A stretch of 64,000 nt of DNA. It comes from Methanofollis formosanus. Its GTDB lineage: Archaea; Halobacteriota; Methanomicrobia; Methanomicrobiales; Methanofollaceae. The DNA lies in the NCBI RefSeq assembly GCF_019633745.1, contig NZ_CP037968.1:2424789-2488788 (forward strand). Reading direction: 5' to 3'. Shown here piece by piece: positions 1 through 64,000 of this stretch (position 1 is the stretch's first letter; the number at the start of each line of letters is the position of its first letter). The notes below the pieces were generated by a model. The model was not told where the DNA came from and did no database searches. It worked only from the letters and a program-made list of their open reading frames with translations. The position numbers and the translations under genes are program-made.

Positions 1-14
1 CGGAAAATGCGGCC

Positions 15-876
15 CTGTAGAATCGGGCGTGATCCTCGGGGCTCAGGCATACACGGAGGTCATCCCAAAACTCTCCGGCCTTGCTATGTGATGGGAAGAC
101 GTTTCTGAAGTATGGTGTCGTTCAAGAGCGTGCCGCCGCCCCGTCCCTATCTTCGTCGTGGGGGGTTCCGGGGGTTTCCCCCGGCGGGAGAGAGCAAGGA
201 AACACGCTTTCTTCTCTCGGTGGGCGGCACGGCTGATCAGTCCAGATACTTTTGGGATATGCTCACGATGAAAATTTCTCATCACAGATCTCTGGGGTGT
301 GGAAGGATCTTTGATCCTTCTTATCGCTCCATGACAGGTAGTGTGAGCATTCCATCATCGCCGCCCCCACCCAATCCTCCTTGCGGCGGGTCGTCCCCCG
401 GGCCGAGAGTTTGAGAGGCGACAACCCTCCCGCACAAAGATCACTACAAAAAAATTACCCTGAAAATGATCCTGACATTCAATTCTGGAGTTGAGGATAG
501 GAATTTGAACACACAGATTCCCCCTATAACTGATATACGGAGAACAAAACTATCCTCTGAACGTTCAGGCACCCTGCCTTCCTCGTCCTATCTTCATCCC
601 GGGGGTCCGGGGGCAGCGCCCCCGGCGCAAGGGTGCGGGAAGGCGTGGTGATCAGGCGTGCCGCCCTCATCGTAGAATCTTTCCTGGGATCTCGCACCGG
701 TTTTTTCACCCCCCCGGACCCTCCACGACGAAGATAGCCGAGGGGCGGCATGATGCTCGGCATCGATTCACTCCTCGAACGCAAGGATGAGGATCAAGAA
801 TCAATCCAGTTCCGGGATGATATTTTCATCCCGTATGCTTGAGGCATGCTCTCGCCTCATGTCCAATTCTACACAA
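15..876. repeat. Composite intergenic repeat (copy 1), inverted ends plus two GC-rich hairpin units
   Basis: This stretch before mch holds no convincing gene. The left end (15-55) reads CTGTAGAATCGGGCGTGATC and continues into CTCAGGCATACACGG. The right end (820-876) is its approximate inverted complement: TTTTCATCCCGTATGCTTGA, finishing in ATTCTACACA. Inside are a hairpin unit at about 132-229 (GCCGCCCC, then CTATCTTCGTCGTGGGGGG, closing on GGGCGGCA) and a second unit at about 571-750 bounded by CTATCTTC (590) and GAAGATAG (732). A partial end motif (GATGAAAATTTCTCATCAC) recurs near 267. Similar elements lie at 19.8, 29.3, 35.3 and 53.6 kb. The limits are by eye. Confidence 0.7.
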
Positions 877-884
877 CCGTGTTC

Positions 885-891
885 AAAAAAA
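885..891 (-). terminator. Oligo-T terminator of mch
   Basis: Read on the minus strand, a run of seven T lies immediately after the mch stop codon. T-runs of this kind commonly end archaeal transcripts. There is no strong hairpin. Confidence 0.4.
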
Positions 892-894
892 GTA

Positions 895-1839
895 TTACTG
901 GAGCCCGAAGGACTGCAGGGTCACGTCGGGGTTCACTTCGCCGACATGGTAGACCACACCCTTGGAGAGCTCGTTGATGATGACCTCGGCCGGAGAGAAG
1001 AGCGAGGTATCGATCTTGTAGAAATCATATCCTGCCTCCTTGAAGATCTCGTTGAAAGGCTTGCCGTAGCCCTGTGATTTGTTGGACGGGATCTTCTCGA
1101 GGTACTCGGTGATCTCAGGGGCGTCCATCGTCAGGGTGATCTGGCCGTGATAGATGGTGGCGTCGTTGGTGACACCCATGGCCAGCTTCGGACCGCGGAC
1201 CGGCGGGATCGGGGCCGTGCCCATACCGGCGATGATCTTCCTGGTGTCGAACCCGAGTTCGTTGAGTTTGTAGACCGCGGTTTCGACACACCGGCCGGCG
1301 ACCTGGATGGACCCGGTGATCGAGGAGGTCGGGGCGACGATCGCACAGGTGTTGGCGACGTCCACCTTGCAGGCGTCGGCGACGGACTGCATGACCTCGC
1401 CGTTCGGGAGGTGGTCGCTCTCCAGGCAGATCACCGCAGACTCGCACTCGTCCTGATAGTCGATCACCTCATAGGTGTGCTTGGGCTTGAGGGAGAGTGC
1501 CCGTGCAGGGCCTGAACCCATCGCGAAGTAGTTCCCGACTTTGACGGTCCACCCAGCCTTCTGTGCGCCGAGGCACGCGATCGACGGGTAGTCGGTCGAG
1601 ACCTCGATGAAGGGCATCGGGATCCCCTTGATCTGGCCCATCGTGAAGTTCACGTCGGCCAGACCGCCGAGACAGATCTCGGTGAAGACCCGTCCCGCCT
1701 GGTAACCGCCGGCTACCGAGACGCCGGCATCGACGATCCTGGCACCATTGTCCAGCTCGTGTGCCGCGACGTTGTAGTCTTCAGGGTACTCGAAAATATC
1801 GTTGAAAATGTCAAGGGCCTGTTCATTCACGCTCAGCAT
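895..1839 (-). CDS. mch: N5,N10-methenyl-tetrahydromethanopterin cyclohydrolase
   Basis: This cytosolic enzyme interconverts N5-formyl-H4MPT and N5,N10-methenyl-H4MPT, the third step of CO2 reduction to methane. The product is about 314 residues, the usual Mch size. It starts MLSVNEQALDIF, which matches the family N terminus (MxSVNExAL). The start is the ATG at 1839; an 18-codon upstream extension has no family counterpart. Conserved stretches include GGYQAGRVFTEICLGGLADV, YFAMGSGPARAL and GMGTAPIPPV. It lies just downstream of cdc6 on the same strand, 62 bp away. It is a strong marker of methanogenesis in a single-copy context. Confidence 0.97.
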   Translation of the reverse strand: MLSVNEQALDIFNDIFEYPEDYNVAAHELDNGARIVDAGVSVAGGYQAGRVFTEICLGGLADVNFTMGQIKGIPMPFIEVSTDYPSIACLGAQKAGWTVKVGNYFAMGSGPARALSLKPKHTYEVIDYQDECESAVICLESDHLPNGEVMQSVADACKVDVANTCAIVAPTSSITGSIQVAGRCVETAVYKLNELGFDTRKIIAGMGTAPIPPVRGPKLAMGVTNDATIYHGQITLTMDAPEITEYLEKIPSNKSQGYGKPFNEIFKEAGYDFYKIDTSLFSPAEVIINELSKGVVYHVGEVNPDVTLQSFGLQ

Positions 1840-1901
1840 GGAAATCTCACCGTTCACATAAAGAACGCGGAGAGAATAGATAAGACTTGTCAATCGATCC
1901 C

Positions 1902-3035
1902 TCAGACCAGGAGTTTGAGGATCCGATTGGGGTCGTATCTGAGGGATATGACCCGCGTCCGGCCCCGTCCCTGGCGATAATTGAGATTGATGAGGCGCAT
2001 GGCATCGAGCTTTTTCACGATCTCATAATATCTTGTGTATCCGAGTTTCATGTGCTCTTTTGCCTTTTCATACACGCCTCCTGCATTCATCTCCTCCTTC
2101 TCGTCCTTCTCCCGACTCAGCGTGGCGATGATCCGCATCAGGTCTTTCTCTTCATCTTTCAGGGTCCTGAGCGTGAAGGTGAGGTGGAGATATTTCGAGA
2201 CCTCGTAGGCCCGGCAGATGTCGTCCTCCTCGACCTGCCGCCTGGCGGCCGTCTCCGCGTTGAGGGTGGCACGCTTGAGGAGGTCGAGCCCGACCCGCAG
2301 GTCGCCACTCTTCATCGTCTGCTCGACGACAAGGTCGAGCATCGCATCGGAGAGTGCCCCGGGGTACAGCCCGGTCATCACCCGCTCGGAGAGGATGTGG
2401 CGCACCTCGTCGGTGCCGTACGGGGGGAAGTAGATCTCGGTCGGTCGGAAGACCGAGGCGACCCTGGGATCGACCTCGCGGGAGAGGTCGACGTTCATGT
2501 CGGAGATGATGGTGATCACCCCGATCCTGGTGCCAGGATAGGCCTCGTGCGAGCGGAGGAGGGGATAGAGGATCTTGTTGATCTCGTTCTCGTACAGGAG
2601 ATAGTTTGCATCGTCGAGGGCGACGAGCAGAACCTTTTCCTCTTTCTGGAGGCGTCTGGCGACGAAGTCGAAGATCTGTTTGAACGAGGTGCCTGAGGCG
2701 GGAGGGTGGCGGCCGGAGAGTTTCTGGTAGATCTGGGCAAAGACGGCGAACTTGGTGTTGTCGATCTGGCAGTTGATGTAGACCGGGACCAGTTTGCTCT
2801 CGTGCTCTTCCACCTGACCGAGGAGTTTGCGCACGCTTGTCGTCTTGCCGGTACCGGGCAGGCCCCTGCAGATGGTGTTGAGCGGCCTGCCTCCCCTGAG
2901 CCCCGGCGTGATCTGGAACGCGAGTTCCCGCATCTGGGTCTCCCTGTGGTTGAACTGCTCCGGGACATAATCGATCTCGAAGACTTCTGGGTCCCGGAAG
3001 AGGGTCTCGTCCCACATGAGGAGGTCCTTTTTCAT
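1902..3035 (-). CDS. cdc6: Orc1/Cdc6 replication initiator (AAA+ ATPase)
   Basis: This is an archaeal origin-binding and helicase-loading protein of about 377 residues. The Walker A motif GLPGTGKTT lies near residue 60 and Walker B (LLVALDDANYLL) near 140. Sensor and lid regions follow, and a C-terminal winged helix begins around residue 290 (YEKAKEHMKLGYTRYYEIVK). The start is the ATG at 3035 rather than a TTG two codons upstream. A TATA box sits about 26 bp before that ATG, which suggests a leaderless transcript. In archaea an origin often neighbours this gene, but I could not recognise clear ORB repeats in the flanks (3036-3094, 3755-4342). Confidence 0.95.
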   Translation of the reverse strand: MKKDLLMWDETLFRDPEVFEIDYVPEQFNHRETQMRELAFQITPGLRGGRPLNTICRGLPGTGKTTSVRKLLGQVEEHESKLVPVYINCQIDNTKFAVFAQIYQKLSGRHPPASGTSFKQIFDFVARRLQKEEKVLLVALDDANYLLYENEINKILYPLLRSHEAYPGTRIGVITIISDMNVDLSREVDPRVASVFRPTEIYFPPYGTDEVRHILSERVMTGLYPGALSDAMLDLVVEQTMKSGDLRVGLDLLKRATLNAETAARRQVEEDDICRAYEVSKYLHLTFTLRTLKDEEKDLMRIIATLSREKDEKEEMNAGGVYEKAKEHMKLGYTRYYEIVKKLDAMRLINLNYRQGRGRTRVISLRYDPNRILKLLV

Positions 3036-3055
3036 TATCAATCCCTCGTCCCGTC

Positions 3056-3066
3056 TCTATTTATAG
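3056..3066 (-). promoter_or_regulatory. TATA box of cdc6
   Basis: The minus strand reads CCTATAAATAG, a near-consensus archaeal TATA element. It is centred about 26 bp upstream of the cdc6 ATG at 3035, which would put the transcription start at or next to the start codon. Confidence 0.6.
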
Positions 3067-3094
3067 GCTGTAGATCTTTCTTTTCGCCCGGCGC

Positions 3095-3754
3095 TCACTG
3101 CGGGTGAGTCAGTTTGTCCATGCAGCCCTTGCAAAGGGTTTTGCTCAGGAAGAGCTGGCTCATCTGTTTCTGGGTCTTGGTGACCGGTGCACCGCACTCC
3201 TCGCAGACCGCTTCTCCGGCGGCCGGGGCGGGTTTTGGTGTGGGTGCAGCCGCGGGCTTTGTCGGTTTTTCCGGTGTGGGTTCTGGTGCCGGTGCTGCTG
3301 GTTTTTCCGGTACCGGTTCAGAAGCCCGGGGTTCTGCCACCGCCGGTGCGGGAGGAGTTATGGTTTCAGGTGCCGGTGCCGGTTCAGGGACCATGGGCTC
3401 CGCCACTGCCGGTGTGGGGGGTGTGATGGGTGCAGGCGCCGGTTCAGGTGCGACCTCTTCTGGCTCCTCTTCCTCGACCTCGATGGGCACGAGCACGGTC
3501 TGTTCCTTTACCGGGGCCGGAGGTTCAGGTTCTGTTGCCTTCTCCGTAGAGAAGACCCGGCGACGGTAGGCGTCCACCCGTTCGGCGGTTGCTTCGTCGC
3601 CTCGCCCGAGTCTGGCCAGCATCCCGTCGAGGAACCCGGCGAGTTCGTCGGCGTCCTCCTGCGACTCCACCTCTCCGGCCACCTCGAGGCGGAGGTTCTC
3701 GTAGTTGTCAAGGTTGACGGTGATCCCGAGTGTGAGTGTCTTCTTTCCAGGCAT
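3095..3754 (-). CDS. Proline-rich linker protein with C-terminal zinc ribbon, function unknown
   Basis: I do not recognise the family. The 219 residues divide into three parts. A folded N terminus of about 70 residues (MPGKKTLTLGITVNLDNYEN, then an acidic helical stretch) comes first. A long low-complexity linker of roughly 100 residues rich in PEPAPAP and TPPAPAVAEP repeats follows. A C-terminal zinc-ribbon-like module has Cys pairs CEEC and CKGC (around residues 182 and 211) in a ...CGAPVTKTQKQMSQLFLSKTLCKGCMDK context. There is no signal peptide, so it is presumably cytosolic. It is co-directional with cdc6, 54 bp away, but each gene has its own promoter-like sequence. A GGTGAG ribosome-binding site precedes the ATG. 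A role as a tether or adaptor is only a guess from the architecture. Confidence 0.75.
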   Translation of the reverse strand: MPGKKTLTLGITVNLDNYENLRLEVAGEVESQEDADELAGFLDGMLARLGRGDEATAERVDAYRRRVFSTEKATEPEPPAPVKEQTVLVPIEVEEEEPEEVAPEPAPAPITPPTPAVAEPMVPEPAPAPETITPPAPAVAEPRASEPVPEKPAAPAPEPTPEKPTKPAAAPTPKPAPAAGEAVCEECGAPVTKTQKQMSQLFLSKTLCKGCMDKLTHPQ

Positions 3755-4342
3755 GATTACTCACCTGATCTATAGGTGCGGTATCTATATCTGTGTTATA
3801 TTTGGGGATAGATTGAAGATGCCGGTCAACCCGGACCCTTACCTCTTCCGCGCCGCCAGACCCGGCACCCTCTCCTCGGCGACTGGAACCCCGTCTCTCT
3901 GGTGCCGGTCTGGATCGATATTTATGCAGGGAAAAGAGATATATGGCCAGATACGAGTAACTCCCCCGAGCGCCCGGGACCATCCGGGCCGCGGGGTGCG
4001 GCAGATGATGAGAGTTACCCCCTCTGATCCATGATGAATGCAGGGTTCTGATGCCGCACGTTCTTCTTTGAAAATAAGTTTCTGGCATTTTTGGCTCTGT
4101 AGAACATCCTCTTTTCATCACCTCAACCCCTCTGTGACCTTCATCCATCGCCTTCCCTCATGCTCACGCCGGGGGAGAGTGCCCGGACCTCCGGGATGAA
4201 GATAGGAGCGGGAAGGCACAATCGATGGCCTGTAAATGGGATCGCCGTCCCTGATCCTATCCTGATGTGGGGCGGATCGGGGGGCGGGCAGTCCCCCGCA
4301 GAGATGCCCATCTTGAGCATCTCTACAAAGCAAAATAAAGTC
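3755..4342. other. Gene-poor gap with promoter region and a degenerate repeat copy
   Basis: The first 60 bp contain AT-rich TATA-like sequence that would serve the zinc-ribbon gene on the minus strand. The region 4160-4300 resembles the intergenic repeat family: a GCCGGGGGAGAG stretch, then GGATGAAGATAGGAGCGGGA, and a GGCGGG-rich closing part. It lacks recognisable ends. I found no convincing gene and no clear origin-binding repeats. Confidence 0.45.
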
Positions 4343-5500
4343 CTACGCGCTCTTCCGCCCGAAAAGAAGAGGCAGGAGGTCGGCCGAGTTGCGCAGACCG
4401 TACGCACCCTTCGCCGCCTCGCGCTCCGAGTACACCCTGGTGGAGTCCGCGCCATGCCCCAGGACCGCGAAGGGGACCGGGTTGCTGGTGTGGGTCTTGA
4501 GCCTGATCGGCGTCGGGTGGTCGGGGAGGAGGGCGACTGCCCCGTCGAAGTGGTCGAGGACAGTGCCGAGCAGTCCGTCGACCCCCTCGATCGCCTTCAC
4601 CTTCTCCTCGACGCTGCCCATATGTCCGGCTTCGTCCGGCGCCTCCACATGGATGTAGATGAAGTCGAGGTGCTCGATGGCCTCCAGGGCATGCCGGGCC
4701 TTGGCCTGGTAGTCGGTGTCGATGAACCCGGTGGCGCCCGGGACATGGATCACCTCCATCCCGGCGTACGTCGCGATCCCGTTGAGGAGGTCGACCGCGG
4801 AGATCATCCCGCCTGCAAGCCCCCAGCGCTCCGTGAAGTCCGGGATCGCCGGGCGCTTCCCCCCGCTCCACGGCCAGATCGTCGTGGCCGGGAGTTTTCC
4901 TGCGGCTGTGCGGGCGCGGTTCACCGGGTGGTCGGCAAATGCAGCCTCTGCGGCCTCCATGCACCGAGCGAGAAGAGGAGCGTCCCCGCCTCTCGGGAGG
5001 TACGGGGCGACCGCCTGCCCGACGATGTCGTGAGGCGGGGAGGTCTCCGACCCTTCGGCTTCATGGACGACCATCAGGTTACGGTACGAGACGCCGGGGT
5101 GGAGGTCGGCGCCAGGCACGGCAAGAGACCTGATGAGCGCGGCGCCCTCCTCACTGGAGATATGTCCGGCATTGAAGTCCTCCATCACCCCGTCCCTGAG
5201 CGTGACCAGGTTGAAGCGGTAGGCATAGTCCGACGGGGCCAGGTCGACCCCCATGCTCGCCGCCTCCAGTGGCCCCCGTCCGGTATAGCAGGTCCGCGGG
5301 TCGTAGCCCAGGACCGAAAGGTTTGCGACGTCGCTTCCTGGCTCGAAACCGTCGGGCACGGTCTTCAGGAGTCCGCACCGGCCCTCTCTCGCGACGAGAT
5401 CCATGTTGGGGGTGTTAGCATATTCGAGGGGGGTCTGTCCGCCGAGTTCTTCGAGGGGTTCGTCGGCCATCCCGTCCCCCAGCACGACGATGTATTTCAT
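4343..5500 (-). CDS. apgM: Cofactor-independent phosphoglycerate mutase (archaeal ApgM type)
   Basis: It interconverts 2- and 3-phosphoglycerate in gluconeogenesis/glycolysis. The product is about 385 residues, normal for the archaeal family within the alkaline phosphatase superfamily. The N terminus MKYIVVLGDGMADEPLEELG carries the metal-binding Asp. GFEPGSDVANLSVLGYDP contains the nucleophilic Ser region, and IYIHVEAPDEAGHMG, LLPDHPTPI and KTHTSNPVPF are the C-terminal metal-ligand blocks. The start is taken at 5500. An in-frame ATG at 5509 overlaps the stop of the upstream membrane gene as ATGA and is equally possible, implying translational coupling. Confidence 0.95.
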   Translation of the reverse strand: MKYIVVLGDGMADEPLEELGGQTPLEYANTPNMDLVAREGRCGLLKTVPDGFEPGSDVANLSVLGYDPRTCYTGRGPLEAASMGVDLAPSDYAYRFNLVTLRDGVMEDFNAGHISSEEGAALIRSLAVPGADLHPGVSYRNLMVVHEAEGSETSPPHDIVGQAVAPYLPRGGDAPLLARCMEAAEAAFADHPVNRARTAAGKLPATTIWPWSGGKRPAIPDFTERWGLAGGMISAVDLLNGIATYAGMEVIHVPGATGFIDTDYQAKARHALEAIEHLDFIYIHVEAPDEAGHMGSVEEKVKAIEGVDGLLGTVLDHFDGAVALLPDHPTPIRLKTHTSNPVPFAVLGHGADSTRVYSEREAAKGAYGLRNSADLLPLLFGRKSA

Positions 5501-5505
5501 GGGTA

Positions 5506-5976
5506 TCATCCGAGCATTCCGTGTACAGATGTGATTCCAAGCATAGTAATGGTGGTGACGGCAACGGCGATCAACATCCCGGCAGCGATGGCGGGGAGGG
5601 CATAGCGGAACCTGATTCCGAATACGAATGCTGCGGCGCAGGCCGTCCATGAACCGGTGACCGGGATGGGCACGGCGACGAAGGGGATGAGGGCGAGGGC
5701 GCCCCAGCGTTCGAAGCGTTCCGAGTGTCGGCGCGTCCGGGTGAAAAGCCAGTCGAAGAATTTCTCGAAAAGTTTCGATCTGGCGATCAGGAAGTCGGAG
5801 ACCGGTTCGAGAAGGAGGAGGAGCACCACGACCACGGCAAGGTTGCTGGCGATCCCGATCGCGGCGGCGGCGACCGGCGGGTAGCCTCCCTGGATCGCGA
5901 GCGGGATCGCGTAGCGCGACTCCCAGAAGGGGAGGGCGCTCTGCACGGCGATGAGGACCGTGGCGATCAGGTCCAT
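5506..5976 (-). CDS. Small multidrug export-type (COG2426) integral membrane protein
   Basis: This 156-residue protein has about four hydrophobic segments (residues 1-20, 35-62, 90-115 and 125-150). It has a conserved-looking front (ALPFWESRYAIPLAIQGGYPP) and a basic cytoplasmic loop with RTRRHSERFERWG. The proline/glycine pattern PFVAVPIPVTGSWTACAAA is typical of the Sm_multidrug_ex family. Substrate and direction of transport are unknown. It sits between the epimerase (5 bp upstream) and apgM (overlapping), so the three are probably co-transcribed, although no functional link is obvious. Confidence 0.8.
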   Translation of the reverse strand: MDLIATVLIAVQSALPFWESRYAIPLAIQGGYPPVAAAAIGIASNLAVVVVLLLLLEPVSDFLIARSKLFEKFFDWLFTRTRRHSERFERWGALALIPFVAVPIPVTGSWTACAAAFVFGIRFRYALPAIAAGMLIAVAVTTITMLGITSVHGMLG

Positions 5977-5980
5977 GGCA

Positions 5981-6916
5981 TCACCGGAGGATGGCGCGCA
6001 CGGTCTTTCTGACGCTCTCCTCAGACCCGAGGTCCGGCCGCCATCCGAGGGCCTTCATCTTCTCGATGGAGAGTTGCATCTTCGGGACGTCTCCGACCCA
6101 GCCCCGCGCCCCGCCGGTGAAACGGTACTCCACGTCCGAGAGCCCCATCTCGTCGACGATGATGTCCGCGATGGAGACGACGTCGATCCAGTCCTCTGAA
6201 CCGATGTTGAAGGTGTTGACGGTCTCGTTTGCGTGGGCGACCGCATACTCAAAGCCCCCGACGCACTCGCGGACGTCCAGGTACGATTTGGTCTGCCGTC
6301 CGTCTCCCAGGATCTCGAGTTCCCGCGGGTTCTCCCGCAGTTTCCTGATAAAGTCGGTGATCACCCCGTGCCCGCTCCGCTCGCCGATGATGTTGGCGAA
6401 CCTGAAGACCCAGGCCTGCATCTCGAAAGAATGAGCGTAGGCCGAGATCAGCGCCTCGCAGGCAAGTTTGGTCCCGCCGTAGACCGAGATCGGGAGCATC
6501 GGGGTATAGTGCTCAGGGGTCGGGATGACCGAGGCCTCGCCGTAGACGGTGGAGGTGGAGGTGAAGACCAGTTCAGGTACCCCGTGCTCGTGCATGGCGT
6601 CGAGCACCCGCTGCGTGGCAAGGATGTTGTTGTCCACCTGGACGCCAGGACTCTGGGCACTCTGCCGGACGTCGGGGTCGGCGGCGATGTGGTAGATGCG
6701 GTCGGCCCCTTCGAAGACCGACTGCCACCCGTCGTCGAGGAGGTCGGCCCTGACAAACCTGACATCTCCCGCCTGGAGGTGGCCGGCGATCTGCTCGGTC
6801 GAACCGGCGCTGAGGTTGTCGATGACCACGACGTCGTCGCCGCGTGCGACGAGGGCGTCCACGGTGTGCGAGCCGATGAATCCGGCACCGCCTGTGACTA
6901 TGCTGAACATCACCAT
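5981..6916 (-). CDS. NAD-dependent sugar-nucleotide epimerase/dehydratase (extended SDR)
   Basis: This is a likely UDP-glucose/galactose 4-epimerase-like enzyme acting on nucleotide sugars in the cytosol. The Rossmann motif GGAGFIGS is at the N terminus, with DNLSAGS after beta-2. The catalytic Ser/Thr lies in STSTVYGEAS and the YxxxK pair in YGGTKLACE. The motif RFANIIGERSGHGVITDFI is typical of the family. It is about 311 residues. The start chosen is the ATG at 6916, which has GGAAGG eight bases upstream; an ATG two codons later (6910) is also possible. It diverges from marker 12 across only 33 bp. It could supply glycans to the glycosylation genes at 21.9-31 kb, but that is inference. Confidence 0.9.
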   Translation of the reverse strand: MVMFSIVTGGAGFIGSHTVDALVARGDDVVVIDNLSAGSTEQIAGHLQAGDVRFVRADLLDDGWQSVFEGADRIYHIAADPDVRQSAQSPGVQVDNNILATQRVLDAMHEHGVPELVFTSTSTVYGEASVIPTPEHYTPMLPISVYGGTKLACEALISAYAHSFEMQAWVFRFANIIGERSGHGVITDFIRKLRENPRELEILGDGRQTKSYLDVRECVGGFEYAVAHANETVNTFNIGSEDWIDVVSIADIIVDEMGLSDVEYRFTGGARGWVGDVPKMQLSIEKMKALGWRPDLGSEESVRKTVRAILR

Positions 6917-6949
6917 TGAATATCCTTCCAATGCTATAGGAATAGTGGT

Positions 6950-7822
6950 ATGTTTATCGGGATCGATCATGGCACGACGGCCATGCGCTTTGCCTCCGAG
7001 GAGGGGCATTTCAAGATCTCACGCGAGGCGGCACGCGAGTTCTCGGTCCATGACCTCGAACGACTATGCCCCCTGGATGAGATTGAGGGGATCGCGGTCT
7101 GTTACTCGATGGGTGACGGGATCTCGGCCGTCACCGACATCAGAAAGGTGAAGCACCGCGGGGTCGTCTCCCGGGAAGGGGCTGGCAAGCACATCGGTGG
7201 CGGGACGCGCGTCTACGACGAGGTGGCCGCGAGCGGGATCCCCGCGGTCGTGGTCCCCGGCATCCACCGCGGCTCCCCGACCGACCCGCGTTTCAAGGCC
7301 TATTCGCACCAGACCAGCCCGGAAAAACTGGGGATCGCCTATGAGGTCTGTCATGACCTGGGTGGGGACGTGGTGGTCTCCGACATCTCCTCAAACACCG
7401 TCACGCTCCTGGTCTCAGGCGGCGAAATCGTGGGGGCCTTCGATGCCTGCGTCTTTGCGCCGGGCACCCAGCACGGGGCGCTGGACGTCGACGCCATCCG
7501 GCGGATCGACGCCGGGATCGAGACGGCGAACGAGGCCTTCCTCCATGCGGGCGTCACCCACACCCTCCCCCCCGAAGAGCAGGACCGCACCATCGCGATG
7601 TTTGCGGCGATGGAGTGCGCCTCGATGCTCCTCCTCAACCCCCGGGCACAGGTGGCGCTTGCAGGCTCGAAGGCCCCGGTGGTGGCGGACGAGGTACGCG
7701 CCCTCCTCTGCCGGGAGGTCGCCGTCTATGACGAATGGTGCGCGGCCCGCGGCCTTGCCAGGATCGCTCACGACGTATTCACCGGGAGCGCGCCGGTTCT
7801 TGGCCTCCCTCTGGAATTATAG
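6950..7822 (+). CDS. Methanogenesis marker protein 12
   Basis: This 290-residue protein of the ASKHA/acetate-kinase-like fold is found almost only in methanogens. The N terminus MFIGIDHGTTAMRFASEEGH has the phosphate-1 type loop DHGTT, and a later ISSNTVTLLVSGGEIVGAFD block resembles phosphate-2/adenosine regions. The biochemical role is not established. A link to methyl-coenzyme M reductase maturation or methanogenesis regulation is often suspected from its distribution only. It is divergent from the epimerase gene and monocistronic as far as can be seen. Confidence 0.92.
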   Translation: MFIGIDHGTTAMRFASEEGHFKISREAAREFSVHDLERLCPLDEIEGIAVCYSMGDGISAVTDIRKVKHRGVVSREGAGKHIGGGTRVYDEVAASGIPAVVVPGIHRGSPTDPRFKAYSHQTSPEKLGIAYEVCHDLGGDVVVSDISSNTVTLLVSGGEIVGAFDACVFAPGTQHGALDVDAIRRIDAGIETANEAFLHAGVTHTLPPEEQDRTIAMFAAMECASMLLLNPRAQVALAGSKAPVVADEVRALLCREVAVYDEWCAARGLARIAHDVFTGSAPVLGLPLEL

Positions 7823-8163
7823 GAATTCTGGCTCGTATGGTTGCTGTATTTTGGGATTGGTCGTCAGATGTTGGCTTTTTGGGTCAATTTCCTCTCCCTT
7901 CAGGTAAAATTGATCCGGGATTCCCCAGGAAGGACGGAATTATGCCTCTACGCGAGGATCGGATCTGCCTCGAAAAAAATCCCTTATATAATCGTATTTT
8001 ACACGATTTTGAGTGTTGGCGGTTTATTTCGTAAAGTTGATAGAAGATGATGATGATTTTTACTGGCACTTATGTACACGGATGGTGCCTTCTGTCCAGT
8101 TGGCTGCTTGCTGGCAAAATATTCTTATTTATTAATCATGATAAATTATGTGGGGTATTCTGA
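7823..8163. promoter_or_regulatory. Intergenic region and probable promoter upstream of porCDAB
   Basis: No gene is seen in this 341-bp gap. A short inverted repeat AATCGT/ACGATT with a 7-base spacer lies at 7990-8008 beside a TATA-like TTATATAA. A second AT-rich stretch (TTATTTATTAATC, 8125-8137) lies about 35 bp before the porC GTG and is the likelier por TATA box. The small inverted repeat could be an operator, but nothing shows it. Confidence 0.4.
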
Positions 8164-8706
8164 GTGAGAGAGTTACGCATCCATGGCAGGGGTGGACAGG
8201 GTTCTGTCACTGCTGCCGAACTGATCGCCGTCGCTGCGTTTGAAGGCGGAATCTACTCCCAGGCCTTCCCGTCTTTTGGCGTCGAACGGCGGGGGGCGCC
8301 GGTGCAGGCATTTGTCCGCTTCAGCGACAGGAAGATCCGCCTGCGCAGCGAGGTCTACGAGCCCGACTATGTTATCGTGCAGGACAGCACGCTGGTCGGC
8401 GACGTGAACGTCTTTGGCGGGATGAAAGAGGGCGGTATCGCCCTGATCAACACAGAAAAGGAGCTCTCGGTTGAAGTCCCCGAAGGGGTGAAGGTGATCG
8501 TGATCGACGCAACCGCGATCGCCCTCCAGCACCTTGGAGTGCCGATTACCAACACCACGCTGATCGGCGCCTTTGCCGCCGCCTCCGGCGAGATTGCCCT
8601 CCCGGCGCTTGAGAAGGCCCTGCGCGCTCGTTTCCCCGGGAAACTCGCCGACAAGAACGTCGCCGCCGCAGAATATGCTTATAACCTCATCAAGGGTGAG
8701 GCCTGA
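8164..8706 (+). CDS. porC: Pyruvate:ferredoxin oxidoreductase (pyruvate synthase) gamma subunit
   Basis: This is the gamma subunit of the four-subunit oxidoreductase that reductively carboxylates acetyl-CoA to pyruvate with ferredoxin, the entry to biosynthesis in autotrophic methanogens. The product is 180 residues, family-typical. It begins with RELRIHGRGGQGSVTAAELI, the hallmark GRGGQG front, followed by FPSFGVERRGAPVQAFVRFSD. It has a GTG start and its last bases overlap the ATG of porD (TGATGG). It is first in the porC-D-A-B operon. Confidence 0.95.
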   Translation: MRELRIHGRGGQGSVTAAELIAVAAFEGGIYSQAFPSFGVERRGAPVQAFVRFSDRKIRLRSEVYEPDYVIVQDSTLVGDVNVFGGMKEGGIALINTEKELSVEVPEGVKVIVIDATAIALQHLGVPITNTTLIGAFAAASGEIALPALEKALRARFPGKLADKNVAAAEYAYNLIKGEA

Positions 8707-8966
8707 TGGCACTGAGAGTCGGGTGCGCCGCCCCCCCGGGCCGCGCCCATGACAACAAGACCGGGTCCTGGCGCGTCTTCAAGCCTGTCTTCAAATATGA
8801 AAAATGCGTGAAGTGCGGACTCTGTGAGGTCGTGTGCCCCGAAGGGTGCGTGTATGAACGCGAGGACGGCTTCTATGTCGCTGACTACGACTACTGCAAG
8901 GGCTGCGGCCTCTGCGTCGAGGAGTGTCCGGTGGATGACATCGAGATGGTCCAGGAGGAGAAGTAA
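8706..8966 (+). CDS. porD: Pyruvate synthase delta subunit (2x[4Fe-4S] ferredoxin-like)
   Basis: The 86-residue protein carries electrons from the catalytic subunits to external ferredoxin. Two classic cluster motifs are present: CVKCGLCEVVCPEGC (residues about 36-50) and CKGCGLCVEECP (about 64-75). The N-terminal TGSWRVFKPV is characteristic of PorD rather than of the 2-oxoglutarate enzyme's KorD, and it is the best reason to call the operon por. It overlaps porC and is followed by porA after 3 bp. Confidence 0.95.
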   Translation: MALRVGCAAPPGRAHDNKTGSWRVFKPVFKYEKCVKCGLCEVVCPEGCVYEREDGFYVADYDYCKGCGLCVEECPVDDIEMVQEEK

Positions 8967-8969
8967 ACA

Positions 8970-10124
8970 ATGATGGAAATTCTTGAAGGCTCCCACGCGG
9001 TCGCCGAGGCCGTGAAGCGCTGCCGCCCCGAAGTGATCGCTGCCTATCCGATCACCCCCCAGACCCATATCGTCGAGGCGCTCGCGAGCATGGTCGCAGA
9101 CTGTGAACTCGACGCCGACTATATCTGTGTTGAGAGCGAGTTCTCCGCCCTCTCCGCCTGTCTTGGTGCGAGTGCCGCGGGTTCCAGGGTCTACTCCGCG
9201 ACCACCTCCCAGGGGCTGGCCCTGATGTTCGAGGTCTGCTTCAATGTTGCCGGGATGCGCCAGCCGGTCGTGATGACCATCGCCAACCGTGCGATGGGTG
9301 CACCCCTCAACATCTGGAACGACCAGCAGGACTCGATCTCCCTGCGCGACGCAGGCTGGATGCAGTTCTATGCCGAGGACAACCAGGAGGCGAACGACCT
9401 CCACTATATTGCCTACAAGGTGGCCGAAGACCACGACGTCCTCCTGCCTGCGATGGTCTGTTTCGACGGGTTCATCCTGACCCACACCTACGAACCGGTG
9501 GACATCCCCACCCTGGAGGAGGTCGACGCTTTCCTCCCGCCCTACAAGCCGGTGAACATCCTGGACGCGAAGAACCCGATGTCGCTGGGGATGTATGCGA
9601 CCCCTGACTACTACATGGAGTTCAGGTACGAGGTCGAAGAAGCGATGAAGCGGGCGCGGAAAGTCTTTGCCGATGTCGGCGCCGAGTTTGGCGAGACCTT
9701 CGGGCGCGACTACTCCGGGCTGGTCGAGGGCTACCGTCTTGAGGACGCGGAGATCGCATTGGTGGCGATGGGCTCGATCTGCGGGACGGTCAAGGACGCG
9801 ATCGACGAGATGCGTGAGGAAGGGAAGAAGGTCGGTCTCCTGAAGATCCGGAGTTTCAGGCCGTTCCCGTCTGAAGAAATAAAGGCAGCTCTCGCTGGTG
9901 TCTCGAAGGTGGCGGTGCTGGACAAGAACATCTCGCTCGGGCAGAAGGGTGCGGTCGCCCTCGAGGTGAAGGACGCCCTCTACGGCACCGGGACCGAGGT
10001 GCTCGACTACATCGTTGCCCTGGGCGGGCGCGACATCAGAAAACGCGATATCCGGGCGGTCGCCGACCTTGCGGAGAAGGGGATCGGCGACCAGTTCTAT
10101 GGGCTGAGGACGGAGGTGCTCTAA
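8970..10124 (+). CDS. porA: Pyruvate synthase alpha subunit
   Basis: This 384-residue subunit forms the substrate-binding and TPP-pyrimidine domains. The front (EGSHAVAEAVKRCRPEVIAA, then YPITPQTHIVEAL) is the conserved YPITP motif. VESEFSALSACLGASAAGSR and SATTSQGLALMFE are core blocks. The second domain begins near residue 255 (DAEIALVAMGSICGTVKDAI), with LLKIRSFRPFP and AVLDKNISLGQKGAV following. Two consecutive ATG codons (8970, 8973) could start it. porB follows directly. Confidence 0.95.
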   Translation: MMEILEGSHAVAEAVKRCRPEVIAAYPITPQTHIVEALASMVADCELDADYICVESEFSALSACLGASAAGSRVYSATTSQGLALMFEVCFNVAGMRQPVVMTIANRAMGAPLNIWNDQQDSISLRDAGWMQFYAEDNQEANDLHYIAYKVAEDHDVLLPAMVCFDGFILTHTYEPVDIPTLEEVDAFLPPYKPVNILDAKNPMSLGMYATPDYYMEFRYEVEEAMKRARKVFADVGAEFGETFGRDYSGLVEGYRLEDAEIALVAMGSICGTVKDAIDEMREEGKKVGLLKIRSFRPFPSEEIKAALAGVSKVAVLDKNISLGQKGAVALEVKDALYGTGTEVLDYIVALGGRDIRKRDIRAVADLAEKGIGDQFYGLRTEVL

Positions 10125-11009
10125 ATGGACCGGGAATCTGAACTCTTCCAGTGCGGCCACCGCGCCTGCGGCGGCTGTGGGCCTGCCCTGGCCGCAAAAC
10201 TCATTCTGAAGGGCACGGGTCCGAACACGATCGTGGTGGCCTCGACCGGGTGCATGGAGGTCTTCTCGACCCCGTATCCGGAGACGGCCTGGGGCGTGCC
10301 GTGGATCCACTCGCTCTTCGAGAACGCCGCGGCGGTGGCCTCGGGGATCGAGTCCTCCCTCAAGAAGCAGGGACGCGACGAGCATGTCGTCTGCATCTGC
10401 GGCGACGGCGCCACCTTCGATATCGGGGTGCTCTGCATCTCGGGTGCCTTCGAGCGGGGGCACGACATCACCTACATCTGCTACGACAACGAGGCCTACA
10501 TGAACACCGGCATCCAGCGCTCGGGTGCGACGCCGTACGACGCCAACACCACCACGAGCCCAGCCGGCAAGTGCTCCACCGGGAACAAGCGGCCCAAGAA
10601 GGATATGCCCGCCATCCTGGCCGCTCATGGGGCGAGTTATGTGGCGACGGCCTCGATGGCCTACCCCAACGACCTGATCAGGAAGGTGCAGCGTGCGGTG
10701 AACACTCCCGGCCCCAACTACATCCAGGTCCATGCGCCGTGCTGCACGGGCTGGGGCTTCGACGGTTCGCAGACGATGAAGATCGGTCGTCTCGCCGTCG
10801 AGACCGGACTCTGGGTGAACTTCGAGATGATCGACGGCGAGGTGGAGCATGTGAGGAAGGTCGCAAACCGCAAGCCGGTCGAGGAGTACCTCGAGGTCCA
10901 GAAGCGGTTCCGCCACCTCTTCAGGCCGAAGAAGAACGAGGAAGAGATCGCCAAGATCCAGGCGATCGCCGACCACAACGCCGGGGCGTTCGCGGTCGAC
11001 CGGAACTAA
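10125..11009 (+). CDS. porB: Pyruvate synthase beta subunit
   Basis: The 294-residue thiamine-pyrophosphate-binding subunit has Cys ligands for a [4Fe-4S] cluster in [10 protein letters not shown] (residues 8-17) and a further Cys near residue 205 ([10 protein letters not shown]). The TPP/Mg motif is [20 protein letters not shown] followed by NEAYMNTG. The tail [18 protein letters not shown] is typical of PorB. It is the last gene of the operon; a T-run follows the stop. Confidence 0.95.
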
Positions 11010-11018
11010 TATTTTTTG
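11010..11018 (+). terminator. Oligo-T terminator after porB
   Basis: A TATTTTTTG run immediately follows the porB stop codon, as expected for an archaeal transcript end. Confidence 0.45.
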
Positions 11019-11212
11019 CTGGAAGGCTCTTCTGTCACAGAAAAGCTGAGCCGACCAGAGGGTGCGTCTCCCCTCCCCTCTCTTTGTCTGATCCCGGGAT
11101 TGATGCTTCAGGATTCTGATCGGATGCTCTGTATCGTATCAGAAAATATATTGCTCTCTGAAGCAACAGGAGTGCGTCAAAGCCGGCTTCGAGGGTCGGC
11201 AGGAGATGAAAT

Positions 11213-11656
11213 ATGGGCCAGAAGTCCTTTTTTATTGAATTTGCCGTTATCTGTCTCCTCATTGCGGCGATCTCGATCGTGGCCTACACCGGGGTCGGGG
11301 GGGAGGAGGAAACCGGGGCTGCGGCGGGGGCTGCCAGTCTCCAGGTCCAGGAGCATGTCGAGGTGGTGCGGGGCGGGGCGGCGACGGTGCCGGTCACCCT
11401 TGAGACCGGGGCCGGGACGGTCGGCGAGGTGAGGTACACCCTCTGCCGGGTGACCGCTGCGGAGGAGAAGGAGCAATGCCCGATGCCTGACGGGTTCTCG
11501 GTCGGGATCGATCCCATGGTCTTCCATGCAGAACCGGACACCGCTTATCAGGCCGAGATGAACCTCTCGGCATGTCCTGAGTGCAGTCCGGGGGCATATG
11601 TCCTGATGCTGGACGCCGGTGTCGCGTCACGCTGGATCGAGGTCACGGTCGTCTGA
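11213..11656 (+). CDS. Small membrane-anchored extracytoplasmic protein, unknown
   Basis: I do not recognise a family. The 147 residues comprise one N-terminal hydrophobic segment (about residues 9-26: FAVICLLIAAISIVAYTGVG), which is an anchor or uncleaved signal, and a single beta-rich domain. Two Cys pairs (CRVTAAEEKEQC and CPEC) could form disulfides outside the cell. The phrase VEVVRGGAATVPVTLETGAG resembles immunoglobulin/CARDB-like folds. A purine-rich GGAGATGAA stretch precedes the ATG. It stands alone between por and the repeat region. Confidence 0.7.
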   Translation: MGQKSFFIEFAVICLLIAAISIVAYTGVGGEEETGAAAGAASLQVQEHVEVVRGGAATVPVTLETGAGTVGEVRYTLCRVTAAEEKEQCPMPDGFSVGIDPMVFHAEPDTAYQAEMNLSACPECSPGAYVLMLDAGVASRWIEVTVV

Positions 11657-12724
11657 GTGTCTGCTGCATTAGGGTAAAAGATATTGAGGTGATCCCTCTC
11701 GTCATAGGCATGGAGCGAGAGTACCTCACGTCAGCAAGAACCAGGAAGTCCTATACGTTCACCGATCCTCATCACTCGCGCGCCAGGGTTTTGCATTCTG
11801 GTAAACAAAAACTTACAGCTACGTATTTCTTGAACTGAAGATTGGGTGTGGAAATAAGGGGTACGAGCGTGATTCTCCCACTTTCCCCCATGCTTGGACG
11901 AGGGGCACTGCCCCCGGACAACAAAGTCTTCGTCTTCTCGACTGCCTCCGGTCGTCAGCGAAAACAGAGGTCCACGGAAGATCGAAGATCTTCCTGTCAA
12001 GGAAATGCTCTGCATTTCCTATGTTCTCGAACTCGCTCTCGCTTGTTCTTCCAGGAGGAAGATTGAACTGGGAAGGTTAGACCAATGGACATGGAGAGGG
12101 GGTTGCGCTATTTTGTCCTATCGTGATGCGGGGGATGGCTGGAAGGAGTAGAGAAGATTGAAAATCTTTGAGCAGTCGAGAAAGCCAGAGGCTTTCGCTG
12201 TCCGGGAGGGCCTCCCCCCGGCGAGAAAGGACAAGGGAATACGCTTTATTCTCTCTGTGGGTGGCACATCTGATCGGTCCGTCTTCCTCTGCCAATCACA
12301 CCGGTGGCACTGCTTTAGGAGCCCCGGGATTGCGATTGAAGCGGGGGAGGCTGAGAAATGGCCGAGATGAGTCTTGATTTGGATGATTGATCGAGCCAAG
12401 ATACTTTTGAGTGCTCTATGAGAAACTTTTCATGTGGTATGCCTGAGGCGTGCTTTCGCTTCACGAGTGATTCTACAAAGTCTTTATTTTGGTGGTGCTC
12501 ATGGGGGCGATGAGAACCCTGTGACAATTAGAGGATATGTCCACAAACGATATATAATAATTTTAATATATCTAAGGTCGTGGAGACCGAAGTGGTCTTC
12601 TGGTGGAGCCCCGCTACATTGTCCAGACGCTGACGGGACCCCACATTGCCCGGAGGCAAGAGAACATAGGCTTACCAGTACTTATGGTTTTCTCTTTCCT
12701 CCGGGAGAAATTGGAGGAAGAGAA
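11657..12724. repeat. Long gap with degenerate repeat copies and an AT-rich promoter
   Basis: No gene is supported in this 1.07-kb gap. Repeat-related pieces are a GAGGGGCACTGCCCCCGGAC stretch near 11895, CCTCCCCCCGGCGAGAAAGG near 12211, and a clear right-end motif at 12422-12478 (TTTTCATGTGGTATGCCTGA, then GTGATTCTACAAAG). The matching left end was not found, so the copy looks decayed. At 12548-12572 the sequence turns strongly AT-rich (GATATATAATAATTTTAATA), a plausible TATA region for the transglutaminase gene, leaving a leader of roughly 150 bases. Confidence 0.5.
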
Positions 12725-14023
12725 ATGAGAAGAAAAATTGGAGCGCAGCTTTGGAGTGTGCTTCTGGTGTTGGTACTCGTCGGAACGATCTTTGTTCCGC
12801 TGGTCAGTGCCGAAAAAACTGGGGAAAACTGGATCGATTCTTTTGATCAGTGGGTTGAACCACGAGATATGTCGATGTACACCAAAGAGATCATCATCGA
12901 AGAGCCAGATTGCACCATTAGTCCTGAAGAGGTTGAAAGAACACCTGGGCTGATGGTTATCAATGAAGATGTCAACTTTCTTGAGCCAGAAATGGAAGTA
13001 GAATTTTTACCTGGCCACACAGCTCATGTAAATGTAACGGATGATTCAACAAGGGTAGTAAAATCAGCGAAAAGTAACTTTGATGTTGTAATGAAGAATG
13101 GAACATTCACATGGTACTGGATCCAGGATACTGTGATACCCCATGTAGTCAATATCACAAATTTCGGCCCGACTCTGGCAAGTGGAAGAGTACTTGTCTG
13201 TTCGATTGAGGATGGATATGCCTATTACCAAACATATTCTGACCTTTTACCTGGTGAAACGAGGTCGGTGTTAGTTCCATTTAAAGTTAGGCCGGATTCG
13301 GTTGGAGTAAAACCGATGGGTGTTATAATACAGGCAGGGCCTTATTATGAACAAACATATTCAGCAATATTGCCAATTAATGGGACAGAGATATACAACA
13401 ACGATGATTCTCATTTTCCAGATCCAAACAATGGAGATAATCTAGAAACAAGTGATCTCTATCATTTCCCATTCTACGAGGGATACTGGGTAATATCTGA
13501 AGCAGCATACGCTGGTGACAACACAAATAATCCCTATGATACTGCGTACAGGACAATGCAATACGTAAATGATAAAATGAATTATACCAACAAGTCACCT
13601 TATTTGTATTATATTACGTCCGACGTGTACATGCAGAATCATCCCAATGATGATGGAGAATACGATGGAGTCTGTGATGAATTTGCAACTTTGTATACCG
13701 CTTTCACCCGATCACTTGGCATCCCAACACGTTTCTTGGCTTTCACCATGGAAAATGCCACGACCGAGGAAGTATGGGGGCATGGTATTGCAGAATCATG
13801 GGATGGAAACGCCTGGATCCATTCAGATCCTACCTGGAATTCATTTGACGATCCACAAGCGTATATAAGGGCAGGGAATATCCACATTGATATGACCCAC
13901 TATGATGATGCCGATGATTCATGGAATACAGAAGACCCGGAAGATCCTACAGGTGACGGCATCCTCAGGTACGAAGATTTCAGAACACAGACTTACCTCG
14001 GAGAGGTTCCGAGGTATAATTAA
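12725..14023 (+). CDS. Secreted transglutaminase-like (cysteine-protease fold) protein
   Basis: This is about 432 residues with a signal peptide (MRRKIGAQLWSVLLVLVLVG, cleavage near FVPLVSA). A beta-rich middle is followed by a transglutaminase-like core near the C terminus. The probable triad is Cys in DGVCDEFATLYTAFTRSLG, His in WGHGIAESWDG and Asp in WIHSDPTWNSFDD, with GIPTRFLAFTMEN between. The start is the ATG at 12725, preceded by GGAGG. A further 97 codons upstream are open but lack signal-peptide character. The gene is clearly richer in A+T than its neighbours, suggesting recent acquisition. The substrate is unknown. Confidence 0.88.
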   Translation: MRRKIGAQLWSVLLVLVLVGTIFVPLVSAEKTGENWIDSFDQWVEPRDMSMYTKEIIIEEPDCTISPEEVERTPGLMVINEDVNFLEPEMEVEFLPGHTAHVNVTDDSTRVVKSAKSNFDVVMKNGTFTWYWIQDTVIPHVVNITNFGPTLASGRVLVCSIEDGYAYYQTYSDLLPGETRSVLVPFKVRPDSVGVKPMGVIIQAGPYYEQTYSAILPINGTEIYNNDDSHFPDPNNGDNLETSDLYHFPFYEGYWVISEAAYAGDNTNNPYDTAYRTMQYVNDKMNYTNKSPYLYYITSDVYMQNHPNDDGEYDGVCDEFATLYTAFTRSLGIPTRFLAFTMENATTEEVWGHGIAESWDGNAWIHSDPTWNSFDDPQAYIRAGNIHIDMTHYDDADDSWNTEDPEDPTGDGILRYEDFRTQTYLGEVPRYN

Positions 14024-14032
14024 ACATTTTTT

Positions 14033-14899
14033 ATGTCAAAATTCACCGCTCTTCTGATCATCGGGCTTCTGGTTGCAGTATTCTTCTTTATCGTTCCGGT
14101 ATCTGCCGCAGTGCAGACACCTCTTCCAGGTCAAGGAAACCAGACCTTGATCCTGTACGGCATTCATCCCAACGCCCAGAAGAACGAGACCATCAGGACA
14201 TTTATCGAAGAACATGGCAAGATTGAATGGGGAGAATACGGCAGGAATCGGACGCACCGGTATGTGTGTATCATCCCGGTCAATGCGAGCGAGAAGAAAC
14301 TCTTCTATCTCAACAACCAGACTGCGGAACATAATCAGGAACCTTCGATTGTGTTTGTCAGAATCATAGATCGCGACGAGCCACTACCCATCCCGACACC
14401 TGATCGCGATCCTTTCAGGGGACTCTATCAGAAGTACCCGGTGCTCAAAGAGGATGAGGACGTCCAGACCTATATCGCAGCTCACTCCCCTGAACGGTAT
14501 AAGGAAGAGCCGACCGGAACGTCACGGTCCAGGGTGTACTTCATTGATGAGGAGGGGACGTTTTCGGAATATATCGTTGACCTCGAGGACGGGAATATCG
14601 TTTCAGGCAGGTATCTCTCTGAGGACCAACTTACGGTCAACAGGTCGGAGGCGATTGAACAGGCTCTCGGTCGTCAACCTGAAGATGCCAGGATCGAGAG
14701 CGCGCTGCTCACGATCCATGATGATGATATATACTGGGAAATTGCCATTCTCAACGGGCCGATGATGGAGTATGCTCTTATCCCGGTGGAGAAGACGACG
14801 AGCACCCCACATCCGACCACAGAATCGCCGGGTTTTGCATCTTGTCTTGCTCTCGGTGGCATCGGTGTTGTTCTGGTGCTCTCCCGGACACGGCGATGA
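14033..14899 (+). CDS. Secreted surface protein with PGF-CTERM-like sorting tail
   Basis: The 288-residue protein has an N-terminal signal (TALLIIGLLVAVFFFIVPVSA). Two extracytoplasmic regions follow, the second (about residues 165-250) resembling PepSY-type repeats. The tail SPGFASCLALGGIGVVLVLS ends in RTRR. That Pro-Gly-Phe, hydrophobic stretch and basic end is the pattern of PGF-CTERM proteins processed by archaeosortase A. The Thr/Pro-rich segment before it (STPHPTTE) fits a glycosylated spacer. It lies 9 bp after the transglutaminase gene and is probably co-transcribed. The function is unknown. Confidence 0.75.
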   Translation: MSKFTALLIIGLLVAVFFFIVPVSAAVQTPLPGQGNQTLILYGIHPNAQKNETIRTFIEEHGKIEWGEYGRNRTHRYVCIIPVNASEKKLFYLNNQTAEHNQEPSIVFVRIIDRDEPLPIPTPDRDPFRGLYQKYPVLKEDEDVQTYIAAHSPERYKEEPTGTSRSRVYFIDEEGTFSEYIVDLEDGNIVSGRYLSEDQLTVNRSEAIEQALGRQPEDARIESALLTIHDDDIYWEIAILNGPMMEYALIPVEKTTSTPHPTTESPGFASCLALGGIGVVLVLSRTRR

Positions 14900-15316
14900 A
14901 GGCACCCGTCATGGTGTCTGGTTCATGCCGGGAAAACCACTTCTGAATGATCGGCCCTTTTTCTTCCCGCCCTATCTTCATCCTGGGAGTCCGGGGGCAG
15001 GGCCGGCCCCCGGCGCGTATGATTGGGGAAGGCACGTCGATCAGAACGGCCGCCCGCAATCACAGGATCGGTCCTGCTGTCGCCAAAACTCTGTAGCGCT
15101 GCTCAGAGCAATTTTCATCGTGTAGCTTGACCCGGGGTTCATGCCGAATTATACACCGTCCTCTGTCTCTATCTTTGGTGGAGGATGGGGGCAGGAAAGT
15201 TTTGGGATGACCTTAGAAGATGGAAGAGGGCCACCTGAGAGGATGATGAGAAAGACAATCATCCTCACCAGATCCGCCGCTCTCCCGTGCCTCGACCAAC
15301 CCTGGTCACAAAGATC
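14900..15316. repeat. Intergenic repeat copy (hairpin unit plus right end)
   Basis: The gap between the PGF-CTERM-like gene and the converging DUF5803-type gene contains a repeat unit at about 14966-15060 (CTATCTTCATCCTGGGAGTC, then CCGGGGGCAGGGCC / GGCCCCCGG, closing on GGAAGGCACGTCGATC). It also has a right-end-like motif at 15110-15157 (TTTTCATCGTGTAGCTTGAC, then TTCATGCC). The last 150 bp show nothing recognisable. Confidence 0.55.
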
Positions 15317-15964
15317 TTAGGGGTCCTCAGGCGGCGGGATCTCGGGGGGTTTCTGCCGGCGGAGGAGGAGGTACGGGAAGAGGAGCACCACCGCGACCGT
15401 CACCCAGATCGACCCGAAGATATAGAGGAGCCGCTCCTGTCCGGGGTCGTAGTAGCGGACCTCGGCAAACCGGGTATTCTCCCACTGCACTGTGGTCGTG
15501 CCGTTCTTTTCCTCGTTCACCGTCGCACCGCTGCTCGTCCACCCAAGGAGGGGGTTGGAGACCGAGAGGCCCTCGGGCAGGGTGACGGTGAGATTGGAGG
15601 GGTCGGTCATGAGGACCTGAAGGTCCCGGTTCTTGATGTCGGCCTCGTAGCGTATGGTCGCATTGCCCTGCTGGAAGGAGACGGTATTTTTATCCTTCCA
15701 CGAATAGGTGCAGTTTGTCCCGCACTCCCCTGAGATCGTGACATTTTTTACTTCGAGGGGGAGGGTCTCACCAAGGGGACCTGCCATCCAGAAGGAGTAT
15801 TCACTCTCGTTGACGAGGGTGACCGCCCCCTGGTAGGCGTCGCCACCAGGGAGCACCTCGACGGTTGCGTTCAGGGCCGAGACCGGCCCCGCAAGGGCGA
15901 TTATAAGTGCAAGACAGAGAGCAAGGCCTGCTCGGTGGCCTCGATCTCGATCGGGGATGGACAT
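15317..15964 (-). CDS. DUF5803-type membrane-anchored protein
   Basis: The 215-residue protein has a signal-like hydrophobic segment (about residues 12-30), an extracytoplasmic beta-rich domain with two Cys (GECGTNCTYSW), a C-terminal transmembrane helix (IFGSIWVTVAVVLLFPYLLL) and a proline-rich tail. The layout resembles the DUF5803 family of Methanomicrobia; the function is unknown. Its ATG lies 64 bp inside the end of thrC, in another frame. No later start is available before the hydrophobic segment, so the overlap appears genuine. Confidence 0.75.
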   Translation of the reverse strand: MSIPDRDRGHRAGLALCLALIIALAGPVSALNATVEVLPGGDAYQGAVTLVNESEYSFWMAGPLGETLPLEVKNVTISGECGTNCTYSWKDKNTVSFQQGNATIRYEADIKNRDLQVLMTDPSNLTVTLPEGLSVSNPLLGWTSSGATVNEEKNGTTTVQWENTRFAEVRYYDPGQERLLYIFGSIWVTVAVVLLFPYLLLRRQKPPEIPPPEDP

Positions 15965-17106
15965 TGTTTGATCACCGTCTCCGGGTCTTTGAGGAGGTGC
16001 CCGGTCACGACACAGACGATCCGCTCGTCCCGGTCGATCGCCCCCTCCTCGACGAGTTTCTTGATCCCCGCCACCGAGGCCGCAGAGGCGGGTTCGACCC
16101 CGATCCCCTCTTTCCGGGCGAGGTCGCGCTGCATGCTGAGGATCTCTTCGTCGGTCACCGCCGCGGCCGTGCCGCCGGTCGCCCGGATCGCCGTCAGGGC
16201 CTTCTCGGCATTGACCGGTGCGCCGATCCTGATCGCGGTGGCCACGGTCTCGGGGTTCGTCTGGGGCACGACCTCGGGGAGGCTGCCCCGCACGGCCTGC
16301 ACCACCGGCTGCGAACCGGCCGCCTGGATCCCGGTCATCATCGGGAGGCGGTCGATGAACCCGAGGCCTTCGAGCTCGCGCAGCCCCTTGTAGGCCGCAG
16401 AGATGTTGCCCGCGTTCCCGACCGGGAGAACGAAACGGTCCGGGACGTCGCCGAGCTGGTCGACGGCCTCGAACGCGATGGTCTTCTGCCCCTCAAGCCG
16501 GTACGGGTTGACCGAGTTCAACAGATAGATCCCGTGCTTGATGCATAGTTCGCGGACCAGTTCGAGGGCGCGGTCGAAGTTGTCCCGGATCGCGATCACT
16601 TTGGCCCCGTGCATCAGGGCCTGGGCGACCTTGCCGAGGGCGACTTTGCCCGCCGGCAGGAGTACGACTGCCGGGACGCCGCCCTTCGCCGCATATGCCG
16701 CCAGACTGGCCGAGGTGTTGCCGGTGCTTGCGCAGGCCACGCTCTTCATCCCGAGCTGCAGGGCCATCGAGACCCCGACGGTCATCCCGCGGTCCTTGAA
16801 GGAGCCGGTCGGGTTCATCCCTTCGTGCTTGGCATAGAGGTGCGGGAGGCCGAGTTCTTCGCCGAGCCGCTCCAGGTGGTAGAGGGGCGTGCCCCCTTCC
16901 TGAAGGCTGACCGGCTTGATGGTGACCGGGAGGAGTTCCCGGTAGCGCCAGACCGAGAGGGGGCGGCGGTCCCACTCGTCTCTGGTCACGGAGATGGTAT
17001 TCAGATCATATTCGACGGTGAGCAGGTGCCCACACTTCGGGCATGTATAGATGATCTCGCCGGGCGCGTATTCGGCACCACAGTGGATGCACGAGAGACG
17101 ATACAT
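15901..17106 (-). CDS. thrC: Threonine synthase
   Basis: This PLP enzyme converts O-phosphohomoserine to threonine. It is 401 residues. A zinc-ribbon N terminus (CIHCGAEY ... YTCPKCGHLL) is typical of archaeal threonine synthases. The PLP lysine is in NPTGSFKDRGMTVG near residue 105. PLP-phosphate and substrate loops include ASTGNTSASLAAYAAKGG and LPVGNAGNISAAYKG. It is followed by, and overlaps, the DUF5803-type gene. The N-terminal start at 17106 is the first ATG before the zinc ribbon. Confidence 0.96.
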   Translation of the reverse strand: MYRLSCIHCGAEYAPGEIIYTCPKCGHLLTVEYDLNTISVTRDEWDRRPLSVWRYRELLPVTIKPVSLQEGGTPLYHLERLGEELGLPHLYAKHEGMNPTGSFKDRGMTVGVSMALQLGMKSVACASTGNTSASLAAYAAKGGVPAVVLLPAGKVALGKVAQALMHGAKVIAIRDNFDRALELVRELCIKHGIYLLNSVNPYRLEGQKTIAFEAVDQLGDVPDRFVLPVGNAGNISAAYKGLRELEGLGFIDRLPMMTGIQAAGSQPVVQAVRGSLPEVVPQTNPETVATAIRIGAPVNAEKALTAIRATGGTAAAVTDEEILSMQRDLARKEGIGVEPASAASVAGIKKLVEEGAIDRDERIVCVVTGHLLKDPETVIKQCPSPIEIEATEQALLSVLHL

Positions 17107-17520
17107 GGGAGAATGTTGGTCGTCCGGGTAGATGAAAATTCGGCTCTGGGGTGGTCATCGGGATCGGTCGGAATTGGTATCGGTGCCGGAAACTCTGGGC
17201 TGCAGAACGACTCATGAAGAAGGGGCCTCTCTCTTCTGTGGGGGGTGTGAAGGGATCCTGGTCTGTTCTTCATGACATGGAAGCGGGCGGGAACACCTAT
17301 CATCGCCGCCCCTCGGCTATCTTCGTCCGTGGGGGGTCCGGGGGTCACTCGCCCCCCGGCGCGAGATGACAGGAAAGGTTCTGCGATGGGGGCGGCATGT
17401 CTGATCATCACACCTTCTCACGTCCTCGTGCTGGGGACACCGCCAGCGCCCCTCCCCCTGCGATCAGGTCGGGAGGGCACAATCGTAGGAGCCGACGAGG
17501 GTGCCGATCTGTCCGGCGCC
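17107..17520. repeat. Intergenic repeat hairpin unit between thrC and YdjM-like gene
   Basis: A well-preserved hairpin unit lies at 17304-17396. It opens GCCGCCCCTCGGCTATCTTC and closes on ATGGGGGCGGCATGT. An inner GTCCGGGGGTCA / CCCCCCGGCGCGAGA stem is followed by the recurrent CTGATCATCACACCTTC. The remaining sequence (17400-17500) includes GTGCTGGGGACACCGCCAGC, another repeat-like scrap. No gene is seen. Confidence 0.6.
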
Positions 17521-18234
17521 CTACCACCCGAACCGGCTGACGATCAGAAAGACTCCCCAGAGTGCCACGGCCAGCGCCGCCCCGCTCCACGGAACGAACT
17601 CTGCCGGGACCATGCCCATGGCGCAGGCTGCAAAGATGCCGGCCGCCCCCACACCCATCACCAGGACATAGGCCGTGGGTCTGCGGTCGTCGTTGCCGGT
17701 GACGATCCGTCCCCTTGTCCGGTGCTCAGAGAAGGGGAAGAGCCAGGCGACCCCGCTCTTCGTGCACGAGTCCTCGAGGAGGTGGCAGACCGCCCCGCCA
17801 AAGAGGCCGAAGAGGAAAGCCTGGACAGTCTCATTCCAGGGGAACCCCAGCACCGCCGTCCCGATGAGCCAGGCATAGAACCCCACGACCAGGGTCATCA
17901 GGAAGACCCCGATCCCGGAGTGGAGGGCGCCGCGGTGACGGGGCATCCCGCGTTCGCCGAGGAGGAGGATGAAAGGAAGCGAGATCGGGTAGTAGACGAG
18001 GTACTTGATCCCGTACCCGAAGAACGGGAGGAAGTAGACCCGTCTGCGGTGCTTCCCTGGCATCCGGGTGTGGAAGATCGCCGAGTCGTTGGCGTCGGCG
18101 TCGGGGGCGAGGGCTCCGATGAAGACCCCAAAGAGGGCGGCGACCGCCCATTCCGGTGGGATGGTGAAGAGGAGGGGGGCCAGCACTGTTGCGGCTGTTG
18201 CGAGACTGATGCTGATGTGTTCGTCGCCTTTCAC
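17521..18234 (-). CDS. YdjM/LexA-binding-type membrane protein, metal-dependent hydrolase family
   Basis: About 237 residues with several hydrophobic segments. Conserved-looking acidic and His residues are spread through it (GALAPDADANDSAIFHTRMP, then HRRVYF, HRGALHSGIGVF and CHLLEDSCTKSGVAWLFPFS). This is the usual pattern of the DUF457/YdjM membrane family, often annotated as metal-dependent hydrolase without proof. The start is taken at the GTG at 18234, whose bases overlap the upstream stop as GTGA. An ATG at 18249 is the alternative and would overlap by 19 bp. Confidence 0.8.
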   Translation of the reverse strand: MKGDEHISISLATAATVLAPLLFTIPPEWAVAALFGVFIGALAPDADANDSAIFHTRMPGKHRRRVYFLPFFGYGIKYLVYYPISLPFILLLGERGMPRHRGALHSGIGVFLMTLVVGFYAWLIGTAVLGFPWNETVQAFLFGLFGGAVCHLLEDSCTKSGVAWLFPFSEHRTRGRIVTGNDDRRPTAYVLVMGVGAAGIFAACAMGMVPAEFVPWSGAALAVALWGVFLIVSRFGW

Positions 18235-18971
18235 GGCATCTCCTCCCACCGGGCATAGAGGTCGGGCCTGCGGTCTTTTCCGACCGGTATCGAGGCACGC
18301 ATCCCGGCGACCCGGTCCGGGTCGATTTTGCCAAAGATCATCTTTCCGTTCTGTTCGCTGGCCAGAGTACCGTCAGGGGCGGCGATGCATGACCCTCCGA
18401 AGGCGTTCGCGCCCGCCAGATAACATCCTGCATCGAGGGCCCGTGCCCTGGCCAGGAGTTCCCACTGGGCGAGCCTCTCGGGGGGCCAGGCCGCCGGGAC
18501 AAGGACGCACTCGACGCCGCACCGCGCATAATGAAGGAAGAGTTCGGGGAACCTGAGGTCATAGCAGATCGCAAGCCCGAAACGGACGCCAGCGGCGTCG
18601 AAGATCGTCGGGTGGTCGCCTGCCGAGCAGGTCTGCTCCTCTCCCAGCGGGGTGAAGAGGTGGACCTTCGCGTAGCGGGCGTGTACCTCGCCGTCCGGCC
18701 CGACGGCCCAGGCGGTGTTCTGCGGCATCTCCCCCCCTTCCATCGAGGAGCCGACGACCCAGACCTCGTGTTCGGCCGCACTCTTTGCGAGGGCCGGGAG
18801 GACGGCGGGCGCGGCGACCGGGTGTACCGGCGACCATCCGGTCGCAAACTGCTCAGGGAAGAGGACGAGGCCGGCACCGGCGCGGGCCGCGGCGGCAACA
18901 CACCGGTCGGCACGCTCGAGGCTCTCCGCCACCGTCGCCCCGGTCTCGACCCCGGCGCAGCAGACCTTCAC
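18231..18971 (-). CDS. Carbon-nitrogen hydrolase (nitrilase superfamily)
   Basis: The product is about 246 residues with a complete Glu-Lys-Cys triad: Glu in LFPEQFATGWS, Lys in ARYAKVHLFTP and Cys in LAICYDLRFPELF. This is an omega-amidase or N-carbamoyl-type amidase; the substrate cannot be told. The start is the GTG at 18971 (KVCCAGVETG...), overlapping the MarC stop as GTGA. The longer open frame upstream is a shadow of MarC. It is in the middle of a MarC - nitrilase - YdjM overlapping trio. Confidence 0.9.
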   Translation of the reverse strand: MKVCCAGVETGATVAESLERADRCVAAAARAGAGLVLFPEQFATGWSPVHPVAAPAVLPALAKSAAEHEVWVVGSSMEGGEMPQNTAWAVGPDGEVHARYAKVHLFTPLGEEQTCSAGDHPTIFDAAGVRFGLAICYDLRFPELFLHYARCGVECVLVPAAWPPERLAQWELLARARALDAGCYLAGANAFGGSCIAAPDGTLASEQNGKMIFGKIDPDRVAGMRASIPVGKDRRPDLYARWEEMP

Positions 18972-19624
18972 GGCACCACCCCTGTCAGGACCGGGAATGC
19001 CGACCTGATCCCGGTGATGATGAACTGCACGGCGATGGCGATGAGCATCATACCCATCAACCGGTTCACCGCCCTGTACTCCCGCTGCCCGATCCGGCGT
19101 ACGATCGTCTCCGACCTGGAGAACATCAGGTACGTGATCCCGATCGTGACGGCGACGGCGACGACGGTGATGAGCACGCCTGCCGGGTGGTAGGACGTCG
19201 CTTCCTGGGTGAGGACGATGACCGTCGTGATCGCCCCGGGCCCTGCGATCATCGGGATCGCGAGGGGCATCACCCCGACGTCGTCGGCGTCCAGACCCTC
19301 TTCCCGTTCGGTCGGCGAGATCTTCGCCCGCGAGGACCTGGCATAGACCATGTCCATCCCGATCCCGAAGAGGAGCAGTCCGCCGGCGATCCTGAAGGCC
19401 TCCAGGGTGATCCCGAAGATCTGGAGGATCAACCCCCCGGCCAGACCGAAGACGAGCAGGACCGCCAGGGCATACCGGCAGGCCGTCCTGGCCACGCTCC
19501 ACTGCTCTGCGCTCTCCATCCCTTCGGTGAGGGAGACGTAGAGGAGCGTCGCCGCAAGGGGGTTGACGACGATGATCACCGACGAGATTGCCAGAAGAGC
19601 AAAACTCAGCAGGTCGCCGTTCAT
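18968..19624 (-). CDS. MarC-family integral membrane protein
   Basis: The 218-residue protein has six predicted hydrophobic segments. The N-terminal ISSVIIVVNPLAATLLYVSL matches the MarC family (NP motif in the first helix), and the centre has MPLAIPMIAGPGAITTVIVL, the second diagnostic NP/PGA-type helix. The family is named after the E. coli mar region but has no demonstrated resistance role. It is the first gene of the overlapping trio. Confidence 0.9.
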   Translation of the reverse strand: MNGDLLSFALLAISSVIIVVNPLAATLLYVSLTEGMESAEQWSVARTACRYALAVLLVFGLAGGLILQIFGITLEAFRIAGGLLLFGIGMDMVYARSSRAKISPTEREEGLDADDVGVMPLAIPMIAGPGAITTVIVLTQEATSYHPAGVLITVVAVAVTIGITYLMFSRSETIVRRIGQREYRAVNRLMGMMLIAIAVQFIITGIRSAFPVLTGVVP

Positions 19625-19790
19625 GGGGAATCAATTGGATTTTTGTGGGTTAATGCCTTTCGAAGGTCGTTGGTTTGTTTCATGAAATATCTCTGTGGCG
19701 ATCTGGAATTGCGATTGGGGGAAAGCGGAGGAGGAAATCCTGACGAGGGCACCCCCTTCAAAAGAAGCCTGGAAGGCTTTTTTGAATCGG

Positions 19791-20470
19791 GCATGAGCCT
19801 CGGGCTCAAGCATACGGGATGAAAATTTCTCGTCACTTGCTCTCTCTCTTTTCAAGACAGGAGAACTGGTGGAGACTTCGTTCCATCGCCGCCCCTTGGC
19901 TATCTTCGTCGTGGGGGGTCCGGGGGTGCAATCCCCCGGCGCGAGATGGCAGGGAAATCTCGTCGATGGGGGCGGCCGATCCATCAGAAAAATTTTCTAT
20001 CCTCTGCGTATCGGCTTCAACGTGATATGAAGAGTTCAAACTCTCATGCAAACATGAAGAGAGGATCTTCTGGATCATTTTCATGGTAAATCATCTGGAT
20101 TGCTCTTTCTGCGGGGGGCTAGCCGCCCCCCCGTCCCCCCGCGCGAAGATAGGTGACGGACAGCAATACGCTCATCATAGTCATTGATTGGGCCTTCCCG
20201 GCTCTATCTTCATCCCCGGGGTCCGGGGGCAGGGCCGCCGGCATGGTGGTGTGGGAAGGCACGTCGATCTGATCGGCCGCCCTCAATCGTTGAATCTTCA
20301 CCACCATCTCGCGCCGGGGGGTTGCACCCCACGGACGAAGATAGCCAGGGGGCGGCGGTTGAACGAGGACCCCCATGGTTCTTCAGTCTTGAAAAAGAGA
20401 GATCAAGCGACGAGATATTTTCATCCTGTATGCTTGAGGCGTGATATCGTCTCATACCCAATTTTACAAA
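19791..20470. repeat. Composite intergenic repeat (copy 2), complete with both inverted ends
   Basis: The left end at 19791-19828 reads TTGAATCGGGCATGAGCCTC and then CTCAAGCATACGGGATGAAA. The right end at 20415-20470 is the inverted counterpart (TTTTCATCCTGTATGCTTGA ... AATTTTACAAAG). Between them is one hairpin unit at 19887-19976 (GCCGCCCCTTGGCTATCTTC to ATGGGGGCGGCC). A second, opposite-facing pair lies at about 20190-20360, bounded by CTATCTTC and GAAGATAG. The first 300 bp are nearly duplicated at 53.6 kb. The rest of the 19625-20593 gap holds no gene. Confidence 0.75.
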
Positions 20471-20593
20471 GCCGAAAATTTGGGAAGCATTTGGTCCCTG
20501 GAATGGCCCTTGCCTTCAGTCGGTGTACCTGACTGAAACGTCCGCGAACAATGGACCAAAAATGGAATGGGCCTGAGATGGCCCTCAGGAAAT

Positions 20594-21052
20594 TTATTCG
20601 TACAGGACAGCCTCGTCGATCCTGGTGTAGGCGACGAGTTCGTCCTTGGTGAAGTGGATGCCGATCTCGCGGGCGGCGCTCTCGGGAGCGTCGGAGGCAT
20701 GGATGACGTTCTTGCCGGTCTCCATCCCCATGTCGCCCCTGATCGTCCCGGGTGCGGCCTCGGCCGGGTTGGTCGCCCCGACGAGCCTCCTGACGATCGC
20801 GATCGCATCCTTGCCTTCCCAGACCATGGTGAGGACCGGGCCAGACATGACATACGCCTTCAGCGACGGGAAGAAAGGCTTCTCCACATGCTCGGCATAG
20901 TGCTCCATCACCTTCTCCTCGGAGAGGACGGTGAACTGTGCCGCGACCATCTTGAGGCCCTTGGCCTCAAGGCGGGAGATGACCGCCCCGACGATGCCCC
21001 GCTGGACACCGTCCGGCTTGATCATCACGAAGGTCCGCTCCACGCGGTTCAC
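20594..21052 (-). CDS. ndk: Nucleoside diphosphate kinase
   Basis: It balances NTP/NDP pools by phosphotransfer through a His intermediate. The product is 149-152 residues, canonical. The front [22 protein letters not shown]-equivalent [15 protein letters not shown] and the active-site His block [20 protein letters not shown] are all present. The start may be the GTG at 21052 or the GTG at 21043; the latter gives the usual [13 protein letters not shown] beginning. It is last in the L7Ae-S28e-L24e-Ndk operon and overlaps L24e. Confidence 0.96.
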
Positions 21053-21240
21053 TCCTTCCCGAGGGCCTTGCGGCCGGCCTCAGTCCAGGCGACCCGACGG
21101 GGGACACGCCCGAGCTTGTAGTTCTTCTGGCACTTCGTGGAGCAGAAGTAGAAAAGCGCCCCGTCCTTGCGGACGAAGAGCTTCCCGGTGCCCGGCTCCA
21201 TTGCCTTGCCACAGAAACTGCACTTGTAGGTGTCGACCAT
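21049..21240 (-). CDS. rpl24e: Ribosomal protein L24e
   Basis: The 63-residue large-subunit protein has a zinc finger: CSFCGK (residues about 6-11) and CSTKCQKNY (about 34-42). It starts [20 protein letters not shown]. The start at 21240 is supported by GGTGAG just upstream; a GTG three codons earlier is less likely. It lies between S28e and Ndk. Confidence 0.95.
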
Positions 21241-21245
21241 TCTTC

Positions 21246-21452
21246 TCACCGCCTCGAGAGTTTCTTCGCTTCGCGCTCAGTCTCGAGGAGCATCAGGACG
21301 TCGCCCTCGCGGATGGGGCCGACGGTGTTGCGGGTGATGATCCGGCCCTTGTTGTTGCCCTCAAGGATCCGGCACTTCACCTGCATGGCCTCGCCATGCA
21401 TCCCGGTGCTGCCGATCACTTCAATGACCTCTGCGGGTGTTCCATCTGCCAT
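21246..21452 (-). CDS. rps28e: Ribosomal protein S28e
   Basis: This 68-residue small-subunit protein has the family hallmark [20 protein letters not shown] and the tail [12 protein letters not shown]. It follows L7Ae by 13 bp. Confidence 0.96.
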
Positions 21453-21465
21453 TGAGCACCCTCCT

Positions 21466-21834
21466 TCAGGCCTTCAGTTCAGTGACCTGCTTCGCAACCT
21501 CTTCCACAAGATCCTTTGCCTTGCCAGGTTTGACGATGGCAGCGGCGGCCGAGCCGACGTTCAGGCCACTGGCCGCGCCGATCTCGTTCTGCTTGCTGAT
21601 GAAGATGTACGGAACCTGCTTCTCCTCGCAGAGCGGTGCGAGGTGCATGACGATCTCCTCGGGCTCGACGTCTCCGCCGATGAGCACGAGCTGGGCGGTG
21701 CCACGCTCGATGCACTTGGTAGCCTCGTTGGAGCCCTTCTTGATCTTGCCGGTGTCACGCGCGATCTCGAGCGATTCAAGTGCCTTGTTCTGGATTTCTT
21801 CCGGAACTTCAAATTTTACGTATGTCTTAGCCAT
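21466..21834 (-). CDS. rpl7ae: Ribosomal protein L7Ae (kink-turn binding)
   Basis: The 122-residue protein binds K-turns in 23S rRNA, C/D and H/ACA guide RNAs and RNase P. Diagnostic stretches are [40 protein letters not shown] and [27 protein letters not shown] precedes the ATG. It is the first gene of the cluster. Confidence 0.97.
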
Positions 21835-21931
21835 GATTCACCTCATTCAGGAGCGTAGTCTCTCCTTCATCAATCATCAGGTGTGATTGAACAGCCATAC
21901 TAGTTCAACAGGGAAACGGATAAATCTTCCT

Positions 21932-23905
21932 TCACGCCCGCCGATAGATGACGACATCTCCAGACGCAAAGACCGGCACCAGTCCGTCGGCCGGCAGGTC
22001 GACGGCGTAGGTTTCGCGTTCGAGCCCGCCCACATAGAGGTGGGTCGCGCCATACCGGTCCATCAGGTCGAGCGTCCGGCCGGGCCGCTCATAGATGGTG
22101 CGGACGTCGTTCTGCCGTCCCGAGATGAGGCTCCAGTTGCTCCGCCACATCTGCTCGTGAAACGGCATCCCGAGCACGGCAGGGATCCCGGTGTAGGCCG
22201 AGACACGGGCGGTGTAGGTATAGTCCTCCCCCACCCCCTCGACGAGGGTGATGGTGTCCTCCTGCTGGCCGAGCCATGCGATCGCCGCGGCATCGTCGTA
22301 ATGCTGTTCCCAGAGCCAGGCGGTCCCGTCGAGGGAGGCCGGTCCGGTGCCGGTGATCGGGGCGGCGAAGGGGACGATGATCAGAGCGACGGCCGTGATG
22401 GCACCAAGCCTCCACCATTGCCGGGAGGTGAACCGATCGGCGTATCCCCGTCCGCCGAGCCACTGCCCGGTCCAGACCAGAGTGCCGGTGCCGACGAGAA
22501 GCCAGGCGACCGAGTAGCACTTGAAGACCGTGTTCATCCGGTAGTTGTCCGTGCCCATGTTGTCCTTGAGATAGACGAACTCGCAGAGGAGGACGATGAC
22601 GAGCCCCACGGCGACGAGCAGGTCGGCGGGTGCGAGGCGCCGGCGGGCGACAAGGACGGCAAGGGGCAGCGCGGCGATCGCCGCCGCCGGGTAGCCTGCG
22701 AGGGCGATGACGGCCGGGACCGCCAGGAGGTACGGCCGCTCCCTGAGGTCTCCCAGGGTGAAGGCATAGATGAGGGCGAGGAAGAAGCCGTGGAAGAGGA
22801 GGAACTGGACCGGGTCCGAGGGCGCCGCGACCATGCCGAACCCCCCGAACCCGGCGCCGTTGAGCTGGAGATAGTAGGGGGCATAAACGGCGACCGCCAG
22901 GGGCGGGACGGCCAGGAGAAACCGGGGATCACGGCCCCGCCGCCAGATGAGGAGGCCGACGGCGAGGGTGATGGGGGCATACAGCAGGACGTCCCAGGAG
23001 TTGATCCCCGGCATCGAACCCAGGGAGAGCGCGGCGCACCCGATGAAAAGCCAGCGGGCCTTCGGTGCGATATCGTCCCAGCGCGTGAGGGCAAAGACGA
23101 CCAGGAAGATGAAGAAGGCCTGGTTGAAGAGGTCCATCACATGCGGGTGGAGGTCGCCCCAGAGGAAGGAGAAGAAGGTATACTCGTTGATTGTCCCATC
23201 GATGACCCTGCTGCTGTTCCAGAGAAGGTGCTGGCCTGCCTCTCCAAGGAAAAGATCCCTGAAAAAGGCCGGGTTGACGATGAAAAAGATCCCGAGGGAG
23301 AGCCACGCGAACTTTGGGACGAGGAGACGACCGATCGCATAGACCGAGACCGCGGCCGCACCGAGGACCGTCGGGAGGGCCAGGTTGTAGGCGACCGCCG
23401 AAGGGACACCGGCGGTCACCCCGAGCATCCCCATCATCCAGTATCCGAGATAATAGTAGACGTCGAGGGCCCCGCCGGCAAACCAGGGGTCGGGCGGGGG
23501 GACGGCCATGAAACGCATCGCCGACGCGAGGAAGGCATGGTCCATCGGTTTCTCGGCAAAGATGATGGCCGGGCTGATGAATCTGACCGCGAGCAGCACG
23601 GCGAAGAAGGTGAGGAAGACGGCGTCCCAGACGAGGGCACGCTTGAGTTCGTCGCGCCGGTATGCGCCACTGTGTAGGGCGTACCCGCCCAGGGCCGCGA
23701 AGGGGATGAGGGCGGTCTGGACCGGGAGGCCGATGAGAGCGACATACCAGGTCAGAAGACCGAAAAGAAGGATCGAAGCCGGGTATGCCGCCGGATAGGC
23801 ATAGTCCTTGAAGGCCGGTCTGAGGGCAGGCCAGAGTGCGAGCTGCAGCGCCTTGATGAGGAGGAGCCAGGAGATGAGCATGAGGGCCTGCGCCTCAGGG
23901 CTCAC
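21932..23905 (-). CDS. Large YYY-type (DUF2298/TIGR03662) membrane protein
   Basis: The 657-residue integral membrane protein has about twelve hydrophobic helices and a C-terminal soluble domain (from about residue 530). The diagnostic run of tyrosines, GGALDVYYYLGYWMMG, gives the family its name. WGDLHPHVMDLFNQAF and KDNMGTDNYRMNTVFKCY are other conserved blocks. The fold resembles GT-C/oligosaccharyltransferase-like proteins, so transfer or handling of lipid-linked sugars is likely but unproven. It begins at a GTG (23905) overlapping the flippase-like gene by 11 bp and is last in a four-gene operon. Confidence 0.85.
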   Translation of the reverse strand: MSPEAQALMLISWLLLIKALQLALWPALRPAFKDYAYPAAYPASILLFGLLTWYVALIGLPVQTALIPFAALGGYALHSGAYRRDELKRALVWDAVFLTFFAVLLAVRFISPAIIFAEKPMDHAFLASAMRFMAVPPPDPWFAGGALDVYYYLGYWMMGMLGVTAGVPSAVAYNLALPTVLGAAAVSVYAIGRLLVPKFAWLSLGIFFIVNPAFFRDLFLGEAGQHLLWNSSRVIDGTINEYTFFSFLWGDLHPHVMDLFNQAFFIFLVVFALTRWDDIAPKARWLFIGCAALSLGSMPGINSWDVLLYAPITLAVGLLIWRRGRDPRFLLAVPPLAVAVYAPYYLQLNGAGFGGFGMVAAPSDPVQFLLFHGFFLALIYAFTLGDLRERPYLLAVPAVIALAGYPAAAIAALPLAVLVARRRLAPADLLVAVGLVIVLLCEFVYLKDNMGTDNYRMNTVFKCYSVAWLLVGTGTLVWTGQWLGGRGYADRFTSRQWWRLGAITAVALIIVPFAAPITGTGPASLDGTAWLWEQHYDDAAAIAWLGQQEDTITLVEGVGEDYTYTARVSAYTGIPAVLGMPFHEQMWRSNWSLISGRQNDVRTIYERPGRTLDLMDRYGATHLYVGGLERETYAVDLPADGLVPVFASGDVVIYRRA

Positions 23906-24866
23906 GCAGTTCCTCCTTGGAAAGGCCTTCCTTGAAAGAACGCCTCATCAGGGCGACCGACCAGTCGCCGAAGAAGTACAGCGCCGCCACCCCGCCGATG
24001 AGGGTGACCCCATTCTTGATGAGATGGTCGACGACCGCGATGACCGTGGCGGTGGCCGGCGCCGTCCCGGCAAGTTCGAAGGTGGTCGCAAGAGCGAACT
24101 CGTAGGTCCCGACCCCACCGGGCGTGATCGGGACGGCCTTGACGAGGTTGCCGACGACGATCGCGAGCACCACCACCGCGAAGGGGATCTGCTCGCCGAA
24201 CATCAGCACGACGACGGCGCAGACAAGGATGTCCACGACCCAGATCCCGATCGAGGAAGCTCCGAGGAGGAGCAGGGCCCTGGGATGGAGGGACGCCTCC
24301 CTGATCTCTGAGATCATCCTGAAGACGATGCTCAGGATCCGGTTCTCTGAGGTCCGCTCGCCCATCACCCAGAGGAAGAGGGCGAAGGCGACTCCGCCCG
24401 CGATCGGGACCAGGATGAGGGGGAGGTACCATTCCGGCGTTCCCACGACGAAGGGGAGGGCCGCCACGCCGAGGATGGCGATGGTCACCACGTCGAAGAC
24501 CCGCTCCACCACCAGCGAGGAGATGCCCTGGGAATAGGTCGCCAGCCTTTCGTGTTTGAGGATGAAGATCCTGACCAGGTCGCCGAGTCTGGCCGGGATG
24601 ATGAGGTTTGCGGTCTGGGAGAGAAAGATGCAGGCCGTGGAAAACGAGAGCGACGTCCTGATCGCCATCCCGTCGAGGATGGCCTGGTACCGCCAGCCGC
24701 GCATCACCCATGCGAGGACGCAGACGCCGGTGGCTACGATCAGGTAGATGGGATCGGCATGCGAGAGCGTCATGAGCAGGTCGTCCCAGACCCTCCAGAG
24801 CATGTACGCCAGGATCCCGACGGCGATGACCGTCGGGACGACAATCGCACTAGTCCTTCGCCACAT
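23895..24866 (-). CDS. Flippase-like membrane protein (UPF0104/LPG-synthase TM family)
   Basis: About 323 residues with seven to eight transmembrane helices. VMRGWRYQAILDGM and SQTANLIIPARLGDLVRIFI are family hallmarks, and GNLVKAVPITPGGVGTYEF is the most diagnostic. In Haloferax AglD a GT2 domain is fused to a membrane part of this general type. Here the two are separate genes overlapping by 17 bp, which supports a joint task in lipid-linked sugar synthesis. The start is the ATG at 24866; the open frame upstream is a shadow of the GT2 gene. Confidence 0.88.
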   Translation of the reverse strand: MWRRTSAIVVPTVIAVGILAYMLWRVWDDLLMTLSHADPIYLIVATGVCVLAWVMRGWRYQAILDGMAIRTSLSFSTACIFLSQTANLIIPARLGDLVRIFILKHERLATYSQGISSLVVERVFDVVTIAILGVAALPFVVGTPEWYLPLILVPIAGGVAFALFLWVMGERTSENRILSIVFRMISEIREASLHPRALLLLGASSIGIWVVDILVCAVVVLMFGEQIPFAVVVLAIVVGNLVKAVPITPGGVGTYEFALATTFELAGTAPATATVIAVVDHLIKNGVTLIGGVAALYFFGDWSVALMRRSFKEGLSKEELREP

Positions 24867-25566
24867 GGAGATGCCACCAGAGCCCGAGGATCTGTGACCC
24901 CATCGAGAAGACGTCCTTGAACCGTACCGTCGTCCCTGGCCCCTGCCGCCAGACCACCGGGAACTCCGTGATCGTGAGGCCCGCGTGCTGCCCGCGGACC
25001 AGCACCTCGGTGTCCCAGAACCAGTGGGGAGCGTCCACGCTGTCGAGGAGCGGGAGGGCCTGGTCGCGGTTGAAGGCCTTGAAGCCGCACTGGTGGTCGT
25101 GGAGGCGGCTCTGGAGGACGGTCCTGACCAGGAAGTTGTAGCCGCGGCTTGCGATCTCGCGGTCGCCGCTCCTGACGATCTCTGAGTCAGGGAGCAGCCT
25201 CGAACCGGTCGCGATGGCGGCGCCGCCCTGGATCGCCCCGACGAGTTCTTTGAGATGGGCGAGGTCGGTCGCGAGGTCGACGTCATAGTAGCAGACCGTG
25301 CTGTAGCGTGCCGAGGCGATCGCCCGGTTCAGGGCCTTGCCGCGCCCCAGTCTCTCGTCGGCATGGAGGAGACGGACCCGTGAGTCTTCCCGGTGGCAGG
25401 CCTCTACGAACTCGGCGCTCCCGTCGGTGCTCCCGTCCTCGGCGACGATCACCTCGAAGGCGTCGGTGATCTCGGTGAGCGCTGCGACCGATTTCGGGAT
25501 GGCTTCTTCGAGTGCGGTTTTATCGTTGAAGACCGGCAGGATGACCGAGACGCCTTCTTCAGTCAT
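24850..25566 (-). CDS. Family 2 glycosyltransferase (dolichyl-phosphate sugar synthase-like)
   Basis: The 238-residue GT-A enzyme begins MTEEGVSVILPVFNDKTALE. IVAEDGSTDGSAEF binds the nucleotide and YYDVDLATDL carries the DxD metal motif. HDHQCGFKAFNRDQALPLLD and HWFWDTEVLVRG are typical of dolichol-phosphate glucosyl/mannosyl transferases. There is no membrane anchor, consistent with partnership with the adjacent membrane gene. The start at 25566 overlaps the oxidoreductase stop. Confidence 0.92.
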   Translation of the reverse strand: MTEEGVSVILPVFNDKTALEEAIPKSVAALTEITDAFEVIVAEDGSTDGSAEFVEACHREDSRVRLLHADERLGRGKALNRAIASARYSTVCYYDVDLATDLAHLKELVGAIQGGAAIATGSRLLPDSEIVRSGDREIASRGYNFLVRTVLQSRLHDHQCGFKAFNRDQALPLLDSVDAPHWFWDTEVLVRGQHAGLTITEFPVVWRQGPGTTVRFKDVFSMGSQILGLWWHLHVAKD

Positions 25567-26791
25567 GGGGCCCCCCTCTGATCCGTTCCGCCACCTCGAG
25601 CCCGGCAATGATCGAACCTTCCATCGAACGTTCCGGGTAGTTGGGACGCGAGAACATCCCGGCAAGGTACAGCCCCCGCTCCTCGTAGGCCGGGATGATC
25701 CGGGCGAATCCGGTGGTGTAGACCGGGCCGGCGAAGGATTCGACGGCGAGTTCGCTCCAGTGGATTGCCCCTTCGGGTACCGAGAACCTGCGGCAGAAGT
25801 CGACGAGCATCCGCTCTTTCAACCCCTGCGCTGGTTTTCCGGCGAAATACGAGGCAAGATAGACGACTTCCTCGCTGTAGCGGTCTCTCGGTGCGAAGTT
25901 GGTATGGGTGACCACAGCACCGTACGGCGCCGTGTCCTTCATATTCAGCCAGTAGATCCCGTCGGTTACGTCCCGGTCCAGCCCGATGGTCATGCAGGCC
26001 GCGCCCTGGTACGGGAGGGCGGCGAAGGTCTTGTCCCCGCTGATCCGCCCGATCTCCTGCGGGGGGATCGTGGCAAGGACGGCGTCGTATGCCCGGTCGT
26101 TCACCAGCCATTTTCCACCGGTGTGTTCCAGGGAGACGGCCGGAGTTCCTTTCTCGATGGTGCACCCTTTGCTGAGGAGCCGTTCTTCAAGGCCGTCGAT
26201 GAGCAGGTGCCAACCGCCGTTCAGGTAGCCGAGCCGCTCCCCTTCGACCCCCCGGTCGGACCGGATGGCGATCCTGGAGATGAGCCATGCAGCCGAGACC
26301 TCATCCCGCCGGTCCCCGAACTTGCTGCGAAGCAGCGGTTCGAAGAAGGAGGCGTAGACGCGGTCGCCAAGGTGGTCCCTGATATACTCCCCGGCCGGGA
26401 CGTCGTCGAGGGAACCGAGATCGAGTCCCTTTGCCCTGAGGGTAAGCACTCCGAGGCGGGCCTTGTCGATGAAGGAGAGGTGCGGGTACCTGAGGATCTC
26501 TATAGGACTCGTCAGCGGGTGGACCGTCCCGTCCACATAATAACCGGTCGAGCCCTTGAGCCACTCGAGACGATCTCCGAGGCCGAGATCGTCGAGGAGG
26601 GAGAAGAGGTGACGGTCGCCGGCAAAGCAGTGGTGATAGTACTGCTCGATCCAGTACCTGTCCCGCTGGTACGACGCCATGCAACCCCCGAGGATCGGTT
26701 TTTTTTCAAGGACGGTGACCTCTGAGGTCTCTGAGAGGGAGAGGGCGGCGACGAGTCCGGTGAGCCCCCCCCCGATGATACAAATATCCAT
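25559..26791 (-). CDS. FAD-dependent oxidoreductase/amine-oxidase-like protein
   Basis: About 410 residues with the dinucleotide-binding start MDICIIGGGLTGLVAALSLS and VLEKKPILGGCMASY, and a C-terminal FAD block YLAGMFSRPNYPERSMEGSI. The overall pattern resembles protoporphyrinogen oxidase/UDP-galactopyranose-mutase-like flavoproteins. Position at the head of a glycosyltransferase operon suggests action on a sugar or polyprenyl intermediate, but the substrate is unknown. The ATG at 26791 is preferred to a TTG three codons earlier. Confidence 0.85.
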   Translation of the reverse strand: MDICIIGGGLTGLVAALSLSETSEVTVLEKKPILGGCMASYQRDRYWIEQYYHHCFAGDRHLFSLLDDLGLGDRLEWLKGSTGYYVDGTVHPLTSPIEILRYPHLSFIDKARLGVLTLRAKGLDLGSLDDVPAGEYIRDHLGDRVYASFFEPLLRSKFGDRRDEVSAAWLISRIAIRSDRGVEGERLGYLNGGWHLLIDGLEERLLSKGCTIEKGTPAVSLEHTGGKWLVNDRAYDAVLATIPPQEIGRISGDKTFAALPYQGAACMTIGLDRDVTDGIYWLNMKDTAPYGAVVTHTNFAPRDRYSEEVVYLASYFAGKPAQGLKERMLVDFCRRFSVPEGAIHWSELAVESFAGPVYTTGFARIIPAYEERGLYLAGMFSRPNYPERSMEGSIIAGLEVAERIRGGPHD

Positions 26792-26861
26792 ATTCTGCAA
26801 TACTGTGTATCATCAAAAGCGCATAAGAAAGTTTTTGAACTCTGGTGAGAACTTTACTATT

Positions 26862-26876
26862 AACTATATACCAGCT
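26862..26876 (+). promoter_or_regulatory. TATA box of the CetZ/FtsZ-family gene
   Basis: The sequence TAACTATATAC lies in an AT-rich tract about 55 bp before the ATG at 26923. It would start transcription near 26895-26900. The divergent glycosylation operon must have its own promoter in the same 130-bp gap. Confidence 0.4.
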
Positions 26877-26922
26877 ACTCGTGTCCTTGCATCTGTGGTA
26901 GCCGACTGGATGGTGTAACTGA

Positions 26923-28104
26923 ATGAGGGTATTTTTCATAGGGTTCGGTCAGGCTGGTGGTAAGGTCGTTGATATGTTTATCGAGCAGGATCGAAGATCC
27001 GGCTCGAATAACTTCAGGGGTATCGTCGTCAACACCGCCCGCACTGACCTGATGGGACTGAAGAACATCGAGATGAAGGACCGGATTCTGATCGGTCAGA
27101 CCGTTGTGAAAGGGCATGGAGTGGGTACCGACAATGTCACCGGCGCCAGGATCGCCGCCGACGAGATCGACTCGATCGTCAACGCGATCGACACGCGGGG
27201 CACCCATGACATCGACGCCTTTGTCATCATCGCCGGTCTGGGGGGCGGTACGGGTTCGGGCGGTTCGCCGGTACTTGCCCGTCACCTGAAGCGGATCTAC
27301 CGCGAACCGGTCTACGCCGTCGGTCTCCTTCCGGCCCCTGAGGAAGGAAGGCTGTACACCTACAACGCGGCCCGGAGTCTTTCGACGCTCGTCAACGAGG
27401 CAGACAACGTCTTTGTCTTCGACAATTCCGCCTGGAAGAATGAGGGCGAGAGTGTCAAGAATGCCTATTCACGGCTGAACGAGGAGATCGTCCGTCGGTT
27501 CGGTGTCCTTTTCCGGGCCGGCGAGGTCGGGAAGGCCGGCGTCGGCGAGATGGTCGTCGACTCCTCTGAGGTCATCAACACCCTGAGGGGCGGCGGGATC
27601 TCCAGCGTCGGGTACGCCGTCACTGAGGTGGTGAGCGAGCGGACAAAGAAGAAGAAGGGGTTCTTCGGCGGTCTGCGTGGGTCTATCGGGAAGAAAGAAG
27701 AGGCATCCGAGGAGATCCTCACCGGCGAGGACAAGTCGGCGAAGGTGATCGCACTGGTGCGGCGTGCGATGCTTGGCCGGCTCACCCTTCCCTGCGATTA
27801 TTCGACGGCGGAGCGCGCCCTCGTCCTGGTGGCCGGGAACTCTTCCGAGATGGACCGCAAAGGTGTCGAGAAGGCGAAGAGCTGGGTCGAAGAGAACATT
27901 GCGGGTGTAGAAGTCCGTGGCGGGGACTATCCGGTGGACAGCAACTATGTCGCGGCGGTCGTCGTTCTCTCGACGATCGGGGAAGCGCCGAGGGTGCGTG
28001 ACCTTTTCGAGATCGCAAAGCAGACGAAAGAAGAAGTCATCAGGTCAAAAGAGAAACGTGTTTCGATGTTTGATGAAGCCGGGGTAGACCCGTTGTTCGA
28101 GTGA
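26923..28104 (+). CDS. Tubulin/FtsZ-family GTPase (CetZ-like)
   Basis: The 393-residue cytosolic protein has a tubulin-type GTP-binding N domain. MRVFFIGFGQAGGKVVDMFI holds the first nucleotide loop and GLGGGTGSGGSP is the signature G-box. NTARTDLMGLKNI and the T7-like region near NEADNVFVFDNSAW follow. The lineage looks closer to CetZ/FtsZ-like paralogs than to cell-division FtsZ: the start is GFGQAGG rather than a long N-terminal extension, and there is no C-terminal conserved peptide. A lysine-rich insert lies around residues 240-265 (RTKKKKGFFGG). CetZ proteins affect cell shape in haloarchaea; the role here is inferred. It is followed after 7 bp by a secreted coiled-coil gene. Confidence 0.85.
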   Translation: MRVFFIGFGQAGGKVVDMFIEQDRRSGSNNFRGIVVNTARTDLMGLKNIEMKDRILIGQTVVKGHGVGTDNVTGARIAADEIDSIVNAIDTRGTHDIDAFVIIAGLGGGTGSGGSPVLARHLKRIYREPVYAVGLLPAPEEGRLYTYNAARSLSTLVNEADNVFVFDNSAWKNEGESVKNAYSRLNEEIVRRFGVLFRAGEVGKAGVGEMVVDSSEVINTLRGGGISSVGYAVTEVVSERTKKKKGFFGGLRGSIGKKEEASEEILTGEDKSAKVIALVRRAMLGRLTLPCDYSTAERALVLVAGNSSEMDRKGVEKAKSWVEENIAGVEVRGGDYPVDSNYVAAVVVLSTIGEAPRVRDLFEIAKQTKEEVIRSKEKRVSMFDEAGVDPLFE

Positions 28105-28111
28105 GGAAAAG

Positions 28112-29254
28112 ATGAAGCGGATTGTCGGATTGATGATTGCACTGTTCGTCGCCATCTGCTGTATCCAGGCAGCGGCAGCGACATCGTTCGTCGATGGAGG
28201 AAACTATGACCTTAACAGGGCGCCGGACGTGGACCCTGCGTCCGGCGACCTCACACCCGGTCAGAAGGTGATCGTCACGATGACCGTGACCTTCGATGGC
28301 AGTGGCGAATACTCCTTCCCTGCTGATGAGAGTCTTGAGTTCTATTCTGAACTGGAGAATCCGAAGTGGAGTTATAATCTCGAGGTGGATGGCCGAGAGA
28401 TCTTCAGTGATCCCAAGACTTCTTCAGCCAGGTATGTTCGCCTCTTAGGTTGGGATCTTTCCTATCAAAAGGATGCAGGTGCCGAAATCGAGATGACCCT
28501 TGAGGGGAAGGCTCCGGCGGTGACCGGCAACCAGAAGAAGAACATCGTCAGGATCCGGCAGTACGACGAGGACGACGATCTGGTGGATGACAGCGAGTAC
28601 ATCCTTACGCGTACGGTCATCAGCCCGCAGAACGTGGATTCGAACCTCAAGAGCGCAAATGATCGTCTGAACAATCTCAAGAGTTCAATCGAGGAGAAAC
28701 TGAAGCTGGGTGTCGATACTACCGCCGCCCAGAAGAAGTACGATGAGGCGAAGGCTGCGCTCAACCGGGCCGGTGCCACCACCGACTATGCGGCGGCCCA
28801 GGCTGACCTGACCACCGCGACAGGGGCGATGGACGCGGCCGAGTCCGAACTCTCCATGGCATGGGCACGCAAGGATATCGATGACGCCCAGGCGAAGATC
28901 AATGAGATCGATGGTCTGATCTCATACTTCGAGAACGAGGCGGGCATGAAGACCGACCAGCGGGTGGTCAGTCTCAAGACCCAGCGCGACATCGCCGCCC
29001 AGTCTCTCTCTGCAGCAAACGACAAGATGAATGATAAGAACTACGCTGCGGCCAGGATCAAGGGCGAAGAGGCTGCCCAGAAGGCGACCAGCACGCTTGA
29101 TGTCGCCAATACCCTCAAGAAAGAGGTCGGCCAGGGTTTCTCCCTTGAACTCGGCTCCCTGCCCCTGTATATCGGGGCCGGGGTGCTGGTGGTCCTGATC
29201 ATCGGCGGGATCGTCTATCTCCGTGGGCGGAGAAAGTGGGACGAGCTGGGATAA
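28112..29254 (+). CDS. Secreted membrane-anchored coiled-coil protein, unknown
   Basis: The 380 residues comprise a signal peptide (about 1-23), a beta-rich N domain (about 25-165), a long helical Ala/Asp/Lys-rich region (about 175-335, with SANDRLNNLKSSIEEKLKLG and DDAQAKINEIDGLISYFENE) and a C-terminal transmembrane helix (LYIGAGVLVVLIIGGIVYLR) with a basic tail. This is an outside-facing stalk anchored at its C terminus. Its junction of 7 bp with the CetZ-like gene implies co-transcription and raises the possibility of a link between an internal cytoskeletal GTPase and an envelope protein. The function is unknown. Confidence 0.8.
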   Translation: MKRIVGLMIALFVAICCIQAAAATSFVDGGNYDLNRAPDVDPASGDLTPGQKVIVTMTVTFDGSGEYSFPADESLEFYSELENPKWSYNLEVDGREIFSDPKTSSARYVRLLGWDLSYQKDAGAEIEMTLEGKAPAVTGNQKKNIVRIRQYDEDDDLVDDSEYILTRTVISPQNVDSNLKSANDRLNNLKSSIEEKLKLGVDTTAAQKKYDEAKAALNRAGATTDYAAAQADLTTATGAMDAAESELSMAWARKDIDDAQAKINEIDGLISYFENEAGMKTDQRVVSLKTQRDIAAQSLSAANDKMNDKNYAAARIKGEEAAQKATSTLDVANTLKKEVGQGFSLELGSLPLYIGAGVLVVLIIGGIVYLRGRRKWDELG

Positions 29255-29265
29255 TCGCTCAATCC

Positions 29266-29272
29266 TTTTTTT
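29266..29272 (+). terminator. Oligo-T terminator after the coiled-coil gene
   Basis: Seven T lie about a dozen bases after the stop codon, followed by another T-run near 29297 just before the repeat element. Confidence 0.45.
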
Positions 29273-29313
29273 CGTTACATTCTTCCACCAGGGTTTTTCT
29301 TTTTTGGGCTGTG

Positions 29314-29852
29314 TAGAATCAGGCATGAACCCCCCGCTCAAGCATACGCGATGAAAATTTACCTGAGCAGCGTCTCGAGGGTGTGGATTGATCCCTCTCC
29401 TTGCAACAGGGCAACAGTGAGTATCCCGTTTCATCGCCGCCCCTCGGCCATCTTCCATCCGTGGGGGGTCCGGGGGGTCTCCCCCCGGCGCGAGACGGTG
29501 GCGAAGAGTCTACACTATGGGCGGCACGTCGATCATCACGCCTTCCCAAACCTCGGTGCCGCCCCTCCATCATCGGGTCTGTTTCGCTATCTCGCGAGAA
29601 GATAGCCAGGGGGCGGCGAAGATTGGTGTGATCCCGCTGAGAAACGATCGGCACTCTGCAGTCCTGGATCTATCCTTGGGGTCATGGGGGCGGGAAAATA
29701 TGCTGATCAGAACATGCCGCCCCCTCTCGCACGATCGTTCCTGTCGTCTCGCGAGGAGATGGGGCGGGTGCGGCGATGGATTGAGAGATCAAGCGACAAA
29801 AAATTTTCATCCGGTATGCTTGAGCCCGGGGTTTATGCCCCATCCGACACAG
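29314..29852. repeat. Composite intergenic repeat (copy 3), complete with both inverted ends
   Basis: The left end (29314-29360) runs AGAATCAGGCATGAACCCCC, then CTCAAGCATACGCGATGAAA. The right end (29801-29852) is TTTTCATCCGGTATGCTTGA, finishing in CATCCGACACAG. The outermost bases pair as CTGTGT/ACACAG. Internal hairpin units are at 29434-29525 (GCCGCCCCTCGGCCATCTTC to GGGCGGCACG) and at about 29555-29620 (closing on GAAGATAGCCAGGGGGCGGC). A third, poorer unit follows. The run of A at 29854-29860, which is the minus-strand terminator of the Agl23 gene, abuts the right end. Confidence 0.75.
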
Positions 29853-29853
29853 T

Positions 29854-29860
29854 AAAAAAA
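29854..29860 (-). terminator. Oligo-T terminator of the Agl23-like gene
   Basis: Seven T on the minus strand lie about ten bases after the Agl23-like stop codon, immediately inside the boundary with the repeat element. Confidence 0.45.
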
Positions 29861-29870
29861 GTGAATCCCT

Positions 29871-31463
29871 TCAGACCGCACTTGTATTCCTGACAAAGAC
29901 CTCGAGACGCATGTTCCCCATCTTCCCGTCTCTCTTGAAGTAGTAATCCAGCAGCCGGTCCTTGTTGTCGTACCACGAGAACCAGTAGTTGAGGTTATAG
30001 GGCCGTTTCTCGAAGCCAGGCAGGGATTCGTACGTGTCCTCGTCGGAGGTGACGACCACGTCGAACTTTCCAGACCTGAAGGTGCTTTCATCGATCTTTC
30101 GGCCGTAATAACTGATCTTTTCGGCTTTATCGCCCCGGTAGTACCAGGGCAACGGCCAGTAGCGGTCCGAGGCGATGGCGGTAGCATTTGCGTCGTCGAT
30201 GAAGGCCATCACTTCCCGCATGTCCTCGGAGTTCTGGACCTGCACGATCGGTTCGTTCACGTCGGCCGGGACATAGGCCACATGCCAGAGGACCGGTGCC
30301 AGGAAGAGCACCGATGCCAGGGCGATGAGGGCCTTCCTCTTCGTCATCGCATAGGTTGCGACAAAGACCATCGGGAGGAGCTGGTGGAGGATGAGCCAGG
30401 GCACCTTCTCGCCGATGTAGGCGTACGCCGCGAGGGAGAGGACCATCCAGACGATGCAGAACCTGAAAAATTCTTCTTTTTTGTCGAAGGTCCGCATCTC
30501 CGGGACCGAGAGTCCGGCCTGCTGCAGGGAGGTTCTGACCAGATGGTACATCGAGTCTTTCTCTCCCTGGGTCTTCCCGGCACGGAGGAACTGGCCGACC
30601 CCGACGGCGGCAAGGATGAAGATCGGGAGTTCGTACAGGATGAAGAGGAGGATATAGAAGAAGAACGGTCCGCCGATCCGCTCCTGCTCGTGCATCGCCC
30701 ACCAGTGGGAGACGGCGTCGGGGATCCAGGTGAGCACCCGTTCGGGATGGGCGCCGAACGAGGAGTAGAAGAGGACGATGACGCCCGCCATGACAAGCGT
30801 GCCGACGATGAGGTCGCGCTTCCATCTCGCCGGCAGGGGAACCTTCTTCGACCAGAGGAGGTAGAGGATGTACACCCCGAAGATCCCGAGGACGATCGGC
30901 ATGTTCTCCTTGCATGCCAGGCCGAGCCCGGTCGCAAGTCCGGCGAGGGCCGCCCAGCGGAGTTGTTCTCTCTCGAAATAGAGAAGAAGGGCAAGCAGGA
31001 GTACGAAGGTGAGGAAGAGGATGAAAATGTCGTTCCTGAGGAAGCGGGAGAAGTAGACCATCTCGGGAGAGATCGCAAGAAAGAACGCCGCAACCAGCGT
31101 CTGCCTCCGGTCGAGGTAGCCGAGTCGGTGCAGCGGCCAGACCAGGGCGACGACCAGCGTGCCGAGGAGGGCGGGCACCAGCCTCCCGACCAGATCGGAG
31201 TCTCCGAAGAGGGCGAACATCCCTGAGGTCACATAATACAGGAGTGGACCATGATATGAGGGATCGTAGAGATAGGTCCCTTCGGTCAGGAGTTTATATG
31301 AGAACCAGGCGTGGATCGCCTCGTCATGATGGAAGAGTTTGAGGTCGAGAAACGCGAACCGCAGGACGGCCGCAAGTATCAGAATAAGAAAAAAAATTCT
31401 CTCAAAAGAGAGAAATTGATGGATTTTCTTGGCAGATCCCAGAGCCGGACCGCCGCTCACCAC
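29871..31463 (-). CDS. agl23: Agl23-like (TIGR03663) glycosylation membrane protein
   Basis: The 530-residue GT-C-like integral membrane protein has about eleven helices. The luminal acidic motif HHDEAIHAWFSYKLLTEGTY near residue 45 is the DE-type motif of oligosaccharyltransferase/PMT-like enzymes. FSRFLRNDIFILFL and ACKENMPIVLGIFGVY are further family blocks. The C-terminal soluble part begins near residue 395. TIGR03663 proteins are described as flippase-activity-associated and are commonly found together with YYY proteins. Here the YYY gene lies 6 kb away beyond the CetZ-like gene. The start is GTG at 31463, four bases past the S10 stop. Confidence 0.85.
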   Translation of the reverse strand: MVSGGPALGSAKKIHQFLSFERIFFLILILAAVLRFAFLDLKLFHHDEAIHAWFSYKLLTEGTYLYDPSYHGPLLYYVTSGMFALFGDSDLVGRLVPALLGTLVVALVWPLHRLGYLDRRQTLVAAFFLAISPEMVYFSRFLRNDIFILFLTFVLLLALLLYFEREQLRWAALAGLATGLGLACKENMPIVLGIFGVYILYLLWSKKVPLPARWKRDLIVGTLVMAGVIVLFYSSFGAHPERVLTWIPDAVSHWWAMHEQERIGGPFFFYILLFILYELPIFILAAVGVGQFLRAGKTQGEKDSMYHLVRTSLQQAGLSVPEMRTFDKKEEFFRFCIVWMVLSLAAYAYIGEKVPWLILHQLLPMVFVATYAMTKRKALIALASVLFLAPVLWHVAYVPADVNEPIVQVQNSEDMREVMAFIDDANATAIASDRYWPLPWYYRGDKAEKISYYGRKIDESTFRSGKFDVVVTSDEDTYESLPGFEKRPYNLNYWFSWYDNKDRLLDYYFKRDGKMGNMRLEVFVRNTSAV

Positions 31464-31466
31464 GCA

Positions 31467-31775
31467 TCAGCTCTCCAGCACGATCTCGATGCCGATGTCC
31501 TTGGGCACCTGGATGCGCATCAGCTGTCTGAGAGCACGCTCGTCGGCGTCGATGTCGATGAGGCGCTTGTGTACCCGCATCTGCCAGCGATCCCAGGTTG
31601 CAGTACCCTCTCCGTCAGGGCTCTTTCTGATCGGAACGACCAGCTTCTTGGTGGGGAGGGGGATAGGCCCTGCCAGATTCACGCCTGTCCTCTCTGCAAT
31701 TTCCTTGATCCTGTCACAGACCATCTCAACTTTATCGTAGTCGGTCCCTGAAAGGCGTATTCTGGCTTTCTGCAT
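31467..31775 (-). CDS. rps10: Ribosomal protein S10
   Basis: The 102-residue small-subunit protein begins [40 protein letters not shown] and [20 protein letters not shown] are family hallmarks. The start at 31775 is preceded by GTGAGGATT. It forms the classic pair with EF-1alpha, 20 bp downstream of it. Confidence 0.97.
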
Positions 31776-31795
31776 AATCCTCACCCATTAACAGA

Positions 31796-33073
31796 TTATC
31801 TCATCTGCTTGGCCTGGACAGCAACGCACATGCCAGCCGCGATGGTGGAGCCCATATCACGGACCGCGAAACGACCGAGCTGCGGGATCTCCTTGACGTT
31901 CTCAAGGACCATCGGGCGGGTCGGTTTGATCTTGACGATCGCTGCATCGCCGGCCTTGAGGAAGGTCGGGTTCTGCTCCTTGACCTGGCCGGTGCGGGGG
32001 TCAAGCTTGCTGAGCAGTTCGGTGAACATGCAGGCGACCTGTGCGGTGTGGCAGTGGAAGACCGGGGTGTACCCGACGGTGAGTGCGCTCGGGTGCTGAA
32101 GCACGACGATCTGAGCGGTGAACTCCTCGACGACCGTCGGCGGAGCGTCGACCGGACCACAGACATCGCCACGGCGGATGTCGCCCTTGCCGACACCACG
32201 GACGTTGAACCCGACGTTGTCGCCAGGCAGTGCCTCGGGGATCTCTTCGTGGTGCATCTCGACGGACTTGACCTCACCGTTGACGTTGCCGGGCATGAAG
32301 GAGACCTTGTCGCCCTTCTTCATGATACCGGTCTCGACACGACCGACAGGCACGGTACCGACACCGGAGATGGTGTAGACGTCCTGGATCGGGAGACGGA
32401 GCGGGAGGTTGGTCGGCTTCTCGGGTTCCTTAAGAGCGTTGAGGGCTTCAAGGACCGTCGGGCCGTTGTACCATGGGGTCTTGTCGGACTTCGCGGCGAT
32501 GTTTGCTCCCTCGAAGGAGGACATCGGGATGAACGGAACGTCGTCGGGCTTGAAACCGACCATCTTGAGGAGCTGCGAGAGCTGTTCCTTGACCTCGTTG
32601 TACCGCTTCTCATCGTAGTTGGCGGCGTCCATCTTGTTGACACCGACGATGAGCTGGTTGATACCGAGGGTCCTGGAAAGGAAGACGTGCTCCTTGGTCT
32701 GCTCCATGACCCCGTCGGGTGCGGCGACGACGAGCAGTGCTGCGTCGGCCTGGGATGCACCGGTGATCATGTTCTTGATGAAGTCACGGTGGCCCGGACA
32801 GTCTACCACGGTGAAGTAGAACTTGTCGGTGTCGAAGCGCTTGTGGGCGATATCGATGGTGATACCGCGCTCGCGCTCCTCTTTCAGGCTGTCCATGACC
32901 CATGCAAACTCGAAGGAGCCCTTGCCCTTGGCTTCGGCTTCCTTTCTGAAGGTCTCAATAATGTGCGCGGGTACGGCTCCTGTCTCGAACAGAAGACGGC
33001 CGACGGTGGTGGACTTACCGTGGTCGATGTGCCCGATGACAGCAAGGTTCATGTGTGGTTTATCAGTTGCCAT
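31796..33073 (-). CDS. tuf: Translation elongation factor EF-1alpha
   Basis: This GTPase delivers aminoacyl-tRNA to the ribosome. It is 425 residues. G1 is [10 protein letters not shown], the switch/G2 region contains [15 protein letters not shown]3 is DCPGHRDF and G4 is VNKMDA. The C-terminal beta-barrel domains start near residues 220 and 320. GGAGGATAATCT before the ATG is a strong ribosome-binding site. Confidence 0.98.
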
Positions 33074-33148
33074 AGATTATCCTCCACTCATGTATGGGAC
33101 TGCATACACAGTCTGGTTGAAGCGAGTATCATATATTGGGCATTGATC

Positions 33149-33162
33149 TATATAAACCATTT
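33149..33162 (-). promoter_or_regulatory. Promoter of EF-1alpha (TATA box)
   Basis: On the minus strand GGTTTATATAGATC matches the archaeal TATA consensus, 80 bp upstream of the ATG. It implies a leader of about 50 bases carrying the GGAGG site. Confidence 0.55.
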
Positions 33163-33249
33163 TGATTCGCCTGTTCTCCCCACGATTGCAGATTTATACG
33201 CAGGTATCGACACCCTCAAATCTCTGATTAAACAAACACTCACTGACCT

Positions 33250-33549
33250 ATGAAAACTCTGGAATTCCGCCGCGATGAAGAGAAAGGCCGTGTCACGGTG
33301 GCCTGCGCTGCCGGGGAGGTCTCGGTGTACAGTCACTGTGCCTACTGCAAGCACTGCAATGGCATCCATGTGGGCAGACGGGTGCTCCCCTCGCCGCCGC
33401 AAAAATTGGTCGGCGGGCCCAGGGGGATGGGCTTTGACGAGGAACTCCTCGACGCCGCCATGATGTTCAACTCCCTGGTCCGTGACGGAGAGGCGATCTC
33501 CTGCAATGATAAAGAGGGTGTCGGCTTTACCTCGATGTACCGCCGTTGA
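33250..33549 (+). CDS. Small Cys-cluster protein, unknown
   Basis: This 99-residue cytosolic protein has CAYCKHCNGIH near residue 30, a CxxCxxC arrangement suited to zinc or an iron-sulfur cluster, plus single Cys at about residues 19 and 85. No family is recognised. It converges with, and overlaps by 23 bp, the sulfite-reductase-like gene on the other strand and lies opposite EF-1alpha. Codon use looks like its neighbours, which supports a real gene. Confidence 0.65.
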   Translation: MKTLEFRRDEEKGRVTVACAAGEVSVYSHCAYCKHCNGIHVGRRVLPSPPQKLVGGPRGMGFDEELLDAAMMFNSLVRDGEAISCNDKEGVGFTSMYRR

Positions 33550-34399
33550 ATTCGTCCTGTAATCCCTTGCGGAAGGACTCAAAATCGATTTCGTCGAGTT
33601 GGTCGGCCAGGTGCCGTCCGCTCCACGCCTTCCGGTAGACCCAGGTGACCGCCCGTTCGACGACCGCGACGACGTCGTCTTCGCTCTCGACGGTGATGAG
33701 TTCCCGGCCCGGGTTCGGGTGCCGGCCGCGCCGCCCGCCGATGGTGATGAGGTAGTGACGGTACTCCGACTTCAGGAGGTCGAAGGGGCAGGACTGGATA
33801 CAGATCCCGCACTGGACACACTTTTCAGGGATCAGTTCGGAGATCCCGTTCTTGATGACGATCGCCGCCTCCTTGCAGTACTCGGCGCAGGTCCCGCAGC
33901 CGGTGCACATACCCTCGGTCCTGAGGGGACGGATGCGGCCGACGATCCCGATCTCGTTGAGGACCGGGCTCGTGCAGGCGTTCGGGCAGCCGGAGAGAGA
34001 GATCCGCATCCTGATCGGCATCTCGCGGCCGAAGACCTTCTCGTCGATCCTTCTTGCCAGACTGTAGGTCTCGATATTGGAGTACTTGCACCCGGCGGTG
34101 CCGGGGCAGGCGATGACGTTGACGACCTCGTCATATTCGGATCCCAGGGGGGTGCCGTTCTTCTCCAGGTCGCGGCCGACCTCTTCCAGGCGGGCGGGGT
34201 CGACGTGCGGGATCTCCATGGTCTGGCGGGTGGTGAGGTGGACCTCGCCGTCTGCATATTTCTTTGCGATCTCACCGATGCCCGCCATCTTCTCGGCGGT
34301 CAGAACCCCTGCCGGGATCCTGAGCCGCACCGCACAGAAATCTGGGTTGCGCTCGGTGATCACGCCGCCTCTTTTATAGATGGCCCGATCTCTCATCAT
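33527..34399 (-). CDS. Small dissimilatory sulfite reductase-like protein (Dsr-LP)
   Basis: The 290-residue redox protein is of the nitrite/sulfite reductase family found in methanogens. The siroheme/[4Fe-4S] ligands are CPGTAGCKYSN (Cx5C) and SLSGCPNACTSP (Cx3C). A ferredoxin insert follows with CTGCGTCAEYCKEA and CVQCGICIQSCP. The N-terminal ferredoxin-like half-domain includes GEVHLTTRQTMEIPHVDP. The physiological substrate of Dsr-LP proteins is not settled: sulfite, nitrite or a role in siroheme/tetrapyrrole chemistry are options. cobS, on the same strand 45 bp away, gives a loose tetrapyrrole context. Confidence 0.88.
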   Translation of the reverse strand: MMRDRAIYKRGGVITERNPDFCAVRLRIPAGVLTAEKMAGIGEIAKKYADGEVHLTTRQTMEIPHVDPARLEEVGRDLEKNGTPLGSEYDEVVNVIACPGTAGCKYSNIETYSLARRIDEKVFGREMPIRMRISLSGCPNACTSPVLNEIGIVGRIRPLRTEGMCTGCGTCAEYCKEAAIVIKNGISELIPEKCVQCGICIQSCPFDLLKSEYRHYLITIGGRRGRHPNPGRELITVESEDDVVAVVERAVTWVYRKAWSGRHLADQLDEIDFESFRKGLQDEFNGGTSR

Positions 34400-34443
34400 C
34401 TTGAATAGGTCAGAGGTGGAGCATAAAAAGGTGTGTGCGCCCT

Positions 34444-35160
34444 CTAGAGTGCGAGGGCCAGGGCGACGGCCGCCCGCGTGATCTCGTTTGAGGCGCCTGC
34501 GACGTCCCCGTTCACGCCGCCGAAGAGGCGGGTGGCCAGGCCGACGAGGAGGGCCACGACGAGAGCGGTCACCAGCAATGCCCTGCCGATAAGGGCCGGA
34601 CCGAGGGGGAGAAGGAAGAGCGGGAGGACCGGGACGAGGGCGTAGATGACAAAGCGCTTCTTTGCGAACCCATGGAGGTAGGCATGGATCCCGTCATGGA
34701 AGGGGGCGCCGAGGGCAGTGATCCAGGCCATCGCGAGTTTTGCGCAGACCTCCGCAGTGAGGATGACGAAGGGGACCGACCATGCCGCGGAGAGGCCCTC
34801 GACCGCGATGAGGGTGGTGAGGAGTCCGCATGCCACGCCTCCTGCGCCGATCTGCCGGTCGGTGAGGGCGGTGACCCGTTTCTCTCTGCTCCCGTGGGCC
34901 ATCAGTCCGTCGCCGAGGTCGAGGAGGCCGTCGAAGTGGTTGGCGCCCGAGACGATGATTGCGACAGCAACGGCGGCGGTCGCGGCAAGGCCGGGATGGC
35001 CGCCGAGGAGGAGGGCGACGCCTGCCGCGATCCCGCCGACCACATAGCCCGCAAGGGGGTAGAGCCAGGTGTGCCTGGCAAAGGCGTCGAAGTCTGCGGG
35101 CCGTCCGAGGGGGAGGATGGTGCAGAACTGGAAGAGTGCCCTGAGGGCGTCGAGAGCCAT
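34444..35160 (-). CDS. cobS: Adenosylcobinamide-GDP ribazoletransferase (cobalamin synthase)
   Basis: This membrane enzyme joins adenosylcobinamide-GDP to alpha-ribazole (phosphate), the last assembly step of cobalamin. It is about 238 residues with several helices. FQFCTILPLGR at the N terminus, SGANHFDGLLDLGDGLMAHG (the conserved Asp-rich catalytic block) and RQIGAGGVACGLL are all present. The start is the ATG at 35160. A longer open frame upstream runs into a repeat and is not convincing. A TATA box 26 bp before the ATG points to a leaderless transcript. Confidence 0.95.
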   Translation of the reverse strand: MALDALRALFQFCTILPLGRPADFDAFARHTWLYPLAGYVVGGIAAGVALLLGGHPGLAATAAVAVAIIVSGANHFDGLLDLGDGLMAHGSREKRVTALTDRQIGAGGVACGLLTTLIAVEGLSAAWSVPFVILTAEVCAKLAMAWITALGAPFHDGIHAYLHGFAKKRFVIYALVPVLPLFLLPLGPALIGRALLVTALVVALLVGLATRLFGGVNGDVAGASNEITRAAVALALAL

Positions 35161-35180
35161 CTGGTGTACTGGTTTAGAAG

Positions 35181-35192
35181 TATTATACAATA
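35181..35192 (-). promoter_or_regulatory. TATA box of cobS
   Basis: The minus strand reads TATTGTATAATA, centred about 26 bp before the cobS ATG. This distance puts the start of transcription at the start codon. Confidence 0.5.
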
Positions 35193-35301
35193 AGGGATGT
35201 GATTTTTGTGTCGATGAGGTATCGGTCTCTTTTCCAGGTGGAACCTCGGGGGGAACGGCCCAGATGTCGGGCCAAGAATAAATCTCAGGGAACAGGTTTG
35301 T

Positions 35302-35455
35302 TGAATCGAGCATGAGTCGAGAGCACACCTCAAGCATACGCGATGAAAATCTCATATCGCCGTTCTCTGAGGCGTGGAGGGATCCCTCCACACTTCAAAA
35401 CATGATTCTGAACAATTTTCGTCACGTATGCTTGAGCCCAGAGTTCATCCCTGAC
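35302..35455. repeat. Minimal intergenic repeat (both ends, no hairpin core)
   Basis: The left end (35302-35350, TGAATCGAGCATGAGTCGAG then CTCAAGCATACGCGATGAAA) and the right end (35414-35455, ATTTTCGTCACGTATGCTTG then CCCAGAGTTCATCC) are only about 65 bp apart. The GC-rich hairpin unit seen in the larger copies is absent from between them; a degenerate one (GCGCGCCGGGGGGGGCCGTG) lies just outside at 35480-35550. The remaining gap to 35668 shows no gene. Confidence 0.65.
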
Positions 35456-35668
35456 TATCATGAGAATGATCCTGACGATTCGCGCGCCGGGGGGGGCCGT
35501 GCTCCCCCTACCCCCAATGGTGAGGACACGCGGGGGCGGCACCTGCGCGATTCCCTCCTGATGCCCTCTTACGAGGAAAGGGATCCATCCTGGCGTTGAA
35601 ACGCTGCTCCGGACAATCCCCTCTGAACATGGTTATGGCGTATATGCCTAATACAGGGCCGAGACGAA

Positions 35669-38600
35669 TCAGCCCGCAGCAAGATCCACATGGCACTCCC
35701 TCATCTCATACGGCACCACCACCACATCCTCAAGCGTCTTTGAACCTTCCTTCCCCACGACCTTCACATCATAGGATCCGATGCCGAGGTAATGGAAGGT
35801 GTGAGGCGTTTTTTCTCCGGTGTCCTTGCCGTAGAGATAGATCTTCGCACCCTCGGGGGTGCTCCCCACCGTAAGCGACCCGTACGCATAGGGTCCCAGG
35901 TCCAGACCGACCTCCGCGTCCTGCTCCTTATGGCGATTGTCGGTCAGCAGGACCACCTCCCCCTCAGGAATATATCCCGGCTTTGAGAGCGAGACCAGGT
36001 GCCTGCCCTCCGAGATGTTCTCGACGAGATATGGCGTCGCATATCCGGTAGAGAGGCCGTCGATGAATATCAAAGCCCCTGAAGGCACTGAAGTGACGAG
36101 GAGTCCGCAGGGTGCGGTGAGCGAAGACCCGATGACCACCGTCTCGTTCGATTGAACGGTATTCAGGATCTTCTGCGAGAAGAAACTGCCATTGTCATGG
36201 ACCGTGACATACGCATCGATCCCAACGACATCGACGTTCTTTGGAAGCTTGTACCCCAGATACCTGCCGTTGACCGAGAAGGGAGAGCCCGAATATCCCT
36301 CTGACTCAATCGAGAGCGACCGCTCAAGCCCTTTCGAGCCACTGCTGAATTTCACTAGCGACACTGAGTTCTTCACGATCCATACTCGTTCTTTCTCATT
36401 CGCGAACTCGACATTTTTCATCTTCACCTTGATCGTATGCAGTCCTTCTTTCAGCCCGTAGACGAGTGCGGGTGTCTTTTTGTTGCTCTTCCTGCCGTCC
36501 ACATAGATCTCTGCCCCCTCAGGGAAGGACTCGACATACACCCCGCCATGCCGGTTCTCCTCCCACCCGCGCAGCGGCCCGGTGGCGACCATCTGCTCCT
36601 TCAACTCTGAAGAACCCGATTCAAATTGTAGATGGATCTCGTCGTCGCGCTCAAGATAGACCGTTTCCTCCACCGGTTCGAACCTGTCCATGCTCATCCT
36701 GATGGTGTGGGTCCCCCCGGATAACGACTCAAGGGTGGCGGGCGTCGTCCTGCCGGTGTACTCTCCGTCGAGATCGATGAGGGCCCCAGGCGGAGTGGAG
36801 AGGATGGAGAGGGCAAACTGCATCGTCGCGACATCAACCTGAGTGGGTGCCGGGGTGACCGCCGGCGTTTCAACAGGAGCCGTTGGCGCGATCATCTGCC
36901 CGGATAAATTGCCGGCCATCATCGCGGGGTCAGGTGAGGGGACGGACGCCTCTCCTGAGATATCGATCCCGAATATCCCGAAGAATGCGGTCACAAAGCC
37001 ACCGATCAGGTCGAAGAGCGGTTGAAAGATCCCATGATCGCAATCTTCACCCCTTTCCATGAGCGCATATATCCCTCCCTGCCTGATCCTGGCGGAGAGG
37101 CTGCCATCTGTAACATCCGCCTCCACCGGTTGCCATTGGTCCAGAGAATCGTCGTATCTGACAAGACGGACCCCTGAAAGCCCGAGCCGGTCGGTATGGA
37201 TGACCAGCAGGAGAGGAATATCGGCCACCATATCATCATCACCGATTGCGTACGCCCGCAGGGCGTCGCCGGGTCTGAGCACCTCCAGTCTCAGCGCTGA
37301 GAGAGGTTTCCCGGCACCGTCGGTGATCACCGTCCCTTCGGAGATGAAGAGTTCGACCGCCCCCTCGTCGAAGGTGAGGTGCGTGGCCTCAAGCCTCTCA
37401 TTCGATTCGTTCAGCGTGAACCGCTCGCTGCTTCCGGTCGACGTCATCCCCTGAGTGCCGGAAAGATTCGCGGCGGACGTGACATTCACCGGCGCCCCGG
37501 CCGGCGGGGTTCCATGCCTGACAACAAGGATAATCCCCCGGTTCTCCATGTAGTCACCTTTCATTGAGGTGATATAACTCTGGATTCCGGCCTCGTTCTC
37601 CGACGGCATCAGATAGGGCCTGACATCTATCCCGGCCACACTGATCGCAGACGATCCTCCGGTGAGGAGATTGAACCACTCACCTTCATTGAAGGTGATC
37701 CGATGCTCGTCATCGTCCTCCCCCGACCCGGCCGTGGTCACCAGGATAAGCCGCGCTTCCTTCGTATTCGCAAGGTTGATCTCGCCGTCGAAGAGTGCCG
37801 TCGTGATGCAGTCGTCGCTCGTGGTGCCAAAGTCGGGGTTGGCATAGAGGGTGTCGGAGCCCTCTGCGATCCAGTAGGTGATCTCTGGTGCTGCCGGGTC
37901 TTCGACCATGACCAGCACACCCGGGCCATAGGTCGCGAAGACATCGTCTTTTCGCCCATCGTTGGTTACCGTCACCATATGGTCGCCGGCCGCGCCGCCC
38001 TTGATCCCGGAGATGTTATAGGCATGGGTCTCGAGGAGATAGTTGTAGATGCCTTCGTTTTTCCGGTCACGGTAGACCTTATCGGCCTTGATCTCGACAC
38101 CGTCGACCTTCAGCGTGATCCTGCTGTTGGTCCCCTCTTTGCGCTTCTCGTCGTGTCCCCAGGTGGTGTAGATGTAGAGTCTTGCATACCTGACCGTACC
38201 GTTCTCAGGTGCCGGGATCGTGATCGCAAACTCCCGGCTCTCCCCGGCATGGATCAGTCCGGTATAGTCGCTGAACTCATGATACGTGAGGTTGCCGTGG
38301 AGTGTGCCGGTGGTGAAGAGATCCAGTCTCTTGCCGGTGTATCCGAACTCTGGATCGATCTCTCCATCCGAACCGCCAGAGTCGCCTCCGGAAGACCCGA
38401 ATGTCAGGTCCACTCCGACGATCTCGTCCTCCTGTACCACCACCATCTGGTATGCGGGTTCATATCCCTCCTTCCTCACTTCAACGGTATATTTGCCGAT
38501 AATGAGGCCGTCGATAGTTGCCGGGGTCTGGAGAGATGTGTTTGTCATTTCCTGGTAGTCGCCCCCTTCGAGGTATATCCAGGCTCCTGACGGTTCGCTC

Positions 38601-39808
38601 GTCACCTCGATGCTCCCGGTGCGCGCTTCGAGATCGAAGTGGACGGTGGTGTTCTCCCCCTTCCTCACCTCGATCCACTGATCCTCGGAGGCGTGGTACC
38701 GCTCGTCCAGTTCGACCCGCACTGCGTGTTCGCCGGCCTCGACTCCGCTGATGGTCGTGTTGGTGACCCACTGGGTCTCTTCGTCGTCAAGGTAGACCAC
38801 CGCACCGGCCGGAGATGAGGTCACTTCGAGGTTCCCGACCTCTTTGCCCGGGTAGCGGACCGAGAGAACAGCGAGCGGGATCTTGAAATACGCCCCAAGA
38901 TAGCCCCCGCCGCTCCCGCTGACACTGAGGTCCCTGGTGTAGGTGAAAAGACTGTCAGACCAGGGGAGGACCAGGTCGGTGACATCTTCGGTATGGTAGC
39001 CGGAGTACGCCCCCTGCGGCTCCGGGGCCTCGATGGATTCTGAGTTGAACGTGAATTCCCCTACTTTGCTTGCCATATGGACAAGCGAGAGTTCGGCGAC
39101 GTACTCACGCTCGTCATCTTCAGGGAGATCGCCGGTGGCAAAGGTCGTCTCTCCTTCATAGGTCTCGCCCAGATAATCCTCGACATAATACGAGTGGACG
39201 TCATGTCCCTGGTTCACCCAGTAATACACCTCGTCGCTGTCGCCGTCGTCATAGGCGACGACCAGGGTGACGATCTTGATCCTCCCGTCAAAGGTGCCTG
39301 TATATCCCTCAGGTTGATCGACCTTGACTTTGGCGACGACCTCCCTCTTTTTGATCGCGTCGGTGACGTCATACCACATCAGGTAGTCGCTCGTCACCCG
39401 GTTGCAGTGTTCGTTCACCCAGACCGGTCCGGAACCGCCGTCGATCGGGAATGAGTACGGCACCCGCAGTTCCTCCACCTCCAGGGTCTGTGTCCCGGAT
39501 CCGCCGTCGAATTTTACCGTTGCACGATGTTCGTAGTTGTTCTGCATATGGGCGCAGTAGACGGACACATAGAGGCGTGCCCATTTGATCTCCGTGTATT
39601 CAGGCAGGGTATACTTCTTTGAGACGTCACGGTCCATTCCTGTGCCGACAAAGGAGTTTACGTAGACCCCGCCTGAGACGACGCCTTCGTCGACGGTCGT
39701 GAGAGGGATGCCTCCCACATACTGGTCGGCAGCGACGCAGGCCGGGAGGGTGAGAAGGAGAACGGTGAGAAACACTGCCGCCCGTGCAGATCTGCTCTCC
39801 GTCGCCAC
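35669..39808 (-). CDS. Giant secreted DUF3344/PEGA surface protein
   Basis: This 1379-residue extracytoplasmic protein has a signal peptide (about residues 8-27). The modules in order are DUF3344 (about 28-320, with VWVNEHCNRVTSDYLMWYDV and YYWVNQGHDVHSYY), two PEGA repeats (about 325-395 and 398-470; NLEVTSSPAGAVVYLDDEET), a second DUF3344 (about 490-780; ITYWIAEGSDTLYANPDFGT), a beta-rich segment (about 790-945), a short hydrophobic stretch (IFQPLFDLIGGFVTAFFGIF), then about four more PEGA-like repeats to the end (for example SILSTPPGALIDLDGEYTGR). No C-terminal anchor or sorting motif is seen. PEGA and DUF3344 occur in archaeal cell-surface proteins; the binding partner is unknown. The permease gene ends 3 bp upstream. 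Confidence 0.88.
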   Translation of the reverse strand: MATESRSARAAVFLTVLLLTLPACVAADQYVGGIPLTTVDEGVVSGGVYVNSFVGTGMDRDVSKKYTLPEYTEIKWARLYVSVYCAHMQNNYEHRATVKFDGGSGTQTLEVEELRVPYSFPIDGGSGPVWVNEHCNRVTSDYLMWYDVTDAIKKREVVAKVKVDQPEGYTGTFDGRIKIVTLVVAYDDGDSDEVYYWVNQGHDVHSYYVEDYLGETYEGETTFATGDLPEDDEREYVAELSLVHMASKVGEFTFNSESIEAPEPQGAYSGYHTEDVTDLVLPWSDSLFTYTRDLSVSGSGGGYLGAYFKIPLAVLSVRYPGKEVGNLEVTSSPAGAVVYLDDEETQWVTNTTISGVEAGEHAVRVELDERYHASEDQWIEVRKGENTTVHFDLEARTGSIEVTSEPSGAWIYLEGGDYQEMTNTSLQTPATIDGLIIGKYTVEVRKEGYEPAYQMVVVQEDEIVGVDLTFGSSGGDSGGSDGEIDPEFGYTGKRLDLFTTGTLHGNLTYHEFSDYTGLIHAGESREFAITIPAPENGTVRYARLYIYTTWGHDEKRKEGTNSRITLKVDGVEIKADKVYRDRKNEGIYNYLLETHAYNISGIKGGAAGDHMVTVTNDGRKDDVFATYGPGVLVMVEDPAAPEITYWIAEGSDTLYANPDFGTTSDDCITTALFDGEINLANTKEARLILVTTAGSGEDDDEHRITFNEGEWFNLLTGGSSAISVAGIDVRPYLMPSENEAGIQSYITSMKGDYMENRGIILVVRHGTPPAGAPVNVTSAANLSGTQGMTSTGSSERFTLNESNERLEATHLTFDEGAVELFISEGTVITDGAGKPLSALRLEVLRPGDALRAYAIGDDDMVADIPLLLVIHTDRLGLSGVRLVRYDDSLDQWQPVEADVTDGSLSARIRQGGIYALMERGEDCDHGIFQPLFDLIGGFVTAFFGIFGIDISGEASVPSPDPAMMAGNLSGQMIAPTAPVETPAVTPAPTQVDVATMQFALSILSTPPGALIDLDGEYTGRTTPATLESLSGGTHTIRMSMDRFEPVEETVYLERDDEIHLQFESGSSELKEQMVATGPLRGWEENRHGGVYVESFPEGAEIYVDGRKSNKKTPALVYGLKEGLHTIKVKMKNVEFANEKERVWIVKNSVSLVKFSSGSKGLERSLSIESEGYSGSPFSVNGRYLGYKLPKNVDVVGIDAYVTVHDNGSFFSQKILNTVQSNETVVIGSSLTAPCGLLVTSVPSGALIFIDGLSTGYATPYLVENISEGRHLVSLSKPGYIPEGEVVLLTDNRHKEQDAEVGLDLGPYAYGSLTVGSTPEGAKIYLYGKDTGEKTPHTFHYLGIGSYDVKVVGKEGSKTLEDVVVVPYEMRECHVDLAAG

Positions 39809-39811
39809 CCT

Positions 39812-41035
39812 TCACACCCCCGTCCTGATCGCTGTCACCGGATTGAGGCGTGCCGCTTTCAATGCCGGATAAAATCCTGATATCTGGGAGAGCACCACCG
39901 CAATGACGATCCCGAGCAACAGGAGGCCGGGCGTGATCAGGGTGATATCCGCGTCTGCAAAGGTGGCGAAGGTGTCGCCTAGTTGAGCGATGATAAAGGG
40001 TTTTCCGAAGATGTTGATGACGCCGGCGAAGGCGATCCCGAGGAGATCGCCGATCACTCCGCCGATCAGCCCGATATACAGGCACTCGAAGAGGATGAGC
40101 TGGAGAACGTTGCCGGGAGATGCGCCGATAGCCATGGTGATCCCGATCTCTCTTGTCCGCTCGAAGATCGAGGTGATCATCGTGTTCATGATCATCAGGG
40201 CGCCCACGATGAGTGACACCCCGGCAAAGAACGCGAGGAGCAGGACGACCACATCCATCAGACGGTTCACTGACTCGATCTGCTCGAAGGCCCCTGTGGC
40301 AGTGAGACCCAGGGCCTTGACGCCGTCCACCACACCGAAGACCTCTTCGGGATGGTCGACCCTGATGAGGACGCCGTCCAAAGACGCCTCGCCGCCGCGC
40401 AGATCCTGTGCGACCCCACGGTCGATCAGCATCATCTGATCAAATTGGTCGTCCCGTTCCTGCAGCACGCCGACCAGCGTGAAGTCCACCTGCACGTCCA
40501 CCGGCATCCCGTCCTCGTCGTACTGCCTGATCAGGATCGGGATCGTGTCACCGAGGCGGATCCCTTCATAGCGCTGGAGCGTCTCAGCGAGGTCGTGGCC
40601 GAGGACCGCCTGCCTGGAACCCGGATCGATCGGATCTCCCTTGAAGTATCGGGGTTTGATCACCTCCCCGATCTCTGTCGGGTCGATGCCTATCACACCC
40701 AGGTAGGTCTGTCGTTTTGTTGCGTAGGCTTCTCTGACAACCGCCGATGAAGCCTTGATATGGGGTATTGCCGCGATCTCGTCGATCTTTGCGGGGGTGA
40801 TCAGGTGGAGCGTGCCGCCGCGGATATCCGCGGTCGCCTCGATGAGGGTCAGATCTGACTGCTCCTTGATCGCTTCCACCGCCTGATATCTGATCCCTTC
40901 CCCCAGCGAGATGGTCCCGACCACCGCCGCCACGCCGATGGCGATGCCGAGGGCGGTGAGCAGGACGCGCATCCGTTTCCGTGCGACCTGCCTGGCCGCG
41001 ATCTTCAGAGACTCAAAGACTCGTGCGATCTCCAT
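39812..41035 (-). CDS. MacB/FtsX-type ABC transporter permease
   Basis: About 407 residues with the MacB layout. One N-terminal helix (about residues 20-42, RMRVLLTALGIAIGVAAVVG) is followed by a large extracytoplasmic MacB_PCD domain (about 45-255). Three C-terminal helices belong to the FtsX domain (VVLLLAFFAGVSLIVGALMI; LFECLYIGLIGGVIGDLLGI; LITPGLLLLGIVIAVVLSQI). ERTREIGITMAIGAS is the diagnostic cytoplasmic loop. The start at 41035 lies one base after the ATPase stop. MacB-type pumps power envelope processes from the cytoplasm rather than moving substrates through a pore; the client here is plausibly one of the surface proteins. Confidence 0.93.
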   Translation of the reverse strand: MEIARVFESLKIAARQVARKRMRVLLTALGIAIGVAAVVGTISLGEGIRYQAVEAIKEQSDLTLIEATADIRGGTLHLITPAKIDEIAAIPHIKASSAVVREAYATKRQTYLGVIGIDPTEIGEVIKPRYFKGDPIDPGSRQAVLGHDLAETLQRYEGIRLGDTIPILIRQYDEDGMPVDVQVDFTLVGVLQERDDQFDQMMLIDRGVAQDLRGGEASLDGVLIRVDHPEEVFGVVDGVKALGLTATGAFEQIESVNRLMDVVVLLLAFFAGVSLIVGALMIMNTMITSIFERTREIGITMAIGASPGNVLQLILFECLYIGLIGGVIGDLLGIAFAGVINIFGKPFIIAQLGDTFATFADADITLITPGLLLLGIVIAVVLSQISGFYPALKAARLNPVTAIRTGV

Positions 41036-41036
41036 C

Positions 41037-41699
41037 TCACACCACCTTCCCGTCGAGGAGTTCGATGGAACGGTCGGCACGCTTCCCGAGTTCCCGTTCA
41101 TGGGTCACGATCAGAAACGTCGTCTCCCGCTCCTGGTTCACCTCGCGCATCAACTCAAAGATCCCGTCACTTGTCTTTGAGTCCAGGTTCCCGGTCGGTT
41201 CGTCGGCAAGCACGATCGACGGGTTCCCGACAAGGGAGCGGGCGATCGCCACCCGTTGCTGTTCGCCGCCGCTCATCTCGCGGGGATAGTGATCGGCTCT
41301 CTCTGCGAGCCCCACCATCTCGAGAAGGGCCAGCGCTCGCTCTTCTCTCACCGCCCTCCTGGCATAGTTGAAGAGGAGGGGATATTCCACATTCTCCCTG
41401 GCCGTCAGCGTCGGGATGAGATTGAAGTTCTGGAAGACAAAACCGAGCGCCTCTCTTCTGAGGGTGATGAGCGCCTGCCTATCTTCGAAGTCGACTCTCG
41501 TTCCGTTGATATATACGTCTCCTCCGGTCGGCCGGTCGAGTCCGCCGAGGATATTGAGGAGCGTGCTCTTCCCGCTCCCGCTCCGCCCGAGAAGGGTGAC
41601 GAACTCTCCTCTCTCAAGGGCGAGGTTTACGTTCCTGAGTGCAGTCACCTGCTCGGTGTACGCCTTGCTCAGGTCTCGTGTCTGCATGATGACGTCCAT
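41037..41699 (-). CDS. MacB/LolD-type ABC transporter ATPase
   Basis: The 220-residue ATPase has Walker A LLGRSGSGKSTLLNILGG, Q-loop FVFQNFNLIPTL, signature MSGGEQQRVAIARSL, Walker B IVLADEPTGNLD and switch His in IVTHERELG. The DEPTGNLDSKT block is typical of the MacB/LolD group. The start at 41699 has GAGGTG just upstream; 41687 is a possible second ATG. It lies between the short DUF3344-like gene and the permease, all on the same strand. Confidence 0.95.
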   Translation of the reverse strand: MDVIMQTRDLSKAYTEQVTALRNVNLALERGEFVTLLGRSGSGKSTLLNILGGLDRPTGGDVYINGTRVDFEDRQALITLRREALGFVFQNFNLIPTLTARENVEYPLLFNYARRAVREERALALLEMVGLAERADHYPREMSGGEQQRVAIARSLVGNPSIVLADEPTGNLDSKTSDGIFELMREVNQERETTFLIVTHERELGKRADRSIELLDGKVV

Positions 41700-41703
41700 T
41701 TTT

Positions 41704-42678
41704 TCACCTCTTTTCAGCCCACAACACGGCATTGGTAAGGACAAGATAGTCTTTTTCGTCCCTGACAGCCGCAAAATTGTTCTCAGACCGGAGATAGGGC
41801 AGCACATCCCGGCGGTCGATCCCGACCTGCCTCGTCTCGTCGGAGTCGAAGATGTTCACCCACTCCCGGCCATTTGATCCCGGGAACAGAGCCGAGAGAA
41901 TCGATTCAAAGAACGAGGGCATGCTGGTCTCTCCCTCGCGGTTCAGAAAGAGCCGGTTGATCTCGGGGATGTTCTCCCTCGTATAGCCACCAGAGGGAGC
42001 GATGAGGAGGAGTTCGGCAGATGAGAGATCTGACTTCTCGACTTTTCCTTCGAACTTGATCCTGCTCGTCGCCATGGGAGGAGTGATCCCGTAACTGTTG
42101 TACAGGAGATCGGCCCCTTCTTTGATCCAGCAGACGACTTCAGGCGACTCCGGGCACTCGTAAATGACGAGCAGACCGATCCCCTGGACCACGAAGGTGC
42201 GGTTGTCGTCTGCGGTATTCTCAAGGACGGCGGTGAAAGCGTTCTTCCCTGGAGAGAGGTCGGCCGTCTCGAAGATGTCCATCCCTGAGAAAAAATCGTT
42301 CTTGCTCACGAACCCCTTGGAGTCGACAGACCGTCCCGTGCTGTTGAGGAGTGCGCCCGTGTCGGTGCGGGTGACTGATACCGAGGGATAGATCGCCTTC
42401 TGGTCGAGTTTGCTCCAGGCCCAGTAGACATAGAGGCGCTGGTATCGTATTGTTGCATCTTCAGGGAGTTCGACCTCGAAGTCGACGGCGTACCGGTCCC
42501 CTGGGTTCAGTGCTCCGCTGTAGGTGCTGTTGCCGAGGGTGAAGAGGTGGGCGCCGTTGAATTCGTCATGATATGCCGTCTCAAGTGGTTTATCGCCGGC
42601 ATAGGTGGCAGAGACCGCAGGGAGGAAGAGGAGCACGCCGAGGAGAGCGACGCTGATGGCCAGCCTATGGGAAGACAT
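41704..42678 (-). CDS. Secreted DUF3344-type surface protein (single module)
   Basis: The 324-residue protein has a signal peptide (SSHRLAISVALLGVLLFLPA, cleavage near VSATYA). One DUF3344-like module spans nearly the whole length (RYQRLYVYWAWSKLDQ; VVCWIKEGADLLYNSYGITP; AELLLIAPSGGYTRENIPEI). It is shorter than its neighbours and lacks PEGA repeats or an anchor, so it may be released or may be a partner subunit of the ABC system directly downstream (4 bp). The start at 42678 overlaps the preceding gene by 14 bp. Confidence 0.82.
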   Translation of the reverse strand: MSSHRLAISVALLGVLLFLPAVSATYAGDKPLETAYHDEFNGAHLFTLGNSTYSGALNPGDRYAVDFEVELPEDATIRYQRLYVYWAWSKLDQKAIYPSVSVTRTDTGALLNSTGRSVDSKGFVSKNDFFSGMDIFETADLSPGKNAFTAVLENTADDNRTFVVQGIGLLVIYECPESPEVVCWIKEGADLLYNSYGITPPMATSRIKFEGKVEKSDLSSAELLLIAPSGGYTRENIPEINRLFLNREGETSMPSFFESILSALFPGSNGREWVNIFDSDETRQVGIDRRDVLPYLRSENNFAAVRDEKDYLVLTNAVLWAEKR

Positions 42679-44467
42679 AGTCGCCCTCCGCCGCGTTGTT
42701 CCCCCGGTCGGCATCTCTGATCGTACCGGCCTCGTCGGCGACCACCCGCAAACGATGTTTTCCCGGTGTCGTGAAATGAGAAAGAGCGATATCGACTGTT
42801 GCCCCGGCCTCCAGTCCTCCATCCACAGGTTTCACCGCCGCCTTCTCCCCGTCCAGATAGACGGTGAGGTCAAAGGGCGGTGTGTCGCTCCCGCCGAGGT
42901 TTGTGATCGTGACCGGGACGGTGTAGTCTTCGTACCCGGCGGCGGCGGCCGGTGATATGGCCAGTGGGCACGATGCCGCAATGACCGCTCCTGCGATCAG
43001 CATGGCGGCAAGTTTCCCGCCTGGCGGGCGCCTGGCGAGGAGAACCGCGATACAGAGCCCTGCAACCAGAGCACAGAAAGGAGAGGGGGAGTGTTGCGTG
43101 TCCGGCTCTCCGGCACCGGTACGGGTCGGGGTGCCGATCTTCACCGCAAGATCAGGGATCGTCCCGACCCTGACGGTGTCCGAAGCCTCGTTGTCTGCAG
43201 GGTCGAGGTCGTTCCCGGCGTCGACCCGTACCGAGAGTGTGTGCCGGCCTTCGTCCAGCGTGACATTTGCCGCAACCTCCTGAACTCCCGAGACGTCCGG
43301 TTCGACGGTTATTGTTTCTACGGGCTCTCCGTCGACCGAGAAGACGGCCGTGATCATCCCTTCCGGCCGCGCTCCGTGGTTTCTCACCGTTGCCTGCACC
43401 GTCGCCTCTTCACCGGCGTAGGCCCCTCTCACCTCCGGGATATCCACGGAAAGGTCGGGGGCCGGGTCGGCACCCGGTCTCTTCACGGTAAGAATGGCAC
43501 AGCAGGGATGGATGTAGTCTTCACCCTCAGGTTTGTCTCCGGTGGTGGTGATCGTACCGTCGTCGTCGAGGTCCCTCCCGCGTTCGAAGAGGACGTGGTT
43601 CGTCTCCTTGAGGAGAGCGCCGACATCGAAGGTCTCGACATCGACATATCTTGCCTCGGTCCCGAGGCCGCCCGTGGCGTCGAAACATCGTTCGTTGCCG
43701 ATGTCCCGCGCGCCTGCCGGGTAAAGGGAGGGATCGTCAGGGGCGACACCGAGGTCTTCGCCATTGAACCTGACATAATCAGGCTGTCCCTTCGTCGAGG
43801 CCAGCAGCAGTATGGTGAGGTCTGCGGTGGCACCTTCCAGCAGGCCTGCCTTCTCAAACGAAATCTCGCTCTTGTCATGTCGCGTGGGGTTTGTCCCGGC
43901 CCACCCCTCTCCATGGAGGTTCTCGTTTCCTTCGGCGATCCAGTATCTGGTGGTCGGTCCGTCTTTATCCTCGACGACGGCGACGACGAAGATACCATAG
44001 GCCCTTCCATCGATCCTGCTCTCAGGCAGGCCCCTGCTGGTCGTCAGGGAGACGGTGTTCTTGCCGCCATGGAGTTGATCGGTACAGTCGTGCGCGATCC
44101 AGTAGACGCCATAGCCCGAGACATAGGTCTCTTCATTCTGATCATCTTTCCCGAAGAGTGAGCGTCTGACCGGGACACCGTTGTTGACGGTGAGTTCTTC
44201 CCATCCGGTGTAGCGTTCGGTTCCGCCCCAGACACCTGTATAGACTCTTGCCCAGATTGGCTTGTCCGGGAGAGAGAAGGTGCACTCAATAGGCGGGGCC
44301 TCAAGCCCATAGGTGCCGAAGGTGAGCACATCCCCCCTGACTTCCCCCTGGGCCGTCATATGGAGGGGGATGCCTTCAAAATCGTACACTGCCGATACCG
44401 GGGCGGCAAGGAGGAGTATTGCCGCGCAGAAAAGACATCTTATCAAGGGAGAGGGGGAAAATTTCAT
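42665..44467 (-). CDS. DUF3344/CARDB surface protein with internal anchor and second signal-like segment
   Basis: The 600-residue protein has a signal peptide (about residues 8-27). A DUF3344 module (about 28-325; YWIAHDCTDQLHGGKNTVSL, RYWIAEGNENLHGEGW) is followed by a CARDB domain (about 335-430; PDLSVDIPEVRGAYAGEEAT). A hydrophobic stretch comes next (PSPFCALVAGLCIAVLLARR), immediately followed by another (LAAMLIAGAVIAASCPLAIS, then PAAAAG), and last a CARDB-like domain (about 515-600). The middle looks like the C-terminal anchor of one protein joined to the signal peptide of another. It is the first gene of the leftward block; the probable TATA lies about 30 bp before the ATG. Confidence 0.85.
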   Translation of the reverse strand: MKFSPSPLIRCLFCAAILLLAAPVSAVYDFEGIPLHMTAQGEVRGDVLTFGTYGLEAPPIECTFSLPDKPIWARVYTGVWGGTERYTGWEELTVNNGVPVRRSLFGKDDQNEETYVSGYGVYWIAHDCTDQLHGGKNTVSLTTSRGLPESRIDGRAYGIFVVAVVEDKDGPTTRYWIAEGNENLHGEGWAGTNPTRHDKSEISFEKAGLLEGATADLTILLLASTKGQPDYVRFNGEDLGVAPDDPSLYPAGARDIGNERCFDATGGLGTEARYVDVETFDVGALLKETNHVLFERGRDLDDDGTITTTGDKPEGEDYIHPCCAILTVKRPGADPAPDLSVDIPEVRGAYAGEEATVQATVRNHGARPEGMITAVFSVDGEPVETITVEPDVSGVQEVAANVTLDEGRHTLSVRVDAGNDLDPADNEASDTVRVGTIPDLAVKIGTPTRTGAGEPDTQHSPSPFCALVAGLCIAVLLARRPPGGKLAAMLIAGAVIAASCPLAISPAAAAGYEDYTVPVTITNLGGSDTPPFDLTVYLDGEKAAVKPVDGGLEAGATVDIALSHFTTPGKHRLRVVADEAGTIRDADRGNNAAEGDYVFP

Positions 44468-45049
44468 ACGAAAGGAGGTACGGTCACACTAGATATTAAT
44501 ATTGTTCTATTTGTTATGAATTATTGTATTTGATCCGAAGAAATTAGAGACTCAACGCGTGCCTGCTTATCACTTAGATGTCTGGTACTTTTTTTGATTT
44601 GTTGACTCACGCGTGAGTCGAGAGTACACCCCGCAGATCGGATGGGGGTGCATGGATTCATGTTCTCCCCCCGGAAGTCAGCCGCTGTCCTATGCTATCT
44701 CCTTTGTGAGGATCCGGAGGGCACAGCCACAAGGCAGGAGATATGTATTCAGAATACCTGGAATGAAGAGATTTGATCGGGGCAATGATCCATATCCAGG
44801 ATAATTTTGGAGTATGCTCTTTATCAGCGATTTTATAGGGTCGTCTTATTCAGAGAATTCTATCCTCTCTAGTTCCTCGGCAGGAGGAATATTACAAATT
44901 TTTATTTTTTGATTCATTAATAATATCAATTATTTTAATTTTATGATCATTTATGAGATATAAAAATATATATCACACTTGGGCCATCCATGCCTGTAGG
45001 GGAGGTTCAATCCCCCCACCTAGAACAAGACCAGTATCGGAGGAAATAC
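44468..45049. promoter_or_regulatory. AT-rich divergent control region of the surface-protein cluster
   Basis: No gene is seen in this 580-bp gap. At the left, the minus strand has AATATTAATATC (44491-44505) as probable TATA of the leftward operon. From 44880 to 44980 the sequence is very AT-rich, with TATAAAAATATATA at 44960-44973 as the TATA box of the rightward gene. This would start transcription near 44995 and leave a leader of about 55 bases. In that leader lies a GC-rich hairpin (44999-45017) that resembles a tRNA T-arm (GGTTCAATCC in the loop). CGGAGGAAATAC precedes the ATG at 45050. Confidence 0.55.
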
Positions 45050-46009
45050 ATGAAAAAAAGCAACAAATGTATGTTTTCAGGCATGCTTGTGCTGCTGGCG
45101 GTGCTCGCGATGGCGGCGCCGGCGGCAGCCGACCCGTGGATTGGAGGAGACAAACTGGTCAACGCGAACGGAACCTCAGGGAACGTGTCCGGTGGTCTCT
45201 GGTTCGACGCGTATCCCGGCTTTGACTATGCGTATTCTACGCCGGTGACGAAAAATTTCTCGCTTCCGTGCACTGCAGGTAATGTCGAATGGGCGCGTCT
45301 CTATGTCACGACCTACATCGGGAGCATGACCAAAAACTACCCCCTGAACACGACGGTGGAGTTCGACGGCGGATCGGGCTATGGGACCCTGGGTTCGGAG
45401 ATCATGAACACCACCTACACCTATCCGGAGAACAGCAGTGCTGATGGAACGGTCTGGATCAACAACCACTGCAACCGGGTGACGAGCGACTGCCTGATGT
45501 GGTACGACGTGACCAACGATATCACCTCATCGAGCGTCGCGGCGCGCGTGCACACGGCCTGCCCTAACGGCACGCAGCCGTATGACGGCCGGGTGAAGAT
45601 GATCACGCTTGTGGTCGCATATAACGATCCCTCGAGTGGGAAAGAGATCTCTTACTGGGTGAACCAGGGTCACGACACCGATTCCAAAAAAGCTGACCAG
45701 AATGGCTGCTCTTACATCGGGAACACCACATTCAGCACAGTAACATCCTCGGTTATCGATGCAGACCTGACGGCCATCTACTTGGCGAGTTACAACGGTA
45801 ATTACACCTTCAACGGCAACACACTCACCTGGAGCAACCCGTGCCAGGGATCGTACTTCGGCTATCAGAGTTGGAATGTCACCAACTACATTACCAGCGG
45901 AGATAATTTCATGACATTCGACCGGAACACCACCGATCCATCACTGTACGGCGGGTACTTCAAGATCCCGCTTGCGCTCCTGACTGTGGAGGAGGAGCAG
46001 GAAGTGTAA
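45050..46009 (+). CDS. Secreted DUF3344 surface protein (single module)
   Basis: The 319-residue protein has a signal peptide (MFSGMLVLLAVLAMAAPAAA). One complete DUF3344 module is close in sequence to the first module of the giant leftward protein: compare VWINNHCNRVTSDCLMWYDV and SYWVNQGHDTDSKK here with its counterparts. It is rich in Asn-x-Ser/Thr sites, consistent with N-glycosylation. No anchor or PEGA repeat follows; the protein ends in EEEQEV after the module. GGAGG sits eight bases before the ATG. A hairpin terminator follows the gene, so it appears monocistronic. Confidence 0.88.
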   Translation: MKKSNKCMFSGMLVLLAVLAMAAPAAADPWIGGDKLVNANGTSGNVSGGLWFDAYPGFDYAYSTPVTKNFSLPCTAGNVEWARLYVTTYIGSMTKNYPLNTTVEFDGGSGYGTLGSEIMNTTYTYPENSSADGTVWINNHCNRVTSDCLMWYDVTNDITSSSVAARVHTACPNGTQPYDGRVKMITLVVAYNDPSSGKEISYWVNQGHDTDSKKADQNGCSYIGNTTFSTVTSSVIDADLTAIYLASYNGNYTFNGNTLTWSNPCQGSYFGYQSWNVTNYITSGDNFMTFDRNTTDPSLYGGYFKIPLALLTVEEEQEV

Positions 46010-46077
46010 AATCGCACCCCTCTGAGATCTTTGAAAATGCGGAAGGGCCGTGGAGCTTCCACCTGTGTTCATTTTTT

Positions 46078-46112
46078 GATGCCGTTCTGCGGCTCGACGG
46101 CATCATCTTTTT
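46078..46112 (+). terminator. Hairpin-plus-T terminator
   Basis: GATGCCGT at 46078-46085 pairs perfectly with ACGGCATC at 46097-46104 across an 11-base loop and is followed by a run of five T (46108-46112). A T-rich stretch (ATTTTTTG) also precedes the stem. It lies about 70 bp after the DUF3344 gene. Confidence 0.55.
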
Positions 46113-46353
46113 CCGTGTGTGGAAAACGACTTCATTTTCGACGGTACGACGAATGTGATGTACGGATTGTATGCCGCATGCAACCAAAATTCCATTTCTT
46201 ATGTCGTTGATATGACTTAAAATATATTATGTCAGACTGGGTGTGAATAGTATGAATATATATATGATCAAATGCTGATCTCAAACATCTCGATTCGTCT
46301 CCCGGCCCCTCCTGCCATTCCATTGGGGTGCCGGCGTACCGGGAGAATCGTGA
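46113..46353. promoter_or_regulatory. Leader and promoter of the 1544-residue surface protein
   Basis: There is no gene. TATA-like ATATATTATG (46221) and GAATATATATATGATC (46255-46269) are present. The second is about 90 bp before the ATG and would leave a 60-base leader. CCGGGAGAATCGTGA precedes the first ATG. Confidence 0.4.
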
Positions 46354-49300
46354 ATGATGAACGGAGCTGATAGGAAGATGCGAAAAACATTTCTGCTTCT
46401 CTGTATCGTTGCACTACTGTGCATGGTTGCTCTCGTTGCGCCGGTGATGGCCGCCAACGAAACATTCCCGGCAGACGCCGACTCATATGTTCGGTTTGGC
46501 ACATCGTTTGAGAATAGAAATTATGGTACTGCTACATCTCTTAGTACTCTGCAAACTTCGCTGGGAGTACATCTGAGAAGTCTTATCCACTTCGATCTTT
46601 CGTCGATCCCCAAAGGGGCGGAGATCGAGTCGGCAACACTCTATGCGTATATGTCCGCCAGAGCAGGCGACAGGGAGGTTGGTGCTTACCGCGTGACCGA
46701 TACGTGGAACGAGTCCGGCGTCACCTGGAAAACGCAACCTTCTGTGGATACACAACCGACCAGTTCGATCGATCCTGGTTCGGCAGTGAATACCTGGATC
46801 TGCTGGAACGTCACGCAGGACGTACAGGCATACGCGGACGGTACTGCAAATTATGGGTGGATGATTAAAAATACAGACGAATCGACGCCATCTATGGATC
46901 AGAAAGTCACGCTGAGGAGCCGCAACTATGCCGACGCCACACAACACCCCTACCTGAACGTAACCTACACAATCCCCCCGCTTGTTCTGACCACGATCGA
47001 GGTTTCTCCCGCGACGGCGAGCGTGGCGGTGAACGCCACGCAGCAGTTCAACGCCACCGCAAAGGACCAGAACGGAGATGAGATGACGAATGTCTGCTTC
47101 ACCTGGAGGAGCAGCAACGAGACCGTCGGCACGGTGAACACTAGTGGGTACTTCACTGCCCTCGCCGCTGGCACGACCACGATCACCGCGTCAGCGGAGA
47201 ATGTGAGTGGGGCGGCGACGGTGACGGCAAGCGTTCCCACCTGTGACCTTACCTTTGCGGGCGGCGGAGCATATCCTATTACAAATGCTGTATTCACCCG
47301 CATGCAAAACACCATCCGGGTCGGCAGGATTACCAATCTCGGTTCAAATATGTCTCCTGAAACGGAGGTCGAGGTCCGTTCGAGCGACGGTTTCGTCGGC
47401 AGGGCTACACTCCCTCCGGTCCAACCTGGAGAAAAAGCACCGTATGTCTTTCTCATCGACACGACCATCAGGGAGTCTGAAGGCGGGAAGGTGACCTACA
47501 CCACTATCATCGACCCCGACAACACTGTCGTGGAGATCTCTGAGACCAACAATGCCAAAACAACTCCGCCCCAACAGGTCGGATATAACGGCTACCTGGG
47601 TAAGCGGTACATGGATAGCGGCAATGACCTCACCACGGTGCGGACCTACGACCTCCGCGGCGACATCATCAATTCATTCGGTGACAGCCATTATATCTCC
47701 GGCAAAGGCAAATGGACGAACTACACCGTGAACTGGACCGGCGACGACCTGCTGCTCCCGGAAGGTGCGACCGTCCGCGACGCCTGGCTCTATGTGCCGT
47801 ACTGCTGGGACAGCACAAACGTAGCACCGAACAACCTCTCAATCACTTTCAACGGCGATCCGGTGCCCTATGTGAACTGGTACCATGACAAGGCGAACTT
47901 CGGCACTTATGGGGGTATGGTCTACGGCCTGATGACCTATAATGTGACCACTTCCTATAAGGTGGGCGTCAACAACACGGCACTCTTCGAGCGGGAGAAG
48001 GCAGGCACCACCATCTGCCCGGCCGGGTTCACCCTTGCGGTGGTCTACGAAGACCCGTCAGTCACCAGAAAGCAGATCTTCGTCAACGAAGAGTTTGACG
48101 CCCTTGGTGCCGACTCCGTAAATTATGGCACGAACGAGAGTCGGGCAACGGCATATGCGCCGTTCAGCGGCATGACCCTCGACACAGCGAACGTCAGCCG
48201 CGCAAACCTCACGACGTTCGTCCCTTGGGGCAACAGTGGGGAGGGCAACCTGTACTTCAACGGCAACCGGATCGGGAGCGGTGTATGGAACTACGGTCCC
48301 CTTACTGTGGGTGGCTCAGACTCCCCACAGGTGGCTGTGGACGACCGCGAGGTGACGGCGTACCTCAACGCGACCGGGAACGAAGCGACGATCCAGAGTT
48401 CCGAATCCAGCCAACCACTGATGGTGGCAGCACAGACCTTCCTCGTCATTGAGTATGCCGATCCCGCCGCCCCGGACCTCACGGTCAGCACCCTCATGCC
48501 AAACAAGAACGAGATCTTCTCCGCGACTGGAAATACCTACACCGCGAAGATCACGAACATCGGGACGGCCGATGCGGGTGCGTTTTCGGTCGAATTCAAG
48601 GTGAGCGGCGTCACCGGTGCGGTTGCCGTGCCCGACGGCCTCGCCGCGGGTGCGAACACCACCCTCACCTGGACCGACTCGACGGTGCATGCCGCGGGCG
48701 AGCCGGCGACCTTCACCGTCACCGCCGACCCGGGGTGCATGATCGACGAATCGAACGAGGAGAACAATGTCAGATCTTTTGAGAAGACCGTCGTGGACAA
48801 CGGTTACCGCGGCAAGCGGTGGACCGGCGGTGAGGACCTCACCACTGCCGTGACCTATGACGTCCGCGGCGACCTGGCGTACTCTTCTGGCGACAGTCTC
48901 TATCTCGGTGCCGCGGACAACCCGCACTGGACGGCGTACACCGCGAACTGGACCGTCAACGACCTTGACATCCCGGCCGACGCCACCGTCACCGCCGCAC
49001 GGCTCTACGTCCCTTACACCTGGGACAAAGGTCCGGTCTTCCCTGGCAATGTCACCCTCACCTTCAACGACATCCCGGTCGAGAGAGCCGCCTTCTATAG
49101 CGACGAAAAGATGTGGGGGAGTTCATATCCGTACGGCATGACCGTCTACGACGTCACCGAACCGTTCAGCACCGACGGCAACGCCGCCGTCCTGACAAAC
49201 ATCTACCCCGGAGGCGGGAACGTCTCGGTACGCGGAATGGTGCTTGCGGCGGTCTACGACGACGGCGTCACCGCCCCGCACACCATTGTCATCAACGAGG

Positions 49301-50988
49301 GCTTCGACCTCCTGTACGGCGGCAGCGGCCAGGCGACCACCCCTGAACAGGCGACCGCCTACGCACCCTTCACTCTCGACACCACCAACGCCGTCAACGC
49401 TACCCTCGTCGCCCTCGCACCCGGCGCAGGGCCGAACGAAGGCGAACTGATCTTCAACGACAACGTGTGGACCGACGCCTGGAACTTCACCGGGCAGAGC
49501 CAGATCGGTGCGGCCGAACGCGACGTGACCTCGCTCCTCGCAGGCGAAGGCAACGTTGCAGCGTTCCAGAGCAGTGGGGACTGGATGGAAGCGGCCGCCG
49601 CCTTCCTGGTGGTGACCAATCCGGTCCCGAACGGCTGCATCGAAGTCACCTCGACGCCGGAAGGAGCGGCGATCTTCCTTGATGGCGAGGATACCAGCAA
49701 GGCGACAAACACTGTCCTTGAAGACATCCCCGCCGGGGAGCATGTGGTCACGCTGAAACTCGAAAACTACGCCGACGCCTCAACGCCGGTCACCGTCGTC
49801 GAAGGGGAGACCGCAACCGTCGACCTCTCGCTGACCACCCTCACCGGCAGCCTCGCCGTCACCTCTACCCCTGACGGCGCTTCGATCTTTATCGACGGTG
49901 CCGACACCGGCGAGACGACCGACACCACCCTCACCGGCATCGCCGTCGGCGACCACACCCTCGCCCTGAAGAAGGAAGGGTACCGCGAGGCGTTCGCTGA
50001 GGTGACGATCCGGCACGACGAGACCACCGACCTCCACCTCGACCTCGAGAAGGCGGTCGGGTGCATCGCCGTCACCTCGACGCCCGAAGGTGCAGCGATC
50101 TTCTTGGACGGGGAGGAGACCGGCGAGACGACGAACGCGATCCTTGAAGGAATCGCGGTCGGCGAGCACACCATCACCCTGAAGAAATCCGGATACATGG
50201 AGGCCTCGGCGACGGTGACCGTTATCGACACCGAGACAGCATCAGTAGAATTCACCCTCGCCGAACCCGCAGGAAACATCGTGGTCACCTCCTCCCCGGA
50301 CGGTGCCAGAGTCTTCCTGGACGGAAAAGATACCGGCGAGCAGACGAACACCACGCTCACGCGGGTCTCGCCCGGCGAACATCAGGTCGCGGTGAGCCTT
50401 GAGGGGTATCTTGAGGCGGAGAAGGCGGTGACGGTCGTCGAAGGCGAGAGCGTCGCCGTCCATTTCGACCTCTCGCAGGCCTCGATCACCCTCCTCCCCG
50501 GCTGGAACTTTGTCTCGACCCCGAAGACCCTCGCACCCGGCCACGACACCATCGCCATCTTCGACGAGGTGGACACCGCCGACCACTCGGTATTGTTGTA
50601 CAACGGGACGAAACAGTGGGAGGCGATGAGTTCCGAAGAAGCGTTCAGGCCGCTCGACGGGATCTGGATCTATGCCAACGGCACCTACGAGATCCCGCTT
50701 GCCTTCGACACCGGCGGGGCCTCCGCCCCGCCGGAGAAGGCCCTCGACGAGGGCTGGAACGCCATCGGGTTCACCGACACTGTTCCCGAACCCGCGGCAA
50801 ACACTCTCAGGTCGGTCGAGAAATGCTGGGCAACCCTCATCGGGTTCGACGCCGGCGCACAGGAGTACAAGACCTCGATCATCCGCGGCGCCGATGGACG
50901 GCACGGTGAGATGCGTGCGATGGAACCGATGGACGGCTACTGGCTGTACATGAGCGATGCGGACCTGCTCTGCGCCATCGGAGCGTGA
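46354..50988 (+). CDS. Giant modular surface protein: DNRLRE, Ig-like, CARDB, DUF3344 x2, PEGA x4
   Basis: This 1544-residue protein has a signal peptide (about residues 10-34). The modules in order are DNRLRE (about 35-205; ETFPADADSYVRFGTSFENR), bacterial Ig-like group 2 (about 211-285), CARDB (about 296-390), DUF3344 (about 411-705), a second CARDB (about 707-805), a second DUF3344 (about 815-1085), four PEGA repeats starting near 1092, 1164, 1235 and 1306, and a closing domain from about 1377 (LLPGWNFVSTPKTLAPG ... MDGYWLYMSDADL). There is no C-terminal anchor. A second ATG eight codons in is possible. The next gene, a membrane-anchored surface protein, overlaps or abuts it, so the two may work together. 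Confidence 0.88.
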   Translation: MMNGADRKMRKTFLLLCIVALLCMVALVAPVMAANETFPADADSYVRFGTSFENRNYGTATSLSTLQTSLGVHLRSLIHFDLSSIPKGAEIESATLYAYMSARAGDREVGAYRVTDTWNESGVTWKTQPSVDTQPTSSIDPGSAVNTWICWNVTQDVQAYADGTANYGWMIKNTDESTPSMDQKVTLRSRNYADATQHPYLNVTYTIPPLVLTTIEVSPATASVAVNATQQFNATAKDQNGDEMTNVCFTWRSSNETVGTVNTSGYFTALAAGTTTITASAENVSGAATVTASVPTCDLTFAGGGAYPITNAVFTRMQNTIRVGRITNLGSNMSPETEVEVRSSDGFVGRATLPPVQPGEKAPYVFLIDTTIRESEGGKVTYTTIIDPDNTVVEISETNNAKTTPPQQVGYNGYLGKRYMDSGNDLTTVRTYDLRGDIINSFGDSHYISGKGKWTNYTVNWTGDDLLLPEGATVRDAWLYVPYCWDSTNVAPNNLSITFNGDPVPYVNWYHDKANFGTYGGMVYGLMTYNVTTSYKVGVNNTALFEREKAGTTICPAGFTLAVVYEDPSVTRKQIFVNEEFDALGADSVNYGTNESRATAYAPFSGMTLDTANVSRANLTTFVPWGNSGEGNLYFNGNRIGSGVWNYGPLTVGGSDSPQVAVDDREVTAYLNATGNEATIQSSESSQPLMVAAQTFLVIEYADPAAPDLTVSTLMPNKNEIFSATGNTYTAKITNIGTADAGAFSVEFKVSGVTGAVAVPDGLAAGANTTLTWTDSTVHAAGEPATFTVTADPGCMIDESNEENNVRSFEKTVVDNGYRGKRWTGGEDLTTAVTYDVRGDLAYSSGDSLYLGAADNPHWTAYTANWTVNDLDIPADATVTAARLYVPYTWDKGPVFPGNVTLTFNDIPVERAAFYSDEKMWGSSYPYGMTVYDVTEPFSTDGNAAVLTNIYPGGGNVSVRGMVLAAVYDDGVTAPHTIVINEGFDLLYGGSGQATTPEQATAYAPFTLDTTNAVNATLVALAPGAGPNEGELIFNDNVWTDAWNFTGQSQIGAAERDVTSLLAGEGNVAAFQSSGDWMEAAAAFLVVTNPVPNGCIEVTSTPEGAAIFLDGEDTSKATNTVLEDIPAGEHVVTLKLENYADASTPVTVVEGETATVDLSLTTLTGSLAVTSTPDGASIFIDGADTGETTDTTLTGIAVGDHTLALKKEGYREAFAEVTIRHDETTDLHLDLEKAVGCIAVTSTPEGAAIFLDGEETGETTNAILEGIAVGEHTITLKKSGYMEASATVTVIDTETASVEFTLAEPAGNIVVTSSPDGARVFLDGKDTGEQTNTTLTRVSPGEHQVAVSLEGYLEAEKAVTVVEGESVAVHFDLSQASITLLPGWNFVSTPKTLAPGHDTIAIFDEVDTADHSVLLYNGTKQWEAMSSEEAFRPLDGIWIYANGTYEIPLAFDTGGASAPPEKALDEGWNAIGFTDTVPEPAANTLRSVEKCWATLIGFDAGAQEYKTSIIRGADGRHGEMRAMEPMDGYWLYMSDADLLCAIGA

Positions 50989-50990
50989 AG

Positions 50991-52061
50991 ATGAAGGTAT
51001 GGCAGGGCATCGCGGTGCTCCTCCTCCTCGGCCTCGTCGCCGGTGCGGCGGCCGATGAGGGCGTCCCCGTTTTCCCCCACGAGTTCAAGGGGAGCGTGAC
51101 GATCGACGGCAAACCCGCGCCCGCGGGGACCGAAGTCACTGCGGTGCTGGGTGGCGAGACGTACGGGCCTGTGACGACCGCGGCTGACGGGACGTACGGC
51201 GGCTCCAGCCGGCATGCGGGTGAGAGGCTGCTGGTCCTCGGTACCGACGACCTCGCCGGGGAGACAATCACCTTCCTGGTCGGTGGAAAAGCAGCAAAAG
51301 AGACGGCGACCTTCAGCCCGAAGGGCACGAGCCGCGTTGACCTCAGTGTCGGGAGCGGTACGACGCCAAAGCCTCCGTCGAACAGCGGCGGCGGTGGCGG
51401 AGGGACGACGTCCCCGGTCTCCGGACCGACCACGACTCAGACGACGTCGGTGGAGCGGGTGACTCTCCCGATATCGAAGAGCGGCGAATTGACCGGGACC
51501 GTGACGGTGCGGACCAGTGACGGCGTGGGGGCGGTGACTCTCAGGGAAGGCACGGTCGCCCGCGACCGCGACGGCGAACCGCTCAGGGAAGTGACGATCA
51601 AAAGGGCCGACATGAGTGGAACCCCCCCGATCCCGCCGGGAACAACGATCGGTTTCGCTCTCAGGTGCGGTCCGGCCGGCGCCACCTTCGACCCCCCCAT
51701 CACCCTCACCTACACCCTCTCCGTGGAAGAGTGGGAGAGGATCGGCGACCCTGCCACCCTGACGGTGATGTGGTACAACCCCGAGAGCGGGGCCTGGCGG
51801 GAAGTCCCCGCCACCGTCGACGCGGCCACCCGGACGGTGACCGCCCGCGTCTCGCATTTCAGCCTCTTCGCCCTCTCGTGGGCTGCCCCGAAACCAGTGA
51901 CAGCATCGGCGGACCGCCCCGTCGCGGCCGCCACCACGATCGGGCTGGAAGGTCAGCGGTCGGCCGCCGGCGAGACTCCATGGACGCTGGTAGCGGCCGG
52001 GGGCCTGCTGATCGTCGGCGCACTGGCGGTAGGAGGATATGTCGTGAGGAAAAAGAGGTAA
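50991..52061 (+). CDS. C-terminally anchored surface protein
   Basis: About 356 residues with a signal peptide (VWQGIAVLLLLGLVAGAAA). A beta-sandwich domain (about 23-115; FKGSVTIDGKPAPAGTEVTA) is followed by a Gly/Ser/Thr linker (NSGGGGGGTTSPVSGPTTTQ). A second beta-rich domain (about 145-300) includes YTLSVEEWERIGDPATLTVM and VSHFSLFALSW, a ZU5-like or death-fold-linked pattern common in archaeal surface proteins. A transmembrane helix (TLVAAGGLLIVGALAVGGYV) and VRKKR end it. It begins at the ATG at 50991 or a GTG at 50985 that overlaps the upstream stop. It may anchor the unanchored 1544-residue neighbour; this is inference from position. Confidence 0.82.
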   Translation: MKVWQGIAVLLLLGLVAGAAADEGVPVFPHEFKGSVTIDGKPAPAGTEVTAVLGGETYGPVTTAADGTYGGSSRHAGERLLVLGTDDLAGETITFLVGGKAAKETATFSPKGTSRVDLSVGSGTTPKPPSNSGGGGGGTTSPVSGPTTTQTTSVERVTLPISKSGELTGTVTVRTSDGVGAVTLREGTVARDRDGEPLREVTIKRADMSGTPPIPPGTTIGFALRCGPAGATFDPPITLTYTLSVEEWERIGDPATLTVMWYNPESGAWREVPATVDAATRTVTARVSHFSLFALSWAAPKPVTASADRPVAAATTIGLEGQRSAAGETPWTLVAAGGLLIVGALAVGGYVVRKKR

Positions 52062-52095
52062 TAACCTCTATTTTTGTATATCCAGTCTTTTTGAT

Positions 52096-52548
52096 CTATT
52101 CTGCGTTCCCGGCGGCGAAACTCTCGCTGTACAGCCGCGAGGTATTCCCGGCGATGAGTCCGGCGACGGCGTCGTCGAGGAAAGGTCCGAGTTCGCCGAG
52201 AATGCCGGGTTTGTTCTGGTCGTAGCGCGTGAACTCGAAACGGGCATAGGTGCCCCCGATGATCTCGGCGATGGCCATCCCGATGATCTCGTCGGAGAGG
52301 AGGAAGACCGGGTCGTCGGCGATCTCCGAGTCGTTCCGGTTCTCGTAGAGTTCTTCTTCGAGAAGGATGGCGCCGAGGAGGAGGGAGGAGACGTTCGGGT
52401 CCTGGTATGACGCCAGGATCTTCTTCTCAAGGCGCGTCCTCGCCTCTTCAGGGCCCATCCCGTGCGAGACATAGAGCCCCATCCCGGCGTCGACGATGGC
52501 ATCGGTGGTGACCCCTTTTCCTCTGAGCCGCTCTTCGATCTCAAACAT
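52096..52548 (-). CDS. cobZ: Alpha-ribazole-5'-phosphate phosphatase CobZ (PgpA-related)
   Basis: The 150-residue protein is homologous to phosphatidylglycerophosphatase A. In Methanosarcina mazei this family member is the archaeal replacement for CobC, removing the 5'-phosphate late in cobamide assembly. LSDEIIGMAIAEIIGGTYAR contains the conserved acidic block (DEIIG), and PGILGELGPFLDDAVAGLIA the second. The start at 52548 gives MFEIEERLRGKGVTTDAIVD; longer frames run into cobT's antisense. Head-to-head placement with cobT supports the cobamide role over lipid phosphatase activity. Confidence 0.85.
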   Translation of the reverse strand: MFEIEERLRGKGVTTDAIVDAGMGLYVSHGMGPEEARTRLEKKILASYQDPNVSSLLLGAILLEEELYENRNDSEIADDPVFLLSDEIIGMAIAEIIGGTYARFEFTRYDQNKPGILGELGPFLDDAVAGLIAGNTSRLYSESFAAGNAE

Positions 52549-52570
52549 AGGAGAATTTTTGGTCAGGCTC

Positions 52571-52583
52571 AATATATACATTG
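52571..52583 (-). promoter_or_regulatory. TATA box of cobZ
   Basis: On the minus strand AATGTATATATTG lies about 29 bp upstream of the cobZ ATG, in the 37-bp gap shared with cobT. The cobT promoter must overlap the start of cobZ or use this AT-rich core too. Confidence 0.5.
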
Positions 52584-52585
52584 AT

Positions 52586-53596
52586 ATGGCATTTCTCTCC
52601 GAGTTTCCGTCCATTGAGTTTTCAAGACCGCTCTTTGCAAGCGTCCTTGGAAATACCGCCCTCTCGATGGTGCCCGGGGTATCGGGTGCGGGGCCGTCTC
52701 CGAAGAAGACGGTCTTCACGCCGATCCTCGATGCCGAGATGATCACCACCGGGGCGATCACCTCGATGCCCCTCAAGCCCAACACCCCGACCGGGTGCCC
52801 GACGCCGGCGGTGATCACCAGGGCGATGGCGACACTCACCGGGATCGAACCGGTCTTCGTGAACGCCGGGCTCTTCAACCCACCGACCGTACCGTGCATC
52901 GACGTCTACGGGGCGCCGGGCGGCGACCCGCGAGAGGGCGACGCCGTCCCGGCGGCCAGAGATCTTCTCACCGCCGGCGAGCGCGTCGGCCGCATTCTTT
53001 CCAGGTGCGCCGACTTCCTGGTCCTGGGCGAGTGCGTGCCCGGCGGGACGACGACCGCCCTCTGCGTCCTGCGCGCCCTCGGGTACGAGGCCAGGGTCTC
53101 GAGCAGTTTTGTCGAGAACCCGGTGCACCTGAAAGAAGAGATCTGCGAATACGTGCTTGAGAAGGTGGAGCGCGAAGGGGCGACCGACGCCCTCGACGTG
53201 GTGCGGATTGGGGGCGACCCCATGATGCCGGTGGCCGCGGGGATCGCGAGTACCTTTGAAGGCACGCTCGTCTTTGCCGGGGGCACCCAGATGCTTGCCG
53301 TCGACGCCGTGCTCAAGGGCCTGGGGAGATCCATGGTCCCGCTTGCCACGACCGAGTACGTGCGCACCGACGCCTCGGCAAACTTCGAGGAGGCCGTGGC
53401 CGCGGTGGGGGCGAAGGCCTATTATGTGGATCCGGACTTCGGCACCATCGGCGACGCGGGGATCGGCAGGTACTGTGAGGGCGAGGTGAAAGAGGGGATG
53501 GGTGCCGGCGGCGCCATGTTCCTCGCCCGGGTGATGGGATACTCGGCGGAGGAGATCAGGTCGGCCATCCTCTCCACCGTCATATCGTTCAGATAA
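52586..53596 (+). CDS. cobT: NaMN:dimethylbenzimidazole phosphoribosyltransferase family protein (archaeal CobT)
   Basis: About 336 residues of the archaeal CobT family (TIGR00303). It activates the lower-ligand base to alpha-ribazole phosphate. LPLKP-equivalent SMPLKPNTPTGCPTPAVITR, LGECVPGGTTTALCVLRALG and FAGGTQMLAVDAVLKG are the nucleotide- and base-binding blocks; EVKEGMGAGGAMFLARVMGY near the C terminus holds the catalytic Glu region. The start is the ATG at 52586. It is divergent from cobZ. The lower-ligand specificity (dimethylbenzimidazole versus 5-hydroxybenzimidazole in methanogens) cannot be read here. Confidence 0.92.
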   Translation: MAFLSEFPSIEFSRPLFASVLGNTALSMVPGVSGAGPSPKKTVFTPILDAEMITTGAITSMPLKPNTPTGCPTPAVITRAMATLTGIEPVFVNAGLFNPPTVPCIDVYGAPGGDPREGDAVPAARDLLTAGERVGRILSRCADFLVLGECVPGGTTTALCVLRALGYEARVSSSFVENPVHLKEEICEYVLEKVEREGATDALDVVRIGGDPMMPVAAGIASTFEGTLVFAGGTQMLAVDAVLKGLGRSMVPLATTEYVRTDASANFEEAVAAVGAKAYYVDPDFGTIGDAGIGRYCEGEVKEGMGAGGAMFLARVMGYSAEEIRSAILSTVISFR

Positions 53597-54256
53597 GTTC
53601 TATAGAATCGGGCATGAACCCCTGGCTCAAGCATACGGGATGAAAATTTCTCGTCGCTTGCTCTCTCTTTTCAAGACCGGAGAATCTGGGGGGATCGTGT
53701 TCCATCGCCGCCCTCACCTATCTTCGTCGTGGGGGGTCCGGGGGGTGCAATCCCCCGGTGCGAGATGGCAGGAAAATCTCGACGATGGGGGCGGCCGATC
53801 CATCTGAAGAATTTTCTATCCTCTGCGTATCGGCTTCAACGTGATATAAAGAGCTCAGACTCTCATGCAAACATGAAGAGAGGATATTCTGGATCATTTT
53901 CATGGTAATCCCCGGTGAGATCCCCACCTCATTGCCGCCCCCGCCCATCTCCCTTCCGGCGGGGTCCGGGGGTGCAACCCCCGGCGAGAGACGGCAGAAC
54001 AGATTCAGCGATTGAAGGGCGGCACGTCGGATCATCACGCCTTCCCCCCCCTCGCACCGGGGGCGGAGTGCCGCCCGGACCCCAGGGAGGGGGATAGGGC
54101 AGGGAAGGCGAAGAGATTTTTCCGGGGCCAAAATCTTCTCATCCCGATCTTTTTTCGGCGGAGTTTCCCGACCATAAGGTACTCTCGAAGACCGGAGCGC
54201 CGTCGCCCTGATTCCCCATAAAAAAGGCTATACCCTCAACCACCCATACCTTTCTG
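53597..54256. repeat. Composite intergenic repeat (copy 4) plus extra hairpin units
   Basis: The left end at 53600-53648 reads TAGAATCGGGCATGAACCCC, then CTCAAGCATACGGGATGAAA. From there to about 53908 the sequence nearly duplicates 19786-20092, including the hairpin unit at 53706-53795 and a downstream block with CCTCTGCGTATCGGCTTCAA and GCAAACATGAAGAGAGGATA. A second hairpin unit follows at 53933-54023 (GCCGCCCCCGCCCATCTCCC to GGGCGGCACG), then a scrap at 54040-54110. No inverted right end was found. AT-rich CCATAAAAAAGGCTATACCC near 54218 is a likely TATA region for guaA. Confidence 0.7.
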
Positions 54257-54811
54257 ATGCGTCCCATTTTTGTCGTGAACAACCATGGGCAGTTCAACCA
54301 CCTTATCCACCGCAAACTCCGCGACATGGATATCGAGGTGGCGATGGTCCAAAACACCACCCCGCCCGACGAGATCGCCGCGGGGTGCCGGGGGATCATT
54401 CTGGGCGGCGGCCCGTCGCTTGAGCGGGCCGGGAACTGCGCCGGGTACCTTGACCTCGGCCTGCCGGTGCTGGGGATCTGTCTTGGCCTCCATATCATCG
54501 CGACCGCACGGGGCGGGGCCGTCGGCCCAGGTGCCCACGGGGGGTATGGCGGCGTCAGTGTCGAGATAACAGAGGAGAGCGAGATCCTTGGAGGGTATCC
54601 GGAACAGATCCATGTCTGGGCCTCCCATGCCGACGAGGTGAAGGAGGTGCCCGCGGGCTTCACGGTCTATGCACACTCCGACATCTGTCCGGTCGAGGCG
54701 ATGGGATCGGCGGAAGACCGGATCTTCGGGGTCCAGTGGCACCCCGAGGTGAGTCACACCGAGGACGGAGACTTGCTCTTCAGAAACTTTGAGCGTATAT
54801 GCGGGGAGTAG
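54257..54811 (+). CDS. guaA: GMP synthase glutaminase subunit (GuaAA)
   Basis: The 184-residue class I glutamine amidotransferase subunit feeds ammonia to the separate archaeal PP-loop subunit (not in this window) to make GMP. The catalytic Cys is in VLGICLGLHIIATARGG near residue 76, and His/Glu in VQWHPEVSHTEDG near residue 164. The N terminus is MRPIFVVNNHGQFNHLIHRK. The stop overlaps the following YkgJ-type gene by 13 bp. Confidence 0.94.
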   Translation: MRPIFVVNNHGQFNHLIHRKLRDMDIEVAMVQNTTPPDEIAAGCRGIILGGGPSLERAGNCAGYLDLGLPVLGICLGLHIIATARGGAVGPGAHGGYGGVSVEITEESEILGGYPEQIHVWASHADEVKEVPAGFTVYAHSDICPVEAMGSAEDRIFGVQWHPEVSHTEDGDLLFRNFERICGE

Positions 54812-55341
54812 ACGGACTCGCCGAAGAGATCAGGGACGTGGGCTTCCGCTGCATGCGCTGCGGGGCCTGCTGCAGCGAGGTCTCCGAGGGCTCGAACCTG
54901 GTCATTCTCTCCCCCGCCGAGGTGCGGCGGGTGGCAGAAGCCGCCGGTCTTCCCCCCGGCGAGGTAGCGGAGCCGTATCCTGAGTTTCTTGACGGCCCGG
55001 AAAAATCGCGCTACACCTTCGATTGGTCTCTCAGCCGGGACGAGGGGCACTGCCGCTTCCTGGACGGAGAGCGCTGCCGGGTGTACGCCGCCCGCCCCTG
55101 GATATGCCGGACCTATCCCTTCATGCTCGAGGGTGACCGCCTCATCGTCTCCGAGTGTCCGGGGATCGGGACAGAGATGACGATGGAAGAGGCGCGTGCC
55201 GTTGCCCGCGCCCTTCTCGAGCGGCAGGCGGCCGAGGCGGCCGAGGAAGAGGGGATCAGACGTGTCCTCTCCACCGCCTCTCCCCCGCCCGGGGAGACGG
55301 CGGTCGTCGACAGCGAGGGGGTGTGGCCGGTCCATGGGTGA
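54799..55341 (+). CDS. YkgJ-family Cys-cluster (metal-chelating) protein
   Basis: The 180-residue protein carries the family pattern CMRCGACCSEVSEG near residue 18, followed by CRFLDGERCRVYAARPWICR near residue 85 and a final ECPGIG. These Cys likely bind zinc or an iron-sulfur cluster. The biological role is unknown, though such proteins often sit near modification enzymes. It overlaps guaA at its start and the TraB-type gene at its end. Confidence 0.88.
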   Translation: MRGVDGLAEEIRDVGFRCMRCGACCSEVSEGSNLVILSPAEVRRVAEAAGLPPGEVAEPYPEFLDGPEKSRYTFDWSLSRDEGHCRFLDGERCRVYAARPWICRTYPFMLEGDRLIVSECPGIGTEMTMEEARAVARALLERQAAEAAEEEGIRRVLSTASPPPGETAVVDSEGVWPVHG

Positions 55342-56539
55342 GATCAGACTGGTCGGCACGGCCCATGTCTCCGAGAAGAGCATCGCTGAGGTGCGCGCCG
55401 CGATCGAGGAGTTCGAGCCTGATATCGTCGGGGTGGAACTCGACGCCGGGCGGTACCAGGCACTCAGGAACGGGGCGCCGCCCCCGAAGGTCGACGAGGT
55501 GCTGAAAGGCGGGAACTTCTCCCAGATCCTCTTCCAGTGGACCCTTGCCTATCTCCAGCGTAAGATCGGCATGGACGTCGGCGTCGAACCCGGTGCCGAG
55601 ATGATGGCGGCCATCGACGAGGTGGAGAACCGGGGCCTGCCCCTGGGCCTCATCGACCGCGACATCAGGATCACCCTCTCCAGGTTCTGGGAAGGCATGA
55701 GCCTCTGGGAGAAGGTGAAGATGCTCTACGCCCTCGCGGTCTCGGTCTCGGGAGGAGTGGACGAGAAAGTCGACATTGACGCCTTGACCAGACAGGACGT
55801 CGTCTCGGCGGCCCTGGAGGAGTTTAGGAACTTCTCGCCGAACGGGGCGAAGGCCCTCATCGACGAACGGGACGCCTACATCGCCCGCCGGATCCTCGAC
55901 CTCTCGGGTCGCTACGAGAAGGTGCTGGCCGTGGTCGGCGCCGGGCATGTGCGAGGGGTGGAGCGCTACCTCTCCTCTCCCGACCTCCTCCCGCCCGAGG
56001 CGGCGCTCACCGCCGCCCCCAAAAAGCGCTATCCATGGGGGAAGATCATCGGCGTCCTGGTCGTCGCCCTCTTTACCATCCTCCTTATCTCGATCGCCTT
56101 CTCCGGCGTCGGGCTGGAGGTGCTTGCCTGGGCGATATTGTACTGGGTGGTGATCAACGGCGTGCTTGCCGCCGGGTTCACCATCGCCGCCGGAGGCCAC
56201 CCGCTCTCGGCCCTCACCGCCTTCGGGGTGGCCTGGATGACCTCCCTCAATCCCCTGATGGCCGCCGGATGGTTTGCCGCCATCGTGGAGGCGAAGGTCA
56301 GGAAACCCTCGGCCGCCGACTTCCAGCGGATCATGGACGCCGAGACCTTCGATGAGATGCGGAAGGTGCCGATCTTCAGGGTGGTACTCGTCGCCGCCCT
56401 GGCAAATGTCGGGTCGACCATCGGGACGTTCGCCTACTTCCTCTTCATCGCCCCGATCCTGGGGATCGATCCCACGGTGATCATCCCGCAGGGCTTTGCG
56501 AACTTCGTGGGATGGCTGGGCGGGCTGCTCCCCTTCTGA
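55334..56539 (+). CDS. TraB/PrgY-type membrane protein
   Basis: About 401 residues. The N-terminal TraB domain (about 1-225) has IRLVGTAHVSEKSIAEVRAA, DIVGVELDAGRYQAL and VVGAGHVRGVERYL, the GTxH, VELD and GxGH motifs shared with Tiki/PrgY proteins. About five transmembrane helices follow (about 235-400). PrgY inhibits pheromone peptide activity in Enterococcus and Tiki is a metalloprotease; the archaeal role is unknown. The start at 55334 overlaps the YkgJ-type gene by 8 bp. A 10-T run follows the stop. Confidence 0.9.
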   Translation: MGEIRLVGTAHVSEKSIAEVRAAIEEFEPDIVGVELDAGRYQALRNGAPPPKVDEVLKGGNFSQILFQWTLAYLQRKIGMDVGVEPGAEMMAAIDEVENRGLPLGLIDRDIRITLSRFWEGMSLWEKVKMLYALAVSVSGGVDEKVDIDALTRQDVVSAALEEFRNFSPNGAKALIDERDAYIARRILDLSGRYEKVLAVVGAGHVRGVERYLSSPDLLPPEAALTAAPKKRYPWGKIIGVLVVALFTILLISIAFSGVGLEVLAWAILYWVVINGVLAAGFTIAAGGHPLSALTAFGVAWMTSLNPLMAAGWFAAIVEAKVRKPSAADFQRIMDAETFDEMRKVPIFRVVLVAALANVGSTIGTFAYFLFIAPILGIDPTVIIPQGFANFVGWLGGLLPF

Positions 56540-56541
56540 TC

Positions 56542-56551
56542 TTTTTTTTTT
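56542..56551 (+). terminator. Ten-T terminator after the TraB-type gene
   Basis: Ten consecutive T begin 3 bases after the stop codon, the strongest T-run terminator in the window, and close the guaA-YkgJ-TraB operon. Confidence 0.55.
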
Positions 56552-56670
56552 GTGTTGGTTCAAGCCCGGAGATCGAGGTCGTCCTGAACCATTCCGGGCG
56601 TCACGCCGCTCGTGAAGGTTCTGTCGGGGATCCCGGGCGCTCCTGTCATAGAGGTACAGCCACCGTGAAC

Positions 56671-57180
56671 GCCGTCCCGTCCCGTCCCCCGCCTCTCCTC
56701 TCGCGAGACGGCAGAACAGGCCCTGGTGATTGGGGACGGCATGTTCTGATCATCTCGCCTCTCCCTTTGTCCCGACCCCGAAGATAGAACCGGAATGGAA
56801 GAGTGCTACTCTCCCATCAGCGGGATCACGCGCTCCGTGCCGTTCCCCGTCCTATCTTCTCGCGAGACGGCAGAACAGATCCTATGAGGAGGAACGGAAG
56901 ATTCTGATCACCTCGCCGTCCCGCTATCATGACCCCGAAGATAGAGCCGAGAAGGCATGGCGGTGATGAAGAAGCGGGATGCTGGTCTCCACACCCGCCC
57001 CGTCGTCGCGACCCCGGGGATAGGAGTGGGACAGGAGATGGTTGTTCTCTTTCAGAGGATCACACCGCCCCGTGCCGTCTCCACGCCTATCCTCTCGCGA
57101 GATGGCAGGACCGATCGTGCGATGGGGGAACGGCACGTTTGGATCATCACGCCGTCCTGTCGTCATGACCCCGAAGATAG
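56671..57180. repeat. Array of repeat hairpin units (second subfamily)
   Basis: Three units of about 110 bp lie at 56671-56787, 56835-56944 and 57068-57180. Each starts with GTCC/CCTAT...TCTCGCGAGA(C/T)GGCAG and ends with CCCCGAAGATAG, with GGGACGGCA or GGAACGGCA plus TCTGATCA or GGATCATCAC in the middle. A partial fourth end (ACCCCGGGGATAGGAG) is at 57010. The palindrome TCTCGCGAGA is constant here, replacing the CGTCGTGGGGGGTCCGGGGG stem of other copies. The gap (56552-57392) otherwise holds no gene; the last 200 bp include a GTTATCTTCGTCTGTAGAGG repeat scrap. Confidence 0.65.
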
Positions 57181-57392
57181 GAGTTGGGACAGGAGAGGGC
57201 TGATCCTGAATCTGAGAATCACCACACCCGCCCCTCCGGTTATCTTCGTCTGTAGAGGGGACGAAGACTTCGAGATCGAGGGTGATCCTGAAGAGGGCGC
57301 CGCTGTCCTTCCGCCATTCATAATCGCGAATCTGATTTCGACACGGCCTTTTCTTCGCAAAGATTATCCATTTTCACTGCCTAGTGAGGAGC

Positions 57393-57911
57393 ATGTATCT
57401 TGGTCCGAATCTTGGGCTGACCATCCTTAAGACGCGTCATTCTATCCGGAAGTACAAGGAAGATCCAATCGAGGAGAAGATCATCAAGGAAGCCCTCGAG
57501 TGTGCCCATCTTGCTCCGAGCGCCAGGAACGAACAGCCCTGGCTCTTTGGGGTGGTGAAGGAGAAGGAGACTCTCAAGCAGATCGCCGACCTCACCGATC
57601 ACGGCAAGTTTATCGAGGACGCTCAGGTCTGCTTTGCGGTCTTTGGCAAGAGGGACGCAAAGTACTATCTTGAGGACTGCTCCGCGGCCACGACCCAGCT
57701 CATCCTCGGGCTCTGGGCCTATGGAGTCGGATCGTGCTGGGTGGCAGGCGAGAAGAAGGAGTATGCCGAGGCGGTCCGCGAACTCCTCGGTGTCCCAGAA
57801 GATTACACGCTGGTCTCCCTTCTCCCGGCCGGGTACCCGATGGATGTGAAGATCGCCGGGAAGAAGGTTCTTGACGATATCGTCTTTGAGGGGCAGTATT
57901 CTTCTGAGTGA
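57393..57911 (+). CDS. Nitroreductase-family flavoprotein
   Basis: The 172-residue protein is of the FMN-dependent nitroreductase fold. LKTRHSIRKYKEDPIEEKII carries the FMN-phosphate Arg cluster (RHSIRKY), LAPSARNEQPWLFGVV the second FMN loop, and LGLWAYGVGSCWVAGEKKEY the third. It is short, like the archaeal NADH oxidase/nitroreductase subgroup with VPEDYTLVSLLPAGYP. The substrate is unknown. The ATG at 57393 is preceded by GTGAGGAGC, so a GTG three codons upstream is unlikely. Confidence 0.9.
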   Translation: MYLGPNLGLTILKTRHSIRKYKEDPIEEKIIKEALECAHLAPSARNEQPWLFGVVKEKETLKQIADLTDHGKFIEDAQVCFAVFGKRDAKYYLEDCSAATTQLILGLWAYGVGSCWVAGEKKEYAEAVRELLGVPEDYTLVSLLPAGYPMDVKIAGKKVLDDIVFEGQYSSE

Positions 57912-58515
57912 GGGCGGTTTTTCCGGCCCCAGTTTTTTTCTGAGTTCTCCCTGGGATATCAGGGATGTGATCGATCACCTGTGGGGTATTTCTTATGTTT
58001 GTTCCGCTCGTACTCGAAGATCGAAGATTGGCGGTGGACGGCAACCCCCTCTTTATGATCATCGATGGTGCCTTCCCTGCACTATCCTCATCCCTGGAAT
58101 CAGAGGACGGCATGGATGTCTGATCTCTCCGAAAAGCGATCGACGCTCTTCCGACCAGGTTTGATCTCCGGGGCCATGACAACAGGACGGCGTGATGATC
58201 AGACCGTGCCGTCCCCCCGCCACTGAATCTTTTCTGATATTTCGCGAGAAGATAGGGCGGGGGACGGCACCACGCGCGATATCTCCGAAAAAAGATGGGC
58301 GCTTTCCCGTCCAGATATTATCTTCGAGGTCACGACAACGGGACGGCGTGATGATCAGACCATGCCGTCCCCGATCACAGCATCTGTTCCATCGTCTTGC
58401 GAGAGTATCAGCAGGGACGGCAATTGAACAACGCCCCCGGACAGCGCTGTCGCGATCATCGCATATGCTTGAGCCAGAAACTCATACTCAACGTTAGATC
58501 GGCCAAATTGTGTTC
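57912..58515. repeat. Repeat-rich gap: direct and inverted GC-rich units
   Basis: After a T-run (57939-57945) the gap contains repeat units. A direct repeat of about 43 bp occurs at 58175-58217 and 58330-58372 (CATGACAACAGGACGGCGTG ... GTGCCGTCCCC and its near copy). The first forms a long stem with 58255-58272 (GCCGTCCCCCCGCC against GGCGGGGGACGGC, loop of about 35 bases including GCGAGAAGATAG). A truncated right-end motif (GCATATGCTTGAGCCAGAAA) lies at 58460-58490. No gene is supported. Confidence 0.6.
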
Positions 58516-59340
58516 TCACTCTCGCGTGCGCGCCCTGCAGAAGATGAGGGTGAAGCCCAGGTGATTGACACTCGTCACGTCGAAGGATGCGGAGAGTGCA
58601 CTGAGAAAGTCGGTCTGCCTCCAGACCTGCAGTTCAGGGAAGAACCGCCGCACCTCGCGGATGAGGAATTCGCCGGCGATTGAAGACTCTGTCATCTCCT
58701 CGGTAAAGGGGAGGAAGGTGACGAGCTGGCCGCGTGGGGCGAGGATACGGGCAAGTTCCGGGAGGAGAGGGCCGGGAACGGCTTCGCTGAGTCCCGGGGC
58801 GATGAGGAGGTCGAAGGCGCCGTCACAGCACGGCATGGCGGCCGGGTCTGCTATGAGGCTCTGAAACTTCTCGATGATCGTTTTGTCCCTCGCAATCAGC
58901 CAGCGTTCCGGGATCTGGCCGGTGAGGTCGGCCGCAGCGGCGACGAAGAGGTCGGCCATCCCACCGCTGAGAGGGTCGGGGACCACGGCGATCCGTCTGA
59001 GGGGCCGCTCGCTCTCGAACTCGGCCACCATCAGGTCCTGGAAGGTCAGGGCAAGGTGGCGGAAGTAGTCTGAGAGGACAACTCCGACGCTGCTTTTTCT
59101 TGCCAGGAACAATGCTTCCCTGCCCTTATCGGTGATGAAAAAGACCTTCTTCGCCGGTCCCTTCGTGCTCGGCGCCTGCTCATAGTCCACGAGTCCCCGG
59201 CGCTTGAGCGAGTTCACGGTCTTGTAGAGGTCGCTGTGGCTCCTGGATATCCCCTCTTCCTCGAGCCTGAACTTGAGTCCGTAGACATGGCAGGGGGCGG
59301 TGGCGAGCATGGTGAGGATCTCAAGCCCGGGGTCGTGCAT
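58516..59340 (-). CDS. PadR-like winged-helix regulator with C-terminal methyltransferase-like domain
   Basis: The 274-residue protein has an N-terminal winged helix (about 1-80; TMLATAPCHVYGLKFRLEEE, SHSDLYKTVNSLKRRGLVDY) that resembles PadR/PhaQ-type regulators. The C-terminal half (about 115-270) resembles a class I methyltransferase fold (FDLLIAPGLSEAVPGPLLPE, LARILAPRGQLVTFLPF), but a clear SAM-binding glycine motif is lacking, so it may be a sensor rather than an enzyme. GGGGAG precedes the ATG. It diverges from the cbi operon across about 97 bp and may regulate it or itself; this is inference from position. Confidence 0.78.
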   Translation of the reverse strand: MHDPGLEILTMLATAPCHVYGLKFRLEEEGISRSHSDLYKTVNSLKRRGLVDYEQAPSTKGPAKKVFFITDKGREALFLARKSSVGVVLSDYFRHLALTFQDLMVAEFESERPLRRIAVVPDPLSGGMADLFVAAAADLTGQIPERWLIARDKTIIEKFQSLIADPAAMPCCDGAFDLLIAPGLSEAVPGPLLPELARILAPRGQLVTFLPFTEEMTESSIAGEFLIREVRRFFPELQVWRQTDFLSALSASFDVTSVNHLGFTLIFCRARTRE

Positions 59341-59437
59341 ATTCTCCCCTCTTCCCCGCTCATAGTAAGGGCTTCGAAATGATTCCGCGGGAATTTGAAC
59401 AAATGTTAATTAGTCCGTGCAAGTGAACTTTACTTAC
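59341..59437. promoter_or_regulatory. Divergent promoter region of the regulator and cbi operon
   Basis: The short gap contains AT-rich GAACAAATGTTAATTAGTCC, which may serve as the TATA region toward cbiT. GTG codons at 59417 and 59423 are possible alternative cbiT starts within it. Confidence 0.35.
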
Positions 59438-59968
59438 ATGGATGAGGGACTTCGGGGCGGACCGACGCAGGACGAAGTGGCGGCGGTCGCCCTCTGGCAC
59501 CTGAGGCTTGCGCCGGGGTGCGCCTTTGCAGATGTCGGGTGCGGGACCGGGAAGATCGCGGTGGCCGCGGCCAGGACCGCCGGCCGGGTGCTTGCCATCG
59601 ACCGCCGGCCAGAGGCGGCGGCCTGCACGAGGGTTGCTGCAGAGGCGGCAGGTGCCGAGAACATCAAGACAGTCTGTGGCGAGGCCACCGATGTCCTTGC
59701 GGGTGCCGGACCCCTTGACGCCGCCTTCGTCGGCGGTTCGCGGGACCTCGAGCAGGTGCTCGGGGTACTCGCCGGGACGGTGCGCGGCCGGGTGGTCGTC
59801 GACTGTGTCCTGCTGGAAACCCTCCATCGGGCGGTGAGGACGATGCAGGACCTCGGGATCTTCAGGGAGGTCGTCTCCCTCCAGGTGGCCCGCTCCCACG
59901 CGCTCGGGCCCGGGATGATGATGCGCCCGGCCAACCCGGTCTGGCTCGTTGTCGGGGAGGTGGCCTGA
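59438..59968 (+). CDS. cbiT: Cobalt-precorrin-6B C15-methyltransferase (decarboxylating)
   Basis: The 176-residue SAM methyltransferase acts on C15 and removes the acetate carboxyl at C12 in the anaerobic corrin pathway. LRGGPTQDEVAAVALWHLRL matches the family N terminus (PGPTxxEV), AFADVGCGTGKIAVAAARTA is the SAM-binding motif, and AIDRRPEAAA the acidic loop. The ATG at 59438 is chosen; a GTG at 59417 would add seven residues. It heads cbiT-L-F-G-H-C-D. Confidence 0.92.
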   Translation: MDEGLRGGPTQDEVAAVALWHLRLAPGCAFADVGCGTGKIAVAAARTAGRVLAIDRRPEAAACTRVAAEAAGAENIKTVCGEATDVLAGAGPLDAAFVGGSRDLEQVLGVLAGTVRGRVVVDCVLLETLHRAVRTMQDLGIFREVVSLQVARSHALGPGMMMRPANPVWLVVGEVA

Positions 59969-59969
59969 G

Positions 59970-60578
59970 ATGCTGGTCGGCGTGGGGATCGGCCCCGGCG
60001 ACCCCGAACTCCTGACCGTGAAGGCCGTGCGCCTGATCCGAGAGGCCGACGTGGTCTATGTCCCGGGCCGGGTGGCCGCGGGGATCATCGCCCCGTACCG
60101 CACCGATGTCGAGGTCCTCTCCTTCCCGATGACCGGGGACGAGGCCGAGATCGCGCGGTGCATGGAGACGAACGCCGATACCGTGGCGGCGCCGGCGGCG
60201 AACGGGCTCTGTGTCTTCTGCATCCTCGGCGACCCGAACTTCTACGGGACCTTCGGCCGGCTCTCGGCCGTCCTCGCCGACCGCCACCCCGCGGTCAGGT
60301 GCACGACCGTCCCCGGCATCAGCGCGATCACCGCCTTCGCCTCGGTCGCGGGCGTCCCGGTCTCCGGCGGGATCGGCGTGAGCGACGGCTCCGAGGAAGC
60401 GTGTCGTCTCCTCCTCAAGGTGACGCACCCGAAGGAGACGGCCGCACGTCTCCAGGCCGAGGGCTTCACCGATTTCGTCCTGGTGGAGCGGATGTATATG
60501 GACGGCGAACGGGTCTATCGGGGCGACGAAATCCCTGAGAAAAGCAGTTATTTCAGTGTACTCTTTGCGAGGCGGTGA
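59970..60578 (+). CDS. cbiL: Cobalt-factor II C20-methyltransferase
   Basis: About 202 residues of the precorrin methylase fold (class III). MLVGVGIGPGDPELLTVKAV holds the first SAM-loop motif and FCILGDPNFYGTF the second (GDPxFYGT). TTVPGISAITAFASVAGVPV follows. GIGPGDPELLT with the conserved FYGTFGRL favours CbiL over the other paralogs. The start at 59970 lies 1 base after the cbiT stop; its own stop overlaps the next gene as GTGA. Confidence 0.92.
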   Translation: MLVGVGIGPGDPELLTVKAVRLIREADVVYVPGRVAAGIIAPYRTDVEVLSFPMTGDEAEIARCMETNADTVAAPAANGLCVFCILGDPNFYGTFGRLSAVLADRHPAVRCTTVPGISAITAFASVAGVPVSGGIGVSDGSEEACRLLLKVTHPKETAARLQAEGFTDFVLVERMYMDGERVYRGDEIPEKSSYFSVLFARR

Positions 60579-60580
60579 AG

Positions 60581-61297
60581 ATGGAAAAGATCTATGTTGT
60601 CGGGGCCGGGCCGGGAAACCCGGACCTGATCACGGTGAAGGGAAACGACCTCCTGATGCGGGCCGACGTCCTCATCTATGCCGGGTCGCTGGTGAACCCG
60701 GCGCTGGTCGAGCGGTCGCCGGCGCCTGAGAAGTATGACTCCTGGGGGATGAAACTTCCCGAGATGGTGGCGGTGATGGTCGAGGCGGCCAGGGCCGGGA
60801 AGACGGTGGTCCGTCTTCACTCGGGCGACCCGGCACTGTACGGGGCGATCGTCGAGCAGATCGCCGAACTGGAACGGGCTGGGGTCGAGGTCGAGGTGGT
60901 CCCAGGGGTCTCATCGATGTTCGGGGCGGCGGCGGCTCTCAAGACCCAGTACACCCTCCGGGGGGTCTCAGAGTCGGTGGTTGTCACCAGGCCCGCCGGG
61001 GCGACGCTGGCGACCGACCAGATCGCCGAACTCTCGCGGACCGGGGCGACGATGGTCGTCTTCCTCGGCACCGCACATATGGAGGAGGTGCTCGGAAAGG
61101 TCGAGTGCCCGCCCGATACCCCGGCGGCGGTCGTCTACCATGCCACCTGGCCTGACCAGAAGGTGGTGCGGGGCACGGTCGCCGACCTCGCCGCAAAGGC
61201 GCGGGCCGCCGGGATCGAGCGCTCGGCCCTGATCATCATCGGCGGCGTGGTGAACGCCACGGCGTCTGACTACACCAACTCAGACCTCTACGGATGA
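60581..61297 (+). CDS. cbiF: Cobalt-precorrin-4 C11-methyltransferase
   Basis: The 238-residue precorrin methylase begins MEKIYVVGAGPGNPDLITVK. DVLIYAGSLVNPALVERSPA is specific to the C11 enzyme, followed by RLHSGDPALYGAIVEQIAEL and EVVPGVSSMFGAAAALKTQY. A GTG at 60575 overlapping cbiL is possible; the ATG at 60581 is preferred. Confidence 0.95.
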   Translation: MEKIYVVGAGPGNPDLITVKGNDLLMRADVLIYAGSLVNPALVERSPAPEKYDSWGMKLPEMVAVMVEAARAGKTVVRLHSGDPALYGAIVEQIAELERAGVEVEVVPGVSSMFGAAAALKTQYTLRGVSESVVVTRPAGATLATDQIAELSRTGATMVVFLGTAHMEEVLGKVECPPDTPAAVVYHATWPDQKVVRGTVADLAAKARAAGIERSALIIIGGVVNATASDYTNSDLYG

Positions 61298-62166
61298 AGA
61301 CGGCAGTCATTGCGCTGAAGCGCTTCGAGGAGGAAGGTCGGCGGGTCGCCGACGTCCTCGGCGGCGAGTTTCTCCCGTACTTCCCTGAGGTCTTCGAGGA
61401 GGCCTTTGCCGCCTACGAGGCGGTCGTCGCCGTGATGTCGGCAGGGATCGCGGTCAGGAAGTGCGCCCCCCTCCTCACCACCAAGTGGCGGGACCCGGCG
61501 GTGGTGGTGGTCAGTCCGGACCTCAGGTTTGCGGTCCCGGTCCTCGGCGGGCACCATGGGGCGAACGACCTCGCCCGCGAGATCGGGAAGAAGATCGGAG
61601 CGGTCCCGGTCATCTCGACCGCCACCGAGGCCCTGGGCCGGCCGTGCGTCGAGGGCGTCGCGGCGTCGGTCGGGGCCGAGATCGCAAACCCGGACTCCAC
61701 TCTTCCGGTGAACGCAGCGATGCTCGACGGCGAGGTGCCGGTCTATACCGTCGGCGGCCCGGCGATCGTCGTCGCCTCCTCTGCCGTCTCGGTCCTGGTG
61801 GAGGGCGGAGAATATGTCGTCGGGATCGGGTGCCGGCGCGGGACTGCGACTGAATCGGTCGTGGCGGCGGTGAGGGCGGCCCTCAGGACGGCCGGGATCG
61901 GGCCCGAGGAGGTGCTCGTCTATGCCACGACGGCGAAGAAATCCGATGAACCCGGCCTGCGGGACGGCGTCGCCGCGCTGGGGGGCGTCCTCCTGTACCT
62001 CAGCGCCGAGACGCTCAACGCCCGGACGCCCCCCTCGCCCTCGCGGGCGGGGCTGATCGGGCTTGTCGGCGTGGCCGAACCGGCGGTGCTTGCCCTTGCA
62101 CGCCGCGGCGAGTTGATACTGAAGAAAAAAGTCTATGGGGATGTGACAGTTGCAATCGGACGATAA
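61294..62166 (+). CDS. cbiG: Cobalt-precorrin-5A hydrolase
   Basis: The 290-residue enzyme opens the delta-lactone of cobalt-precorrin-5A, releasing acetaldehyde during ring contraction. VVAVMSAGIAVRKCAPLLTT and PVLGGHHGANDLAREIGKKI are the N-terminal domain hallmarks. The C-terminal CbiG_C domain begins near residue 178 (YVVGIGCRRGTATESVVAAV). It overlaps cbiF by ATGA and the cbiH start by 17 bp. Confidence 0.95.
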   Translation: MKTAVIALKRFEEEGRRVADVLGGEFLPYFPEVFEEAFAAYEAVVAVMSAGIAVRKCAPLLTTKWRDPAVVVVSPDLRFAVPVLGGHHGANDLAREIGKKIGAVPVISTATEALGRPCVEGVAASVGAEIANPDSTLPVNAAMLDGEVPVYTVGGPAIVVASSAVSVLVEGGEYVVGIGCRRGTATESVVAAVRAALRTAGIGPEEVLVYATTAKKSDEPGLRDGVAALGGVLLYLSAETLNARTPPSPSRAGLIGLVGVAEPAVLALARRGELILKKKVYGDVTVAIGR

Positions 62167-62917
62167 AAGAGGGAAACTCTCTATTGTGGGCATCGGCCCA
62201 GGCGGGATTGCGCAGATGACCGGGCAGGCGGCGGACACGATCCGCGCCGCCGAGTATGTCATCGGCAATGCATTCTATCTGGAACAGATCGCCCCCCTCC
62301 TCGGGGGCCAGGACGTGATCAGGAGTTCGATGGGGAAAGAGGTCGAACGGGCGCAGAAGTGCGTCGACCTCGCCCGCACTCACCGGGTGGTCATGGTCAG
62401 CGGGGGCGACCCCGGGGTGTACGGGATGGCGAGCATCGTGCTCGAAGTGATGGACCGCGCCGGTGTGCCGGTGGAGTACGAGGTGGTGCCAGGCGTCACG
62501 GCCTCGTGCGCCGGGGCCTCGCTCCTCGGCTCCCCGCTCACCGGCGACCATGTCACCCTCTCGCTCTCAGACCTCCTCACTCCCTGGGAGACGATCGAGA
62601 CACGGCTCGGTCTCGCCTTCCAGATGGGTGTGCCGGTGGCCCTGTACAACCCGAAGAGTCACGGCAGACCGGAAAATCTATCCAGGGCGCTTGCGATCGC
62701 CCTCAGGCACCACTCCCCCGAGACCCCGGTGGGGCTGGTGCGAAACGCCTACCGCGTCGGTCAGGAGACAGAGGTGACGACCCTCGGTGCGCTTGCCGAG
62801 GACGACTCGGCCGTCGATATGCGCACGCTCGTCATCGTCGGCGGGACCGAGACCTTCAGGATGCAGGACGGCGGGATGCTCACGCCGAGAGGCTATGGGA
62901 GGAAGTATGTATATTGA
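62150..62917 (+). CDS. cbiH: Cobalt-precorrin-3 C17-methyltransferase
   Basis: The 255-residue precorrin methylase contracts the ring while methylating C17. LSIVGIGPGGIAQMTGQAAD is the N-terminal SAM loop. EYVIGNAFYLEQIAP, VMVSGGDPGVYGMASIVLEV and EVVPGVTASCAGASLLGSPL are CbiH/CobJ hallmarks, as is LYNPKSHGRPENLSRALAIA. The start is a TTG at 62150, needed to retain the N-terminal beta strand. Its end overlaps cbiC by 11 bp. Confidence 0.94.
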   Translation: MQSDDKRGKLSIVGIGPGGIAQMTGQAADTIRAAEYVIGNAFYLEQIAPLLGGQDVIRSSMGKEVERAQKCVDLARTHRVVMVSGGDPGVYGMASIVLEVMDRAGVPVEYEVVPGVTASCAGASLLGSPLTGDHVTLSLSDLLTPWETIETRLGLAFQMGVPVALYNPKSHGRPENLSRALAIALRHHSPETPVGLVRNAYRVGQETEVTTLGALAEDDSAVDMRTLVIVGGTETFRMQDGGMLTPRGYGRKYVY

Positions 62918-63533
62918 CCCGGGCGCCGACACGCCCGAGGGGTATGCGATCTCGCGGACGAGCAGGTCCCTGGCCCGCCAGGTGATCGGCGACCGGACGC
63001 CCGAGGACCGGATCAGGCAGCGGTGTGCGATCTCGGTCGGCGACTTCGTGATGGCCGACCTGGTGCGGTTCCGGGGCGAGGCGATCGAGGCCGGGCTTGC
63101 GGCCCTGGAGCGGGGCGCGCCCATCATCACCGACATCCATATGGTGCAGATGGGGATCAGGAAGAAGGAGCACCACTCCGAGGTGCTCTGCGCCCTCGAC
63201 TATGGGCAGGAGATCGCCGCGGCGCGCGGGATCACCCGCTCGTCCGCGGGCTTCCTCGCCCTCCGCGATCGGCTGGAAGGCGCGGTCGTGGTGATCGGGA
63301 ACGCTCCTTCGTCGCTCCTCGCCCTCTGCGCAATGGTCAGGGAGGGCGTGCGGCCCGCGCTGGTCATCGGGATGGCGGTCGGGTTTGTGAATGCCGCGGA
63401 GTCCAAGGAGGAGTTGCGCACTCTCGACATCCCCTCGATCTCGACGCAGGGAACGCGGGGCGGGACGCCGCCGGCGGTCGCGGCGATGAACGAGATCGTC
63501 ACGATGTATGTGGAGCGGACGCGTGAGAGATGA
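62907..63533 (+). CDS. cbiC: Cobalt-precorrin-8 methylmutase
   Basis: The 208-residue enzyme moves a methyl group from C11 to C12 to give cobyrinate. IRQRCAISVGDFVMADLVRF, GAPIITDIHMVQMGI (the catalytic His region) and VVIGNAPSSLLALCAMVREG are the conserved blocks, with GMAVGFVNAAESKEEL near the C terminus. The ATG at 62907 overlaps cbiH by 11 bp. Confidence 0.95.
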   Translation: MYIDPGADTPEGYAISRTSRSLARQVIGDRTPEDRIRQRCAISVGDFVMADLVRFRGEAIEAGLAALERGAPIITDIHMVQMGIRKKEHHSEVLCALDYGQEIAAARGITRSSAGFLALRDRLEGAVVVIGNAPSSLLALCAMVREGVRPALVIGMAVGFVNAAESKEELRTLDIPSISTQGTRGGTPPAVAAMNEIVTMYVERTRER

Positions 63534-64000
63534 GGCGATCGTCGACCCGGTGACCGGCTTTGTCTACCCGGCGGAGTGGGTCGGGCGCTGCACCGATCCC
63601 GCGGCCCTTACCCTCGCGGCGTCGGGTCTCGGCGTCCTCACCGCCGACGGATCAGTGCTGCGGCGGGGGTTCACGACCGGCACGACGGCCGCGGCGGCAT
63701 GCCGGGCGGCGGTCCTCTCCCTGGCCAAACCGGTGGACGCGGTCTCGCTCCTCCTCCCGTGCGGCCTGGAGGTCGTCGTCCCGGCCAGGGGTGCCGGCGG
63801 CCGCGGCGAGGCAAGGAAGGACTCGGGGGATTATCATGCGGATGTCACCGCGGGCCTCGCGTTCGTGGCCGTGGCAGAGCAGGTCCCGGCCGGGGTGGAG
63901 GTCGAGTACGGCGGGGGGGTCGGTCGGTTTGTCCGCGAGACCCCGCGGTATCCGCTGGGGTCACCGGCGGTGAGTCCGACGGCCCGTGCGACGATCGAGG
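63523..64000 (+). CDS. cbiD: Cobalt-precorrin-5B C1-methyltransferase, 5' part (truncated by window end)
   Basis: The frame opening at the GTG 63523 (11 bp inside cbiC) stays open to the end of the window, about 159 codons. It carries the CbiD signature RRGFTTGTTAAAACRAAVLS near residue 46 and KDSGDYHADVTAG near residue 103. GRFVRETPRYPLGSPAVSPT fits the domain that follows. It is the last visible gene of the corrin operon; cbiE and others may follow outside. Confidence 0.93.
   Translation, partial: MRDEAIVDPVTGFVYPAEWVGRCTDPAALTLAASGLGVLTADGSVLRRGFTTGTTAAAACRAAVLSLAKPVDAVSLLLPCGLEVVVPARGAGGRGEARKDSGDYHADVTAGLAFVAVAEQVPAGVEVEYGGGVGRFVRETPRYPLGSPAVSPTARATIE

Follow-up and report, generated by a model that had tools for sequence, protein, structure and literature searches.

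What does a MacB-type ABC transporter do in the middle of an operon coding for DUF3344 surface proteins? The question is raised by five minus-strand genes in the window, by which we mean the whole 64,000-nucleotide stretch analysed here (positions 2424789-2488788 of the 2.97 Mb genome of Methanofollis formosanus). Open reading frames and Pfam searches confirmed the five genes, their position and the domains that the initial annotation had assigned to them, and its gaps of between -14 and +4 bases proved exact when the likely true starts were used. Specifically, the order along transcription is D1, D2, ATPase, permease and giant, with gaps of -14, +4, +1 and +3 (Table 1). The DUF3344 (PF11824) matches reach 125 to 403 bits, compared to a gathering score of 27.2, and no interrupting terminator-like site was found on the coding strand of the five-gene run. 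On the opposite strand, two divergent DUF3344 genes are likely associated with the operon; the second is directly followed, with a 4-nt overlap, by a gene for a 358-aa protein that gave no match in the Pfam search.

Table 1. Features of the operon (copy A) and of the adjoining divergent region, in window coordinates
Feature	Position	Strand	Pfam matches and remarks
D1, 600 aa	42665..44467	minus	DUF3344 5.2e-36, CARDB 5.6e-27
D2, 324 aa	41704..42678	minus	DUF3344 2.1e-63; likely start used
MacB/LolD-type ABC ATPase, 220 aa	41037..41699	minus	ABC_tran 4.1e-35
Permease, 407 aa	39812..41035	minus	MacB_PCD 3e-22, FtsX 1e-19
Secreted giant of 1379 aa with signal peptide, 2 x DUF3344 and 6 x PEGA	35669..39808	minus	8.1e-121, 3.4e-64
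Divergent intergenic region	44468..44989		between D1 and the plus-strand DUF3344 gene
Divergent secreted DUF3344 protein, 339 aa	44990..46009	plus	8.3e-61; likely associated
Divergent giant, 1544 aa: CBM96, Big_2, CARDB, 2 x DUF3344, PEGA	46354..50988	plus	Pfam domains; likely associated
358-aa protein: signal peptide, C-terminal TM + VRKKR anchor	50985..52061	plus	

The 14-nt overlap between D1 and D2 recurs as a possibility across the loci compared: with D2 start codons picked by eye, a usable ATG or TTG was found in 24 of 27 loci, while in two further loci D2 starts one codon earlier. Since the overlap is possible in most loci, the sequences argue for coupled translation of D1 and D2. As to regulation, the divergent intergenic region before D1 contains a perfect 16-bp palindrome, GACTCACGCGTGAGTC, at 44604-44619, which is absent from the other loci compared. 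No common palindromic operator was found 5' of D1 across loci, and no Rfam element, including the cobalamin riboswitch, was detected in the window and four loci.

The pairing was surveyed in 120 genomes of the order Methanomicrobiales, 43 of which contain DUF3344. A profile of the operon permease recovered 28 of the 120 genomes at 470-682 bits (681 bits for the window permease), with the next-best permease scoring 150 bits. This permease type occurs in 28 of the 43 DUF3344 genomes and in none of the 77 others (Fisher p ~9e-17, uncorrected for kinship), and the order D1-D2-ATPase-permease is kept in all 27 permease loci (26 genomes), with overlaps mostly of a few bases. According to the initial annotation, the adjacency of DUF3344 genes and the MacB-type pair would probably be accidental if the pairing were absent from every relative with DUF3344; the permease type is present in the 28 genomes, with a fixed order in the loci examined, which supports a lasting pairing. 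The joint production that the annotation drew from the close packing is likewise supported.

A D1 profile run against 393 genomes of the phylum found the protein in 44; Methanosarcina is among them, as are several MAG lineages. In a scan of 84,980 species, 42 loci were retrieved, every one in a methanogen or ANME-2: Methanofollis, Methanoculleus, Methanoregula, Methanolinea, Methanocalculus, Methanogenium, Methanocella, Methanosarcina and ANME-2. The ATPase gene follows D1 in 39 of these 42 loci; of the exceptions, two break off where the contig ends and one has a truncated D1. In Methanosarcina, the permease gene is ~8 kb from the ATPase gene, yet in the same locus where the contig allows. 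The PEGA giant follows the core in nearly all Methanomicrobiales and is absent in Methanosarcina and ANME-2; additional DUF3344 giants commonly flank the operon. D1, D2, the ATPase and the permease make up the invariant machine, to which the giant is accessory. Because the core occurs without the giant in Methanosarcina and ANME-2, the motor has D1 and D2 as its constant partners.

The genome contains a second, full copy of the operon (copy B) on the opposite strand of the same contig, at 2497259-2505575 and 28 kb from the window copy (copy A), with an identical gene order and an identical 14-nt D1/D2 overlap. Gene by gene, copies A and B are 51-61% identical, whereas copy A shares 86-91% identity with its counterpart in genome G015; the closest named relative in the scan is a Methanofollis MAG (93% in D1). 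A recent in-genome duplication was rejected on these identities: copy A being closer to the G015 copy than to copy B, both types are old, and each keeps its genes together. Chance adjacency of the operon genes was also rejected, on the fixed order in 27 of 27 loci, the confinement of the permease clade to DUF3344 genomes and the second copy.

The genes surrounding the operon were then compared. In the window, a CobS gene (Pfam) lies downstream of the operon, and between copies A and B there are corrin methylases, CbiC, CbiD and CobN. The window copy thus has CobN, at 21 kb, and cobalamin genes near; in many relatives, CobN, FecCD and substrate-binding genes are found at the operon. Specifically, in 15 of 24 genomes a CobN-type chelatase is encoded no more than 20 kb from the operon, compared to 0.70 expected (P ~5e-18, uncorrected for kinship, which inflates these neighbour p-values), and far from it or on another contig in the remaining nine of 24. 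A FecCD permease lies within 20 kb in at least 19 of 29 genomes (2.96 expected). Close to copies A and B there is no FecCD among the matches listed, and therefore their importer, if any, would be elsewhere in the genome. The usual set of neighbours comprises p166, Peripla_BP_2, FecCD, a BtuD-like ATPase and CobN. In Methanocalculus, Peripla_BP_2-FecCD-BtuD-CobN-D1-D2-ATPase-permease-giant are arranged on a single strand, 273 bp separating CobN from the operon, and in six Methanoregula-type loci (L051, L052, L089, L102, L110 and L113) a Peripla_BP_2 gene is placed between permease and giant. In Methanosarcina and ANME-2 the core is found instead beside a double ECF-type ATPase and CbiQ. All together, neighbours for chelate, cobalt or vitamin uptake recur across eight or more genera and involve two importer types unrelated to each other. 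A comparable association appears in an independent report on a Methanoperedens plasmid, where DUF3344 genes adjoin NikR, CbiMNQO and ECF genes (PMC9674854). The cbi biosynthesis cluster was also considered as a general partner and was set aside in favour of CobN, FecCD and ECF because, outside the window's genus, CbiD is close to the operon in genome G195 only.

By sequence, the motor belongs to a known class. The ATPase motifs are intact (Walker A GRSGSGKST, signature SGGEQQR, Walker B VLADEPTGNLD) and its nearest relatives are MJ0796 and LolD, while the nearest solved relatives of the permease in the PDB are YtrF, at 121 bits, followed by MacB and LolF/LolE. A MacB_PCD outer domain followed by FtsX, accompanied by a MacB/LolD-class ATPase, is the domain pattern of type VII ABC systems, and on these grounds the permease is classified as the transmembrane subunit of a type VII ABC system, in a clade particular to this operon. 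With MacB of MacAB-TolC the operon has in common the MacB_PCD and FtsX permease and an ATPase of the same class; however, here the ATPase is a separate gene and not fused to the permease, there is no outer membrane, and the fixed partners are DUF3344 proteins. In addition, the MacA/HlyD-type adaptor (HlyD_D23, PF16576) is absent from the genome, while it is present in nine of 14 control genomes. Judged by its sequence, the motor is therefore of known class but not a MacAB-TolC pump. Although no solved relative scores better with the permease than YtrF, the YtrBCDEF system (YtrF permease, YtrE ATPase) has another gene make-up, and DUF3344 partners are not described there.

The resemblance to LolCDE/LolF-LolD bears on a different explanation, namely that the ABC pair acts on D1, D2 and the DUF3344 giants in the envelope, extracting, releasing or restructuring them in a Lol- or FtsEX-like manner. 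The initial annotation had suggested that the transporter may release, assemble or retract the giants, a proposal that in this form is not supported; the tight coupling of the DUF3344 genes and the further DUF3344 giants that commonly flank the operon speak for this, while the lack of a giant after the core in Methanosarcina and ANME-2 speaks against it. As in the Lol systems, the ATPase is separate, the permease is of ~405 aa with full-length matches to the LolF, LolE and LolC chains, and both proteins score against the LolD and LolCE models. These scores are, however, far under the NCBIfam cut-offs (242 bits compared to 307.75 for LolD, and 81 compared to 362 for LolCE), D1, D2 and the giants show no canonical lipobox in either copy, A or B, and the CobN, FecCD and CbiQ neighbours would be left unexplained. 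We therefore consider an assembly or release function unlikely, while giving it serious weight.

Turning to the partners, D1 is predicted to consist of a signal peptide, DUF3344 (residues ~30-330), CARDB, a two-helix TM hairpin (~460-504) and a further CARDB (AlphaFold2 model, pLDDT 82.8). The hairpin is seen by hydropathy in 26 of 27 orthologues, and the N- and C-terminal ends of D1 should both be extracellular. D2 carries a signal peptide and a single DUF3344 with two beta-sandwich lobes (pLDDT 85.2), without a C-terminal anchor. By their position and constancy, D1 and D2 would be the natural candidates for the dedicated extracytoplasmic partners of the motor. In known type VII transporters, such partners are what allows the motor to perform work beyond the membrane (PMC5985334, PMC12646458). 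YbbAP-TesA and FtsEX-EnvC show the same combination of a type VII motor with such a partner (PMC12646458), but there the partners are a hydrolase and a murein-hydrolase activator, whereas here they are beta-sandwich surface proteins.

A sequence search of D2 against the PDB returned nothing better than E 0.1, and the whole D1 and D2 models matched assorted beta-sandwich proteins in Foldseek with a TM-score of at most 0.28. Both D2 lobes show a moderate likeness to carbohydrate-binding (CBM-like) or P-domain-like sandwiches; in VIA-align, Z reaches 10 with sandwich domains of GH86 enzymes. Since these Z values are not much above background, no function was drawn from the fold. The DUF3344 fold is nearer to carbohydrate-binding beta-sandwiches than to any known metal or corrin binder, which weighs against uptake. 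The CBM-like lobes, together with the placing of DUF3344 among fibrillar-adhesin candidates of ambiguous function (PMC9210967), are compatible with another surface role (adhesion, contact with a sheath or the capture of carbohydrates, for instance) for a core that sits in a broad region of envelope and nutrient genes and has no part in the uptake of metals or tetrapyrroles. Such a role appears highly doubtful, as FecCD/CobN and CbiQ/ECF, although unrelated as neighbour sets, both concern chelate, cobalt or vitamin uptake.

Because CobN, FecCD/BtuD/Peripla_BP_2 and CbiQ/ECF are conserved as neighbours, we favour, tentatively and somewhat short of an even chance, a powered surface device that captures a metal chelate or tetrapyrrole and hands it over to the adjoining importers. 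This reading draws on gene order, domains, co-conservation, neighbourhood and predicted topology, from which we infer the physical complex, the energised hand-over and the substrate. Specifically, a type VII (MacB/LolCDE/FtsEX-class, mechanotransmission) ABC motor would act with D1, anchored by its central TM hairpin, and with secreted D2: ATP cycling would move the outer domain of the permease, and D1 and D2 would pass the movement on to the DUF3344 surface proteins. Within the S-layer or outside it, the latter would catch a chelated metal or a tetrapyrrole, candidate cargoes being corrinoid, haem-like or siderophore-like. The cargo might then be freed to the Peripla_BP_2 protein and imported by the FecCD/BtuD transporter encoded nearby (in Methanosarcina and ANME-2, by the CbiQ/ECF transporter instead), after which the CobN-family chelatase could act on it inside the cell. 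In Methanomicrobiales, the PEGA giant may add reach or capacity.

Neighbourhood is not function, and the distant CobN in nine of 24 genomes, the lack of a cobalamin riboswitch and of a common operator in the loci searched, the closeness of the cbi cluster in only the window's genus and one other genome, the lack of a listed FecCD close to the window copy and the want of any type VII ABC transporter known to us to energise uptake also count against uptake. The same CobN and FecCD counts would moreover fit if the pair extracted or exported a hydrophobic chelate, tetrapyrrole or metallophore from the membrane or envelope, with D1 and D2 as adaptors, in a manner similar to HrtAB (haem) or PvdT (pyoverdine); the neighbours would then reflect metal or tetrapyrrole balance, not uptake. 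Relatives of MacB do move haem, protoporphyrin and siderophores (PMC5985334). Nevertheless, a substrate-binding protein encoded inside the operon and FecCD beside it point to import, and the HlyD-type adaptor family is missing from the genome; we thus regard extraction or export as improbable.

For capture and hand-over, a parallel is offered by the hmu/BtuS haem loci of Bacteroidota, which reportedly also include a FecCD-type importer, as do many relatives' loci here. They likewise join surface proteins and a CobN-family chelatase in one locus (PMC12583661), but rely on TonB and an outer-membrane receptor, in contrast to the MacB-type pair and DUF3344 proteins found here, where there is no outer membrane. 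HmuS, a relative of CobN, takes the iron out of haem, while for the archaeal homologues of CobN the literature states no clear role (PMC12583661). A solution similar to TonB without an outer membrane, in which a MacB-type motor and a DUF3344 array would feed FecCD/ECF importers and archaeal CobN would be a dechelatase, is conceivable, though we judge it somewhat unlikely.

In the portions of the full-text literature that were covered, DUF3344 appears in just two papers, as a list entry or passing mention, and no MacB-type ABC partner is described in the passages concerned. The initial annotation knew of no described system of this composition, and our search did not find the combination of DUF3344 partners, MacB-type motor and chelate-uptake loci either. 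In conclusion, our data tie both DUF3344, a domain without known function, and archaeal CobN to one conserved machine. The hypothesis is testable in Methanosarcina acetivorans, for which genetics exist. To our knowledge, no type VII ABC transporter energises uptake; if the uptake reading is true, this would be the first such system, and these archaea would possess an energised surface-capture step for the scarce metals or tetrapyrroles on which methanogenesis depends.

The centre of D1, at residues ~455–510, consists of the motif SPSPF, a hydrophobic stretch and ARR, followed immediately by a signal-peptide-like helix. The segment from SPSPF to ARR looks like a C-terminal sorting signal and, judging from the sequence, this sorting-signal-like end and the signal-peptide-like start are joined as if two exported proteins had been fused. 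The central arrangement is conserved in 26 of the 27 orthologues. A shortened D1 of ~296 aa was observed in Methanogenium sp. MK-MG (locus L131) and on contig G055:C78. In L131, it is followed by the BtuD/FecCD/Peripla_BP_2 set, without D2 or the ABC genes, which looks like operon decay.

The M. formosanus genome carries a second, complete operon copy on the opposite strand, starting 8.5 kb to the right of the window. Its 3' neighbour encodes a 915-aa protein with two DUF3344 domains, CARDB and a C-terminal TM plus KRR anchor. The palindrome preceding D1 is a possible operator, and was not observed upstream of other operon copies. In locus L012, the neighbours of distant DUF3344 proteins are two oxidoreductases, one of them a 1799-aa protein carrying a molybdopterin oxidoreductase domain, and a calcineurin-like phosphoesterase; this locus has no ABC pair.

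Coordinates of the features described
Feature	Position	Description
D1	window 42665-44467	
Palindrome GACTCACGCGTGAGTC	window 44604-44619	perfect, 16 bp; divergent promoter region
Second operon copy and the 915-aa protein gene after it	G000:C1:2497259-2508676 (= L011:3260-14677)	
Distant DUF3344 locus (L012)	G000:C1:704000-722000	
359-363-aa protein	L073:3571-4662; L077:6156-7235	signal peptide, outer domain, 5-6 TM helices

In many loci (L056, L057, L064, L068, L069 and others), the gene immediately 5' of Peripla_BP_2 encodes a member of the p166 family (141–218 aa; signal peptide, C-terminal TM anchor); the one member scanned had no Pfam match. In Methanosarcina and ANME-2, the 359–363-aa protein, without a match in Pfam, is placed between the DUF3344 and ECF genes, and could possibly be a substrate-specific ECF subunit.

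Follow-up and report, generated by a model that had tools for sequence, protein, structure and literature searches.

The 600-residue protein encoded on the minus strand of a 64,000-nucleotide stretch of the Methanofollis formosanus genome (the window, to which all positions below refer) carries in its interior two hydrophobic segments that look like an anchor followed by a signal peptide. This raises the question of whether two surface proteins have been joined here, whether the two segments form a membrane anchor, or whether the second of them acts as an internal signal peptide. A reading of the sequence alone had described an anchor-like helix with an RR end and then a signal-peptide-like stretch up to AAAAG, and both sequence and hydropathy agree with this description (residues 462-480 and 486-511). 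The N-terminal signal peptide aside, the two most hydrophobic stretches of the protein are found at about residues 460-478 (KD 1.99) and at residues 486-504 (KD 2.28). They are separated by RRPPGGK, and SPAAAAG-YEDYTVPV follows the second. The features of the protein are as follows.

42665..44467, minus strand: open reading frame of the 600-residue DUF3344-CARDB-hairpin-CARDB surface protein
44390..44467, minus strand: N-terminal signal peptide, residues 1-26, ending in APVSA (hydropathy and sequence)
43481..44380, minus strand: DUF3344 domain, residues 30-329 (Pfam PF11824, E 5.2e-36)
43187..43459, minus strand: first CARDB domain, residues 337-427 approximately (second of two Pfam CARDB stretches; model strands)
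43127..43156, minus strand: first strand of the second CARDB domain, PDLAVKIGTP, residues 438-447, preceding the hairpin (HMM gain on joining; model strand at 440-444; CARDB structure alignments)
about 43032..43084, minus strand: hairpin helix 1, residues 462-478 approximately, then RR (hydropathy, alignment)
about 43013..43031, minus strand: short basic hairpin loop with the five residues PPGGK, predicted to be cytoplasmic (net charge of the ortholog rows)
about 42956..43012, minus strand: hairpin helix 2, internal and signal-peptide-like, residues 486-504 (hydropathy; conserved c-region)
42935..42949, minus strand: AAAAG, residues 507-511, proposed signal peptidase I site with a cut after A509 or A510 (AxA motif in the clade)
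42668..42934, minus strand: remainder of the second CARDB domain, residues 512-600 (Pfam CARDB)

The assignment of the 600-residue protein to DUF3344 rests on a PF11824 score of 125.1 bits (gathering cut-off 27.2). In the text available of one paper, DUF3344 is named in a screen for fibrillar adhesins, and in that of another, DUF3344 proteins are called probable surface proteins. The loop between the two helices has a net positive charge in 37 of 38 ortholog rows, the remaining row being the one that lacks the hairpin, and from this charge the loop is assigned to the cytoplasm and the flanking parts on both sides to the exterior. The hairpin topology is thus predicted from hydropathy, charge and the conserved layout.

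Conservation and age of the layout

Matches to the protein are found in 21 of 61 relatives, in 47 of the 232 genomes of the order and in 48 of the 392 genomes of a phylum sample. A scan of contigs yielded 37 loci, Methanophagales among them. The ortholog set comprised 51 full-length sequences once three paralogue rows, truncated rows and near-copies at 90% identity had been taken out. The two-helix layout is present in 50 of these 51 non-redundant orthologs, which come from Methanomicrobiales, Methanophagales and other families. The only exception is L064 from an ANME-1 genome. In a tree of the N-terminal part, L064 branches within ANME-1 (support 97/81), which indicates that the hairpin was lost in this ortholog.

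A junction of this kind could result from the recent joining in frame of two genes for surface proteins, as proposed by the sequence-only reading, or from a frame error in sequencing or assembly, and it does resemble an anchor followed by a signal peptide. The shared layout of the orthologs argues against both. In addition, the reading frame is uninterrupted across the hairpin in all 18 full-length orthologs first collected, which disposes of the frame error considered for positions 42960-43120. The dN/dS of the hairpin is 0.23-0.29 against four of five close relatives, indicating purifying selection; the value of 1.41 against the nearest relative is based on only 9 substitutions.

Two separate genes at this point, as a fusion would lead one to expect in relatives, were not encountered: the C-terminal 170 residues were searched in the 232 genomes of the order and in the 392-genome phylum sample, and neither a split relative nor a stand-alone gene for the second half was found. 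With few exceptions, the full region lies in frames of about 600 residues; those met in the order search are two short frames and a long one (877 residues, a frame-shifted record). The short frames of L151 and L152 were rejected as split genes, since the contig of the former carries an undetermined base and that of the latter is broken or chimeric. Two short frames in the phylum sample start at or near a contig end. Likewise, L065 ends at the contig end, and L066, which stops near the hairpin and continues with bases that read like an ABC ATPase, was taken as a deletion or a broken contig. A recent fusion or a frame error is thus regarded as very improbable. Judged by these sequence comparisons, the hairpin layout is old and conserved and does not stem from a chance fusion.

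The second CARDB domain

According to the sequence-only reading, a fresh CARDB-like domain begins after the junction. The profile scores and structure models instead locate the first strand of this domain, PDLAVKIGTP, upstream of the hairpin. With the hairpin in place, the window protein matches the CARDB profile (PF07705) with 54.5 bits, and the match begins only at profile position 10. When the pre-hairpin strand was joined to the body, the score rose from 52.1 bits (body alone) to 60.6 bits, covering profile positions 2-99; a scrambled strand joined to the body gave 52.6 bits (a single control, window protein only). A gain on joining was obtained in all six orthologs tried (+2.0 to +10.1 bits).

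AlphaFold2 models were obtained for the whole protein (mean pLDDT 83) and for residues 431-600. Both contain a confident strand at residues 440-444, and the hairpin itself is of low confidence in the whole-protein model (pLDDT block means 36-61). The model of residues 431-600 aligns with the solved CARDB domains in full length, with 104 residues for 2l0d (chain 1-107; rmsd 2.0) and 106 for 3idu, at a Z of 14.4 in both cases. These CARDB alignments start at model residue 3 or 6 (433 or 436) and end at residue 170 (600). As the body comprises 89 residues, a match of 104-106 residues must take in residues before the end of the hairpin, and since the 2l0d chain is aligned from its residue 1 on, the strand that precedes the hairpin is the likely candidate. 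The same two structures were matched by the whole-protein model (Z 13.4), for which Foldseek returned general Ig/jelly-roll matches only.

Profile and structure match assign the second copy to CARDB as a full domain, first strand included. Following the models, the hairpin interrupts one Ig-like CARDB domain, separating its first strand from the remainder, and this domain can fold around the looped-out hairpin. A first strand beyond the hairpin also argues against an end-to-end fusion. Known CARDB structures (PF07705; 2l0d, 3idu, 2kl6) resemble the pre-hairpin strand and the post-hairpin body in fold and sequence, but the three matched chains are continuous, whereas here the first strand is followed by an insert of about 64 residues that contains two membrane helices. 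In the hairpin-less L064, the CARDB profile does not reach the upstream strand, which neither proves nor disproves the domain boundary. Other CARDB matches in the genome and in relatives (L004, L024, L025) are ordinary CARDB domains that lack a hairpin.

Signal-type ends of helix 2 and proposed processing

Helix 2 has the composition of a type I signal peptide, with a basic n-region, a hydrophobic h-region and an AxA c-region, at a position other than the usual N-terminal one. An AxA motif, defined after seeing the sequences as [PG]x0-3[AVS]xA within 16 residues after helix 2, is present in all 36 non-redundant orthologs of the window's clade (2000 shuffles: mean 19.4, maximum 28). As controls, the true N-terminal signal peptides of this clade carry the motif in 25 of 35 cases, and the ends of five permease helices in 9, 0, 6, 18 and 1 of 36.

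In the other clade (ANME-1 and the families f8 and f30, of which f8 may, as a guess, be Methanoperedenaceae), helix 2 ends in a lipoprotein-type signal of the form xx[GAS]C. This lipobox is found in 14 of 14 non-redundant rows and in two further partial sequences; its forms include LSGC, FSGC, FGGC and ITGC, usually followed by V/I and D/E, and TCGC in L119. One of the two signals, AxA or lipobox, is thus kept in 50 of 50 hairpin-bearing orthologs, although these rows are not independent, since one deep branch of the tree separates the two types and each was inherited within one clade. The partial sequence L152, outside the counted set, has a weak site only. A lipobox-like AASC near helix 2 of the window protein was not relied on, as its cysteine is missing in several near relatives. 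LspA (PF01252) scored above its cut-off in none of 23 genomes. As far as the available text of the source goes, AliA/AliB of Haloferax serve archaeal lipidation (PMC12186497), and by analogy an AliA/AliB-type route is a candidate for the lipidation of the lipobox orthologs.

On account of these conserved ends, helix 2 is taken as a real internal signal peptide. The reading that we favour, with moderate confidence and from sequence comparison, is that the hairpin holds an internal signal peptide that is cut (AxA type) or lipid-modified and cut (lipobox type), so that one Ig-like domain is shared by two chains. The sequence-only reading had likewise allowed for two products by an internal cut; this possibility is strengthened by the conserved AxA and lipobox ends, and the fusion origin from which it had been derived is not supported.

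The main rival is a two-helix hairpin anchor that is never cut: helix 2 would descend from a signal peptide, and a loop of the second CARDB domain would be held at the membrane with both of its sides outside. The basic inner loop between the two helices in 37 of 38 rows, a second CARDB domain that can fold around the hairpin, and the loss of the hairpin in only one of 51 orthologs are all compatible with such an anchor. An AxA or lipobox end would be superfluous for it, however, yet every hairpin-bearing ortholog has kept one, and such an end is missing from most of the five permease helices used as controls. We therefore consider an uncut anchor somewhat unlikely.

A different cut, by an archaeosortase before helix 1, would leave the N-terminal part lipid-anchored and release helix 2 and the rest as a separate piece. 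SP/TP does stand before helix 1 and basic residues after it, proteins of the archaeosortase family (TIGR04178) occur in 23 of the 23 genomes examined, and a precedent for a central ArtA site is described for HVO_0405 in the accessible part of the source (PMC7157517). This family is broad and present anyway, though, and neither the window protein nor helix 1 of two orthologs matched an NCBIfam CTERM model at E <= 1. PGF-CTERM matched at 8 places in the genome, 3 of them above the cut-off, and none at the gene of the 600-residue protein. Moreover, helix 1 of the ANME-1 and f8/f30 families carries no archaeosortase-type motif, and an internal archaeosortase signal is accordingly improbable.

With an internal signal peptide, the protein would be exported by its N-terminal signal peptide, and everything from DUF3344 through the first CARDB domain to the opening strand of the second one would come to lie outside the cell. 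Helix 1 would halt in the membrane, the basic loop would stay inside, and helix 2 would return outward as the internal signal peptide, so that the remainder of the second CARDB domain would also lie outside. In Methanomicrobiales and relatives, a signal peptidase may cut at the AxA site at the outer end of helix 2; in ANME-1 and relatives, the lipoprotein pathway may modify and cut at the lipobox cysteine. The predicted products are an N-terminal chain anchored by the hairpin and a small C-terminal chain, either free or lipid-anchored. They would stay together because strand A of one chain would complete the Ig-like CARDB fold of the other.

Parts of this arrangement have counterparts elsewhere. 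In Bradyrhizobium, the FbcH cytochrome b/c1 precursor is translated as a single chain whose internal signal peptide is cut by signal peptidase to give two proteins. The FbcH cut separates two complete proteins, in contrast to the cut predicted here inside one Ig-like domain. More generally, the internal signal peptides named here lie between complete domains, whereas the one proposed would sit within a single Ig-like domain, behind its first strand and ahead of its second. Domains of the GAIN/SEA type are cut inside the fold near one strand, with both chains staying together. They cut themselves, however, and here an inserted signal-peptidase-type site is proposed, with no autoproteolysis motif. 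Literature searches found no case of an internal signal peptide in archaea; the only match mentions the Streptomyces Rieske protein.

HVO_0405 of Haloferax volcanii is an archaeal surface protein that shares an internal anchor-like segment and a central cleavage site giving two parts; according to the accessible part of the source, it is a strain-specific fusion of two formerly independent genes that is cut by ArtA (PMC7157517). The present layout differs in being conserved across orders, in lying within one domain and in lacking a PGF-type signal, and it has a signal-peptidase-type end on the second helix. If the proposed processing holds true, one folded domain would be assembled from two chains flanking a membrane hairpin, at a position that deep archaeal lineages have kept with a type I or a lipoprotein-type signal. 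Cleavage would also offer a concrete function for DUF3344 surface proteins in methanogens and methane-oxidising archaea.

The conserved operon

The gene of the 600-residue protein heads a conserved operon on the minus strand, in which the likely start of the second gene overlaps the end of the first by 14 bases. The genes that follow it are listed below.

41704..42678, minus strand: second operon gene, a secreted DUF3344 protein (adjoining the hairpin gene in 29 of 31 loci)
41037..41699, minus strand: LolD-like ABC transporter ATPase, start uncertain (TIGR02211, 241.7 bits, under the family cut-off of 307.75)
39812..41101, minus strand: MacB/LolCE-like (FtsX-type) permease (NF007826, E 5.6e-26, and TIGR02212, E 6.8e-23, both under cut-off)
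35669..39808, minus strand: 1379-residue surface protein with DUF3344 and PEGA, end of the conserved run (domain matches; locus comparison)

Neighbours were counted in those 31 of the 37 contig-scan loci, some of them near-copies, in which the hairpin gene is full-length or nearly so (the truncated L065-L070 were excluded): the second DUF3344 gene is found in 29, the ATPase in 28 and the permease in 29. The locus L053 stops at a contig end. In the f8 family (L123-L125, L127-L129), the ATPase adjoins the hairpin gene, and no matching permease was found in the stretch examined. The sole hairpin-less ortholog (L064/L131, genome G287) has neither transporter gene alongside; the genes found there instead seem to encode a decarboxylase and a radical SAM protein, besides others of a housekeeping type. 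The joint absence of hairpin and adjoining ABC transporter would fit a shared function. Synteny makes the LolD/MacB-type ABC transporter and the second DUF3344 protein, both encoded in the operon, the probable partners of the proposed two-chain complex.

The adjoining ATPase and permease resemble LolD and MacB/LolCE of the LolCDE and MacB (type VII) transporters, and the lipobox of the ANME-type partner fits a machine that handles lipoproteins. They differ in scoring under the curated cut-offs, as the equivalog thresholds for LolD (241.7 against 307.75), LolCE (81.2 against 362.45) and MacB (91 against 966) are all missed. Archaea are not known to have an outer membrane of the Gram-negative type that could serve as a lipoprotein destination. 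The operon thus links DUF3344 proteins to a LolCDE/MacB-like transporter in organisms without such a membrane. As a tentative extension, the protein may be a surface receptor split inside an Ig-like domain, its chains joined by one swapped strand and separable by pulling or by the LolCDE/MacB-type transporter, with class I and class II signal peptides exchanged at one internal position during evolution.

Several loci vary the gene order or add copies. At L062/L141, no ATPase match is present, and a shortened second gene lies between the hairpin gene and the permease. The contig of L122 (G266:C97) carries the hairpin gene twice, with DUF3344 and permease genes and no ATPase gene beside one copy. 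The genome from which the window comes contains the entire run once more, from the hairpin gene through DUF3344, ATPase and permease to the DUF3344-PEGA gene, about 28 kb past the window copy (L142, 8760-19499); the two hairpin proteins are 52% identical. Within the window, two more DUF3344 proteins are encoded on the other strand (44990-46009 and 46354-50988), the larger of which carries CBM96, Big_2, CARDB and PEGA domains.
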